Assembly: GCA_937958695.1 (NCBI GenBank)
Contig: CALGNK010000008.1
Coordinates: forward strand, 1-44,231
Length of the DNA: 44,231 nucleotides
Reading direction: 5' to 3'
Origin: an uncultured bacterium
GTDB lineage: Bacteria; DUMJ01
The translations under genes and the position numbers were made by a program. A model generated the notes under the pieces. That model saw nothing but the letters and a program-made list of their open reading frames with translations. It ran no database searches and was not told the origin of the DNA. How positions within the stretch are numbered: position 1 is the stretch's first letter; every line of letters starts with the position of its first letter. Below, piece by piece: positions 1 to 44,231 of this stretch.

Positions 1-10
1 AATCTTCCCC

Positions 11-400
11 TCATCTACAATACATCTCCTTTTGTGATGAATGATGACAACCTTCGGTAAGCTCTTCTAATTTATCCTCTTTAAATGCAGATATTATATC
101 CTTTAATATTTCAGTATTAGATCTGAGTACTGCTATTTTTGCCTCTTGGAATCCCATCAATGCTCCTGGTCCCATGCCCTGTACTATAATTACGGTTGGA
201 TTTAAGGTTAGTATTTGGTCTTTAGCCTTTCCTCTACCACCAAAGTGTTCACCAGTATTAAGTATGGTATTTATACTGATCACATTACCCTCTTCGTCTA
301 GATCGATTACTGTGAAGTAAGGGGCCCTACCAAAGTGTTCAGATATCCTAGCGTCCAATCCACTATTTTCTACTGTTGGTATAACAATCCTTTCTTTCAT
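11..400 (-). CDS. NifX/NifB-type dinitrogenase Fe-Mo cofactor family protein
   Basis: A 129-residue protein of the small stand-alone NifX/NifB C-terminal-like family (Pfam dinitrogenase iron-molybdenum cofactor biosynthesis). It carries the family opening 'IPTVENSGLDARISEHFGRA' and the 'GMGPGAL' turn, and ends in a Cys/His-rich tail (CHHSSQKEMYC) seen in many non-nitrogenase members. Such proteins bind or carry Fe-S or metal clusters; no nif genes are nearby, so a role in nitrogen fixation is not implied. The start is chosen at MKERIV because AGGAGGAT lies just upstream; the frame is open 18 codons further but without a ribosome site. Confidence 0.85.
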   Translation of the reverse strand: MKERIVIPTVENSGLDARISEHFGRAPYFTVIDLDEEGNVISINTILNTGEHFGGRGKAKDQILTLNPTVIIVQGMGPGALMGFQEAKIAVLRSNTEILKDIISAFKEDKLEELTEGCHHSSQKEMYCR

Positions 401-434
401 ATCATCCTCCTGATATTTTATTTTTATATATTTA

Positions 435-462
435 AATATATCACATATATGCATATTGTCAA
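435..462 (-). promoter_or_regulatory. Promoter of the NifX-like gene
   Basis: Reading the minus strand, TTGACA (457-462) is followed after 16 bases by TATATT (435-440). This gives a leader of about 30 bases to the SD and ATG at 400. Confidence 0.6.
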
Positions 463-542
463 TATAGTATTTTTGAAAATATCTGATTTGAAATTAGATC
501 GCTTCCTTAAGATTTAATTTTGATTAAAGATGGGGTAATTTT

Positions 543-581
543 ACAGAATTCTGTGAAATATCTAGATACTTACGTTATAAT
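543..581 (+). promoter_or_regulatory. purE promoter region with palindrome
   Basis: TATAAT at 576-581 is a good -10 for purE. The -35 region is poor but contains a perfect 12-base palindrome, ACAGAATTCTGT (543-554), placed where a repressor or activator could act. The operator role is inference. Confidence 0.45.
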
Positions 582-607
582 TGGACCAAAAAGGAGGTAT
601 CAAGTTT

Positions 608-1075
608 ATGAAGGCTGTCATTATAATGGGTTCTAAGTCTGATCTTGAATGGTCTAAAAAGATAGTTGATACTTTGAGGATCTTTGGTATTGAATCCATC
701 GTTAGAGTAGCTTCTGCCCATAAGACTCCTTTAAAGGTTTTGGAGATTATAAAGGAATACGAAAAGGAAGATGTTATATTTGTTACTGTTGCAGGTAGGA
801 GCAATGCTCTTAGTGGATTTGTTGATGCAAATACATTTAGACCAGTTATAGCTTGCCCTCCATATAGCGATAGATTTGCTGGAATGGATATTTTATCAAC
901 ATTAAGAATGCCTTCAGGTGTCTCTCCCATGACAGTTTTAGAACCTGAACAGGCTGGTCTTGCAGTTGCAAAAATATTTGCATTAATGGATAAAGAACTG
1001 GCAGAAAAGATAAGATTGTATCAAGAAAGAAAGAAGATAGAGATAGAAGAAGATGATAAAGGTGTTTTGATCTAA
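608..1075 (+). CDS. purE: 5-(carboxyamino)imidazole/AIR carboxylase PurE, class II type
   Basis: A 155-residue PurE-fold protein of purine synthesis. 'MGSKSD' and 'SAHKTP' form the nucleotide-binding site. The segment after it reads AGRSNALSG, then 'RPVIACPP' and 'LRMPSG', which is the class II pattern (animal PAICS carboxylase, Treponema PurE) rather than the class I AGGAAHLPG pattern. Class II enzymes carboxylate AIR directly with CO2 and need no PurK; no purK or other pur gene is in the window. The start at 608 follows AAGGAGGT. The next gene has its own promoter, so this appears monocistronic. Confidence 0.9.
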   Translation: MKAVIIMGSKSDLEWSKKIVDTLRIFGIESIVRVASAHKTPLKVLEIIKEYEKEDVIFVTVAGRSNALSGFVDANTFRPVIACPPYSDRFAGMDILSTLRMPSGVSPMTVLEPEQAGLAVAKIFALMDKELAEKIRLYQERKKIEIEEDDKGVLI

Positions 1076-1086
1076 GATTTTATATC

Positions 1087-1098
1087 TTATGTTATAAT
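1087..1098 (+). promoter_or_regulatory. Extended -10 promoter, apparently leaderless mntA transcript
   Basis: TATGTTATAATC contains a TGn-TATAAT extended -10 with TATAAT at 1093-1098. The ATG at 1107 is only 9 bases downstream, so the transcript should have almost no 5' leader, and no SD is present. Confidence 0.55.
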
Positions 1099-1106
1099 CA
1101 TAATTT

Positions 1107-1535
1107 ATGAATAAGCTTGATAGACTTACAGAAATCTGTCAGAGATATGATATTGGGTTAGCTTATCTTTTTGGATCACAGAAGGAAAATGCCTTAAAGA
1201 TATTAGAAGGAGAAGAGGTAGAGATTAAAGACCCTTTAGCTGATATAGACGTTGGGATAGTATTTATTAAAAATATTGATAATGTCCCGGAAAGGTATAA
1301 GCTCTATGCAAATGTATACAATGATCTAGAGGATTTATTTAAGCCATATCATTTAGACTTAGTTTTTCTTCAGGAGTGTCATTCTGTTTTCCAGGTAGAA
1401 GCTATTAAAGGTATATGTGTGTATAGCATCTCGGAAGAATTTAAAGATAAATACGAGATTGAAATACTTAGAAGATCTGCGGATTTTAAATATGTGTTGG
1501 ATAAATATTATGAAGAAGCTTTAGAAAACTATTGA
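1107..1535 (+). CDS. MNT-type nucleotidyltransferase (MntA-like antitoxin)
   Basis: A 142-residue nucleotidyltransferase-fold protein. 'YLFGSQ' gives the GS of the catalytic GS...DxD motif and 'ADIDVG' the metal-binding Asp pair. The spacing is long: 21 residues separate GS from DID against about 10 in most MntA proteins, owing to an acidic insert (ILEGEEVEIKD). In the MNT/HEPN systems the MNT partner AMPylates the HEPN toxin on a Tyr and neutralises it. The downstream HEPN gene overlaps or abuts this stop, as is usual for the pair. Confidence 0.8.
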   Translation: MNKLDRLTEICQRYDIGLAYLFGSQKENALKILEGEEVEIKDPLADIDVGIVFIKNIDNVPERYKLYANVYNDLEDLFKPYHLDLVFLQECHSVFQVEAIKGICVYSISEEFKDKYEIEILRRSADFKYVLDKYYEEALENY

Positions 1536-1537
1536 TT

Positions 1538-1978
1538 ATGATAAATAAGCAATTTATTAATGAGAGATTATTATTAATAGATTCTTTTCTCAAAGAGTTA
1601 CATAAGTTAGCCTCTTTGGACAAGAATTCTTTTATTTCTCAGAAACTAAATACCGCTGCATGCGAAAGCTTTCTTAGAAGGACATTAGAGGCAATCTTTG
1701 ATATAGGGAGACATATTTTAGCTAAAACTGGTTATATAGATATGGCAACAGAGTATAAATCCATAGCCAAGGGATTGGTAGAAATTCACGTAGTAGATAA
1801 AAAATTAGGGGAAAAACTAATACAGATGGCAGGATATAGAAACAGATTGGTTCATATGTATAACTTGGTCAGTGATGAGGAGCTCTATCAGATAATTCAA
1901 TCTGATCTAAAAGATATAGAAGAATTTGTTTCTGCAATAAAAAGTTTTACACAAAGATCCGCATCTTATAATAGCTGA
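1538..1978 (+). CDS. HEPN-domain HepT-like toxin (DUF86)
   Basis: An all-helical HEPN protein of about 146 residues, likely an RNase toxin. The RX4HXY signature is seen as RNRLVHMY near residue 110, holding the catalytic Arg and His and the Tyr that the MNT partner modifies. It could start at ATG 1538 or at TTG 1532, which overlaps the mntA-like stop by four bases. It is translationally coupled to the MNT gene and forms the toxin half of the pair. Confidence 0.8.
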   Translation: MINKQFINERLLLIDSFLKELHKLASLDKNSFISQKLNTAACESFLRRTLEAIFDIGRHILAKTGYIDMATEYKSIAKGLVEIHVVDKKLGEKLIQMAGYRNRLVHMYNLVSDEELYQIIQSDLKDIEEFVSAIKSFTQRSASYNS

Positions 1979-2003
1979 ATTAGCAGTTTACTTTAACTTC
2001 TTG

Positions 2004-2030
2004 GCAAGATTGTCAGGGGCTCTGTCTTGC
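2004..2030. repeat. Inverted repeat after the first TA pair
   Basis: GCAAGA (2004-2009) pairs with TCTTGC (2025-2030), and an inner CAG/CTG extends the helix. It sits between hepT and the 6S promoter. There is no T-run after it, so it is not a classical terminator. Confidence 0.4.
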
Positions 2031-2039
2031 GTAAACATA

Positions 2040-2068
2040 TTGAAGTTATTTTATTGTTGTGATATTAT
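2040..2068 (+). promoter_or_regulatory. 6S RNA promoter
   Basis: TTGAAG (2040-2045), a 17-base spacer and TATTAT (2063-2068) form a near-consensus housekeeping promoter. The predicted start near 2075-2080 matches the 5' end of the 6S RNA helix. Confidence 0.75.
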
Positions 2069-2079
2069 ATAAGTAGAAA

Positions 2080-2257
2080 ATAAACCCTGCCATGTGCGAG
2101 TTGCGCAAGACGTGTTCCGAGCCAACACTCACACGTGGCGTGCCTAACTCCAAGGGTGGATTAGAGGCTTCGAAAGAAGCTTCATGAAGCCTTTGGGAGG
2201 GCACAAAAGTTGTTTCCGGGGTTCGGGAACAAAGCGCATACGGCATGGCGGGGTTTT
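2080..2257 (+). ncRNA. ssrS: 6S RNA
   Basis: About 178 nt closed by a terminal helix: AAACCCTGCCATG (from 2082) pairs with CATGGCGGGGTTT ending at 2256-2257. The 5' side contains GAGCC-A-A then CACGTGGCGTGCC, as in the conserved left arm of 6S RNA. The 3' side contains GGGTTCGGGAACAAAGCG and CGGCATGGCGGGG, matching the right arm. A distal hairpin is formed by AGGCTTC/GAAGCCT. 6S RNA mimics an open promoter and sequesters sigma-70-type RNA polymerase. The SD of the next gene starts directly after the terminal helix, so read-through could make one transcript with the rarA cluster. A link of 6S RNA genes with rarA is, as I recall, known in Gram-positive genomes. Confidence 0.85.
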
Positions 2258-2269
2258 AAGGAGATTTTT

Positions 2270-2563
2270 ATGGGTCTATTTTCTAGACTTTTTCAGAGGA
2301 AGCCTCAAGAAAGTAGAGATTTTTATTATACTGTAAAGTGTAAACGCTGTGGAGAGGAAATAAGGGTGAGATTGGACAAATTGAGTGAGCCTTCTCCAGA
2401 GTATGATGAAAAAGGAAGGGTAAGTCATTATATCTATAGGAAGGATGTTTTGGGGCAGAAGTGTTTTAATCTGATCCATGTAGAGTTTGTATTAAGTCCA
2501 AGTTTTGAGATAGTCTCTTCCGAAGTTACAGGAGGAATTTTAATAGAACCAGATGTTAAGTGA
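2270..2563 (+). CDS. Small CxxC protein of unknown function
   Basis: I do not recognise a named family. It has 97 residues with an amphipathic start (MGLFSRLFQRK) and a CKRCGEE knuckle near residue 25 that could be half a zinc site; a third Cys lies in 'GQKCF'. The C-terminal half is predicted beta-rich (HVEFVLSPSFEIVSSEV). AAGGAG at 2258-2263 sets the start at 2270; an in-frame ATG at 2210 lies inside the 6S RNA and is rejected. Its last 11 bases overlap the RseC-like gene, so the two are probably coupled. Confidence 0.7.
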   Translation: MGLFSRLFQRKPQESRDFYYTVKCKRCGEEIRVRLDKLSEPSPEYDEKGRVSHYIYRKDVLGQKCFNLIHVEFVLSPSFEIVSSEVTGGILIEPDVK

Positions 2564-2951
2564 ACCAGAAACGATTGGAAGAGTAGTAAGAATTGATGGA
2601 GAATTTGCAGAGGTTGCTATCCCTAGAAGTGAAAGGTGTAAATCTTGTGGAATTTGTCCTTTCAGTGGAAATGATAGCGTTTTGTTGAGGATTCAGATGA
2701 ATGCTCCTGTTAAGGTTGGAGATAGGGTAAAGATAAGGACGGAGGATAGGTATGTTATCCTATCAGCCTTTATCTTATATATATTTCCTATTATTGCATT
2801 ATTAGTAGGGTATCTTGTAGGAAACTTAATCTTTTCCTCTGAGATTTTTAAAGTCATTTTTGGTTTTTTGTCTATGGGTTTATCTTTTTGGGTAAATAGA
2901 ATTATTGACAAAAAGGTTAAATTCCCACAGATAGTGGAACCGATAGAATAG
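2553..2951 (+). CDS. RseC/MucC-like membrane protein
   Basis: A 132-residue protein of the SoxR-reducing-system RseC family. The cytoplasmic N-terminal part is beta-rich with a Cys cluster, C-KSC-GIC (residues 29-35), in the position where RseC proteins have Cys ligands. Two transmembrane helices follow (about 69-90 and 97-113) and a short basic tail. RseC works with Rnf-type electron transport to keep SoxR reduced in enterobacteria; here no rnf or sigE genes are near, so only family membership is claimed. Confidence 0.8.
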   Translation: MLSEPETIGRVVRIDGEFAEVAIPRSERCKSCGICPFSGNDSVLLRIQMNAPVKVGDRVKIRTEDRYVILSAFILYIFPIIALLVGYLVGNLIFSSEIFKVIFGFLSMGLSFWVNRIIDKKVKFPQIVEPIE

Positions 2952-2961
2952 GGAGGAATAG

Positions 2962-3210
2962 TTGCCAGTATTATTATGGTTAATATTTGTGATTATTATT
3001 CTTGCCTTTTGGCTAATAGGAAGGAGTAGGCAGAAGAATCAGAAAAAATGTCCGTTTTGTGGGAGGATGATTCCGAAAGATGCGGACAACTGCCCATACT
3101 GCGGAAAGGGTTTGTCTGAGACATGCCCATATTGTGGGATGCCATTAGAGCCTAATTGGGGGGTTTGTCCTTATTGTGGGAAAAAGGTTGAGAGACGAAG
3201 GCTAGTGTAG
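2962..3210 (+). CDS. Membrane-anchored double zinc ribbon protein
   Basis: An 82-residue protein with one N-terminal transmembrane helix (about residues 3-20, 'LLWLIFVIIILAFWLIG') followed by two zinc ribbons made of four CPYCG-type knuckles. The start is TTG at 2962 behind GGGAGGA (2951-2957); no ATG is available. It lies 10 bases after the RseC-like gene and 4 bases before rarA, in the same operon. The function of such DZR proteins is generally unknown. Confidence 0.8.
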   Translation: MPVLLWLIFVIIILAFWLIGRSRQKNQKKCPFCGRMIPKDADNCPYCGKGLSETCPYCGMPLEPNWGVCPYCGKKVERRRLV

Positions 3211-3214
3211 TTTT

Positions 3215-4504
3215 ATGAGTGATCTCTTTGATTTTGGTTTAAAGAAAGATTCACCATTAGCTGTAAGGCTAAGGCCAAATAGTCTTGAGGAATTTTTAGG
3301 ACAGAGACATCTCCTTAAGGATAATGGTTTTATAAGGAGAATTATAGAGAGAAAAGAACCTCCACCTTCCCTTATCCTTTGGGGCCCTCCAGGTTGTGGA
3401 AAGACTACCCTTGCCCTTATAATTGCCAAGAATTCTAATTGTAAATTTGTAAGAGTAAATGCTGTCCTTAGCGGGGTTAGCGAGCTTAAGAAGATATTTG
3501 GAGAGTCCGAAGAGTATAGAAGGCTTTATGGGAAGGGAACTATCATCTTTATAGATGAGATACATAGATTTAATAGAGCACAGCAGGATGTTCTACTTCC
3601 CTATGTGGAGGATGGTTCTATAATACTCATTGGAGCTACAACAGAGAATCCGTACTTTACACTTAACAATACATTAATCTCTAGGTGCAGGGTATTAAAG
3701 CTTGAACCATTAACCGATGAGGATATCTCTATTATTATAGATAGGGCAATGACCGATGAAAGAGGGTTAAAACATCTTAACTTGAAACTTACTGATTCTG
3801 CCAAATCCCTTATAATAAGGTACGCTAATAATGATGCAAGACAAGCTTTAAATCTTCTTGAAGAGTCCGCATTACTTGTCTCAAGTGAAAAGAGGATTAC
3901 AATTGAACCAGAAGATGTTGAAAGACTCTTTACTGAAAGAATTTTTAGGTATGATGAGCATGGAGATGAACACTATAACCTTATATCTGCCTTTATAAAA
4001 AGCTTGAGGGGTTCTGACCCAGATGCGAGCGTTTACTGGCTTGTCAGGATGATAGATTCTGGAGAAGATCCGAGGTTTATAGCTCGTCGGATGATTATTC
4101 AGTCTGCTGAAGATGTGGGTAATGCGGACCCTATGGCTTTAGTAGTTGCGGTGAGTGCTAGTCAGGCATTAGAATATGTAGGATTGCCAGAGGCTATAAT
4201 ACCTTTAGCTCAGGCAGCGATATATATAGCATGTGCACCTAAGAGTAATTCTGTTTATAGAGCTATATCTAAGGTTAGAGAAGATCTAAAGAGTGAGGTA
4301 TTAGGAGATGTTCCCAAGCATCTTAGGAATGTTAGAGATTCGGGTTATGTATATCCGCACGACTATCCTGACCACTTTGTATTACAGGATTATTTGCCGA
4401 GAGAACTTTCGGGAAGAAGATACTATGAGCCTTCTAATGAAGGCTTAGAGAAGGAGATAAAGGAGAGATTAAATTTTTTATGGAAAGGAAGAAAGATTTT
4501 CTAG
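3215..4504 (+). CDS. rarA: Replication-associated recombination ATPase RarA/MgsA
   Basis: A 429-residue AAA+ protein, normal length for RarA. Walker A GPPGCGKT is at residues 57-64 and Walker B 'IFIDEIHRF' around D114-E115, followed by the RarA hallmark 'NRAQQD' and sensor 'GATTENPYF'. The C-terminal tetramerisation region contains '[10 protein letters not shown]' and 'GLPEA'. RarA acts at stalled forks and in recombination. It is co-directional with the zinc ribbon gene upstream and rho 13 bases downstream. Confidence 0.96.
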
Positions 4505-4517
4505 GAGGTGTAAAGTT

Positions 4518-5867
4518 TTGCTCACGTTAGAAGAAATAAAGAACAAAAGGATACTTGAACTCTTCGAAATAGCAAAGGAACTAGGTATAACTGGAGCTAG
4601 AAGGATGCATAAGAAAGATCTAGCAGAAAAGATATACGAGGTCCTAAAAGAGCGTGAAGAGGAAGAGAAAAAGAAGGAAGAGGCTATTAAAAAGGAACAA
4701 GAGGTAAAGGCGCAGGAGGTCCAAATTACTCAGCCTACAGAAGCTCTCGCAGAAGCTGTGGGGGAAGCCAGAGAAGGAATCCTTGAGATCTTACCTGATG
4801 GATATGGGTTCTTGAGACACAATGGCTACGTCCCTACCTCTCAAGATATATACGTCTCACAGTCCCAGATCAGGAGGTTGGGGCTTAGGATGGGCGATCT
4901 TATAAGGGGTCCTATAAGACTACCCCAGACCCAAGAGAAGTACCCTGCCCTTTTGAGGGTGGAGACTGTTAATGGGGTGCCAATTGATAGAGCTAGGATT
5001 AGACCTCATTTTGATGATCTAACTCCTATATATCCTATAGAGAGACTTGTAATGGAGTCAGATCCAAAAGACATAACTACTAGGATGATTGATCTTATAT
5101 CTCCATTGGGGAAGGGCCAGAGAGGACTTATCGTTTCTCCACCTAAGGCAGGAAAGACAACTGTTCTTAAGAAGATAGCCAATAGTATTGCCATTAACCA
5201 TCCAGAGGTCCATCTTATAGTCTTACTAATAGATGAGAGACCTGAAGAGGTTACAGATATGGAACGTTCAGTGAAGGGAGAAGTGATAAGTTCCACTTTT
5301 GATGAACCACCTGAGCAACATGTAAGGGTTGCAGAGTTAGTCCTAGAAAGGGCTAAGAGATTGGTGGAAATGAAGAAGGACGTAGTAATACTTCTTGATA
5401 GTCTCACCCGTCTTGCTAGAGCTTATAACCATGTAGTTCCTCCAACAGGTAGAACCCTCTCTGGTGGATTGGATGCTACTGCATTAAGAGGGCCAAAGAA
5501 GTTCTTTGGATCTGCTAGGAATATAGAGGAAGGGGGTAGTCTTACCATTATAGCCACTGCACTTGTAGATACGGGAAGTAGGATGGACGATGTGATATAT
5601 GAAGAGTTCAAGGGAACTGGTAATATGGAGATACATCTTGATCGTAGACTTGCCGATAAGAGGATATTCCCAGCTATAGATGTTAGGATGTCAGGAACGA
5701 GAAAAGAGGAATTGCTCTATTCTGAGGAAGAGTTGAAGAAGGTTTGGCTATTGAGGAAGATGTTAAGCGCTATAGATTCAGAGGATATTACAGAGATTCT
5801 TATAGAACAGCTTTCTAAGTATAGAAGAAACGAAGACTTCCTTAGAAACCTAAGGGCTGTTGCCTAA
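4518..5867 (+). CDS. rho: Transcription termination factor Rho
   Basis: A 449-residue hexameric RNA helicase. The N-terminal Rho_N helix bundle (residues 1-50) is followed by a charged linker, then the cold-shock-like RNA site around '[20 protein letters not shown]' (residues 93-112). The ATPase core has Walker A PPKAGKT (K213), '[15 protein letters not shown]' and the Q-loop region 'GTRKEELL'. Start is TTG 4518 behind AGGAGGTG. Many genes in this window lack a good T-run terminator, so Rho is likely important here. Confidence 0.97.
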
Positions 5868-5883
5868 CTTATCCCTTCTTTTG

Positions 5884-5892
5884 TGGTATAAT
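5884..5892 (+). promoter_or_regulatory. Extended -10 promoter of the amino acid ABC operon
   Basis: TGGTATAAT is a perfect TGn-TATAAT extended -10 (TATAAT 5887-5892) with no good -35. It lies 28 bases before the ATG at 5920, whose SD is GGAGGTG. Confidence 0.6.
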
Positions 5893-5919
5893 TTTTAAAA
5901 AAGATGGAGGTGTATTTTT

Positions 5920-6675
5920 ATGTCTAGGTATTTAGTATTGTTTTTGCTTTTTTGTATACTATTTTCTACAGTAGCATGGTCTAAGAGTATAATAGATGAG
6001 ATAAAAGCTAGGGGAGAGCTTGTAGTTGGTAGTGATGCAGCGTACCCACCATTTGAATTTGTAGATAAGGATGGGAATATTGTAGGGATAGATATAGATA
6101 TAGTTAAGGCAATAGCGGATCATCTTGGTGTAAAGCTTAGAGTTGTGAATACAAGTTTTGATGGTATCATACCAGCCCTCTTAGCCAAGAAGTTTGATAT
6201 TATTATCTCTGCAATGACTATAACCCCAGAAAGGGCTAAACAGGTAGACTTTTCTATCCCCTACTACAATGCAGGTCAACTTATAACGGTAAGAGAGGAT
6301 GATAATAGGATAAAGAGTGAGAAAGACCTGCAGGGCAAGATAGTGGCGGTTCAGTTAGGAACAACAGGACAGTTCTATGCAGAATCTCTACCTGGGATAA
6401 AGGAGATTAGGAAGTTTGAAACTGTAGATGGTGCATTCTTAGAGCTTAAAAATGGAAGAGTAGATGCAGTAATAGCTGATGATCTAACATCTCTAGCATT
6501 TGTTAGAAGTACTAAGGGACTTAAGGTTATAAACAAACTCCTTACCAAGGAACAGTATGGGATAGCTGTTCGCAAGGAGGATAAGGCGCTTTTAAGAGAG
6601 ATAAATATAGTTATAGCAAGATTAAAGAAGGAAGGGGTTATAGAAAAGCTCAGAGAGAAATGGGCTAATTGGTAA
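5920..6675 (+). CDS. Polar amino acid ABC transporter, substrate-binding protein
   Basis: A 251-residue family 3 solute-binding protein. A signal peptide (about residues 1-22, hydrophobic 'YLVLFLLFCILFSTVAW') has no clear lipobox, so it is secreted or membrane-tethered rather than a typical lipoprotein. The mature part starts 'IKARGELVVGSDAAYPPFEF' and contains 'FDIIISAMTITPERAKQVDFS', the family signature. Arg and Asp residues in the pocket fit an alpha-amino acid ligand; the exact amino acid cannot be read. It is the first gene of a three-gene importer operon. Confidence 0.93.
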   Translation: MSRYLVLFLLFCILFSTVAWSKSIIDEIKARGELVVGSDAAYPPFEFVDKDGNIVGIDIDIVKAIADHLGVKLRVVNTSFDGIIPALLAKKFDIIISAMTITPERAKQVDFSIPYYNAGQLITVREDDNRIKSEKDLQGKIVAVQLGTTGQFYAESLPGIKEIRKFETVDGAFLELKNGRVDAVIADDLTSLAFVRSTKGLKVINKLLTKEQYGIAVRKEDKALLREINIVIARLKKEGVIEKLREKWANW

Positions 6676-6684
6676 AATTGATTT

Positions 6685-7347
6685 ATGACTAATGAGCCTT
6701 TCTTTCCCTTTTTAAGAAGTATACTCCCCCTTTTGGGGAAGGGTGCTTTAATGACCGTAGAACTTACCATTATTTCGGTAGGGATAGGGGTAATTATTGG
6801 TATCTTTGGTGGGATAGCTAGGGTTTCAAGAAATCCAATTCTTCTTGTGCCTTCTACTATATACGTAGAAGTAATAAGGGGAACTCCTCTTTTAGCACAA
6901 CTATTCCTTGTCTATTTTGGACTTCCTTCTTTAGGGATAAATCTACCGCCATTTACCGCTGCGGTTATTGCTATGGGTATAAATAGTGGTGCCTATGTTA
7001 CTGAGATATTTAGGGGAGGAATTCAATCTATAGAAAGGGGGCAAATGGAAGCGGCAAGGTCTCTTGGTTTATCTTACCTTCAGGCTATGAGATATATAAT
7101 TCTCCCTCAGGCCTTTAAAAGGATACTCCCACCTTTGGGAAATGAGTTTATTGCTATGTTGAAGGACTCTTCTCTTGCCTCTACCATAGCAATAGCAGAA
7201 CTTATGAGGGTAGGAAGAGAAATTACTAGTAGGACATTTAGAAGTTTTGAGGTCTTGACTGTTGTTGCCCTTTTGTATCTAGCAATCACCTTACCACTTT
7301 CTCTAATTGTTAGATATGCGGAGAGGAGAATGAGTGTAAGTGATTAG
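6685..7347 (+). CDS. Polar amino acid ABC transporter, permease
   Basis: A 220-residue HisM/GlnP-type permease with about five transmembrane helices. It carries the EAA coupling loop '[22 protein letters not shown]' region (about residues 122-144), where the ATPase docks, and the family motif '[16 protein letters not shown]'. It follows the binding protein by 9 bases and overlaps the ATPase gene by 8 bases. A single permease gene implies a homodimeric channel. Confidence 0.95.
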
Positions 7348-8068
7348 ACTAGAAAAGATATACAAAAGATTTGGTAGGTTAGAGGTTCTTAGAGGGGTAG
7401 ACCTCAATATTGATAAAGGTGAGGTTGTTGTGATTATAGGACCTAGTGGTGCTGGGAAAAGTACTCTTTTAAGATGTATAAATCTTCTTGAGAGACCAAC
7501 TTCTGGCAGGGTAATATTTGAAGGGGTAGATATAACAAGGATGGATGGAAGGGATATAGATAAGGTCAGGGAGAGGATTGGTATGGTCTTTCAACATATA
7601 AATCTCTTTAATCATCTAAACGTTATGGATAATGTTATTCTTGCACCTATGAAAGTAAAGGGCTTATCTAGGAGAGAAGCTGAACAGATTGCCAGGTCTC
7701 TATTGGAAAGAATGGGACTAGAGGATAAGTTATATGCTTATCCAAGCCAGTTATCTGGTGGTCAGAGGCAGAGAGTTGCTATAGCAAGGGCTTTGGCAAT
7801 GCAACCAGATATAATGCTTTTTGACGAACCAACCTCTGCGTTAGATCCAGAGATGATAAAAGAGGTCCTTGATGTTATGAAGACCCTGGTAAATGATGGG
7901 ATGACAATGGCTATAGTTACTCATGAGATGGGTTTTGCAAAAGAAGTGGCATCTAGAATAATATTTATGGATGATGGCTGTATTATAGAGGAAGGGGCTC
8001 CTAAAGAGATCTTTTCTAATCCAAAAGAGGAAAGAACAGCTATGTTCTTGAGTAAAATTCTTTACTAG
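7340..8068 (+). CDS. Polar amino acid ABC transporter, ATPase (GlnQ type)
   Basis: A 242-residue ABC ATPase. Walker [10 protein letters not shown] is at residues 34-42, the Q-loop is in 'VFQHINLF', the signature is [15 protein letters not shown], and Walker B '[15 protein letters not shown]' is followed by the switch His in 'VTHEMGFA'. The GTG start at 7340 overlaps the permease stop, giving translational coupling. It supplies ATP-driven energy for the importer. secD follows after 12 bases with its own SD, so transcription may continue into the sec operon. Confidence 0.96.
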
Positions 8069-8080
8069 TAGGAGGGTAAT

Positions 8081-9316
8081 ATGCGCATAGGACTTCCAAT
8101 TAAAGTAATAATAATTATAGCGTTAGTAGGTTTGAGTGTATGGACATTTATGAGGTATTCTCTAAAGTTAGGATTAGATTTACAAGGTGGGGTGCATTTA
8201 GTATTTGAAGCTCAGGATACCCCTGAGATAAAGGTAACTGGAGATACTCTTAATAGAGTCCAGGCAATTATAGATTCAAGGGTGAACCAACTTGGTATTA
8301 CAGAACCGATAATCCAGAGAGAGGGGGAGAGGAGGTTAGTGGTTGAACTTCCAGGCTATCAACAAGACCCTCAATCTGCTATAGAACTTATAGGTAAGAC
8401 CGCTCTTTTGGAATTTAAAGATACAGGAACTAAGTTTGTCGAAGAAGGTACAAAGTTGACCGATGCTCCTACTATACTTACCGGTGCAGACCTTAAGGAT
8501 GCTAGGGTTGGATATGATCAGTATGGTAGGCCAGTAGTTGAGGTGGAATTCAACCAGAAAGGGGCAAAGATCTTTGCCGAGTTTACTAAGAACAACATAG
8601 GGAAATATCTTGCAATAACTCTAGATAGCGTTGTTATAAGCTGTCCGGTGATTCGTTCGGAGATACCAGATGGAAAGGGACAGATAGAGGGTAACTTTAC
8701 TCTCGATTCTGCAACCCAATTAGCGGTACTTCTTAGAGCAGGTGCTTTACCTGTTCCCTTAGAGCTTATAGAGATGAAGCGTGTAGGCCCTACCCTTGGT
8801 AGAGATACTATAAATGCTAGTATAAGGGCTGCAATTATAGCGGTAATTCTAGTAATGTTGTTTATGCTTGTATATTATAGATTCCCTGGCACTATAGCAG
8901 CTATAGCGCTTATTGTATACGTTGCCCTTTTAATAGGTTTGATTTCTGCTCTTAGGGCTACCCTTACATTACCAGGTATTGCAGCTCTTATAATGTCTGT
9001 TGGTATGGCTGTAGATGGAAATGTAATCATATTTGAAAGGGTAAAGGAAGAGCTTAGAAAGGGGAAGTCTTTAATGGCAAGTATCGAAACAGGCTTTAAG
9101 AGATCCTATGCGCCGATTTTAGACTCGCAAATAACTACACTAATAGCATCTGCTGTCCTTTTCTATTTTGGGACTGGACCTGTTAGAGGTTTTGCAGTGA
9201 TGCTTGCATTAGGAACCATTATTAGTTTGTTTACAGCTATTGTAGTAACACAGACCTTCTTCCAACTTGTCGGTCAGTTAAAAATTATTAAAAGCACTAA
9301 GATGTTTGGGATATAG
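8081..9316 (+). CDS. secD: Protein translocase subunit SecD
   Basis: A 411-residue RND-like membrane protein, at the short end for SecD as in thermophiles and Bacillota. Motif D1 'LGLDLQGGVHLVFEA' follows the first transmembrane helix. The periplasmic P1 head runs to about residue 240, and 'LRAGALPVPL' (D4) precedes five transmembrane helices with 'GMAVDGNVIIFERVKEE' (D5/D6). It uses proton motive force to help protein release at SecYEG. secF follows after 9 bases. Confidence 0.96.
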   Translation: MRIGLPIKVIIIIALVGLSVWTFMRYSLKLGLDLQGGVHLVFEAQDTPEIKVTGDTLNRVQAIIDSRVNQLGITEPIIQREGERRLVVELPGYQQDPQSAIELIGKTALLEFKDTGTKFVEEGTKLTDAPTILTGADLKDARVGYDQYGRPVVEVEFNQKGAKIFAEFTKNNIGKYLAITLDSVVISCPVIRSEIPDGKGQIEGNFTLDSATQLAVLLRAGALPVPLELIEMKRVGPTLGRDTINASIRAAIIAVILVMLFMLVYYRFPGTIAAIALIVYVALLIGLISALRATLTLPGIAALIMSVGMAVDGNVIIFERVKEELRKGKSLMASIETGFKRSYAPILDSQITTLIASAVLFYFGTGPVRGFAVMLALGTIISLFTAIVVTQTFFQLVGQLKIIKSTKMFGI

Positions 9317-9325
9317 GAGGAGCTT

Positions 9326-10330
9326 ATGGGATACTTTGAGAAATCTAAAATAGACATTATAAAACACACTTCTCTCTGGATAGGTATCACTATCTTAGTG
9401 ATTCTATCTACATTTTTACTCTTCTTTACTAAAGGACTTAACTGGGGTCTAGACTTTACTGGAGGAACATTGATAGAGTATAGATTGGGGAGATCTTTTG
9501 ACAATGTAGGAGAGGTAAGACCCTTACTTGTCGAATTTAATCTTGAAAAGACATTTATACAGAAGGTAGAAGATAATGGTGTCATTATTAGGGCAAAAGA
9601 ACTATCTAGTGAAACTAGAGATGCTATAACTAAGAAACTTACTGAAAAGTTTGGCGGTGCAGATCTTGTCAGGCAAGAATTTATAGGACCTGTAATAGGT
9701 GCTGAACTCAAAAGAGCTGCTATCATAGCAACTATTTTGGGATTAATTGCCCAAGTCATATACATAAGCGTAAGATTTAGACCCGATATGGCTTTGGCAG
9801 CAGATATAGCCCTTTTACACGATATATGCGTTGTTATCTTGGCATTTATACTTACGCAAAAAGAGATAAATACACCTTTTATAGCTATACTCCTTACTAT
9901 TGTAGGATATTCTATCAATGATACTGTTGTTATCTTTGATAGGATTAGGGAGAACTTGAAACTTAGACCAAGAGATTCAAAAGAGACCTTCCCACAATTA
10001 GTTAATAGAAGCTTGTTAGAGACCTTAACAAGGAGTATAAATACTGTTGTTACCACTGTGATTGCTGTTCTAGTTGTATACTTTTTGGGAGGCTCTGCTA
10101 TAAGAGATTTTGCCTTTGGACTTGCTGTTGGAATGACAGCTGGGGGTTATTCGTCTATCTTTATAGCTGCGCCAGTGTTAGTCCTCCTTAGGAAGAAGGA
10201 GTGGTTAAAAGAGGAGGAGAAGCTTAAAGAAGAACCAACAGCTGAGGTTTCAAGGGTATCTAGGGTTGCAGAAAATCCTCCAACTTCATCTACCCCAAAA
10301 ACTCCTTCACCAAGGAGGAAAAGGAGGTGA
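9326..10330 (+). CDS. secF: Protein translocase subunit SecF
   Basis: A 334-residue partner of SecD. It shows 'GLNWGLDFTGGTLIEY' after the first transmembrane helix and, later, 'VGYSINDTVVIFDRIREN', the conserved SecF loop with Asp. The C-terminal 40 residues are a charged, Pro/Ser-rich tail (TSSTPKTPSPRRKRR) absent from many SecF proteins and probably cytoplasmic. It is separate from SecD, not fused as in Bacillus SecDF. Confidence 0.96.
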   Translation: MGYFEKSKIDIIKHTSLWIGITILVILSTFLLFFTKGLNWGLDFTGGTLIEYRLGRSFDNVGEVRPLLVEFNLEKTFIQKVEDNGVIIRAKELSSETRDAITKKLTEKFGGADLVRQEFIGPVIGAELKRAAIIATILGLIAQVIYISVRFRPDMALAADIALLHDICVVILAFILTQKEINTPFIAILLTIVGYSINDTVVIFDRIRENLKLRPRDSKETFPQLVNRSLLETLTRSINTVVTTVIAVLVVYFLGGSAIRDFAFGLAVGMTAGGYSSIFIAAPVLVLLRKKEWLKEEEKLKEEPTAEVSRVSRVAENPPTSSTPKTPSPRRKRR

Positions 10331-10338
10331 AATAATTA

Positions 10339-10659
10339 ATGATGTACGTGTATTTAGTTATAGTCTTTATAGTTGCCTTTTTTGTAGCTTTGTTTGTCCA
10401 GATAAATAACTATCCGATAAACTTAAACTATTTTTGGGGGACCAAAGAGGTAAGTCTAGCATTAGCACTTTTTATAGCATTTGTGATAGGTTTTCTTATA
10501 GCTGTGATTGCTAGAATCCCCCAGGATTTGACAAATAGAAGAAGATTTAAGAGCCTAGAGAGAGAATTGTTTGAAAAAGAGAATAGATTAAAGAGTTATT
10601 ATCTGTCTCAGAGCCCTTCTCAAACTCAGGAGAAAGCTGAAGGCGAAGAAAAGGGTTAA
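10339..10659 (+). CDS. LapA-family small membrane protein
   Basis: A 106-residue protein with two transmembrane helices (about 3-22 and 38-60) and a coiled, polar cytoplasmic tail (RRRFKSLERELFEKENRLK). The LapA/YciS pattern 'NNYPINLNYFWGTKEVSLAL' between the helices supports the call. In proteobacteria LapA works with LapB on LPS synthesis; LapB is not seen here, and LapA-like proteins between secF and recJ also occur in lineages without it. The SD is a perfect AAGGAGGTG. Confidence 0.75.
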   Translation: MMYVYLVIVFIVAFFVALFVQINNYPINLNYFWGTKEVSLALALFIAFVIGFLIAVIARIPQDLTNRRRFKSLERELFEKENRLKSYYLSQSPSQTQEKAEGEEKG

Positions 10660-10669
10660 TTCATAATCT

Positions 10670-12301
10670 ATGCGTTTTATACTTAGAGACTGTCCGCTCG
10701 ATTGGAAGGACCTTAGTAGCAGTCTAGGTGTTCTTCCACCGATAGCAAGGATTCTTGTTGGGAGAGGTATTACCTCTTCCTTTTTAGCTAAAAGATTCTT
10801 ATCTCCATTTATAGAAGGTATATCAGATCCGTTTTTACTTCCAGATATTGAAATGGCAATATCTAGGGTGAAGAGGGCTCTGATTAATAGGGAGAGGGTT
10901 TGTCTATATGGTGATTACGATGTAGATGGTCTTACCTCTATTGCTGTTCTGTTCCATACGATGAAAGGGTTGGGTTTTGATGTATTCTATTATATACCAA
11001 ATAGACTTACCGAGGGCTATGGCTTAAATATTGAGGCTATAGAGAAGATAAAGAAGCAAAATGTCTCTTTAATAATAACTATAGACTGTGGTGTATCTTC
11101 CTCTACTCCTATAGAATATGCACGCTCTATTGGGATAGATACTATTGTAGTTGATCATCATAATGTTCCTGAAGTTTTACCTCCAGCAATAGCAATATTA
11201 GATCCAAAGAGAGAAGATTCCCTGTATCCATTTAAACAGCTCTCTGGTGTTGGGGTTGCTTGGCAATTTGCCAGGGCATTAGTAAAAGGTTTATTAGATG
11301 AAGAGTCTTATCTAGAAGAGAGCCTAGACTTGGTATCTTTAGGTACAATAGCGGATATAGTTCCCTTAATCGAAGAAAATAGAATCATAGTGAAGAGGGG
11401 TATAGATAGAATAAAGTTCTCCCCTAGGATAGGTCTTTTGTCTCTTATGCGGAGTTCAGGCATAGAGGACAGTATATTGAGTGCTGAGCTTTTAGCATTA
11501 ACCTTAGTTCCAAGGTTAAACTCTGCTGGTAGACTTGGTTCTGCAGATATTGCAATAGAACTCTTATTAACATCAGATCCGGCAAGAGCTAAAGCTCTTT
11601 CCAGTCAACTTGAGGAGAAGAATAAAAGTAGGAGAGGATTGGTAGATAAGATACTACAAGAGGTTATCAGGAGATTAGAGGGAAAGGATCTTGGTTCTAC
11701 TATACTTGAATATTCTGATTCTTGGCATTCAGGTGTTCTTGGTATAGTAGCTTCTAGACTTGTTGATATGTTCAATAGGCCAGCTTTTATTGGAAGAAAA
11801 GAGGGGGATGTGATAAAGTTCTCTGCTAGAAGCCCAGAAGAGGTAGATATCTACTCTATACTCTTTCCGTTTAAAGGTATGTTTCTAAAGTTTGGAGGGC
11901 ATCATTATGCCTTAGGGTTAACCATAAAAGAAAGAGATATAGATAACCTCAAAAATATACTTGATAGTAGTATCCAGGTAGAAGGAGAAGAGTTGATAGA
12001 GATAGATGCAGAGTTACCACTTAAAGAGATAACTCCAATGCTTTTGAAACAGTTATCTCTCCTCGAACCATTTGGGATGGGAAATCCTAGACCAGTCTTT
12101 ATTGCTAGAGGAGTAAGGATTATTAGGAGAGAAATGCAAAGTAATTCAAAAAGCATTATAATAGAAGATGAAGGGAAAAGATTTGAGATTTTTGAATTAG
12201 ATGAAAGCATTCTTATGGATGATTTTATAGACTTGGTTTATAGTATAAAAGGAATGGGAAAAATAATAGGAATAGGAGGATTGAAAAGTGGAAATAACTG
12301 A
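10670..12301 (+). CDS. recJ: Single-stranded-DNA-specific 5'-3' exonuclease RecJ
   Basis: A 543-residue DHH-family nuclease. The metal-binding motifs are 'YGDYDVDG' (D82, D84, D86), 'ITIDCG' and DHH at 162-164. The DHHA1 half carries 'LNSAGRLGSA' and 'FGGHHYALGL', and the OB domain is near the C-terminus ('LLEPFGMGNPRPVF'). It degrades single-stranded DNA in recombination and base excision repair. Its end overlaps apt by 14 bases. Confidence 0.95.
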   Translation: MRFILRDCPLDWKDLSSSLGVLPPIARILVGRGITSSFLAKRFLSPFIEGISDPFLLPDIEMAISRVKRALINRERVCLYGDYDVDGLTSIAVLFHTMKGLGFDVFYYIPNRLTEGYGLNIEAIEKIKKQNVSLIITIDCGVSSSTPIEYARSIGIDTIVVDHHNVPEVLPPAIAILDPKREDSLYPFKQLSGVGVAWQFARALVKGLLDEESYLEESLDLVSLGTIADIVPLIEENRIIVKRGIDRIKFSPRIGLLSLMRSSGIEDSILSAELLALTLVPRLNSAGRLGSADIAIELLLTSDPARAKALSSQLEEKNKSRRGLVDKILQEVIRRLEGKDLGSTILEYSDSWHSGVLGIVASRLVDMFNRPAFIGRKEGDVIKFSARSPEEVDIYSILFPFKGMFLKFGGHHYALGLTIKERDIDNLKNILDSSIQVEGEELIEIDAELPLKEITPMLLKQLSLLEPFGMGNPRPVFIARGVRIIRREMQSNSKSIIIEDEGKRFEIFELDESILMDDFIDLVYSIKGMGKIIGIGGLKSGNN

Positions 12302-12809
12302 ACTTGCAAAACTTATAAGAAATATACCAGACTTTCCTGTAAAGGGAATACTCTTTAGGGATATTACACCGCTTCTTAAGGATAGAATCGCATTTAGATC
12401 TGCAATATCGATGTTGGCTGATAATTTTAGAGATCTTGGTATCGATGTGGTGTCTGCAGTTGAAGCTAGAGGTTTTATAATAGGTGCCCCTCTAGCAATG
12501 GAGCTATCTGCAGGTTTTGTTCCTATAAGAAAGCCCGGAAAACTTCCATATGAGAGCATTAGAGAGGAATATGCTTTAGAGTATGGTACAAACGTATTGG
12601 AGATTCATAAAGATGCCATTAAGCCTGGAGAAAAGGTCTTGATAGCTGATGACCTTATTGCCACCGGCGGAACAGCTATAGCATGTAAAAATCTAATAGA
12701 GAGATTGGGAGGCAAGGTTGTAGGCTTTGCCTTTCTTGTTGAGCTTACAGAATTTAAGGCGAGGGAGCAACTGAAAGGTTATGATGTCTATTCCCTTTTG
12801 AAATTTTAG
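12288..12809 (+). CDS. apt: Adenine phosphoribosyltransferase
   Basis: A 173-residue purine salvage enzyme making AMP from adenine and PRPP. It shows 'IPDFPVKGILFRDITPLL' at the N-terminus, 'EARGFIIGAPLA' and the PRPP loop VLIADDLIATGGTA (D121-D122). GTG start at 12288 inside recJ, so it is coupled. The rel reading frame begins around this gene's stop codon. Confidence 0.96.
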   Translation: MEITELAKLIRNIPDFPVKGILFRDITPLLKDRIAFRSAISMLADNFRDLGIDVVSAVEARGFIIGAPLAMELSAGFVPIRKPGKLPYESIREEYALEYGTNVLEIHKDAIKPGEKVLIADDLIATGGTAIACKNLIERLGGKVVGFAFLVELTEFKAREQLKGYDVYSLLKF

Positions 12810-14881
12810 AGAAGTTTGATGAAGATGGTAAAAATCTCATAATATCTGCGTATGAATTTGCACTTTCTGCCCACAATGGGCAGAAGCGCAAGTCAGGGGA
12901 GGATTTTTTTGTCCATCCACTAGAGGTAGCAAAGATCCTCTCTAGTATGGGTGTTGATTCGGTTACTATAGCATCTGCATTTCTCCACGATGTAGTTGAG
13001 GATACTAGGGTATCTATAGAGGAGATAGAGAAGAGATTTGGACAGGAGATTAGTAATTTAGTTGATGGTGTAACAAAGCTTAATAGGCTTACCAGTTTGA
13101 GTGGAGAGGAACGCCAGGCAGAGAATCTCCGTAAGATGTTCCTGGCGATGGCAAAGGATGTTAGGGTGATATTTATAAAGCTTGCCGATAGGCTTCACAA
13201 TATGAGGACCCTTTCTTATCTTTCTCCAGATAAACAGAAGATAATTTCTAAAGAAACTTTAGACATATTTGCCCCTCTTGCCCATAGGCTTGGGATGTGG
13301 AGGATAAAGTGGGAATTAGAGGATCTCAGTTTTAAATATCTAGAGCCTGAGAAGTATAGAGAGATATCTAGGCTTGTTGCCAAGACTAGAAAAGAGAGGG
13401 AAGAGCACATACAGGAGGCTATATCCATAATAAGGTCTAATCTAGACTCTCTAGGGATAAAGGCAGATATACAGGGAAGGCCCAAACATCTATACAGTAT
13501 CTATATGAAGATGAAGAGGGATAATCTTACTTTCGACCAGATATATGACTTACTTGGTATTAGGATTATAGTAGAATCAACTAAAGATTGTTATGCTGTT
13601 CTTGGGGTTATACATTCGCTTTGGAAGCCCATACCTGGAAGATTTAAGGACTATATAGCAGTTCCAAAGTCTAATATGTATCAGAGTCTCCATACTACTG
13701 TTATAGGTCCTAGAGGTGAACCATTAGAGATACAGATAAGAACATATGAGATGCATAGGATTGCAGAGTATGGTATAGCTGCCCATTGGAAGTATAAAGA
13801 GGGTAAAACAGACCAGGATTTTGACATAAAGCTCTCTTGGCTTAGACAATTGCTTGAATGGCAGAAAGATATGCAGGATGCCAAAGAGTTTGTAGAGCAG
13901 GTAAAGGTAGACCTATTTGAGGATGAGGTCTTTGTCTTTACACCTAAAGGAGACGTGGTATCTCTTCCTAAAGGGGCTACTCCTGTTGATTTTGCTTACC
14001 GTATACATACTGAAATTGGTAATAGATGCGTAGGAGCTAAAGTAAATGGTAGGATAGTGCCATTAGACTATAAACTTAATAGTGGAGAGATAGTTGAGAT
14101 TCTTACATCTAAATCCGCTACTCCTAGTTTAGACTGGTTATCCTTTGTAGCTACTAACTCTGCTAGAAATAGAATAAAGCAGTACTTTAAGAGATTACAG
14201 AGGGAAGAAAATATAGTAAGGGGTAGAGAGATCCTGGAAAAAGAATTAAAGAGAATTCAGGGGGATCTTCCCGACAAGATGAAAGAGCTTGATTGGGCTC
14301 CTCTACTTGATGCCTTTGAGTTAAAAGACCCTGAGGAACTCTTCCTTGCGGTAGGAAATGGTGAAATTACTCCCCAACAGATATCCCAAGTATTGCAGAA
14401 AAGTACAAAAGGAGAGAAGGTTTTAAGTTTACCTAAGAGGGAAGAGGACACGGGTGTATATGTTGATGGTGCGGATAATCTCCTCATAAGATTGGCAAGG
14501 TGCTGTAGTCCATTACCTGGTGATGAAATCATAGGTTATATATCTCAGGGAAGGGGGATTACCGTTCATAGGAAGGAATGTACAAACATAAAAAATCTAC
14601 CTAAAGAGAAGCTGATAGAGGTCCGTTGGCGTGCAGACAATATACATAAATTTAATGCGAGGATAGATGTCTATGCAAGAGATAGGGTTGGCTTACTTAA
14701 GGATGTGTTGACTGAGATATCTAACCTTGGTAGCAATGTATACGATGCAAGGGCGGTAGTAAAGAATGGCAGAGTAAATGTCTATATAGTGCTAGATGTT
14801 CAAAATATACATCACTGTGAGGCTATTTTAAGGGCAATAAGGGGTGTAAAAGATGTTATCTCTGTTGGGAGGCATACGTAG
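12803..14881 (+). CDS. rel: Bifunctional (p)ppGpp synthetase/hydrolase Rel, probable ATT start
   Basis: The first ATG in frame is 12947, but coding homology extends upstream through 'ISAYEFALSAH' and 'RKSGEDFFVHP'. The frame is open from 12785 and holds no ATG, GTG or TTG before 12947. ATT at 12803 is the best candidate, giving 692 residues. With it, the hydrolase Mn ligands fall at H38, H62, D63 and D129, the same spacing as H53, H77, D78 and D144 of the Streptococcus enzyme; starting at 12947 would delete H38. The synthetase domain has 'YDLLGIRIIV' and the RFKD motif of bifunctional enzymes, followed by TGS ('EVFVFTPKGDVVSLPKGATP'), a CC-rich zinc-finger region ('LARCCSPLPGDEIIG') and ACT. 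Alternatives to ATT are discussed in the findings. Confidence 0.93.
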   Translation: MLEKFDEDGKNLIISAYEFALSAHNGQKRKSGEDFFVHPLEVAKILSSMGVDSVTIASAFLHDVVEDTRVSIEEIEKRFGQEISNLVDGVTKLNRLTSLSGEERQAENLRKMFLAMAKDVRVIFIKLADRLHNMRTLSYLSPDKQKIISKETLDIFAPLAHRLGMWRIKWELEDLSFKYLEPEKYREISRLVAKTRKEREEHIQEAISIIRSNLDSLGIKADIQGRPKHLYSIYMKMKRDNLTFDQIYDLLGIRIIVESTKDCYAVLGVIHSLWKPIPGRFKDYIAVPKSNMYQSLHTTVIGPRGEPLEIQIRTYEMHRIAEYGIAAHWKYKEGKTDQDFDIKLSWLRQLLEWQKDMQDAKEFVEQVKVDLFEDEVFVFTPKGDVVSLPKGATPVDFAYRIHTEIGNRCVGAKVNGRIVPLDYKLNSGEIVEILTSKSATPSLDWLSFVATNSARNRIKQYFKRLQREENIVRGREILEKELKRIQGDLPDKMKELDWAPLLDAFELKDPEELFLAVGNGEITPQQISQVLQKSTKGEKVLSLPKREEDTGVYVDGADNLLIRLARCCSPLPGDEIIGYISQGRGITVHRKECTNIKNLPKEKLIEVRWRADNIHKFNARIDVYARDRVGLLKDVLTEISNLGSNVYDARAVVKNGRVNVYIVLDVQNIHHCEAILRAIRGVKDVISVGRHT

Positions 14882-14884
14882 CAG

Positions 14885-15322
14885 ATGAGAGTAGTAATCC
14901 AGCGTGTAAAGTCTGCAGATGTAAAGGTTGATGGTAGAACAGTTTCTTCTATAGGTAAAGGTTTCCTTATACTTGTTGGTATAAGTAAGAACGATACAGA
15001 GAAAGAGGTAAAAGAGATAGCCAAGAAGGTCCCACATTTGAGAATATTTGAGGACGAAAATGGAAAGATGAACCTGAGCCTTAAAGATGTTGGAGGTGAG
15101 GTACTTTCTGTTTCTCAATTCACACTATATGCGGATACATCTAGGGGAAGAAGACCTGGCTTTGAGATGGCAGCCCCTAGAGATGTTGCTATTGAGCTTT
15201 GGAAGAAATTTAATGAATTTTTGCAAGAAGAGGGACTTACAGTAAAAGAAGGAGTCTTTGGTGAACATATGGAGGTATCGCTTGTAAACGATGGTCCCGT
15301 TACTATAATAATGGAGGGATAG
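14885..15322 (+). CDS. dtd: D-aminoacyl-tRNA deacylase
   Basis: A 145-residue Dtd that frees tRNA from mischarged D-amino acids. Both catalytic-site signatures are intact: 'VSQFTLYAD' and the C-terminal '[11 protein letters not shown]' (the Gly-cisPro-type NxGPVT motif). The start is behind GGGAGG, 3 bases after rel, an adjacency conserved in many Gram-positives. Confidence 0.96.
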
Positions 15323-16351
15323 ATGAATTCTTATGAAAGGGTTTTAACTGTTCTTTCTGGTAGAATTCCGGATAGGGTTCCGATCTTTGAGCTTCTTATC
15401 GATAGAAAGGTTATAAAAAAGATTACAGGTAGAGAAGATTATCTGGATTTCTGTGAAAGATATCCCATAGATATTGTCCTAACAAATACACCCTCAAAGC
15501 TCTATGAGGAAAAGGTTATAGATGCTAAAAATAGGATTGTTATAAACGAATGGGGAGTTAAGAGACAGTATACAGAAGAGGAGGTTTCTATTCCTCTAGA
15601 AGGTCCTATAAAGACCCCTGAAGATCTTGATCATTTTGAGCCCCCTGATCCTTACAAAGAGAAGAGATATGAAGAATTGAAGGAGATAATAAGAAGATTC
15701 AAGGGTAAGAAATTCATTGGAATGCACCTACACGATGCTCTTAACTATCCACTCTATCTTAGGGGGGCAGAGCAATTATTTATAGATACGATAGAAAACC
15801 CAGAGCTTGTTCACAGGCTTGTAGATATATCTGTGAGGCATAACATTGCCATTGCAGAAAAGGCTATAGAGCTTGGAGCAGATTTTATAATCATTGGTGA
15901 TGACTATGGAAGTAGCAATGGTCCTATGATGTCTCCAAAGTCCTTTAGAGAATTTTTCCTGCCAGGTATAAAAAAGGTGGTTCAGGCGGTTAGAGCTAGA
16001 GGAGCTTTTTGTTTTAAACACTGCTGTGGAAATATAAATGCCATACTCGATGATATGGTCTCTACAGGAATCTCTGCGCTACATCCACTAGATATAAGTG
16101 CAGGGATGGATATACTAGCGGTGAAGAATAGATATCAATCTTTGACTGTTATTGGTGGAGTAAACTGTGGGGCTCCATTAACTGATTATAGTGTCGAGGA
16201 CTTAATAGAGGAGGTAATACGTGTTTTAAAGAGGCTAATGCCAGGGGGTAGATATATCTTAGCTTCTAGTAATTCTATACATAGTAGGGTAAAACCTGAA
16301 AATCTTTTAGCAATGTGGGAGACAGTAGAAAGGTATGGAAGGTATGATTAA
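15323..16351 (+). CDS. URO-D superfamily protein, MtaA/CmuA-like
   Basis: A 342-residue TIM-barrel protein of the uroporphyrinogen decarboxylase superfamily. It lacks the N-terminal Arg-rich motif of true HemE. It keeps an HxC...C zinc set (H233, C235 in 'KHCCGN', and C282 in 'GGVNCGAPL') as in the cobamide methyltransferases MtaA and CmuA. A methyl-transfer role with a corrinoid or thiol substrate is likely, but the substrate is unknown and no corrinoid protein gene is adjacent. Its SD lies within the end of dtd. Confidence 0.8.
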   Translation: MNSYERVLTVLSGRIPDRVPIFELLIDRKVIKKITGREDYLDFCERYPIDIVLTNTPSKLYEEKVIDAKNRIVINEWGVKRQYTEEEVSIPLEGPIKTPEDLDHFEPPDPYKEKRYEELKEIIRRFKGKKFIGMHLHDALNYPLYLRGAEQLFIDTIENPELVHRLVDISVRHNIAIAEKAIELGADFIIIGDDYGSSNGPMMSPKSFREFFLPGIKKVVQAVRARGAFCFKHCCGNINAILDDMVSTGISALHPLDISAGMDILAVKNRYQSLTVIGGVNCGAPLTDYSVEDLIEEVIRVLKRLMPGGRYILASSNSIHSRVKPENLLAMWETVERYGRYD

Positions 16352-16356
16352 TATCT

Positions 16357-16683
16357 ATGAGATTTCTAAGGTGGGGAAAGAGATCCTATTCTTATGATTA
16401 CTATTACAAACAGTATCCTGAGAGGATAAAAAGAGAGCTTAATCTTAGAGATATCCGCTTTGTAGAGAGGGTTCTTGCTATATGTAGAGATGCTGGTGTT
16501 GGTATGAGTTCAGAAGAGATATGGGATGCTCTTCTTAGATACAATAGTAGTATAGATGTCAAGCTAAAAGAAGATGTTATAAAGTGGATAAGTCAACTTA
16601 GGAATTTTGTTATGGAATCGAAAGAGGCGTATCCTTCCGGACTGTCGAAATTCTTTAAAAGAAAAGATGAGTATGAATTATAG
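16357..16683 (+). CDS. Hypothetical protein, 108 residues
   Basis: I do not recognise this gene. The protein is basic and Tyr-rich at the N-terminus (SYSYDYYYKQY), then helical ('RDIRFVERVLAICRDAG', 'WDALLRY'), with a charged end. It starts 5 bases after the MtaA-like gene and shares its direction, so it is probably the last gene of that operon. There is no signal peptide or membrane segment. Confidence 0.6.
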   Translation: MRFLRWGKRSYSYDYYYKQYPERIKRELNLRDIRFVERVLAICRDAGVGMSSEEIWDALLRYNSSIDVKLKEDVIKWISQLRNFVMESKEAYPSGLSKFFKRKDEYEL

Positions 16684-16887
16684 CATTAATTGACGTGTCT
16701 AGGGGTATATAGGAAAGTTTGACTCCCTAAAATTAAAAACCTCATGGCTAGAGGGTTATCTTAACTTTCAGACCTAAGGCGTAGGCACTACTAAGAGGGC
16801 TCATAAAAGCTTAGCGTCTTTATCTCCAATTGATTATAAGTTAAAATTTTATCCGGAGTCTCAAATGTATTTGACGTCTACAATAAC
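16684..16887 (+). other. Gene-free stretch before the riboflavin promoter
   Basis: I see no open frame of note. It has local helices: AACCTC/GAGGGTT around 16738-16757, and CTAAG (16774-16778) pairing with CTTAG near 16810, enclosing GTAG-GCA-CTAC followed by TAAGAGGG (16781-16799). The latter resembles the core of the 45-base repeat near 40.5 and 41.4 kb, but the similarity is short. Confidence 0.35.
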
Positions 16888-16916
16888 TTTACATATCATT
16901 TTTCTTATAGTATAAT
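16888..16916 (+). promoter_or_regulatory. Promoter of the FMN riboswitch-ribU unit
   Basis: TTTACA (16888-16893), a 17-base spacer and TATAAT (16911-16916). The predicted start is near 16923, about 24 bases before the aptamer. Confidence 0.8.
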
Positions 16917-16946
16917 CTTTACTAGAGATAAATATAGAGGCCTTAA

Positions 16947-17115
16947 GCCTTCGGGGACGGGTGAGAAGCTTAAAAGGCTTCAATTCCCTACCGGCGGTAA
17001 AGCCCGCGAGCCTCTTAAGAGGCTGAACTGGTGAAATTCCAGTGCCGACGGTATAGTCCGGATGGGAGAAGGTGTTTTTTATTGGAATAATAAGCCCCGA
17101 AGGTTTTCGGGGCTT
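16947..17115 (+). promoter_or_regulatory. FMN riboswitch (RFN element) with switching hairpin
   Basis: All RFN signatures are present: CTTCGGGGACGGGTG, ACCGGCGGTAAAGCCCGCGA, TGGTGAAATTCCAG and GCCGACGGTATAGTCCGGAT. P1 is GCCTTC (16947-16952) with GAAGGT (17068-17073). Downstream, AAGCCCCGAA (17092-17101) pairs with TTCGGGGCTT (17106-17115) in a strong hairpin shortly before the ribU SD. CCCCGAAGG (17095-17103) is also an exact complement of CCTTCGGGG (16948-16956) in the aptamer, giving a ready two-state switch. FMN binding should repress ribU. Confidence 0.95.
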
Positions 17116-17142
17116 AAAGATTTTATAAGGAGGGCTGATATT

Positions 17143-17685
17143 ATGGGTAAGAGTACTAGAATGTATGTAGGAGGAGCACTTCTATCTGTAGTTGGCTTTG
17201 TCTTAATGCTATTTCAAATTCCTCTTATCCCAGAGGCTAATTTCTTACTCTACGACCCAGGAGATGTTGCGGTGTTATTGTCTGGAATCCTATACGGACC
17301 TTGGATAGGGTTTCTCTCTGTTGTTATAAAGAATATATTGTATTTTATCTTCAAAGGGGTTGGAGGTCCAATAGGGATACTTATGAATACAATAGCCACA
17401 GGAAGTTTTGTGGTAGTTCCATCAATTATTCTAATTTATAAGAAGGATTCCCTTGCCCCAGCACTTTTAGCTGGTGTTGCTGCTAAAACTATCATAATGA
17501 TACCGGCTAATCTTGTTTTTACACCGATATATACAGGCCTTCCGGTGGCAGAGGTATGGCGTCTTGTAAAGGTAGCAGTCACGCCATTTAATATAACCAA
17601 AGGAACTATAAATATGCTTTTATTTCTCCTTGTATACGGAGTGTTAGAAAGGTATCTAAAAAAGAACGAGAATGTAGATATTTAA
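17143..17685 (+). CDS. ribU: Riboflavin ECF transporter S component RibU
   Basis: A 180-residue membrane protein with about six hydrophobic segments. It shows the family features 'LYDPGDVAVLLSGILYGPWIG' and 'GGPIGILMNTIATGSFVVVPS'. It captures riboflavin and docks onto a shared EcfAA'T energising module, which is not encoded in this window. The FMN riboswitch directly upstream supports the substrate. The start at 17143 follows AAGGAGGG; an ATG at 17062 lies inside the aptamer and is not used. Confidence 0.93.
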   Translation: MGKSTRMYVGGALLSVVGFVLMLFQIPLIPEANFLLYDPGDVAVLLSGILYGPWIGFLSVVIKNILYFIFKGVGGPIGILMNTIATGSFVVVPSIILIYKKDSLAPALLAGVAAKTIIMIPANLVFTPIYTGLPVAEVWRLVKVAVTPFNITKGTINMLLFLLVYGVLERYLKKNENVDI

Positions 17686-17695
17686 TTTCTAACTT

Positions 17696-17730
17696 CTTAA
17701 TAGGCAGGTATCTTTTTCCTGCCTATTAAG
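17696..17730. terminator. Hairpin between convergent genes
   Basis: CTTAATAGGCAGG and CCTGCCTATTAAG form a perfect 13-base-pair stem with a T-rich 9-base loop between ribU and the ParB-like gene. No T-run follows on either strand, so termination or 3'-end protection is inferred from position. Confidence 0.55.
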
Positions 17731-17774
17731 ATAAATACTACGAAATTGCAATTTTTTATGCAAGAATTATTTTA

Positions 17775-18533
17775 CTAGCCCCTTATTGGTAACAATTTAA
17801 GAAATTTTAATCTGGGGTGATTTTTAGATTTATTAAATTCTTTAAAACTCTTTAATGCCTCCCTGAATCCTACATCTCTACCGAGCTCTTCGCTCTTATA
17901 CCACTTGTGCGTAGAGATGTATAGATAGAGGTCTCCTAGTGTCTTATCTGGGAACATCTTATTGAGTTTTTCCCTTTTTATCAATTCACAGGAATCTAGA
18001 AAATCTCTATACCATAACTTTACAGCCTCTTCAAAAGGTATCTTATTTTTACTAGCATAATCTTCTATCTCTGATAGAAAATTTTCATACCCTGCTATCT
18101 CTGTCATTTCTATATCTATGCCAGTTTTCTCTTTAAAGGATTCTCTGTAGCTGTAGATTATATCCTCTCTCTTTGGTCTTAAAGGATAAGCTCGTATTAC
18201 ATTTGCGTCTATGAATTTTTGTTTTAGTTCCTTTGCTACCGCAACCCTATGATGCCCATCTAATACATAGTACTCATCTCTTATCTTGTAGACCTCTATA
18301 GGCGGAAGGATCTCTCCTTTTTCCATCTTACTCTTGATATTTAGATATCTCTCAGAGGGTTTTCTCCACTTAAACCTAAAATTGCCATCTAGGTCTTGCG
18401 GTCTTCCAACAGATCCAACAATCTTATCTACTTCTATCGGCTGAACTCCAAGATTTATTGTCTTTAGGTAACCTATACCGCCGTACTCTTCCTGTAAAGA
18501 TTTTATGCTTCCTATTCTTTTCATAATCATCAC
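17775..18533 (-). CDS. ParB/sulfiredoxin-fold protein with DUF4032-like tail
   Basis: A 252-residue cytoplasmic protein. Residues about 30-115 form a ParB-N/Srx fold: 'LPPIEVYKIRDEYYVLDGHHRVAVAKE', with DGHHR where ParB has its nucleotide (GxxR) motif. The C-terminal part contains 'AVKLWYRDFLDSC' and 'LGDLYLYISTHKWYKSEELGRDVG', a pattern I associate with DUF4032-type proteins. No helix-turn-helix is evident, and no parA is near, so it is not a chromosome-segregation ParB. Possible starts are GTG 18533, ATG 18530 and ATG 18524, next to AGGGGTG. Confidence 0.75.
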   Translation of the reverse strand: MMIMKRIGSIKSLQEEYGGIGYLKTINLGVQPIEVDKIVGSVGRPQDLDGNFRFKWRKPSERYLNIKSKMEKGEILPPIEVYKIRDEYYVLDGHHRVAVAKELKQKFIDANVIRAYPLRPKREDIIYSYRESFKEKTGIDIEMTEIAGYENFLSEIEDYASKNKIPFEEAVKLWYRDFLDSCELIKREKLNKMFPDKTLGDLYLYISTHKWYKSEELGRDVGFREALKSFKEFNKSKNHPRLKFLKLLPIRG

Positions 18534-18582
18534 CCCTAATTAAATCCTACAGGAAGAGCTTTAAATAATATTTAACAGGGAA

Positions 18583-18626
18583 TTAAGATTAGGTTAATTC
18601 TTATTTAAGATTAGATTAAAACTTAT
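18583..18626. repeat. Two-unit 22-base tandem repeat
   Basis: Units 18583-18604 and 18605-18626 match at 19 of 22 bases (TTAAGATTAG...CTTAT). The second unit covers the stop codon of the D-aminoacylase gene. Confidence 0.6.
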
Positions 18627-20092
18627 CTTATAACAATACCCGCTCTTTTATCTATGTATTCCCCACTCTCTAGAATGATATTACCATTCAGAATTACGTA
18701 TTCTATACCTTCTGGATATTGGAAAGGATCATCGTAGGTTGCTTTATCAATGACTTTTTCAGGATTAAAGATCGTTATATCAGCATAAGCTCCTTCTTTT
18801 ATTATTCCTCTATCTTTTATTCCCAATTTTTGGGCTGGAAGATATGTCATCTTTGATATGGCTTCTTCTAGTGATAAAATTTGGAGCTCTCTTACATATC
18901 TTCCTAAGATCTTTGGGAATGTTCCAAATGAACGTGGATGAGTCCTATCCTCTCTGTTTCTCTTCTTATAACTAGAACCGTCAGAACCTATAAATGAATA
19001 TCTATAGCTTAAGAATCTCTTTATGTCCTCTTCGCTCATCTGAAAACTTATAACCCTTACCGGCTCATTCCTCTTTAATAGTTCTAGAGTAAATTCTTCT
19101 GGGGATATATTCCTCTCTCTTGCCAATTCTAAAATACTTTTACCACTCTTTTGAGTATCAACATCATATCTAGAGATATGTATTAGGTCCCAGTCTATAC
19201 GATAGTTTTTTAACTCTTTTAATAAATCCTTGTATCTATTAGAGTCTAATAGCTCATTGGGAGAAGCTCTAAATGGCATGATTGCTATGTTTAATCTTGT
19301 CATATAGGCAGTATAGGGGTATAAATCATAAGACACGTCGATACCTTCCTTTCTTGCATCCTCTATTATCTCGATGATTTTCTCTGATTTTCCCCAGTTT
19401 CTCTTCCTCTCTACCTTTAAATGGGAGATCTGGACTGATATTTCTGCTATTTTCCCTATCATTATAGCCTCTTTTACTGCCGATTCTAAATAATCCCCTT
19501 CGTTTCTAAGATGTGTAGCATATATACCTCCCTTTTTACCTGCAACCTTCGCTAATTCTATGATCTCTTCAGTGGAAGAGTATATCCCTGGTTCGTACTC
19601 TAGCCCAGTAGAAAGTCCTTTTGCCCCTTCGTCCATCACAGATTCTAAGAGATTTTTCATCTTATTAAGTTCTTCTTCTGTTGGTTTTCTCTTTTCATCT
19701 CCCATTATCTTACTTCTTATCACTCCTTGCCCTGCTAGAAATATAAGGTTTGTACCAATACCTCTCTTTTCTATACCATTTATGAATTTGCCAAGCCCTT
19801 CTTCCATCATCCCTATATTTATTCCACAATTGCCCACAACCTGGGTTGTTACTCCCTGTCTAATTATATTTTCCATCTCTGGAAAATCCTTTATTGATAG
19901 ATCAGAGTGGGAGTGTATATCTATAAAACCTGGGGCTACCACTAAGCTGTTAGCTTGTATATTTACTATAGCGGATTCCTCCACTTTGCCTATCTTTACA
20001 ATCCTATCTCCCTTTATCCCTATATCACATGTGTATCTGCTTTTCCCTGTTCCGTCTATTACTATTCCGCCAATTATCGCTATGTCTAAAAT
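18623..20092 (-). CDS. N-acyl-D-amino-acid deacylase (D-aminoacylase), probable ATT start
   Basis: A 489-residue amidohydrolase removing acyl groups from D-amino acids. The first canonical start (GTG 19984) would remove the conserved N-terminal strand 'LDIAIIGGIVIDGTG', which is encoded in frame just upstream. ATT at 20090-20092 sits 7 bases after AGGGGTG and restores it. Metal ligands then fall at H60, H62 (HSHSD) and C89 (GNCG), with later His in 'ATHLRNEG' and 'ISHLK' and Asp in 'GSDGSS', matching the spacing H67, H69, C96 of the Alcaligenes enzyme. The start overlaps the end of mazG, so it is the last gene of the spoVG-mazG operon. Confidence 0.9.
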   Translation of the reverse strand: MLDIAIIGGIVIDGTGKSRYTCDIGIKGDRIVKIGKVEESAIVNIQANSLVVAPGFIDIHSHSDLSIKDFPEMENIIRQGVTTQVVGNCGINIGMMEEGLGKFINGIEKRGIGTNLIFLAGQGVIRSKIMGDEKRKPTEEELNKMKNLLESVMDEGAKGLSTGLEYEPGIYSSTEEIIELAKVAGKKGGIYATHLRNEGDYLESAVKEAIMIGKIAEISVQISHLKVERKRNWGKSEKIIEIIEDARKEGIDVSYDLYPYTAYMTRLNIAIMPFRASPNELLDSNRYKDLLKELKNYRIDWDLIHISRYDVDTQKSGKSILELARERNISPEEFTLELLKRNEPVRVISFQMSEEDIKRFLSYRYSFIGSDGSSYKKRNREDRTHPRSFGTFPKILGRYVRELQILSLEEAISKMTYLPAQKLGIKDRGIIKEGAYADITIFNPEKVIDKATYDDPFQYPEGIEYVILNGNIILESGEYIDKRAGIVIR

Positions 20093-20094
20093 TT

Positions 20095-20856
20095 TTATTC
20101 ACCCCTTTTTATCTCTTCCCAAAGTTTATCCATCTCACTTAATGTTAGATCTTCTAATGAGATATTTCTCTCTTTAGCCAAGTCTTCCATCTGATTAAAT
20201 CTGTTTATAAATTTTCTTATCGTATCCCTGAGTGCAGACTCCGAATCTATACCTAGAAGCCTAGCGGTATTTACAACTGAAAATAGAATATCTCCTATCT
20301 CTTCTTTGATATTCCCTCCGGTCTCTATCGCCCTATCTAGCTCTTTTAATTCTTCTTCTATTTTCTCCCTGGGACCCTTATAATCTTCCCAGTCAAATCC
20401 TATTCTTCTTGCTTTCTCCTGGACTTTATTAGCCAAGACAAGGGATGGTAAACTCATAGGTACGTCCATAAGTCTCTTATTCTCTCCCCTTTTTATTCTC
20501 TCCCAATTGGTTAATGCCTCTTCTGAACTTTTTATCTTTACCTCACCAAATACATGGGGATGTCTATTTATAAGTTTCTCTATTATTCTATCTACTATAT
20601 CTCCAAGGTCAAAAAGACCTTTCTCGCTAGCTATGATAGACATAAAGAAGATGTTAAATAAAAGATCTCCTAGCTCCTCCTTTAGATGTATATAGTCTTC
20701 CTCTTCTATTGCATCTATAACCTCATAAGCTTCTTCCCTTAAGGTATATTTGAGGGAATCGAAGTCCTGCTCTGCATCCCAAGGGCATTTCTCCCTAAGG
20801 ATTTTCCCTATTTCAAGTAACTCTTTTAATTTATCTTCTAGAGCCTTTTTATTCAA
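20095..20856 (-). CDS. mazG: Nucleoside triphosphate pyrophosphohydrolase MazG
   Basis: A 253-residue full-length MazG with two tandem all-alpha domains. The first has 'CPWDAEQDFDSLKYTLREEA' and the ExxE...ExxD metal motif ('EELGDLLFNI'). The second repeats it ('EEELKELDRAI', 'EEIGDILFSVVN'). It hydrolyses non-canonical or excess NTPs and can lower ppGpp. Start is TTG 20856 behind GGAGG, overlapping mfd by 8 bases. Confidence 0.95.
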   Translation of the reverse strand: MNKKALEDKLKELLEIGKILREKCPWDAEQDFDSLKYTLREEAYEVIDAIEEEDYIHLKEELGDLLFNIFFMSIIASEKGLFDLGDIVDRIIEKLINRHPHVFGEVKIKSSEEALTNWERIKRGENKRLMDVPMSLPSLVLANKVQEKARRIGFDWEDYKGPREKIEEELKELDRAIETGGNIKEEIGDILFSVVNTARLLGIDSESALRDTIRKFINRFNQMEDLAKERNISLEDLTLSEMDKLWEEIKRGE

Positions 20857-23854
20857 GGCTAAGTGCCTCCTTTATCTTTATTAGTTTTTTATTCTTCTCT
20901 TCCCACCATCTTATAATCCAGGTCTCACTATTAATCTTTTTTAATTGCCCAAACCTCTCTAACTTCCTGATAGATGACCAATTACCATTAGTATCTCTAA
21001 GTACTATTAATATCTTATCATCAGTGATGGATAATTTCTTTATATCCCTCTTTTCTGATAATATCCTCACTGTAGTTATATTTAAGAGGTTTTCTACCTC
21101 TTTTGGAATCTTTCCAAATCTATCTATCAATTCCTCCTTTATCTCATCTATATCCTTCGGAGAATCTGCAAGAGATAATCGTCTATATATCTCAAGCTTA
21201 TATGGGGGCGATATGTAGGAATCTGGAATAATGGCTGGTATAGATATCTCTATTACTGTTGGTTCTACCTTCCACTTTGTAGGTTCCCCTCTAAGCTCCC
21301 TTACTGCATCCTCTAACATCTTTAGGTACATATCAAACCCTACTGCAACTATATGCCCGTGCTGTTCTTTTCCCAAAAGATTGCCCAATCCTCTTATTTC
21401 TAAATCTTTCATAGCTATATTGAATCCCGAACCCAAGAAGCTATTTTCATATATAGTTCTTAACCTTTCCTCTCCTTCGGGGGTAAGCTGTTTACTGTGA
21501 AATATATACGCATAAGCCATTCGTCCAGATCTTCCTATCCTTCCTCTAATCTGGTATAGTTGGGCAAGTCCAAACCTTTCCCCTTCTTCTATGATTAATG
21601 TATTAGCATTTGGTATATCTATTCCACTTTCAACTATTGCAGTTGATATAAGTAGCTTGGTTTCTCCCTTATAGAATCTCCAAAACTTTTCCTCTACTTC
21701 CTCTTCGTCCATAGTTCCATAGAGTATGTCTATGCTTAAATTGGGAAACATATTCTTTAGTTTAAATTCCAGTTCCCTTACTCCACTTATCCTTGGATGT
21801 ATATAGAATATCTGCCCATCTCTAGCAAGCTCCCTTTCTACTGCAGATCTTACAATCCTTTCATCATACTCTCCAACATAAGTTGTTATTGGGATCCTAC
21901 CTTCAGGAGGGGTTTCTATTATACCAATCTCTTTCAAGCCATACAATGACATAGATAATGTCCTTGGGATAGGGGTAGCTGAGAGTGTAAGGACATCAAC
22001 AAGGGGGAATAGCTCTTTTAGTCTTTCCTTCTGCTCTACACCAAATTTATGCTCCTCATCTATTATCAAAAGCCCTAGGTCTTTAAACTCTATATCTTTA
22101 CCAAGTATCTTGTGGGTTCCTATAACTATATCAATGCTTCCATCCCTTAGCCCCTTTTTTATCCTCTTTATCTCACTTGCTGGTGTAAATCTTGATAGCA
22201 TACCGATGCTTACTGGAAATACAGAGAATCTCTCCCTAAATGTCTCGTAGTGCTGATGGGCTAATATGGTAGTTGGGACAAGAAATGCTACCTGTTTGCC
22301 ATTTAGAACTGCCCTAAACGCTGCCCTTATAGCTACTTCTGTTTTACCATATCCAGGATCTCCACATACCAGAAAGTCCATAGGCCTAGGCCTTTCCATA
22401 CTTTTTTTGACCCTTTCTATGATCTCTTTCTGATCAGGTGTTTCCTCGTAGGGGAAGCTTTCCTCTAAGAGTTTTTCCATCTCTGGGTATGGTTTAAAGG
22501 ATACACCTGGCATAACTTCCCTTTTTGCATTTATATCTATAAGAGCCCTTGCTACCTCCTTTACATCGTTTTCTACCCTATTCTTTATCCTTGCCCATTC
22601 TGGGCTCTTCAATCTATATATAGGGGGTGGAGTATCGTCAAAACTTTTATATTTATCGAGTCTTCCTGCCTGTTCCACAGGGACTAAAAGCCTATCCTTT
22701 TCGGCAAATTCAAGCACTATGAATTCCCTAGGTGTCTTTTCTATAAATTGAACCTCAAGCCCAGCAAACTTGCCAATCCCATGGTAAGGATGAACAACAT
22801 AGTCCCCTATCTCAAATGGAAGCTCTCTTCTTCCCTCTATAGGAGATGCAAATACAGGTAAAAACTCAAAGTTAAACAGTTCTTTGTCTGATAAGATTAC
22901 TATCTTGGGGGAGTGAATTATAGCTCCACCTGATAGTTTCTTTTTATAGAAGTTTATTTCCCTCCATCTTTTCAGAATAGACTGTAGTCTTTTTGCCTGC
23001 ACAGTGTATAGGTATATACTATAGCCATCGTTTATCGCTGAACTTATGTATTCCTCTATTCTTTTTATATCTCCAAAGAAGGATGGAGGCTTTTCTCCTT
23101 TTATATCATCCCCCTTACCTATCCTAAGGATCTTACCAGGTGTATCGAAGCTAGAAGAATATGTTATGAATAGTGTCTCTGGAGGAACGACCTCTTCAAC
23201 TCTTGTTTTTACCTCTGTGGGATTGATAGGGACAATACTTATAGGAGGTTCCATCTCTCCAATGGACCTCTGGGTTAAGGTGTTGAACTTTTTGATGCTA
23301 GTTATCTCATCGCCAAAGAAGTCTAGCCTTATTGGATGGTTTAGATTTACAGGATATATGTCTACTATCCCACCCCTTATAGAGAATTCTCCTCGTCTTT
23401 CTACCATAAAGACTCTCTTATATCCAAATTCTACAAGCCTATTTATTATGTAGTCCCACTTATTCTCTCTTGTAATTATTAGAGAAATCCCTACAGCGGG
23501 AAAGTTCTTTATACCTTCTGATGTTCCTACTAAGATAGAGAATTCTCCCCTAACAAATCCTCCAGCTAAACTAGTCCTCCTCCAATTACTCTCTCTATCT
23601 GTAGGGTCATAGGGAAGATATGTTGTATCTATATCAAATATTGTTTTTATATCATTTTCTACCCTGATAACGTATTCCTCTTCATCTATAACTAAGACGA
23701 TAGGGACCTTAAGGTTTATCGAGAGATACCCTGTTAGGATTGGAACAAGAGAAAAAGAACTTACTCCTACATACGAAGAGGTAGATCTTTTTACCTCCTC
23801 AGCTAACTTAGAGAAAACATCCTCTTTTGAGAGGAAAGATAGTATAGGATTCAT
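20849..23854 (-). CDS. mfd: Transcription-repair coupling factor Mfd
   Basis: A 1001-residue DNA translocase that removes stalled RNA polymerase and recruits UvrA. It is shorter than the roughly 1150 residues of E. coli or Bacillus Mfd, as in Thermotoga. An N-terminal UvrB-like region is present ('GEFSIRGGIVDIYP'). The RNA polymerase-interaction domain is marked by 'YVVHPYHGIGKFAGLE', then 'CGDPGYGKTEVAIRAAF' (Walker A), DEEH, 'SATPIPRTLSMS', 'SAIVESGIDIPNANTLI' and 'QIRGRIGRSGR'. The C-terminal TRCF domain is intact. Its ATG overlaps the pth stop (ATGA). Confidence 0.97.
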   Translation of the reverse strand: MNPILSFLSKEDVFSKLAEEVKRSTSSYVGVSSFSLVPILTGYLSINLKVPIVLVIDEEEYVIRVENDIKTIFDIDTTYLPYDPTDRESNWRRTSLAGGFVRGEFSILVGTSEGIKNFPAVGISLIITRENKWDYIINRLVEFGYKRVFMVERRGEFSIRGGIVDIYPVNLNHPIRLDFFGDEITSIKKFNTLTQRSIGEMEPPISIVPINPTEVKTRVEEVVPPETLFITYSSSFDTPGKILRIGKGDDIKGEKPPSFFGDIKRIEEYISSAINDGYSIYLYTVQAKRLQSILKRWREINFYKKKLSGGAIIHSPKIVILSDKELFNFEFLPVFASPIEGRRELPFEIGDYVVHPYHGIGKFAGLEVQFIEKTPREFIVLEFAEKDRLLVPVEQAGRLDKYKSFDDTPPPIYRLKSPEWARIKNRVENDVKEVARALIDINAKREVMPGVSFKPYPEMEKLLEESFPYEETPDQKEIIERVKKSMERPRPMDFLVCGDPGYGKTEVAIRAAFRAVLNGKQVAFLVPTTILAHQHYETFRERFSVFPVSIGMLSRFTPASEIKRIKKGLRDGSIDIVIGTHKILGKDIEFKDLGLLIIDEEHKFGVEQKERLKELFPLVDVLTLSATPIPRTLSMSLYGLKEIGIIETPPEGRIPITTYVGEYDERIVRSAVERELARDGQIFYIHPRISGVRELEFKLKNMFPNLSIDILYGTMDEEEVEEKFWRFYKGETKLLISTAIVESGIDIPNANTLIIEEGERFGLAQLYQIRGRIGRSGRMAYAYIFHSKQLTPEGEERLRTIYENSFLGSGFNIAMKDLEIRGLGNLLGKEQHGHIVAVGFDMYLKMLEDAVRELRGEPTKWKVEPTVIEISIPAIIPDSYISPPYKLEIYRRLSLADSPKDIDEIKEELIDRFGKIPKEVENLLNITTVRILSEKRDIKKLSITDDKILIVLRDTNGNWSSIRKLERFGQLKKINSETWIIRWWEEKNKKLIKIKEALSLE

Positions 23855-24420
23855 CCTTTTATTCTTTTATTATACCTACTCATAGCCTTTTCTATATCAG
23901 TTATTATCAATGGTAATCCTTCAATAGCTGATTCTATAGTTTCATCCAAGATTCTTAGTTCTTCCTCTGAGAATTCTGAAAGGACAAAATCTACACTGCT
24001 TGCCCCTTCTGGTAGAGGACCTATACCTATCCTCAATCTAGGTATATCTTCCGTATTTAGTGCATCTATTACAGATTGCATTCCATTGTGTCCACCACTT
24101 GAACCCTTTATCCTTAGCCTAACACTTCCAAGTGGAATCCAGAGGTCATCATATACTACAAGGATCTCCTGTGGCAGAATAGAGAATCTTTCAACTATTG
24201 GTGGAATTGCCTCACCACTTCTATTCATATATGTGAATGGCTTTAGGATAAGAACGTTATTACTATCTATTGATATCTTTCCTAAGATACCTTTCCCTGT
24301 TTCCTCTATCCACTCTCCCCATTTTGAAATCGCTGAATCAACAAATATAAAACCAACATTATGCCTAGTATTAGCAAACCTTAAGCCTGGATTCCCTAAA
24401 CCAACTATAAGTCTTATCAT
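23851..24420 (-). CDS. pth: Peptidyl-tRNA hydrolase
   Basis: A 189-residue Pth that recycles tRNA from dropped-off peptidyl-tRNA. Active-site residues N10 ('GLGNPG'), H20 ('TRHNVGF'), N66 ('YMN') and D92 ('VYDDL') are present with normal spacing, and 'SSGGHNGM' follows. There is no clear SD before the ATG; a stable hairpin (24432-24466) lies 12 bases upstream and may affect translation or separate it from rplY. Confidence 0.95.
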   Translation of the reverse strand: MIRLIVGLGNPGLRFANTRHNVGFIFVDSAISKWGEWIEETGKGILGKISIDSNNVLILKPFTYMNRSGEAIPPIVERFSILPQEILVVYDDLWIPLGSVRLRIKGSSGGHNGMQSVIDALNTEDIPRLRIGIGPLPEGASSVDFVLSEFSEEELRILDETIESAIEGLPLIITDIEKAMSRYNKRIKG

Positions 24421-24431
24421 ATATCACAAAT

Positions 24432-24466
24432 AAAGGGTGATAGGTGTACTTCCCCCATCACCCTTT
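24432..24466 (-). terminator. Intercistronic hairpin between rplY and pth
   Basis: AAAGGGTGAT and ATCACCCTTT form a 10-base-pair stem. In the minus direction the tail is TATTTGTG, only weakly U-rich, so it may act as a partial terminator within the operon. Confidence 0.45.
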
Positions 24467-24477
24467 TTAAATTTATA

Positions 24478-25095
24478 TTACTCTTGAGTCTCTTCTTGGG
24501 CCTGTGCCTCTTCAGCTGGCGCTTCCTCAGCTTCTGGTGTAACCACTGTTACAATGACTTCTTCTCCTGGTGTTACAATTGTAACACCTTCTGGCACTAC
24601 AAGGTCTCTAACATGGATACTATCTCCAATATTCAGGTTACTTATATCTACCTCTATATGTGGTGGTAGATTCATTGGTAAGCACCTTACGTCTACCTCG
24701 TCTAAAACTGTCTCTAGGATTCCGCCTACCTTTGTCCCAACTGCTTCTCCTTTGAGTAAGATAGGTATGGTGGCTTCAATCTCTTCCTCTAGACTTATCC
24801 CATGCCAATCTACATGGATAACATTTAGCTTTGTTGGATGAAACTGCACATCTTGTAGTATTGCATACTCTTTTCTTACTTCTCCATTCTGTATGTTTAA
24901 TGTAAATAGTATCCCTCTACCTCCTTCGGTGGAGGTCAAGATCTTAACTAATTCCTTCTCTGGCACTACAAGACAGACCGGTTCCTCTAGGTGCTTACCA
25001 TATAGTATGCCAGGAATATATCCTTCAGCTCTTAATCTTTTTACCTTTTTACCTTTTACGTCCCTTACAAATGCGTTAAGTTCTACCTGTTCCAT
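24478..25095 (-). CDS. rplY: 50S ribosomal protein bL25 (Ctc form)
   Basis: A 205-residue two-domain bL25. The N-terminal 5S rRNA-binding domain ('LRAEGYIPGILYG') is followed by the TL5/CTC C-terminal beta domain ('VRCLPMNLPPHIEVDISNL') and an acidic Glu/Ala-rich tail (residues 183-205). Order prs-rplY-pth matches Bacillus prs-ctc-spoVC. The SD is GGAGGAG. Confidence 0.96.
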   Translation of the reverse strand: MEQVELNAFVRDVKGKKVKRLRAEGYIPGILYGKHLEEPVCLVVPEKELVKILTSTEGGRGILFTLNIQNGEVRKEYAILQDVQFHPTKLNVIHVDWHGISLEEEIEATIPILLKGEAVGTKVGGILETVLDEVDVRCLPMNLPPHIEVDISNLNIGDSIHVRDLVVPEGVTIVTPGEEVIVTVVTPEAEEAPAEEAQAQEETQE

Positions 25096-25109
25096 CTATC
25101 TATCTCCTC

Positions 25110-26051
25110 CTATACAAATAGTTCGCTTACTGATCTGTTATTGTGAATTCTATCTATAGCCTCAGCAAATAATTTTGCTACTGAGAGCACTTCTATTTTA
25201 TCACAAAGATGTTCTTTATCCAACAGTATCGTATTAGTTACTATTACCTTTTTTATATGACTCTTTTTTATATTCTCAATGGCATTTCCAGAGAAGACTG
25301 GATGCGTAGCACAGGCATATACTTCTGTAGCTCCTTCTTCTAGTAATGCATCTGCGCCCTTTACAAGTGTTCCTCCTGTATCTATCATATCGTCTATTAC
25401 AATACATGTCTTCCCTTTTACATCTCCCACTATATACATAACCTCTGACTCATTTGGCGCAGGTCTTCTCTTATCAATGATTGCTATAGGAAGGTGTAAT
25501 CTAGAGGCAAATGCCCTGGCTCTTGCCACACCTCCTACATCTGGAGAAACTACCACTGAATCATCTAGATTTAGATTATTCTTTATGTACTCCGCTAGTA
25601 TTGGGCTTGCCTGCAGAGGATCTACAGGTATATCAAAAAATCCCTGGATCTGTCCGGCATGAAGGTCCATAGTAATAACCCTATTAGCTCCTGCAACTGT
25701 TATAAGGTTTGCCAGGAGTTTTGCTGAAATTGGTTCCCTTGGTCTAGTCTTTCTATCCTGTCTAGCATAGGCAAAGTAAGGTATAACCGCTGTGATTCTT
25801 CCGGCAGATGCCCTTTTCATCGCATCCATCATGATAAGGAGTTCCATTATATAATGGTCCACCGGATTACTGAGAGACTGAACTATATATACATCACAGC
25901 CTCTTACCGTCTCCTCTATGTTTACTCTTGTCTCTCCATTACTAAAGGTAGTTGCATATCCCTGTCCAAGAGTGATCCCTAGATAACTAGCTATCTCTTC
26001 TGCAAGGGGCATATTAGAGTTACCAGCAAAGATCTTTATGTTATTACTCAC
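25110..26051 (-). CDS. prs: Ribose-phosphate pyrophosphokinase
   Basis: A 313-residue PRPP synthetase. The class I features are '[16 protein letters not shown]', 'YARQDRK' with '[13 protein letters not shown]', '[12 protein letters not shown]', and the ribose-phosphate loop [11 protein letters not shown]. It feeds purine, pyrimidine, NAD and His synthesis, including the PurE and Apt reactions encoded here. GTG start at 26051, overlapping glmU by 8 bases. Confidence 0.97.
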
Positions 26052-27408
26052 CTTTTCCTCCTTCCTCCTTTGGCTTTCTCTCTATAGGATGAGCAGGAAC
26101 TCCTACCACAGTGGTTCCCGGAGCAACATCTTTTAATACTACAGCTCCTGCCCCAGTAATAGCTCCTTTACCTACTCTAATAGGTGCTCTTAAACAGGTA
26201 TGGGAGCCAATAAATGCCTCATCTTCTACAATAGTCTTATGTTTAGTCTTTCCATCATAGTTGCAAGTTATGGTACCAGCACCAATATTTACCCTCTCCC
26301 CTATCTCTGCATCACCTAGATATGAGAGATGCAGTGCCTTTGTATAGCTTCCTATTGTACTCTTTTTTACCTCAACAAAGTCCCCTATGGCAGAATAACT
26401 CTTTATGTGTGCTTCGTCCCTTATGTGGGCAAAAGGTCCTACCCTTACGTTAGAGTCTATTTTAGAGTTCTTTATTACTGAGTAAAAGATCTCGCAGTCG
26501 TCTCCTATACTTGTATTTGATAGATATGTTGATGGACCAATGGTACATCTTTCTCCTATCACAGTATTACCTTTTAATACAGAGAAAGGCTCTATCACTG
26601 TATCTCTTCCTATTTTTACATCAGGCTCTATGTATGTATTTTCAGGAGAGACAATAGTAACTCCTTCATCCATAAGCTCTTCCATCTTCTCTTCTAATAG
26701 TCTTTTTGTTGCCAAAGCTAAATCTAACCTAGAGTTTATTCCAAGAGCAAAAGAGCCTAGATCGGTCTGATAGGATATGACCCTTTTCCCCATACTATTC
26801 AGTATCTCAACTAGCTGTGTTACATAGTATTCTCGCTGGGCATTATTATTATCTAGTTTATCTATTGCTAACTTTAGATCTTCTATCGAGAAACAGTATG
26901 CACCAGTATTTACCTCTTTTATTAATTTTTCTTCAGGAGTTGCATCTTTTGCTTCCACTATCTTTATAACGTTTTCCTCTTTGTCTTTTACAATCCTTCC
27001 GTAGTGCATTGGATCCTCTAAAATTGTAGAAAGTACAACTCCAGATATACCATTTTTGAAAGAATCTAAGAGACCTTTAAAGATTTTGTCTGTAATTAGT
27101 GGGGCGTCTCCGTTTACTACAAGAACAGTGTCAAATCCATCTAGCTCTGGCATAGCCCTTCTCAATGCATCTCCTGTCCCAAGAGGATCCTCTTGAAATA
27201 CATAAACAAAGTTATCTTTTCCTATCTCCTTGAATCTACCTTCCTCTTGAGGCGGGATAACAAGAATATTTTTGTCTAGATTTAACCTTAAGATGTTATC
27301 CAAGACATACTTTATAATAGGCTTACCTAATAGATTGTGAAAAAGCTTAGGAAAAGAAGAATTCATCCTCACCCCTTTACCACCAGCAAGGATTACCCCA
27401 GCAATCAC
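26044..27408 (-). CDS. glmU: Bifunctional UDP-GlcNAc synthesis enzyme GlmU
   Basis: A 454-residue enzyme with an N-terminal uridyltransferase (residues 1-230; '[10 protein letters not shown]', 'LPELDG'-type loop and 'VVNGDAPLI') and a C-terminal left-handed beta helix acetyltransferase with hexapeptide repeats ('[19 protein letters not shown]'). It makes UDP-GlcNAc for peptidoglycan. GTG start at 27408 behind AAGGAGG. It follows tRNA-Gln and spoVG as in Bacillus spoVG-glmU. Confidence 0.97.
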
Positions 27409-27436
27409 TTTAACCTCCTTATTAAGAGAATAATAT

Positions 27437-27511
27437 TGGCTGGGGCGGTAGGATTCGAACCTACGAATCTGGGATCCAAAGTCCCATGCCTTACCGCTTG
27501 GCCACGCCCCA
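27437..27511 (-). tRNA. tRNA-Gln (TTG anticodon)
   Basis: The minus strand folds into a 75-nt tRNA with CCA encoded at the 3' end. The acceptor is TGGGGCG/CGCCCCA, the anticodon loop is ACTTTGGAT (anticodon TTG, reading CAA/CAG), and the T arm has GGTTCGAATCC. It lies between spoVG and glmU and is probably cut out of the operon transcript. Confidence 0.97.
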
Positions 27512-27519
27512 ACTATTTT

Positions 27520-27777
27520 CTATTGAGCCTTATTGAAGGCTTCTAGAACGGCGTTCTGGATACTTTCTCTCATCTGATTATTAATTGGATGAGCTACATC
27601 CTTGAACTCTCCATTACCCACATCCCTTCTTGGCATAGCAACAAAGTATCCATTCTTTCCGTCTATAACTTTTAGCCCATGAACTACAAAGGCATTATCA
27701 AAGGTTATAGACGCAAACGCCCTTACTTTCCCCTCTTGGGAATTCACTTTTCTAATTCTTACATCTGTAATCTTCAT
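27520..27777 (-). CDS. spoVG: SpoVG family RNA/DNA-binding regulator
   Basis: An 85-residue SpoVG, full length. It shows 'MKITDVRIRKVN', 'ASITFDNAFVVHGLKVIDG', 'FVAMPRR' and 'DVAHPINNQMRESIQNAVLEAF'. Known members are nucleic-acid-binding regulators; the protein occurs in many non-sporulating bacteria. It heads the long operon to D-aminoacylase, with SD AGAGGTGG. Confidence 0.96.
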   Translation of the reverse strand: MKITDVRIRKVNSQEGKVRAFASITFDNAFVVHGLKVIDGKNGYFVAMPRRDVGNGEFKDVAHPINNQMRESIQNAVLEAFNKAQ

Positions 27778-27810
27778 TAGTCTACCACCTCTTCTCTAAA
27801 TCTAGAAGAT

Positions 27811-27839
27811 ATTATAACAAAAAATATCCTGCATGTAAA
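27811..27839 (-). promoter_or_regulatory. Promoter of the spoVG operon
   Basis: On the minus strand, TTTACA (27834-27839), 17 bases, then TATAAT (27811-27816). It is the only strong promoter I see before the spoVG-glmU-prs-rplY-pth-mfd-mazG gene row. Confidence 0.8.
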
Positions 27840-27869
27840 TTGTCCGATCATCTTTCCCGTGCTGGGGAG

Positions 27870-27897
27870 TTGAATAATATTTAATTTGTTATATAAT
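27870..27897 (+). promoter_or_regulatory. Promoter of a near-leaderless hemerythrin transcript
   Basis: TTGAAT (27870-27875), a 16-base spacer and TATAAT (27892-27897). The ATG at 27906 lies 8 bases after the -10, so the RNA start and start codon nearly coincide. Confidence 0.6.
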
Positions 27898-27905
27898 TAA
27901 TTATT

Positions 27906-28301
27906 ATGATAAAGTGGAAAGAAGAATATGCTATTGGTGTAGAACATATTGATAAACAGCACCGTAAGCTTTTTGAAATTGCAGGTCATGCTTATGAGGT
28001 TATGAGTGATAAATTGAGTGTTGATAAATATGACAGGATTGTGGCTATTTTGAATGAACTTAAGGATTATACTGTCTATCATTTTAATTCAGAAGAAGAA
28101 TACATGCAGAGCATAGGTTACAAAAGGTTTCTATCTCACAAAGTAGAACATAACGATTTCATAGAAAAAATAAACAGTATAGACTTGGATAAAATAGATA
28201 AGGAACAGGATAAGTTTATACTGGAACTTCTAGACTTCGTAGTTAGCTGGATCGATAAACATATATTAGGCATGGATAAAATGATAGGTAGGAATACTTA
28301 G
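27906..28301 (+). CDS. Bacteriohemerythrin
   Basis: A 131-residue single-domain hemerythrin. All seven di-iron ligands are present in the usual spacing: H19, H59, E63, H78, H82, H119 and D124. It binds O2, possibly for oxygen sensing or protection in an organism that is probably anaerobic. It is a free-standing domain, divergent from spoVG, and no SD is visible, in keeping with a leaderless mRNA. Confidence 0.93.
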   Translation: MIKWKEEYAIGVEHIDKQHRKLFEIAGHAYEVMSDKLSVDKYDRIVAILNELKDYTVYHFNSEEEYMQSIGYKRFLSHKVEHNDFIEKINSIDLDKIDKEQDKFILELLDFVVSWIDKHILGMDKMIGRNT

Positions 28302-28409
28302 AAACTTCTAAATGGTTTAAATTAGGCATAGATGCACAACTTGAACCTAAGGCTGTGGGCAAAAGGGACCTGTAATTTAATGTTATTTATTAGCGCTATT
28401 TGTATTCTT

Positions 28410-28515
28410 TGATATAATTGATATAGAAGTTTTATTCTTTTCAAGCCTTCTTTAGCTCTTCTCTTACGTCATCTATAGGATAGTAACTATATATTTCTTA
28501 GTATTATGATATAAT
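28410..28515 (+). promoter_or_regulatory. Two extended -10 elements before the ACR3-like gene
   Basis: TGATATAAT occurs at 28410-28418 and again at 28507-28515. The second is placed to drive the gene at 28550, whose SD is AGGAGG. The rest of 28302-28549 shows nothing I can assign. Confidence 0.5.
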
Positions 28516-28549
28516 TAATAATCAACTAACGCCTTAGGAGGAAAGTAGA

Positions 28550-29527
28550 ATGGAGGAAGAGAAAGGTTTAACCTTATTAGATAAGATTCAACCATTAGTT
28601 CTTATCTTCTCAATTATCATTGGTTTATCTATTGCAAGATACTTCCCATATTTTGCAGTATCTATTGGATGGGTAATTTCCTTTGGAATATTTTTGGTCA
28701 TTTACAGCATTTTAACGGGCATAGAAATCAAAGAGATTCTTTTAGCCTTTAGAAACCTCAAAACTACCCTCATTGCATTAATAATAAACTTCTTGATAGT
28801 TCCCCTCTATGCTTGGCTTTTAGGTTATCTTTTTGTAAGGTCTTATCCAGACATCTGGGTAGGACTGATTTTATACCTTATTACTCCATGTATTGGCTGG
28901 TATCTCATCTTTACAGACCTTGCTGGAGGCAATGTTCCTTTAGGTATAACTCTTTTAGCTTGGAATGTTATCCTACAGATTGCTCTAATGCCAATATACC
29001 TTCGTTTCTTAGCTGGTAAGATTATCTCAGTTGATATTTTTCAGATTCTAAAGAGTATTGGAATATTTTTGGTTTTACCTCTTCTTCTAGGATGGCTTAC
29101 TAGAAGTCTTTTTATTAAATCCAAAAGAGAGACTTATTTTGAGAGATCCTTTAAGCCATTTTTGTCAAAACTTAAATTTTTTGCTCTAATTGCAGTTATA
29201 ATTGCAATGTTTGCTTCTCAAGGAGAACTTCTTATCAAAAATCCATCAGTTATTATAGCTATGATACTACCTGGAATAGTATACTTCTTTTCTATATTTG
29301 CACTGAGCATTATATTGGGAAGGATATTCCACCTACCTTACGGAGATACTGCATTATTGTCTTTTACTACTACTGCAAGAAACTCCGAAGCTTCGGTAGC
29401 CATTGCTGTTTCAGCCTTTCCAGCCAATCCTCTAGTTGCTTTGACGGTTGTAATTGGACCTGGTATTGAACTACCTGTTTTGATAATATTTACACAGATA
29501 CTTTTATTGATAAGAAAGAGATGGTAG
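28550..29527 (+). CDS. ACR3/BASS-type membrane transporter
   Basis: A 325-residue protein with about ten transmembrane helices of the bile/arsenite/riboflavin transporter superfamily. Helix 4 has a conserved Cys in 'LYLITPCIGWYLIFTDLAGGN', as in ACR3 arsenite exporters, and helix 9 has 'TTTARNSEASVAIAV'. Arsenite efflux is plausible, but no arsR or arsC is near and other BASS substrates cannot be excluded. The following hydrolase gene overlaps its stop. Confidence 0.75.
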   Translation: MEEEKGLTLLDKIQPLVLIFSIIIGLSIARYFPYFAVSIGWVISFGIFLVIYSILTGIEIKEILLAFRNLKTTLIALIINFLIVPLYAWLLGYLFVRSYPDIWVGLILYLITPCIGWYLIFTDLAGGNVPLGITLLAWNVILQIALMPIYLRFLAGKIISVDIFQILKSIGIFLVLPLLLGWLTRSLFIKSKRETYFERSFKPFLSKLKFFALIAVIIAMFASQGELLIKNPSVIIAMILPGIVYFFSIFALSIILGRIFHLPYGDTALLSFTTTARNSEASVAIAVSAFPANPLVALTVVIGPGIELPVLIIFTQILLLIRKRW

Positions 29528-30465
29528 TTATGATAAGAAATATCTTTTATATTCTTTTTGTGTTTATCCCTTTTTGTTTTATTTGGGTTTTTAAAGCGTT
29601 TGGAGGAACACTTCCTTTTTTAGAGAGTCACTTCTTTGAAGTGGAAGATTTGACGTTCCATGTGCGTCTTTTTGAACCTTCTATCAATCCTCGTGGGAAG
29701 GTACTTTTTGTTCATGGTCTTGGAGGCTCAACCTTTTCCTGGCGTTATGCTCCAGGGTACCTTCTTAATCAGGGATGGTTTCTTGTTCTTGTCGATCTTC
29801 CAGCGTTTGGTTATAGTATCAGAAGAGGTATAGGCTCAAGGGAAAAACAGGCTGAATACCTCTGGAAGCTAATTATTACCCTTGAGGAAGAAGGATATGT
29901 TCCCAAGGATATCCCCTGGTTTCTTGTAGGACACTCTATGGGTAGCGGAGCTGTTTTCCTAATGAGTATGGAACATAGAGAAAAAGTTGCCGGTACAGTT
30001 CTTATCGCTCCAGCTTTTGGAAAGGAAGGGATTCAGAGCCTTAGTTCCATTTTAACATCATCTTTTGTAAAGAGGATATTTGATAAGATAATACGTTGGA
30101 TATTTCTTTCCCCATTTAATGTGAGGCGGTCCTTAGCCTCTGCATATGGAAGAATGCCAACAGAAGAAGAGTTTTTAGGATACTTAAGGCCTTTACAGGA
30201 AAAAGGAACCTCTACAGCACTCCTTGAGTTTTCCTTAACAGCATCTGGTGTCGATCTTTCTGCATTTGAGGGAAAACCTCACCCACCTTTTTTAGTGATT
30301 CTTGGAGAGAATGACTCCTGGACAAGAGATGACACCAATTATTTCCTCAAAAAATTTCCAGAATCTTCTTACTTTGTCATCCCTGGCGCTCATCACTGTC
30401 CTATGGAGACACATCCAGCAGAGTGTTTCGCTTATATTCTTGATTTTTTCTCAAAGAATATATAA
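29521..30465 (+). CDS. Alpha/beta hydrolase, membrane-anchored or secreted
   Basis: A 314-residue alpha/beta hydrolase with an N-terminal hydrophobic segment (about residues 5-24) that is a signal anchor. Oxyanion motif 'VHGLGGSTFSWRY', nucleophile elbow GHSMGSG, an acid residue in 'LGENDSWTRD' and the catalytic His in 'PGAHHCPMETH' are all present. The substrate is unknown. ATG 29521 overlaps the transporter gene, with an alternative ATG at 29530, so it is cotranscribed with it. Confidence 0.85.
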   Translation: MVVMIRNIFYILFVFIPFCFIWVFKAFGGTLPFLESHFFEVEDLTFHVRLFEPSINPRGKVLFVHGLGGSTFSWRYAPGYLLNQGWFLVLVDLPAFGYSIRRGIGSREKQAEYLWKLIITLEEEGYVPKDIPWFLVGHSMGSGAVFLMSMEHREKVAGTVLIAPAFGKEGIQSLSSILTSSFVKRIFDKIIRWIFLSPFNVRRSLASAYGRMPTEEEFLGYLRPLQEKGTSTALLEFSLTASGVDLSAFEGKPHPPFLVILGENDSWTRDDTNYFLKKFPESSYFVIPGAHHCPMETHPAECFAYILDFFSKNI

Positions 30466-30498
30466 TCTTTGATTTTAACTTGAAAGGGGATAAGAGAT

Positions 30499-31455
30499 AT
30501 GGAAAAAGTAAAGGTTGCCTTGATAGGAGCAGGTAGTATGGCTAATGCGGTACATTATCCATCTTTAGTAGAGTTTAAAGATGTAGAAATAGTTGGACTT
30601 TGTGACCTAATTGAAGAAAAACTAATGAAAACAGCAGAAAGGTTTCATATAAAGAATACTTTTAAAGATTACAAGGAAATGATAGAAAAGACTAACCCAG
30701 AAGCAGTTTACATCCTTATGCCTCCTCATCATCTATTTGATATAGTTATACATTGCCTTAAACAAAAACTTCATGTATTTATAGAGAAACCACCAGGTGT
30801 CACTAAAGAGCAAACTCGTCAGATGGCGCTAACCGCAGAGAAAAATGGTTGCCTTACTATGGTGGGATTTCAGAGAAGATTTGCCCCTTTAATTACATCT
30901 TGCAAAAGAGAGATAGATGCTAGAGGAGGAATAACACAAGCTATTGCTACATTTGTAAAAAATTACAGTGGAGGACCATACTATGAAGGAGCTATCGATA
31001 TACTGACCTGTGATGCCATACACTCAGTAGATATCCTTAGATTTCTCTGTGGCGAGCCTAAAAAGGTTGTCTCTGATATAAGGGCTATAGACTCTACATT
31101 TGATAATTCATTTAACGCCTTAATAAAGTTTGAAAATGGATCAGTGGGATATCTAAATACAAACTGGAAAGCTGGTAAAAGGATCTTTTCTGTGGAGATG
31201 CACTCTATAGGTATATCCGCATTTGTAGACCCTGAGGTAGAAGCAAAGATATTTAAAGATAACAGTGAAAATCCTGAAATACTTAGTGCTAAAGAGTATG
31301 TAGGCTCGGATGCTCTTTATAAGATAGCAGGATTTTATCAGGAGAACAGACACTTCATAGATTGTATTAAAGAAAGAAGTTTACCCATTACCAATTTTTA
31401 TGATGCCTATAAAACAATGGAACTAGTTGATAGAATATATAAATCTCAGATATAG
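30499..31455 (+). CDS. Gfo/Idh/MocA family oxidoreductase
   Basis: A 318-residue NAD(P)-dependent dehydrogenase. The Rossmann motif is 'VALIGAGSMANAVHYPSL', followed by 'IVGLCDL' and the signature EKPPG with catalytic-lysine context (residues about 93-97). The C-terminal alpha/beta domain has 'DAIHSVDILRFL'. Such enzymes usually act on sugars, inositols or sugar nucleotides; the substrate cannot be read. SD AAAGGGGA. Confidence 0.9.
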   Translation: MEKVKVALIGAGSMANAVHYPSLVEFKDVEIVGLCDLIEEKLMKTAERFHIKNTFKDYKEMIEKTNPEAVYILMPPHHLFDIVIHCLKQKLHVFIEKPPGVTKEQTRQMALTAEKNGCLTMVGFQRRFAPLITSCKREIDARGGITQAIATFVKNYSGGPYYEGAIDILTCDAIHSVDILRFLCGEPKKVVSDIRAIDSTFDNSFNALIKFENGSVGYLNTNWKAGKRIFSVEMHSIGISAFVDPEVEAKIFKDNSENPEILSAKEYVGSDALYKIAGFYQENRHFIDCIKERSLPITNFYDAYKTMELVDRIYKSQI

Positions 31456-31468
31456 ATAGAAAGGGAAC

Positions 31469-31645
31469 TTAATCCGTGATCAGATTCAGCCCCTGGAAGC
31501 TTCTGATAGAATAATGGAAACCTCTAGAAGTATCATCTAATAAGGATCCCACAGAATTATTTTTATAACTAATTCCTCCATCAATCCCAGAGAAGGCAAA
31601 GATTGCCCCCTGCCCATATATATTAGGTGAAACATTATGAAACAT
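31469..31645 (-). pseudogene. Possible gene remnant (58 codons)
   Basis: A 58-residue frame from ATG 31645 to TAA 31469. It reads like a piece of a folded enzyme (GQGAIFAFSGIDGG near the start, then 'GSLLDDTSRGFHYSIRS'). There is no SD, and it fills a gap between two plus-strand genes. I could not assign a family; a remnant of a larger minus-strand gene is my reading. Confidence 0.35.
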
Positions 31646-31655
31646 TCATTCTTTT

Positions 31656-31665
31656 ATGTTATAAT
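31656..31665 (+). promoter_or_regulatory. Extended -10 promoter, leaderless FIST-GGDEF transcript
   Basis: ATGTTATAAT holds a TGn-TATAAT element (TATAAT 31660-31665). The ATG at 31672 is 6 bases further on, so the transcript should start at or next to the start codon. Confidence 0.55.
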
Positions 31666-31671
31666 CTTTTC

Positions 31672-33741
31672 ATGAGGGTTGGTTTTGGTTTTAGCACTTT
31701 AGAAGACTCATATAGTGCTGGGTTACAGGCGCTAAAAGATGCTGTTTCTGTCTCTGGTGAGCCGTCTGTAATTATCCTTTTTAGCACTTTCAATTATGAT
31801 CCTTATGAAATTTTTAGAAGTATAAAAGAGAATACTAAAGATTCAAAATTGATAGGGGGAACCAGCAGTTTTATTATTGTTTATGACAGATTGATTTCAA
31901 GAGGGATTAGTATCATTACTCTTAGCGGAGAATATATAAATGCAGTAACGTTTTCTCAGGATAAAGTTCTTAAAGGTAGTGATTATACTGAGATGGGGAG
32001 AAAAGTTGGGAAACTTTTCTCAAAGGATAACCCTTATGGAGGAATGGTTATAATATTTTTTGCTCCGGAGCTTGCAGATGTTCCTAAGATACTTTACAGC
32101 TTATATAATACTATGGGACCAAAATTTGGATATGTTGGTGGAGGTTGTGTTCGCAATCCAAAGGCTTCTTTTACCTATACCTTTACTGAAAAAGGTGTCA
32201 ATACTGGTCCCCTGGCATTAGCAGTCATTAGCGGTATGGAATTTTCTACTGCAGTTGGACATGGATTTGAGAGTATTAAAGATCCATTAATAATAAATAA
32301 GACCTCTAAGAACAAGATAGTAGAGATTGATGGAATTCCTGCTGTCGATGCCTATACTAGAAGGTTTAATTTGGTACCCAATATGGACCTTCTAACTCAG
32401 ATGGTTTTTCATCCTTTGGGATTTCCAAACCTTTCTGGAGATTATATAATACGAGACCCTATAGATATAGATAAAAAAGCAATAGTATTTCCGGTAGAGA
32501 TTCCAGAGGGTGCTGTAGGATATGTTATGGATGGAAAGGTAGATAGGCTTATTAAAAGCACTAGTGTTATAACTGAGAAGGCATTAAGAGGTATCACTGA
32601 CCCAAGTTTTGTCTTGGTTTTTGACTGTATAAGTAGGAGATCTCTTATGGAAGATAGATTTGTATTAGAATTAAAGGCTATAAAAGACTCTATAAGATTT
32701 GATATACCTATTACTGGTATGCTTACTATGGGAGAGCTTTGCTGTTATGGAGATTCCCCAATGTTTCATAATAAGAGTACAGTTTTAGTGGTTTCTGGAA
32801 GAGAAAAAACAGACCATCCGATAGGGGATGAAATAGAAAAGTCAGATCTTGATATCTTAGAGGCTGAGCTATCTATACTTCATGAAATAGCTTCTCTATC
32901 CTCTTTAGTTTCAGAGGAAGATCTTATAGAAAGTTCTATAGAGAAGTCTGTTAGACTTTTTGGAGTTAGACGTTCTGCTTTTATAAGAAAGATAGGAGAT
33001 AATTATAAGCTATTAGCTTCCTGGGGTTTTAATCGTGTTAGAGATGTCTTGAAAAGTATGTCTAAAGATACTCCTAATAAAGAGGTTTTCTCTTTAGGAG
33101 AAAACGGAGAGTACGGGGTTTTATACATAGAGATGAATAATATTGATGAACGTAAAAGACGCCTTTTTAGGATATTTGCTAGAAGGCTAGAGGAGATATT
33201 TGGTTTACTAGAAGCTAATAGAGAAAGGAAAAAGATAGAGAGGTCTCTTAGGAAATTGGCACTCACCGATGATCTGACCAAGCTCTATAATAGAAGAGGT
33301 TTTTTATTATTTGGAGAACAGTATCTAAAACTTAGTGAAAGGTTGAAGCGTAAGGCTATTTTACTATACATAGATGTAGATAACCTAAAATGGATTAATG
33401 ATAACTTAGGGCACAGTGAGGGCGATAGAGCCCTTATAGAGATCGCTTCTATCCTTAAAAAGATATCTAGGAAGTCCGATATATTAGCCCGTATAGGTGG
33501 TGATGAGTTTGTCCTTTTAGGGCTGGAGACAGGAGAGAGTAATTCTTCCGCATTGTTGAGAAGGATAAGAGAAAGACTTGAAGCTAAAGATAAAAAAAGG
33601 CATTTGCCGTATAATCTTTCTATAAGTATGGGAGTGGCAGTGTATGACCCAGATAATCCCTTATCCTTAAGATCTCTTTTAGAAGAAGCGGATAAGAAGA
33701 TGTATGAAGAGAAAAGAAGGAAGAAAGAACTTAAACTCTAA
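31672..33741 (+). CDS. FIST sensor-diguanylate cyclase
   Basis: A 689-residue cytoplasmic protein. The N-terminal FIST domain ('VGFGFSTLEDSYSAGLQAL') is followed by FIST_C ('GMLTMGELCCYGDSP', about residues 345-360), then a divergent GAF-like segment and coiled linker. The GGDEF domain is at the C-terminus: GGDEF at residues 609-613 with an allosteric I-site RKSD at 600-603. FIST domains are thought to bind small ligands such as amino acids, so this probably makes c-di-GMP in response to one. The start at 31672 fits the FIST opening and the promoter; an upstream ATG at 31627 precedes the -10. Confidence 0.9.
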   Translation: MRVGFGFSTLEDSYSAGLQALKDAVSVSGEPSVIILFSTFNYDPYEIFRSIKENTKDSKLIGGTSSFIIVYDRLISRGISIITLSGEYINAVTFSQDKVLKGSDYTEMGRKVGKLFSKDNPYGGMVIIFFAPELADVPKILYSLYNTMGPKFGYVGGGCVRNPKASFTYTFTEKGVNTGPLALAVISGMEFSTAVGHGFESIKDPLIINKTSKNKIVEIDGIPAVDAYTRRFNLVPNMDLLTQMVFHPLGFPNLSGDYIIRDPIDIDKKAIVFPVEIPEGAVGYVMDGKVDRLIKSTSVITEKALRGITDPSFVLVFDCISRRSLMEDRFVLELKAIKDSIRFDIPITGMLTMGELCCYGDSPMFHNKSTVLVVSGREKTDHPIGDEIEKSDLDILEAELSILHEIASLSSLVSEEDLIESSIEKSVRLFGVRRSAFIRKIGDNYKLLASWGFNRVRDVLKSMSKDTPNKEVFSLGENGEYGVLYIEMNNIDERKRRLFRIFARRLEEIFGLLEANRERKKIERSLRKLALTDDLTKLYNRRGFLLFGEQYLKLSERLKRKAILLYIDVDNLKWINDNLGHSEGDRALIEIASILKKISRKSDILARIGGDEFVLLGLETGESNSSALLRRIRERLEAKDKKRHLPYNLSISMGVAVYDPDNPLSLRSLLEEADKKMYEEKRRKKELKL

Positions 33742-34857
33742 TTATCCCGATTCTATGAGCTTTCTCTTTAATTCCATATAGTAAAGAAAATTTTCATAAG
33801 GGATATCAGGAGGAAATGTATGATCTAGATTCGGTATATATCCTCCGCTTTCTAAAAGTGGTGGTATCTTACTGTAGACCTCTTCTTCTATCTCTTTTTT
33901 GCCTTTAGTAAGGGCCCTTTTGTCTATACCACCACATAAAATTAAATCCTTACCATATTTTTCTCTTAGCTTGATGGGATCCATCCCCGCTGCCTGTTCT
34001 AATGGCCAGATGCAATTAATACCGGTTTCAATCATATGCGGTATCAAGACTTCAAAATTCCCATCACTATCAACCCAGAAATACTTTACTCCATATCTTC
34101 TAAAATGCTCTATAACCCTTCTAACCCTAGGGGCAAAGAATTCTTTATATATCTTTGGAGATATAAGTGGACCACTCTTGCCAGCAAAATCCTCAGAAAA
34201 GTTAAAATAGTCAATCTGAACACTAGATAGTGCCTTAGTGCTTAATTCTATTATAAAATCGGCAATAAAATCTAACATCTCATGTACAAGGTTTGGATCG
34301 TCATAGAACATGTAGGATAGGTTCTCAGTCCCAACCCATTCCCTTAACGTCCAATAGAAACCTATCTGGGCGTTTACAAATAGGCAGAGGGGATAATCCC
34401 TATCTTTCCATAGCCTTACCATTTCATCCCACCACATAGGATATCTTATAGGTGAATATGGATTATAACGTTTCTTGATCTCTTCAAAGCTCTTTCTATC
34501 TTTTACAGGAAAATCTATATATTGGTCCATAGAAGGTCTAGTTCCCCTGACAGTGCCCTCTTTCATGGCCTTTCTTATACGTCCTACAGCATCTCTAAAG
34601 GTAACATATCTTTCATCTTCTTCTATGATCTCTTCATCAAATCTTGGAATCATTCCAGCATTAACAGGTATAAAGGCTCTTCTATCTATCCCAAAATATG
34701 GCTCCCCTTCAAACCAATTCCAATAACATACATCCTTAGGAAGACCCTCATTATGCCATCTTTCTATAGTCTGCCCCCATACTCCTAATTCATAATTTGG
34801 AACTCTATCTACCGATTTAAATTCCATAGTATTTATAAACCTTTCTCTATCTGTCAT
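33742..34857 (-). CDS. URO-D superfamily protein lacking the MtaA zinc motif
   Basis: A 371-residue TIM-barrel protein of the uroporphyrinogen decarboxylase superfamily. At the place where MtaA/CmuA have HxCG it reads 'WVDSDGNFEVL', so the zinc His and Cys are replaced; a 'LILCGGIDKRAL' strand follows. HemE substrate Arg residues are also missing. It overlaps the glycosidase-like gene by 11 bases, suggesting a role in catabolism of a sugar or plant-derived compound rather than haem synthesis. The activity is unknown. Confidence 0.8.
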   Translation of the reverse strand: MTDRERFINTMEFKSVDRVPNYELGVWGQTIERWHNEGLPKDVCYWNWFEGEPYFGIDRRAFIPVNAGMIPRFDEEIIEEDERYVTFRDAVGRIRKAMKEGTVRGTRPSMDQYIDFPVKDRKSFEEIKKRYNPYSPIRYPMWWDEMVRLWKDRDYPLCLFVNAQIGFYWTLREWVGTENLSYMFYDDPNLVHEMLDFIADFIIELSTKALSSVQIDYFNFSEDFAGKSGPLISPKIYKEFFAPRVRRVIEHFRRYGVKYFWVDSDGNFEVLIPHMIETGINCIWPLEQAAGMDPIKLREKYGKDLILCGGIDKRALTKGKKEIEEEVYSKIPPLLESGGYIPNLDHTFPPDIPYENFLYYMELKRKLIESG

Positions 34858-36475
34858 TTTGCACCTCTAAAACTAGAATCCAGTCTTGATATATAGGAAG
34901 TCTCATCCCAGAACCCTTTACTAATTCAGGCAACTGCCATTTCTTTTCCTGAGAAGGATTAACTATACCAACCTCAATCTCTTCCCCTTCTACTGGATTA
35001 AAGAGATATGCCTTATAAGTAACTCCATCTTCTAAATCTCTTACTTTAAAATTGTTATAGAATAATGGCAGATATACAATACGGACCTCTTTAGGGATCC
35101 CTGCACAGTAAGGATAGTAGTGATTCTTTTTATTATCTTCTGATACCTCTACCTCTATCCATTCAGGATGTGGCTCAAAATTCCACCACTGGTATCTCTC
35201 CAATAATCTCTTTGCTATACCCAATTGCCTTGATCCTGGAAATCTGTAGGCTTCTTCCCAAGGGGTATTTCCCCAGCTCATCCCATGAGGAGAGGGTCCA
35301 TAAGGTTTATCCTTTCTATTGATCTGCCAAACCCCATTAGCCCCATATGTGTAACCACATGCTCCATTTAAAATAGTTCCCCAGAACATAAGCCTCTGAA
35401 TTTGCTCCTTACACTGCCCCCCTATTCCTTCATAACACACCTCTCCGTTGACTACTGGCTTTCTAGGTTCTCCATTATAAGATTGCCTAACTCTAAATAC
35501 TGTATTCCCTATACTATTATCACTATGACCTGTCTGAAGCATGTCAAAATCTATAACCTCTAGGATAGGCGTAAAATCCCTAGTAAATGTTCCAGGATGA
35601 ATAGTTACCGGTCTATGAAATGGGTCTATTTCTCTTATATATCTTCCTAGCTCTATCCATCCTTCTCTCTGAAAGTCTCTATCCTTAGTTTTATCCTCTG
35701 ACAGATAATAAGGCATATCATACTCCCCTGCTAGGCACCACACTACCGGATAGGCAGAATATCTTGCCACTAGATATCTCCAGTGTTTCTTTATCTTATC
35801 TATCCCCAATAGGGGAAGGTAGTATCCCCAACACCCTACAATGCAGGGAACAAGTCCTGACCTTATAAGCCAAGATATTCTTAAATCTGCCATATCAAAA
35901 TAACTTGGATTTATCTTAGAAAAATCATTCTCCCAAGGAAAACCTGCTTCATTTGCCCCTCTGTGGTCGAAAACAGGCATATCAGGATAGAGACCTGCTA
36001 CAATCTGAATAACAGAGAAACCTTTCTCTACCCTATCCTGGGTTAGGGTCTGAAATTCCTCTGGCCATTTTAATCTCTTAGATAATCCCATCCACCAGGT
36101 ATCACCTAGCCAAAAGAAGGGAGTTCCATCTGTATGTTCTAGATGCCTTTTATTTTCACTTACTTTGATAGGTCCGTGTCTGAATAATGGATTATCCCCT
36201 TCATAAGGAATAACCTCTAATTCTCCCTGCTGACCATTAAGACTTATGTTAGAAGGATCTGAGCAGATTACTTGGAATTTATGTCTTCCTATTTTACTGC
36301 TTGAATAACGAACTCTCCAAGTATTTCCCCCTGCCCAAAAGGCTGGAATAGCCTTTTTACTACCATCGGGTTCACTAAAGATTACAGAGACATCCACATC
36401 ATTAAATGGATCTTTGTAAAATTTCTCAGACTCAAAAGTCCATTCAAATATGCAATTTTGCATAACGTATCTCAT
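34847..36475 (-). CDS. DUF4038/DUF5060-type glycoside hydrolase-like protein
   Basis: A 542-residue protein without a signal peptide. Residues 1-90 form a beta-sandwich like DUF5060 ('EFWTFES'-type start and 'GRHKFQVICSD'). The TIM-barrel core, DUF4038 (apiosidase-like), has 'GTPFFWLGDTWWMGL', 'VVWCLAGEYDMPYY' with a candidate acid/base Glu, and 'PVVNGEVCYEGI' with a candidate nucleophile Glu. The C-terminal part is a small beta domain. A cytoplasmic glycosidase is inferred. The start at 36475 has GAGGAGG before it. It is first in an operon with the URO-D-like gene. Confidence 0.82.
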   Translation of the reverse strand: MRYVMQNCIFEWTFESEKFYKDPFNDVDVSVIFSEPDGSKKAIPAFWAGGNTWRVRYSSSKIGRHKFQVICSDPSNISLNGQQGELEVIPYEGDNPLFRHGPIKVSENKRHLEHTDGTPFFWLGDTWWMGLSKRLKWPEEFQTLTQDRVEKGFSVIQIVAGLYPDMPVFDHRGANEAGFPWENDFSKINPSYFDMADLRISWLIRSGLVPCIVGCWGYYLPLLGIDKIKKHWRYLVARYSAYPVVWCLAGEYDMPYYLSEDKTKDRDFQREGWIELGRYIREIDPFHRPVTIHPGTFTRDFTPILEVIDFDMLQTGHSDNSIGNTVFRVRQSYNGEPRKPVVNGEVCYEGIGGQCKEQIQRLMFWGTILNGACGYTYGANGVWQINRKDKPYGPSPHGMSWGNTPWEEAYRFPGSRQLGIAKRLLERYQWWNFEPHPEWIEVEVSEDNKKNHYYPYCAGIPKEVRIVYLPLFYNNFKVRDLEDGVTYKAYLFNPVEGEEIEVGIVNPSQEKKWQLPELVKGSGMRLPIYQDWILVLEVQNDR

Positions 36476-36653
36476 AAAAACCTCCTCTAGCAGTTTAAAC
36501 ATTAAACATTTTAACACAATATTCACATTAGTAAAGGTATTTTCCAGAATTCTCATAACTATCTTAAAGTTTCTGAAAATTAGTGATAGAATGAAAGGGT
36601 ATAAGATTTTGAATATGCAAGTTAAAGATTTAATTGGGGAGGAAGGTGATAAT

Positions 36654-37277
36654 ATGGAAGAATATTCTTTTGGTGATGTTTGGAGGAAGTTTAAGGATAA
36701 GAAGTGGAAACTTCGCCGAAATATTATTTATTCACAAGATTGGTTTATCCGCTTGGGTAATCTAGAATTTAAGGGTGTTATGTTATCAAAGGTTCAGGGC
36801 TATGTATATTTCAATTTAAAAGGGTTAGAAGACTGTCTCCAATATATAAAGCCTCTAACTTTTACTGTAGAAAGAACCAAAGAAAAGAAATACTCTTTAA
36901 AACTAGAAGTCCCATATGAAGACTCAGAATATTGGGAGAATTTAAAATTTACGCTCAAAGATAAGCCTGAACTTTTCAAGAAGATAGAAGATTACTGGAA
37001 TAAGAATAAAGACATATCAGATCTTAAAGGCTTCCTAATATATATAACCCTTATTATTCAACTCCTAACATTATTAAAAGAAAAGAAAAAGTTTTATCTA
37101 GAGGAAGAGCCTCTAGAATGGCTAGAGGAAGAGGAAGAAGATATAGAATTATTTGAGGAAGAAGAGATAGGTCTAAAGGCAATTGAAGAAGATTTTATAT
37201 ATCTAGTTGCACCAGAAGATGGATTGCCAGATGTCCTTGCCTCTGAAGATGATACTATAGATTTTCAAGAACTGTAA
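36654..37277 (+). CDS. Hypothetical acidic-tailed protein
   Basis: I do not recognise this 207-residue protein. The N-terminal half is basic ('WRKFKDKKWKLRRN'), a helical stretch 'GFLIYITLIIQLLTLLKEKKK' near residues 129-149 is hydrophobic but may not span a membrane, and residues 150-207 are very acidic (runs of Glu, then DxxD-type repeats). GGGGAGGAAGGTG precedes the start. A TGATAGAAT element at 36585-36593 may be its -10. It stands alone, divergent from the glycosidase-like operon. Confidence 0.65.
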   Translation: MEEYSFGDVWRKFKDKKWKLRRNIIYSQDWFIRLGNLEFKGVMLSKVQGYVYFNLKGLEDCLQYIKPLTFTVERTKEKKYSLKLEVPYEDSEYWENLKFTLKDKPELFKKIEDYWNKNKDISDLKGFLIYITLIIQLLTLLKEKKKFYLEEEPLEWLEEEEEDIELFEEEEIGLKAIEEDFIYLVAPEDGLPDVLASEDDTIDFQEL

Positions 37278-37294
37278 GAACTATACGAAGTCTT

Positions 37295-37440
37295 TTAGCT
37301 TGCAGAAAAGGAATCTATTAATTTTTTGAAAGAAACTAGCTCTTTTAGAAATTTAGAGATATTTTTATCTAAATCCTATGCCCGAGCTTTAGACTTCGCC
37401 TAATTGATCACTAAGTGTTGAAACATTTCTGGAGACAAAT
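37295..37440 (-). pseudogene. Decayed C-terminal coding remnant after the MFS gene
   Basis: The MFS frame continues past its stop with two in-frame stops and then a helical, Lys-rich run ('DLDKNISKFLKELVSFKKL') to a third stop at 37295. The last codons of the MFS gene (NRDLSPEMFQHLVIN) do not fit an MFS helix. A deletion that fused the MFS gene to the tail of another gene would explain both. The identity of that tail is unknown. Confidence 0.4.
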
Positions 37441-38491
37441 CCCTATTAAGTCCAATGGATGCATTGTATAAGCCAAAAGCTGTTCCTCTTATATTTTCAC
37501 TAACTAAGTGTGTTACTAGGGATTTTGCTATTCCTTCGGTAGTAGAGTAATATATACCATAGACCATATATAAGATCCATATGTGCCATTGAGCATTAGC
37601 TAAAGCAAAGCCGATATAAGTAATAGCATATATAAACCATCCTAGCCTTATCACATTGACTCTTCCAATCTTATCCGATAGAATTCCGCTAGGTATAGAT
37701 AGAGCTGCGTAGAGAAGATTAAACATAGCTATAATTATCGGTATAATTGCAGGAGAGACACCAACATTTTCAGCTCTCAAGATTAGAAATGCATCGCTGC
37801 TATTGCCTAAGGTAAATATCAGCATAGTGATGAAAAATAGTAGAAATTTCCCTTTTAAAATAGATAGGTCTATCTTAAGGTCCGCCTGTAATTTTTCTTT
37901 TCCACTTTTTTCTACTACAAATAAAGAAACAAGCACTACAGCTATAAAAGCAACTACTCCTCCGATTATAAATATATTCCGATAACTTAATATCCTTGAT
38001 TGAGTAAATCTCATTAAAAGGTAAGCAGTTATTAGTGGTCCAACGAATGAACCTAAAGTATCTAATGCCCTTTGAAGTCCAAAAGAAAAGCCAGTTCTTT
38101 TCTTATTAGAAGATTCTGCAACTAAGGCATCTCTAGGTGCATCTTTTAATCCTTTCCCTACTCCATCAATCAACCTAACACTTAAAACACTGGCAGGACC
38201 TCTAGTAAAAAATAGTGAAATTCTCCCTATAGCAGATAATAGATATCCTAAAAAGACTATAGACTTCCTTTTTCTTAACTTATCAGATATAATCCCCGAT
38301 AGAATTTTGAATATACTTACTATAGTAGTTATACTGCCTTCAATAAGCCCTATCATACTTTTATTTAAACCTAAAATCTGCGAATAGAATGTTGGAAGGA
38401 TAGGACTTATCATATCTTGACTTAATCCACCAAAAAACGCCACCCATCCTAATACTACTACATTCCTATCTTTTTTATTATTCCCCTCCAT
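37400..38491 (-). CDS. MFS transporter, C-terminally truncated
   Basis: A 363-residue major facilitator with about ten transmembrane helices. The loop 2-3 signature is seen in 'GIISDKLRKRKS', and the segment 'DGVGKGLKDAPRDALVAE' is typical of a drug/metabolite MFS subgroup. The last recognisable part is 'GTAFGLYNASIGL'; helices 11 and 12 (about 40-50 residues) are missing and replaced by a 15-residue foreign tail, so it may be non-functional. It lies 2 bases after the zinc ribbon-HEAT gene, under the fluoride riboswitch. Confidence 0.85.
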   Translation of the reverse strand: MEGNNKKDRNVVVLGWVAFFGGLSQDMISPILPTFYSQILGLNKSMIGLIEGSITTIVSIFKILSGIISDKLRKRKSIVFLGYLLSAIGRISLFFTRGPASVLSVRLIDGVGKGLKDAPRDALVAESSNKKRTGFSFGLQRALDTLGSFVGPLITAYLLMRFTQSRILSYRNIFIIGGVVAFIAVVLVSLFVVEKSGKEKLQADLKIDLSILKGKFLLFFITMLIFTLGNSSDAFLILRAENVGVSPAIIPIIIAMFNLLYAALSIPSGILSDKIGRVNVIRLGWFIYAITYIGFALANAQWHIWILYMVYGIYYSTTEGIAKSLVTHLVSENIRGTAFGLYNASIGLNRDLSPEMFQHLVIN

Positions 38492-38493
38492 AG

Positions 38494-38898
38494 TTAAGAT
38501 TCTTCTCCCTCTCTATTTTTCAAGATTTTCTCCGCTTCAAATGCAGCCCTTCTTACCGTTACATATTGGTGTCCTTTGGCTTTTTCTATTAAGTCCAAAG
38601 CTCTTACCCCTTTAATCTTTGCTATTGCAATAACCGCTTCGGCAGCTATATAAGGGTCGCCTTCCTCTATACAAATGGATAAAGCATCTATAGCCTTAGG
38701 ATCTCCTATTTCTCCAAGAATATAGACCGCACTTCTAGCGGTAAAATAGTCATTAGACTTTAAGGCATTGATAAGTTTATCAAGATAAGTACCCTCCCTT
38801 TCCATTTTTTCTATGTCAGCTCCGCAATAGGGGCATATCTTTGTATCTTTAAGCACTTCTTCCCAGCAGTTCGGACAGAAATAACGTATCTTCTCCAT
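38494..38898 (-). CDS. Zinc ribbon plus HEAT-repeat protein
   Basis: A 134-residue protein. Residues 8-26 form a zinc ribbon from CPNC and CPYC knuckles. Residues about 40-125 are three helical HEAT/PBS-lyase-type repeats ('ARSAVYILGEIGDPKAIDAL', 'AAEAVIAIAKIKGVRALDLI', 'VRRAAFEAEKIL'). This is a protein-binding scaffold; no enzyme is implied. The SD is AGGAGG. It is the first gene after the fluoride riboswitch. Confidence 0.85.
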   Translation of the reverse strand: MEKIRYFCPNCWEEVLKDTKICPYCGADIEKMEREGTYLDKLINALKSNDYFTARSAVYILGEIGDPKAIDALSICIEEGDPYIAAEAVIAIAKIKGVRALDLIEKAKGHQYVTVRRAAFEAEKILKNREGEES

Positions 38899-38939
38899 AA
38901 TTCCGTCCCTCCTTTTACCATAATTAGCCTTTTCATATA

Positions 38940-39019
38940 AAAATAAAGCTCCTACTAGAATTTCTCCTAGTAGGAGCTATCAGCCTTACTTAAGGCAATC
39001 AGGCGAGCTCCATCGCCCT
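38940..39019 (-). promoter_or_regulatory. Fluoride riboswitch (crcB motif) with terminator
   Basis: The minus-strand RNA reads GGGCGATGGAGCTCGCC (39018 down), a hairpin GCC-TTAAGTAA-GGC, then TGATAGCTCCTACT, the crcB-motif layout. GGAGCT (39006-39011) pairs with AGCTCC to make the ligand-dependent pseudoknot. The same AGCTCCTACTAG (38967-38978) pairs with CTAGTAGGAGCT (38947-38958) in an intrinsic terminator followed by TTATTTTTAT. Fluoride binding should therefore block termination and turn the downstream genes on. Confidence 0.9.
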
Positions 39020-39025
39020 AAGAAA

Positions 39026-39054
39026 ATTATAATATTCTTTTATAGAAAATTCAA
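39026..39054 (-). promoter_or_regulatory. Promoter of the fluoride riboswitch operon
   Basis: On the minus strand, TTGAAT (39049-39054), 17 bases and TATAAT (39026-39031). The start is predicted near 39019, exactly at the aptamer's 5' end. Confidence 0.8.
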
Positions 39055-39071
39055 TAGATAAAGAACTGTTT

Positions 39072-40331
39072 CTATCTTACTCTTGCATCCTCTATGAGTT
39101 TTTCGAGAGGGACAATTTTATATCCCTCTTTTCTTACATAATCGATAAATTGAGGTAATATATCTACAGTACTTTTTACCCCAATATGAAAGACTATTAT
39201 AGCTCCGGGTAACACTTCTTTCTTTACCTTTTCTAAGAGCAAATTCTCTTTATCTTCTGGCATCAAGTAGTCCCCTAGTTTCTTTGTCCAGAGAACAAGA
39301 TGTATAGAGTTTTCCTTTAATATCTCCTCTACCTCTCTGTCATAATCCCCACCTGGGGGTCTAAAATATTTGCATCTTTCGCCTGTAATAGCATATATAA
39401 TCTCCTGAGTCTCTAGGATTTCCTTACACTTTTTATCATGTGGAAGAAGTGTAAGGTTTAGATGATGCATAGTATGGTTTCCTATAGTATGCCCATTCTT
39501 TATAATATCTCTAGCAAAATATGGATATATCTGAATTCTCTTTCCTATAAGGAAGAATGTAGCTTTTACAGAGCTTTTGTCCAATATATCCAGTATTATT
39601 GGGGTATATACTGCTCTTGGTCCATCATCAAAGGTAATTGATATCTCCTTAAGGTGAGGATTCCCTCTCCATATGGTATTTTTATAAATCCCTCCGGTTC
39701 TAACTCTTCTATAAGTTACCCACAAGTTTTTGAACCAAGTTGTTAGGCCTTTTTTAGAGGTATCAACCGTTCTATTATTGTTTTCTTCAATATAAGACTC
39801 CTTTTTCAAACTAGAGAGGTCCAATTTTAAAAGGGCATCAGAATAGTAGACTCTACCAATCTTATCCAAGAATACATCAAAAGGTTGATCTTCTCTATAT
39901 AGATTCTCAAACTCCTTTCTATATATAGAGGCTGTAAATGTAGGCTCTTTATAACTATTTTTAACTTTATTACTGTCTCTATAAATTCCTGATAAGTCAA
40001 TCTCTATTACGTAAGGGAAAGAACAAAATATCAACTTAGTTAGAGCTGATGAATATGTGATCAAATCTTGAAAGACCTTTTCTTTATCTTGTGTATAAAA
40101 TAGTCCATAGAAAAATGTAATGCCAGCCACTATATTTCCCCTATAATTTAGAGTATCTATACTTAAAACTCTCTCTGAGAGATTGTGTTCTCTAAGGAAA
40201 TTATAAATTTTTCTCTCTAAAGGCATCTCAGTAAAGTTATCACCAATTACTACGTAAGAAAATCCCCTAGATGTAACAAAGAAAAGGAAACAAAGTATTA
40301 TTAATATGGTATTTTTTACAACTTTGGACAT
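39072..40331 (-). CDS. Polysaccharide deacetylase (NodB family), secreted
   Basis: A 419-residue protein with an N-terminal signal or anchor ('VVKNTILIILCFLFFVTSRG'). Residues about 30-215 are a unique region without recognised motifs. The NodB catalytic domain follows: 'ISITFDDGP' (catalytic Asp and metal Asp), 'GNHTMHHLNL' (metal His pair), 'YFRPPGGDYDREV' and 'GAIIVFHIG'. It probably removes N-acetyl groups from peptidoglycan or another surface glycan. The start follows GAGGTGATG. No terminator is evident before the next promoter at 39054. Confidence 0.9.
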   Translation of the reverse strand: MSKVVKNTILIILCFLFFVTSRGFSYVVIGDNFTEMPLERKIYNFLREHNLSERVLSIDTLNYRGNIVAGITFFYGLFYTQDKEKVFQDLITYSSALTKLIFCSFPYVIEIDLSGIYRDSNKVKNSYKEPTFTASIYRKEFENLYREDQPFDVFLDKIGRVYYSDALLKLDLSSLKKESYIEENNNRTVDTSKKGLTTWFKNLWVTYRRVRTGGIYKNTIWRGNPHLKEISITFDDGPRAVYTPIILDILDKSSVKATFFLIGKRIQIYPYFARDIIKNGHTIGNHTMHHLNLTLLPHDKKCKEILETQEIIYAITGERCKYFRPPGGDYDREVEEILKENSIHLVLWTKKLGDYLMPEDKENLLLEKVKKEVLPGAIIVFHIGVKSTVDILPQFIDYVRKEGYKIVPLEKLIEDARVR

Positions 40332-40653
40332 TTTACATCACCTCGTCCCTATATTTCAGTCATCCCAATATTTAAAATCTCAGTTAGTCATAGTATTTAT
40401 TATACCAGAAAGATAATCTTTTCCAATTTCTTCTTCCATCTAAAGATGATAGATCTTAATACCCCATAAGAAACTTAGGCTGGTAGTCTAGGCTACTAAG
40501 GGAAACCTGCTAGTTAGATATTTTCGGATTAGAGTACTCTTATCTTGAATATTCTGTAAGAAGGTCGATATTTATCTCTAATCGTTTCTATGTTAGAATT
40601 TTATCCAGAGCCTTAAGTGTTGGTAATGTTTATAAATTTTTGGAGAAATTAGT
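40332..40653. other. Gene-free region holding repeat copy 1
   Basis: There is no supported gene. It holds the 45-base repeat (40468-40512) and, at 40587-40598, ATGTTAGAATTT, a possible TGn-type -10 for the MNT gene at 40654. Confidence 0.4.
40468..40512 (+). repeat. 45-base structured repeat, copy 1
   Basis: AAGAAACTTAGG... to ...AAACCTGCTA, 44 of 45 bases identical to 41407-41451. It can fold: GTAG pairs with CTAC around a TCTAGG loop, and AGG with CCT outside. The two copies are in the same orientation and lie on either side of the second MNT/HEPN pair. Confidence 0.85.
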
Positions 40654-40950
40654 ATGATGTCTCTTGAGGAGATAAAAGGTATACTTGAAAAACATAAAGA
40701 GGAGATTAGAGAAAAATACGGAGTAGTAATAATTGGTATATTTGGTTCTTATGTAAGAGGTGAGCAGAAAGAGACAAGTGATATTGACATTTTAGTTGAG
40801 CTTGAAAAGCCTATCGGTTTTAAATACTTTGAATTGTGGGATGAACTTGAGAAGATATTGGGCTTACCGGTAGATATGCTTACTATAAAGGCGGTAAAAC
40901 AAAAGCCGTTACTATGGGAAAGTATAAAAGAGGATCTAATTTATGTCTAG
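40654..40950 (+). CDS. MNT-type nucleotidyltransferase (MntA-like antitoxin)
   Basis: A 98-residue minimal nucleotidyltransferase. The catalytic motif is canonical: GS-YVRGEQKETS-DID, i.e. GSX10DXD. The third Asp is expected in 'LPVDMLTI'. It should AMPylate and inactivate the HEPN partner encoded next, whose start overlaps it by 8 bases. The SD is TGGAGA. Confidence 0.9.
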   Translation: MMSLEEIKGILEKHKEEIREKYGVVIIGIFGSYVRGEQKETSDIDILVELEKPIGFKYFELWDELEKILGLPVDMLTIKAVKQKPLLWESIKEDLIYV

Positions 40951-41272
40951 ACGAAACTGGAAGCTATTCATCCTTGATATGTTGAATTGTATTGAAAAGA
41001 TTGAGAACTATACCTTAGATCTTTCATATGAGGATTTCATAAAAGATGAGAAAACAAAGGATGCAGTTATTAGAAACCTTGAAGTTTTAGGAGAAGCAGC
41101 TAATCAGGTCCCTAAAAATATACGAGAAAGTTATAAGGATATCCCTTGGCAACAAATTATAAGCATAAGAAATCGTTCACTTCATGGTTACTTTATTATT
41201 GATTATGATATTGTTTGGGGCATAGTAAATGAAGAGTTATATAACTTGAAAATAAAAATTAAAAAATCCTAA
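40943..41272 (+). CDS. HEPN-domain HepT-like toxin (DUF86)
   Basis: A 109-residue helical HEPN protein, likely an RNase. The RX4HXY motif is seen as RNRSLHGY, preceded by the DUF86 signature 'NLEVLGEAANQVP'. It is a different subtype from the toxin at 1538 (shorter, with the GEAA motif). It is paired with the overlapping MNT gene. Confidence 0.9.
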   Translation: MSRRNWKLFILDMLNCIEKIENYTLDLSYEDFIKDEKTKDAVIRNLEVLGEAANQVPKNIRESYKDIPWQQIISIRNRSLHGYFIIDYDIVWGIVNEELYNLKIKIKKS

Positions 41273-41316
41273 GAGATTTAGAAGAGAAGATCTGATTAAA
41301 AAAGCATAAGTTACTT

Positions 41317-41361
41317 ATACCCCCTATGGGTATTGACAGTATTATATAAGGGGAGTATTAT
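41317..41361 (+). promoter_or_regulatory. Consensus promoter with inverted repeat
   Basis: TTGACA (41333-41338), 17 bases and TATTAT (41356-41361). ATACCC-CCTAT-GGGTAT (41317-41333) is a perfect inverted repeat touching the -35 and could be an operator. Confidence 0.75.
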
Positions 41362-41365
41362 ATAA

Positions 41366-41570
41366 GTGCCGTAGGTTTCTGAGGGGTCTAGAAGACCTTA
41401 AACTCAAAGAAACTTAGGTTGGTAGTCTAGGCTACTAAGGGAAACCTGCTAAAGTTCTAGAAGTTATTCCAGAATTTAGTAAGGAGCCCAAAGGTAGATG
41501 GGCAAACCGCTTAAGGGACTTTGGGGCAGGTTTTCAGAGATTCGTTAGGGACCTACGGCTTATTGTTTTT
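41366..41570 (+). ncRNA. Candidate structured leader RNA, class not recognised
   Basis: About 205 nt closed by GCCGTAGGT (41368-41376) and ACCTACGGC (41551-41559), followed by TTATTGTTTTT. Inside are GGTCT/AGACC, the 45-base repeat hairpin, TTCTAGAA/TTCCAGAA, GCCC/GGGC and AAACC/GGTTT helices. It starts at a consensus promoter and is followed by a terminator and an SD-led gene, the layout of a riboswitch or other leader RNA. I found no match to T-box, cobalamin, lysine, c-di-AMP, tmRNA, RNase P or SRP signatures. Confidence 0.55.
41407..41451 (+). repeat. 45-base structured repeat, copy 2
   Basis: It differs from copy 1 at one base (AGGTT for AGGCT). The change lets AGGTT pair fully with AACCT, so this copy folds better. 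It lies within the candidate leader RNA. Confidence 0.85.
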
Positions 41571-41617
41571 AACTCTTCGGAAAGTGAAAGATCTCCAATA
41601 ATACTCGCTGATTTTTC

Positions 41618-41650
41618 TAGGGGGTCCATTAGGGACCTCCTAAATTTTTT
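41618..41650 (+). terminator. Intrinsic terminator before the ADP-ribosylglycohydrolase remnant
   Basis: TAGGGGGTCC pairs with GGACCTCCTA (one G-U), followed by AATTTTTT. It ends 12 bases before the SD GAAGGAGG, so it either ends the leader RNA or works as an attenuator. Confidence 0.8.
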
Positions 41651-41669
41651 GTAATAGAAGGAGGAAGAC

Positions 41670-42465
41670 ATGGATAGACTATTTGACAGGATCTATGGAT
41701 GTCTGGTTGGTGCTTTTGTTGGTTCTGCGTGATGAAGTATTGTATCGGGTTGTTGCAAGCGGAATACATCCTGCCTATGCGGGGTTATACACAGACTTTT
41801 TGGGAATAATCTCTTTTGCTAGGTCTTGTCATCCTATAGGTCTTATAAATGCCTGTAATCCAGAAGAGGCTTATAGAGATGTCTGGGATGTAGGAAGATT
41901 ATATCAGCCATTACATGGGGGAGGACTAGACTGGGCAGCTGTTGTTGCCTGTAGTATAGCCTATGCCATAAGACCTGATGCTACAGTTGATGGTGTTATT
42001 GATACTGCATTGAAATATGCTCCTAGGGATGGAAGATATAGGATAGAAAGGGCAATAGAGTTGGCAAAAGAAAGTAAAGATGCATTTGAACTCAGAGAAA
42101 AGTTTGATCCGATATATTCTGGTAAAGGCATAAGGTATAGCTTTAGTTGGGGTGAAGAGGTAGTTCCAAAAGGATTAGCGATATTTTATGTAACAAAGGG
42201 TAATTTAAAAGATGCCATTATAGCTGGGGTTAACTTTGGCAGAGATACAGACTGCTGTACCGCTATAGGCGCTGGTATAGCCGGGGCATTTTCAGGGGCT
42301 TCGGGTGTGCCTAGTGAATGGATAGAGCAAGTAGATAAGGCTACTAAGGAAAATGACTATACAGTATCCCAATTGACAATAAGAGAAAATGCTGAAGCTA
42401 TCTATAATGCCCTTATGAATGAAAAGAAGAAGTTGGAGTCTTATATAAGACTCTTAGAGAGTTAA
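41670..42465 (+). pseudogene. ADP-ribosylglycohydrolase family gene, broken
   Basis: A good SD and ATG 41670 give 'MDRLFDRIYGCLVGAFVGSA', a proper family N-terminus, but TGA follows at 41730. The family sequence resumes one base out of frame at 41731 with 'DEVLYRVVASGIHPAYAGLY' and runs to 42465, with 'HPIGLINACNP', 'GGGLDWAA' and 'GRDTDC' intact. The segment in between, with the N-terminal Mg-binding acidic motif of the family, is gone. An internal deletion with frameshift is the simplest reading. A shorter product from 41683 would lack the catalytic half. Confidence 0.8.
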
Positions 42466-42496
42466 TTCTCTAATCTTAGAGAACTGATTCAGTCTT

Positions 42497-42523
42497 ATAG
42501 GGGTTCAAAATTTGAACCCCTAT
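42497..42523. terminator. 27-base palindrome after the glycohydrolase remnant
   Basis: ATAGGGGTTCAAA and TTTGAACCCCTAT are perfect complements around a single A. No T-run follows, so it is terminator-like or a protein-binding palindrome. Confidence 0.5.
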
Positions 42524-42599
42524 TCTAGATCTTGTCAGTATTTTACCGGAAGCTTCTATAAAATAAGGGCTATATTGAGAGTACGAAACCATAATTATC

Positions 42600-42608
42600 T
42601 GTTATAAT
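42600..42608 (+). promoter_or_regulatory. Extended -10 promoter of the MEDS-PAS gene
   Basis: TGTTATAAT (TATAAT 42603-42608), 47 bases before the ATG at 42656, which has GGGAGGAAG as SD. Confidence 0.55.
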
Positions 42609-42655
42609 AATTAAAACGTTCAAAGGATTACTGAAATTAATGTTGGGAGGAAGTT

Positions 42656-44231
42656 ATGGATATATTGAAAGACTTAAAATATGGCAGTCATGTAATCTGG
42701 ATCTATCAGAGTAATAATGAATATGAAAGTATTCTATTAGAGTTAGTAACTGGAGGATTGTCTAAAGGTGAACGGATTATTTTTATTGGCCCAGATAAAG
42801 AAGTGTCTAGATTTAATAGGATTATAGGTGATCTAAGTAGGAATGAAATGGTTTTTCCTATATCTACTGAGGATATCGATTCTTTTTTAGACGAAACTTC
42901 AGAAACCTCTTTTGATTCTTGGTACAATAGGATTATAAATACCGCATATATAACTGAAGATAAATCTATAAAGGAGATCCTTGCAACGTCCGCAAAGATT
43001 AACAGGCTTTGTACAGGAAATACTATCTGGATATGTGCATACAATAAGAATAATCTTTCTCCTATACATCTTTTACATCTAGTTCAAGCCCATCCCTATC
43101 TAATGGTAAAAAATAAAATATTTAATAATTTCATATATATCCCTCAAGAGAGGATCATCAACGGTACTACAGATACAATCTTAGATCTTATTATTGGCCT
43201 TTTTGAAAGAGAAAAGGCTCGTTCCTTAGAATTACAAAATACTCTATTGCTCTATAGGTCTCTATTTGAGGCTACAGGGACAGCCACCGTTATTATAGAA
43301 GATAATACGATAGTATCTGTGAATGATGCTTTTGAATTTTTAACAGGTTTTACTAAAGAAGAAGTAGAAGGTAAGAAAGAATGGATGGAGTTTATTCCCC
43401 TTCAGGAAGATTTAGAGAGGATGTTAAGATATAGGGAATTGAGGCTTAAGGACCCAACCCTTGTTCCTAAAACTTATGAGACACACATAAGGGATAAATA
43501 TGGGAATATAAAAGATATAATGTTAACGGTAAATACAATTCCAGGGACTAGAAAATTTGTTGCATCCCTATCTGATATAACCGAATTAAAGAAGATAAAT
43601 AAGGCTTTAAGGATACTTTCACTTGCAAATCAAGAATTAATAAAAGCAGAGAGTGAAGAGGAACTCTTAAAACATATTGCTGAAATACTTCAAGTTTATG
43701 GAGATTACAAGGATATTAGGATTGAGGCAGATAAAGAGCTTGGAAGGGTTAATATAATAGTCAATAGAGAAATGTCTCAGGATGAAAGAGATATCTTGAA
43801 CGAACTTTTAAAGGATATAAGGTATGGAATTGATGCGCTAAGGACAAGGTCTCAGTTAGAATATAGCGAAGAGAGATATAAGACCATATTTGAGAATATT
43901 CCCGTTCCTCTACTGGAGATAGATTTATCCAGTTCTGTACTATATCTAAAAGAGCTAATAGCTTCAGGTATAAAAGATATTGAAAATTATCTTAAAACAC
44001 ATAGGGAAGAATTAGATAAGATTTTAGCTTTGACTAGGATTTTAGATATAAATAAGGCAGGATTAAAATTATTTAACATACAATCTAAAGAAGGGCTAAA
44101 CGATATAAGGGAGATTGCTAAAGGTTCGATTGAAGATGTCTGTATTGGTATTTTGAAGAATATCTTTAATGGTGTCTATGAAGGAGAGTTCACAGAGATA
44201 AGATGTAATAAAGGTGAAAATGAGAAATATC
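42656..44231 (+). CDS. MEDS-PAS sensor protein, truncated by window end
   Basis: The frame is open from ATG 42656 to the last base (525 codons) with no stop. Residues about 8-185 match the MEDS/DcmR sensory domain ('YGSHVIWIYQSNNEYESILL', 'GERIIFIGPDKE'). A PAS domain follows at about 200-320 ('SLFEATGTATVIIEDNTIVS', 'FLTGFTKEEVEGK', 'ASLSDITELKK'). A helical or degenerate GAF-like segment comes next, then a second PAS ('YSEERYKTIFENIPVPLLEI', from about residue 402). The output domain is beyond the window; a histidine kinase is most usual for this architecture. Confidence 0.85.
   Translation, partial: MDILKDLKYGSHVIWIYQSNNEYESILLELVTGGLSKGERIIFIGPDKEVSRFNRIIGDLSRNEMVFPISTEDIDSFLDETSETSFDSWYNRIINTAYITEDKSIKEILATSAKINRLCTGNTIWICAYNKNNLSPIHLLHLVQAHPYLMVKNKIFNNFIYIPQERIINGTTDTILDLIIGLFEREKARSLELQNTLLLYRSLFEATGTATVIIEDNTIVSVNDAFEFLTGFTKEEVEGKKEWMEFIPLQEDLERMLRYRELRLKDPTLVPKTYETHIRDKYGNIKDIMLTVNTIPGTRKFVASLSDITELKKINKALRILSLANQELIKAESEEELLKHIAEILQVYGDYKDIRIEADKELGRVNIIVNREMSQDERDILNELLKDIRYGIDALRTRSQLEYSEERYKTIFENIPVPLLEIDLSSSVLYLKELIASGIKDIENYLKTHREELDKILALTRILDINKAGLKLFNIQSKEGLNDIREIAKGSIEDVCIGILKNIFNGVYEGEFTEIRCNKGENEKY

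Follow-up and report, generated by a model that had tools for sequence, protein, structure and literature searches.

The window analyzed here, the whole 44,231-nucleotide stretch of contig CALGNK010000008.1 from an uncultured bacterium, encodes on its reverse strand a small protein composed of a zinc ribbon followed by HEAT repeats (ZnR-HEAT), which is very probably a genuine fluoride-regulon protein. Relatives of ZnR-HEAT lie, as it does, behind a fluoride riboswitch in several distant lineages, and hence ZnR-HEAT is likely to be an uncharacterized player in fluoride defense. For the unit as a whole we favor, as reasonably probable, the explanation that a fluoride ON switch would deliver ZnR-HEAT as the working product, a scaffold for a fluoride-sensitive enzyme, with the MFS protein encoded next to it being optional.

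Results

A fluoride riboswitch precedes the ZnR-HEAT gene

The leader and the two-gene unit contain the following features, all on the reverse strand.

39026..39054, reverse strand: sigma-70 type promoter TTGAAT-17-TATAAT (scan, 10 of 12 consensus bases; a consensus match only)
38964..39026, reverse strand: fluoride riboswitch aptamer (crcB motif, RF01734), found by cmscan and also recovered by the whole-genome search
39006..39011, reverse strand: pseudoknot 5' strand GGAGCU in an aptamer loop, complementary to 38978-38973
38973..38978, reverse strand: pseudoknot 3' strand AGCUCC, common to the terminator 5' arm (sequence)
38937..38978, reverse strand: intrinsic terminator, 14-pair stem 38978-38947 plus U-rich tail (terminator scan, stem energy and leader fold)
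38906..38913, reverse strand: Shine-Dalgarno-like AGGAGGGA, 7 bases 5' of the ATG (direct sequence reading)
38494..38898, reverse strand: ZnR-HEAT protein, 134 aa (Pfam PF13240 and PF13646 over cut-off; AF2 model)
37400..38491, reverse strand: MFS protein, 363 aa, shorter than its relatives at the C terminus (PF07690, MFS_1, 151 bits)

A preliminary description of this DNA had noted a consensus promoter, a crcB-motif aptamer and a terminator sharing the pseudoknot strand AGCTCC, and had proposed a covariance-model scan with the fluoride family. That scan placed RF01734 at 39026-38964 over the full model (1-64) with 39.7 bits and an E value of 1.2e-7, which exceeds the gathering score of 34 bits. 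The RNA itself belongs to a known class, the fluoride riboswitch. The promoter was also recovered and ends at the start of the RF01734 model (39054-39026), although the two promoter-like sites of the leader region against a shuffle mean of 0.8 are weak evidence when taken alone. As expected for RF01734, GGAGCU (39011-39006) is complementary to AGCUCC (38978-38973), and the latter forms the first part of the terminator 5' arm. The 14-pair stem has an energy of -22.3 kcal/mol when folded alone and is followed by the tail TTATTTTTAT. One terminator was found in the leader region versus a shuffle mean of 0.1, and the leader fold (z -4.5) was better than all 200 shuffles. As the terminator takes AGCUCC, it is predicted to be mutually exclusive with the aptamer. 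Such overlap of the terminator with the pseudoknot strand, and the resulting exclusion, are described for the fluoride riboswitch class in excerpts of PMC2864571 and PMC13273304. The window leader resembles the transcriptional type of RF01734 in having an aptamer above the gathering score and a terminator that overlaps the pseudoknot strand, and thus appears to be a fluoride ON switch of the ordinary transcriptional kind, a switch logic supported by the leader anatomy together with the riboswitch class.

The source genome contains three fluoride riboswitches, two besides the window copy, which the preliminary description lacked. Comparison of six leaders of the genus, the window leader plus those of a DUF6062-crcB unit (three species) and a moxR-DUF58 unit (two species), showed that the aptamer and terminator are kept in all six. 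The pseudoknot covaries, being GGAGCU/AGCUCC in four leaders and GAAGUC/GACUUC in the two moxR leaders, where the 3' arm of the terminator changes along with it. These matched changes fit the published exclusion of aptamer and terminator.

The only CrcB match in the source genome spans two frames of one locus (L069, contig C37). The first part of this riboswitch-controlled crcB encodes 84 aa versus 122-125 aa in two sister species, a break that may be genuine or may stem from the assembly. The source genome gave no CLC match. A fluoride riboswitch also precedes the moxR-DUF58-transglutaminase-like operon in the source genome (L068), a sister species (L066) and the unrelated genome G194 (L133); AAA_3/MoxR was assigned by Pfam, and we take the other two genes to encode DUF58 and transglutaminase-like proteins.

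The ZnR-HEAT protein

The small zinc ribbon-HEAT gene described earlier behind the aptamer was confirmed at 38898-38494, with both domains over the Pfam cut-offs; its protein match starts 78 nt downstream of RF01734 on the same strand. The ribbon (residues 8-25) scored 27.1 bits with PF13240 (cut-off 25) and the HEAT repeats (residues 39-121) scored 44.2 bits with HEAT_2, PF13646 (cut-off 27.7). Across both proteins of the unit, no families other than zinc ribbon, HEAT and MFS-type exceeded their cut-offs. The ribbon motif is CPNCW...CPYC, which has the family pattern of CPxC...CxxC with a tryptophan after the second cysteine, then HEAT repeats, and it would presumably bind zinc. A single-sequence AF2 prediction gave a hairpin ribbon followed by seven helices (pLDDT 86.6). 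Identity to the four relatives of alignment A2 was 27-34%.

ZnR-HEAT resembles HEAT_2/HEAT_PBS proteins and the designed alphaRep binders in its HEAT repeats and in profile matches to alphaRep chains, and differs from them in its N-terminal CPxCW zinc ribbon and its short stretch of seven helices. The best structural match (Z 7.5, rmsd 5.6 over 90 residues) was middling and indicates only the type of fold rather than function. A phycobilin lyase/NblB reading was rejected, the scores being far under the NCBIfam equivalog cut-offs (NblB 27.4 versus 300 bits, CpcF 23.8 versus 220).

ZnR-HEAT genes recur downstream of fluoride riboswitches

A search of 386 genomes with RF01734 gave matches in 81, of which 72 were over the cut-off. 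The sample of loci examined comprised 100 loci with 101 switch positions, nine weaker matches lying outside it, and linkage counts used 92 matches, ten loci with RF01734 under the gathering score being left out. Among the first open frames after the 101 switch positions, ZnR-HEAT relatives were present at three loci (L086, L100 and L136), and these plus the window protein gave profile A1. A separate scan of contigs gave only a ribbon protein, presumably of the ComF type, on a Hydrogenedentota contig (L064), and this was dropped as unrelated. Run on the 386 genomes, A1 listed eight full-length ribbon plus HEAT matches, five of which (the window, G099, G366, G130 and G236) lie on the same strand downstream of RF01734 at 78-6607 nt. 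Four of these five linked genes, all but that of G236, had built the profile, which makes this count circular and a fresh set the fair test. Three species of one genus (G379, G114 and G252) have a ribbon-HEAT protein that lacks the CPxCW tryptophan, and these had no RF01734 linkage. The window protein used as the sole query on 97 genomes gave mostly HEAT-only matches and proved too weak, and was superseded by the profile searches.

The fresh set came from a five-row profile, A2, run on the phylum of G236 (25 genomes, G236 included) and on 198 genomes of the phylum of G172, which gave 13 fresh full-length ZnR-HEAT genes chosen by protein alone. Rfam scans found RF01734 upstream on the same strand in seven (G463, G451, G586, G521, G425, G387 and G388). 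An eighth gene, that of G526, is followed by enolase, the switch, an antiporter and Usp, and thus lies inside the cluster rather than downstream of the switch. The remaining five (G492, G550, G440, G506 and G587) had no fluoride riboswitch in the region examined, even at E values up to 1, although in G440 that region offered only about 350 bases upstream of ZnR-HEAT before the contig end. Ten control regions of similar total length, those of seven HEAT-only proteins and three ribbon-HEAT proteins of one genus lacking the tryptophan, had no RF01734 match, and the difference (8/13 versus 0/10) gave a Fisher p value of 0.003. As G387 and G388 belong to the genus of G236, and G526 to that of G425, the counts overstate the number of independent events.

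Upon counting all full-length members, 12 of 21 lie on the same strand downstream of a fluoride riboswitch. The tryptophan after the second cysteine is present in 17 of the 21, and linkage is 12/17 with it versus 0/4 without (p 0.02), a comparison that includes the members of the profile itself and hence is only suggestive. No new full-length member appeared in the phyla of G099 (4 genomes) and G130 (2 genomes), there was none in 40 genomes of the phylum of G302, and neither of the two other species of the window genus has a full-length copy.

The preliminary description had offered two options for the unit, the second being that the HEAT protein is an uncharacterized fluoride-stress factor that perhaps protects a metalloenzyme, and had proposed searching genomes for the aptamer upstream of its homologues. 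That search succeeded (7 of 13 fresh genes and none of the ten controls), and the recurrence in distant lineages supports a fluoride-stress factor, whose protective role would be a further step.

The MFS protein of the window is truncated relative to its relatives

The MFS carrier gene noted earlier (38491-37400, MFS_1 151 bits) begins two bases from the ZnR-HEAT gene, giving a two-gene unit. By family (PF07690) the protein resembles MFS transporters, from which it differs in the loss of C-terminal helices, a shortening absent from the preliminary description. Homologues align only to about residue 348-350 of 363, and three relatives are 389-399 aa long. The window copy thus misses about 45 C-terminal residues, roughly the last two helices, and is short of the full C-terminal half of a complete 12-helix transporter. 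No continuation of the family past residue 348-350 was found in the three frames, which rules out a simple frameshift. The protein is probably impaired and, given the missing helices, a role as a fluoride exporter, the first option of the preliminary description, is doubtful; that option is further weakened by the long branch of the window protein (1.32), which falls outside the riboswitch-linked clades of the MFS tree.

We also considered a reading in which the real cargo is the MFS protein, exporting fluoride or a counter-ion, and ZnR-HEAT is merely coupled to it. In accord with this, MFS homologues lie on the same strand within 8 kb downstream of RF01734 in 8 of the 121 genomes having a homologue at E<=1e-20, versus about 0.07 expected if genomes of 2.5 Mb and a reach of 8 kb are assumed, and MFS genes follow ZnR-HEAT in G099, G366, G451, G586 and G425 as they do in the window. 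However, the homologue is unlinked in the other 113 genomes, the window copy lacks its C-terminal residues, and the linked proteins are distributed over three or more clades of the tree, among which the window protein does not group. Moreover, ZnR-HEAT fluoride operons without an MFS gene in the stretch examined are found in G130, G236, G387, G388 and G521. We therefore consider the MFS protein improbable as the real cargo. The tree has open forks as well as one very long row (L161), and it marks L110, L151 and L161 as background though they come from riboswitch loci, so it supports only the statement that linked MFS proteins are spread over several clades. Such a spread implies no single transport function. 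MFS genes are truly recruited to the fluoride regulon, though not as one orthologous exporter.

The truncation and the long branch, together with the presence of full-length ZnR-HEAT in only one of three species of the genus, could instead point to decay of the unit, which would then be a fluoride cassette acquired by horizontal transfer, with its transporter already broken and its small protein not needed. Against this, the promoter, aptamer, pseudoknot, terminator and Shine-Dalgarno sequence are intact, as are the four cysteines and the HEAT core, and the ZnR-HEAT model is confident, and thus we think decay quite unlikely.

Gene neighborhoods and pairing with enolase

The neighbors of ZnR-HEAT genes were named partly from Pfam and partly by reading the sequence, and names not from Pfam are in part our assumption. 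A dynamin-like GTPase lies near ZnR-HEAT in G099, G366, G130 and G463; DUF6062 in G130, G521 and the unlinked G492; and an antiporter plus Usp in G463, G425 and G526. A membrane-bound hydrogenase/formate-hydrogenlyase-like operon and then a HAD phosphatase are found in G236, G387 and G388. In G586 the order is riboswitch, ZnR-HEAT, a prenyltransferase-like protein, CrcB, a protein we take to be DUF190, and MFS, and G451 has a frame pair similar to that of the prenyltransferase-like protein.

These varied neighbors, and the 5 of 13 fresh copies lacking a fluoride riboswitch, would suit a general stress or regulatory adaptor with no direct part in enzyme protection. It could serve, for example, the membrane hydrogenase, DUF6062 or the dynamin-like GTPase, and would have come under the fluoride switch together with many stress genes unrelated to it. 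The strong riboswitch association and two pairings with enolase instead favor a fluoride-specific job, and a general adaptor seems to us somewhat unlikely. In G526 the enolase frame overlaps the 3' end of ZnR-HEAT, and in G440 a single open frame of 572 aa encodes both, the Enolase_N and Enolase_C domains being complete. The G440 enolase also carries a GGAGG-ATG of its own, which may allow its separate translation. Excerpts of PMC11139923 and PMC5533749 describe enolase as fluoride sensitive and as a cargo of fluoride operons. The coupling of two relatives to this fluoride-sensitive magnesium enzyme also supports the notion of a fluoride-stress factor, which may protect such an enzyme.

Two neighbors recur at the switch loci themselves. 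The dynamin-like GTPase (about 600 aa) follows a fluoride riboswitch in 18 of 101 loci (for example L086, L100, L136, L090 and L129), a hint that the response to fluoride may include a membrane-stress arm; both GTPases tested had Pfam Dynamin_N. DUF6062 follows in 11 of 101 loci (L065, L067, L069, L087, L104, L120, L133, L136 and others) and in G521.

Other features of the window

2081-2258, forward strand: 6S RNA (50.5 bits)
16943-17077, forward strand: FMN riboswitch (107.9 bits)
27440-27511, reverse strand: tRNA

A 41-base direct repeat (40472-40512 and 41411-41451, forward strand), for which no match is expected by chance, occurs in two copies with one difference and flanks a nucleotidyltransferase/HepT pair (40654-41272). 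The ADP-ribosylglycohydrolase frame at 41683-42465 (forward strand) looks to be missing its N-terminal part, as it matches the Pfam model only from position 104 of 287.

Discussion

Fluoride riboswitches sense fluoride as a magnesium-fluoride complex. When fluoride is lacking, AGCUCC would be taken into the terminator and transcription would stop, whereas with fluoride the GGAGCU/AGCUCC pseudoknot would stabilize the aptamer, the terminator would not form and the ZnR-HEAT and MFS genes would be transcribed. This induction logic is well supported, and we infer that the source organism responds to fluoride accordingly. ZnR-HEAT would be the most likely working product, the face of its HEAT repeats binding a fluoride-sensitive partner enzyme that it would shield, assemble or tether during fluoride stress. 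Enolase is the best candidate for this partner owing to the gene order and the frame it shares with ZnR-HEAT. The MFS protein would be an optional second cargo, probably impaired in the source genome. Partner binding and protection are what we infer for ZnR-HEAT. That fluoride induces it to act as an adaptor for sensitive enzymes such as enolase is a tentative proposal, judged from gene arrangement to have less than an even chance. The broader idea, an undescribed family of fluoride-inducible chaperones or scaffolds that keeps enolase (elsewhere the membrane hydrogenase or other fluoride-sensitive enzymes) working, is doubtful at present.

The preliminary description held that the class normally controls crcB/Fluc or CLC-type genes. 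This was too narrow, since excerpts of PMC2864571 and PMC11139923 also give antiporters, enolase, pyrophosphatase and formate hydrogenlyase as cargo. The window unit, known from its sequence, departs from the usual RF01734 cargo, crcB or CLC-F, by carrying ZnR-HEAT and an MFS protein. The closest published likeness is an operon of six genes in Enterobacter cloacae FRM, ppaC-uspA-eno-gpmA-crcB-orf5249, in which, according to PMC5533749, one fluoride riboswitch drives several genes for stress proteins and fluoride-sensitive enzymes, enolase included. The evidence there came from knockouts, in contrast to the window unit, and neither the word HEAT nor the word MFS occurs in that paper. Titles and abstracts gave no pairing of the fluoride riboswitch with HEAT repeat, zinc ribbon, DUF6062, dynamin-like or MFS proteins, although ZnR-HEAT may already appear under a HEAT name in the gene list of Baker 2012. 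At this locus the ZnR-HEAT cargo is the new part.

The idea is cheap to test, since the inducer is given by the switch, the gene is small, and the enolase assay is simple, with known inhibition by fluoride. Known fluoride defense consists mainly of export, plus extra copies of the inhibited enzymes. If the proposal is true, bacteria would have a third strategy of fluoride defense, guarding the target enzyme besides pumping the ion out, and its agent would be a small metal-ribbon scaffold found repeatedly under the switch in distant lineages and coupled with enolase in two families.

Follow-up and report, generated by a model that had tools for sequence, protein, structure and literature searches.

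A dispersed, genus-restricted candidate small RNA with a rod-shaped fold and a putative CsoR-family operator

The window, a 44,231-nucleotide stretch of DNA from an uncultured bacterium, carries near its end a short unit composed of a putative operator, a promoter and a structured RNA. The operator is a pseudopalindrome (ATACCCCCTATGGGTAT, positions 41317-41333) containing the inverted repeat ATACCC..GGGTAT, and the -35 box begins at its last base. The promoter (41333-41361, + strand) matches the consensus at 11 of 12 positions, with TTGACA (41333-41338) and TATTAT (41356-41361) separated by 17 bp; the consensus promoter and inverted repeat of the original prediction are therefore both present. 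The RNA itself, about 200 nt long (41366-41570, + strand), is closed by a 9-bp basal stem that pairs GCCGTAGGT (41368-41376) with ACCTACGGC (41551-41559). This stem is followed by a U-rich tract (TTATTGTTTTT, 41560-41570, + strand), which is kept in the copies described below, is the point at which homology between them stops, and is likely to be the 3' end. In the spacer between the two promoter boxes, all copies keep a G tract followed by GTAT or an ATAC-like sequence (41350-41358, GGGGAGTAT in the window); this motif is perhaps a second, weaker repressor half-site.

The window copy lies among a nucleotidyltransferase/HepT pair, a decayed RNA fragment and an ADP-ribosylglycohydrolase (ADPRGH) pseudogene, a neighbourhood that looks like a mobile-DNA graveyard. 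The fragment (40451-40512, + strand) was recognized by DNA identity as the middle part of the same RNA, being 98% identical to the window copy over 45 nt and 89% identical to copy C5 over 62 nt. Nucleotidyltransferase/HepT-type toxin-antitoxin pairs or their remnants were seen near both the window copy and copy C5 (window 40654-41272; L014:4148-4363; L090:426-1276), and an intact relative of the remnant near C5 is found elsewhere in one of the congeneric genomes (G002).

The window RNA folds computationally into one unbranched rod of -88.9 kcal/mol, in agreement with the nested helices and perfect 9-base-pair closing stem noted earlier. Shuffled versions of the sequence reach only -55.8 +/- 4.5 kcal/mol (z = -7.3), and none of 200 shuffles was as stable. 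The internal loops of the rod comprise a few nucleotides each, without a large central bubble.

Neither the window copy nor the other copies matched an Rfam family at the gathering level, and when the threshold was relaxed to E values of up to 10 the window copy gave only chance-level eukaryotic matches. The element thus matches no known class in a covariance search of Rfam families, as had been proposed. It also had no match in collections of phage, plasmid and viral sequences. We found eight full copies of the unit, four of them in the genome of the window (G000) and two in each of two congeners (G001 and G002). The copies in the window's own genome, located by a DNA search, are 90-93% identical and comprise the window copy, C5:41324-41579, C45:633-888 and C7:27170-27411, the last with its operator cut by a contig end; those of the congeners lie on G001:C154 (twice), G002:C40 and G002:C287. 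Two truncated copies were found in addition, one in G001 (G1c, on C51) and one on contig CALLBR010000042.1 of another metagenome-assembled genome (L028). A covariance model built from the family detected the RNA in three congeneric genomes only, and in none of the 383 others among the 386 genomes searched; a pattern scan of genome contigs likewise returned only the two congeners and L028. The RNA on L028 matches copy C7 of the window's genome over the part that is present, and the model has no match in the rest of the L028 assembly, so that the true host of this contig is uncertain; it may be mis-binned, or a plasmid.

Alignment of the eight full copies allowed us to examine how the structure has been kept. 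Standard pairs occupy 97.9% of the paired cells, and seven pairs are changed on both sides, compared with 2.9 +/- 1.0 in shuffled alignments (none of 500 reached seven) and one or two in slid controls. The covarying pairs that were to be sought in homologues are thus present, with the limit that the eight copies are closely related and the independent events are therefore few. Among the paired cells 99 are G-U and 3 are A-C; exchange between Watson-Crick and G-U pairing occurs at 18 pairs, and between Watson-Crick and A-C at 3. The + strand of every copy folds with a z of between -6.6 and -10.4, and the opposite strand folds more weakly in each. As far as aligned copies can tell, the compensatory and wobble changes identify this as a conserved RNA encoded on the + strand. 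In comparisons between species, identity is 100% in the -35 box, 82% in both the -10 box and the operator, and 84% in the RNA, as against 57% in the spacer; boxes and structure being kept while the spacer drifts suggests selection on both transcription and RNA structure.

Similarity among the aligned copies spans the operator through the U-tract and is lost directly beyond these limits. Their neighbours, which are unrelated, include an MFS transporter, an integrase, rep genes, a DeoR-family regulator and a glycoside hydrolase (identified solely by its sequence). Precise unit boundaries at unrelated sites are what is expected of a mobile cassette. One unit in G002 lies at the 3' end of the MFS gene, which departs from its G001 orthologue in the final codons, and the integrase gene is 45 bp from copy G2b. 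No target-site duplication was obvious at the copy junctions on inspection by eye, and no transposase or integrase is common to the RNA copies among the neighbours seen. Repeats upstream of C5 and L028 proved to be other repeated sequence. The one at L028 resembles an insertion-sequence end: a 38-nt repeat (TGAAGTTCGGACATCTGGATTCAGATAAAAATACCCCC, L028:7517-7554) recurs at about ten places in G000, its last bases are the start of the L028 RNA operator, and it is probably such an end.

Five of the ten copies, full and truncated, lie near replicons with iterons and rep genes. Copy G1a comes directly after an array of 22-bp iterons (L017:6530-6718, 8.6 copies). The array adjoins an RPA-type rep gene, on whose far side G1b is located. 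Another RPA gene also has a 22-bp iteron array next to it, and copy G2a is found about 1.4 kb beyond that array. Such RPA genes are rare, with four matches in three genomes. The truncated copies G1c and L028 sit on related replicons with 21-bp iterons, whose rep-like proteins (with no Pfam match) are 53% identical and whose primase-helicases are 74% identical. Four full copies have no adjoining replicon, and none was seen at the four G000 copies in the stretches read. The two truncated copies (G1c at L020:1355-1485, and L028 at its contig end, L028:7669) are interrupted at nearly the same position, close to GTAG-N6-CTAC, which in three copies is a perfect 14-bp palindrome (GTAGCCTAGGCTAC); this position is a possible recombination site.

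The operator fits the published type 2 operator of the CsoR family (consensus ATATACCCCTNAGGGGTATAT, TAC-N9-GTA; PMC3902906) in having the TAC-N9-GTA inverted repeat and two C/G tracts, and is present in every RNA copy whose 5' side is available; in the RNA operators of G001 and G002 one base of the right half deviates. With a strict pattern, G000 yielded three sites without mismatch, namely that of the window RNA, C19:22904 and C19:44670, the last inside an open reading frame; the RNA operators of C5 and C45 score two mismatches under this pattern because their centre differs. When the centre was loosened, the RNA operators of C5 and C45 and sites at G001:C35 and G002:C273 all matched without mismatch. 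Zero-mismatch matches were also seen at G001:C118 and G000:C45:37153. The sites at C19:22904, G001:C35 and G002:C273 each lie at a promoter, only a few bases upstream of where the coding sequence of a 78-aa protein with a PF02583 match begins, so that in all three species the same putative operator stands at the promoter of this CsoR-family gene. The protein has Cys at positions 29 and 58, an RLxR motif, and a Tyr where InrS has its third ligand His. With PF02583, two conserved Cys and no third metal-ligand His, it has the features by which it would be classed as CstR-like. Thioredoxin-like, thioredoxin and thioredoxin reductase genes (the reductase named by its sequence) follow on its 3' side. 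A second CsoR-family protein, adjoining a copA-like ATPase, keeps the His, and its locus has no such operator.

Since the predicted operator is common to the RNA and the 78-aa gene and is absent from the copA-linked locus, the RNA is predicted to belong to the regulon of the CstR-like protein. Because the operator and the -35 box share one base, a bound repressor should block the promoter. By analogy with CstR (PMC5480029), we infer that the 78-aa regulator senses persulfides or thiol oxidation; a CsoR relative of a thermophile does not lose DNA binding with NaHS (PMC10318464), and specificity can thus differ within the family.

We propose that window positions 41317-41570 are a self-contained small-RNA gene, one of several dispersed copies of an undescribed, genus-restricted family. 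The proposed RNA is free-standing and would travel as a mobile cassette; the CstR-like protein would repress it, reactive sulfur or thiol stress would induce it, and its action is probably protein-mediated. We give this scheme as a whole, with its repressor, inducer and protein partner, a probability of about 60%; the data show the location, the structure and the operator site of the RNA, and its expression, inducer and function are what we infer. The repressor would cover the -35 box and keep the RNA off; exposure to persulfides or polysulfides, or the oxidation of thiols, would remove it, whereupon the RNA and the repressor/thioredoxin operon would be turned on together. Transcription would stop at the U-tract that follows the closing basal stem. 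Since hardly any of the RNA is single-stranded, it most likely acts in trans through a bound protein and not as an antisense RNA, although this protein-mediated action is the weakest step of the scheme. Plasmid-like elements, and what remains of them after integration, would carry the cassette as it spreads and persists. More tentatively, a plasmid-linked, multi-copy rod RNA tied to the host's CsoR/CstR sensor of reactive sulfur and thiols might let mobile elements exploit a redox repressor of their host to turn on a structured RNA under sulfur stress. The use of LexA by prophages offers a parallel.

The position of the RNA upstream of an ADPRGH frame, with a terminator-like hairpin before the Shine-Dalgarno (SD) sequence, had led to its being read as a riboswitch or attenuator of that gene that senses ADP-ribose, NAD or a nucleoside. 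The hairpin (41618-41642, + strand; 10 pairs, followed by a T run) and the SD at about 41656-41664 are real, but they belong to the leader of the ADPRGH gene and lie outside the RNA unit. Two ADPRGH genes in G001 with intact starts keep the window-type hairpin, SD and start region and have no RNA unit upstream, where there is instead a reading frame like the end of a solute-binding protein; the RNA, which was to be sought upstream of intact ADPRGH genes, is thus absent from both. Given these RNA-free genes, the hairpin at 41618 is part of the ADPRGH leader and the RNA unit an unrelated neighbour. The counterpart hairpins in G001 have no T run, which is found in the window only. Across species the sequence of this hairpin varies and its pairing looks kept (window 41618-41642; L099 and L100, corresponding to G001:C146 and G001:C7); it is perhaps an intercistronic hairpin, placed in the mRNA after a gene for a solute-binding protein. 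The ADPRGH frame of the window (41670-42465, + strand) is a pseudogene: compared with the G001 frame it stops after about 20 codons and has lost part of its N-terminal region, and the PF03747 match of the surviving open reading frame begins at profile position 104. The other seven full copies of the RNA have unrelated genes as neighbours and no constant orientation (some converge with the neighbouring gene), the conserved unit has its own U-tract end, and no known riboswitch class was matched. We consequently give the riboswitch reading next to no credence. What survives is the fallback of the original prediction, an independent small RNA ending at 41570, since the copied unit runs from the operator to that very U-tract.

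Other explanations concern what is being copied. The exact boundaries and unrelated flanks, the insertion-like junction at the end of the MFS gene, the integrase gene beside G2b and the near-coincident break of G1c and L028 by GTAG-N6-CTAC would also suit a mobile DNA hairpin, a MITE-like cassette or integrase attachment site whose transcript is incidental and has no RNA function. Wobble-preserving changes and folding that favours the + strand RNA speak against this, as does the conservation of the -35 box, the operator halves and the U-tract while the spacer drifts; the copies have no recombinase gene in common among those seen, and the break in L028 is a contig end, for which reasons the attachment site forms only part of this explanation. 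We regard it as unlikely. The association with iterons raises a different possibility, that the RNA helps to maintain iteron plasmids, through copy control, priming or stability, and that chromosomal copies are remnants of integrated plasmids. The placement of G1a directly after its iterons, the flanking of one rep gene by G1a and G1b, the replicons near G2a, G1c and L028 and the rarity of RPA genes all fit such a role, but distance and orientation relative to rep vary, the same RNA accompanies two types of replicon, and the four G000 copies keep structure and promoter without such a replicon in the stretches read, which makes this role rather improbable. The unbranched rod shape, the length of about 200 nt and the possession of a promoter also recall 6S RNA, which binds RNA polymerase. 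A separate 6S RNA is already present in the window (2081-2258, + strand, at or above the Rfam gathering score), the rod gave no 6S match even at E up to 10, and its internal loops of a few nucleotides leave no large central bubble, so that a 6S-like function is very doubtful. A CsrA sponge was rejected, the GGA in an internal loop not being conserved, and no reverse transcriptase of the kind that a retron-type RNA would call for was present among the annotated neighbours.

The CstR-repressed, free-standing small RNA that we favour resembles several known systems in part. As in the CsoR type 2 modules of S. lividans (CsoR) and S. aureus (CstR), a TAC-N9-GTA site with C/G tracts overlaps the promoter, and the PF02583 repressor gene has the same site at its own promoter; here, unlike in those modules, a multi-copy structured RNA is a predicted target, and no gene for a copper exporter, rhodanese or sulfide:quinone oxidoreductase was among the targets seen. 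It shares with 6S RNA (RF00013) the rod and the length, and differs from it in being multi-copy, in its predicted operator control, in having no large central bubble and in its lack of a match to the model. Stress-regulated multi-copy small RNAs of bacteria are likewise encoded several times over between genes, in nearly identical form and each time behind a separate promoter; the present RNA differs in being a rod without a free seed region, in its dispersal as a cassette on plasmid-like elements, and in its predicted CsoR-type control. We found no precedent for a CsoR/CstR-controlled small RNA in the open-access literature searched. A stress-regulated small RNA is of a known kind and the present combination a new variant. 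If the proposal is correct, the RNA would represent a new family of structured RNAs and, by the same literature, the first non-coding RNA in a CsoR/CstR-type regulon. It comes with a predicted inducer, sulfane sulfur or thiol oxidants, its relatives named here are metagenome assemblies, and its link with iteron-plasmid elements makes its role directly testable.

Two further structured RNAs in the window scored at or above the Rfam gathering level, an FMN riboswitch (16943-17077, + strand) and a fluoride riboswitch (38964-39026, - strand).
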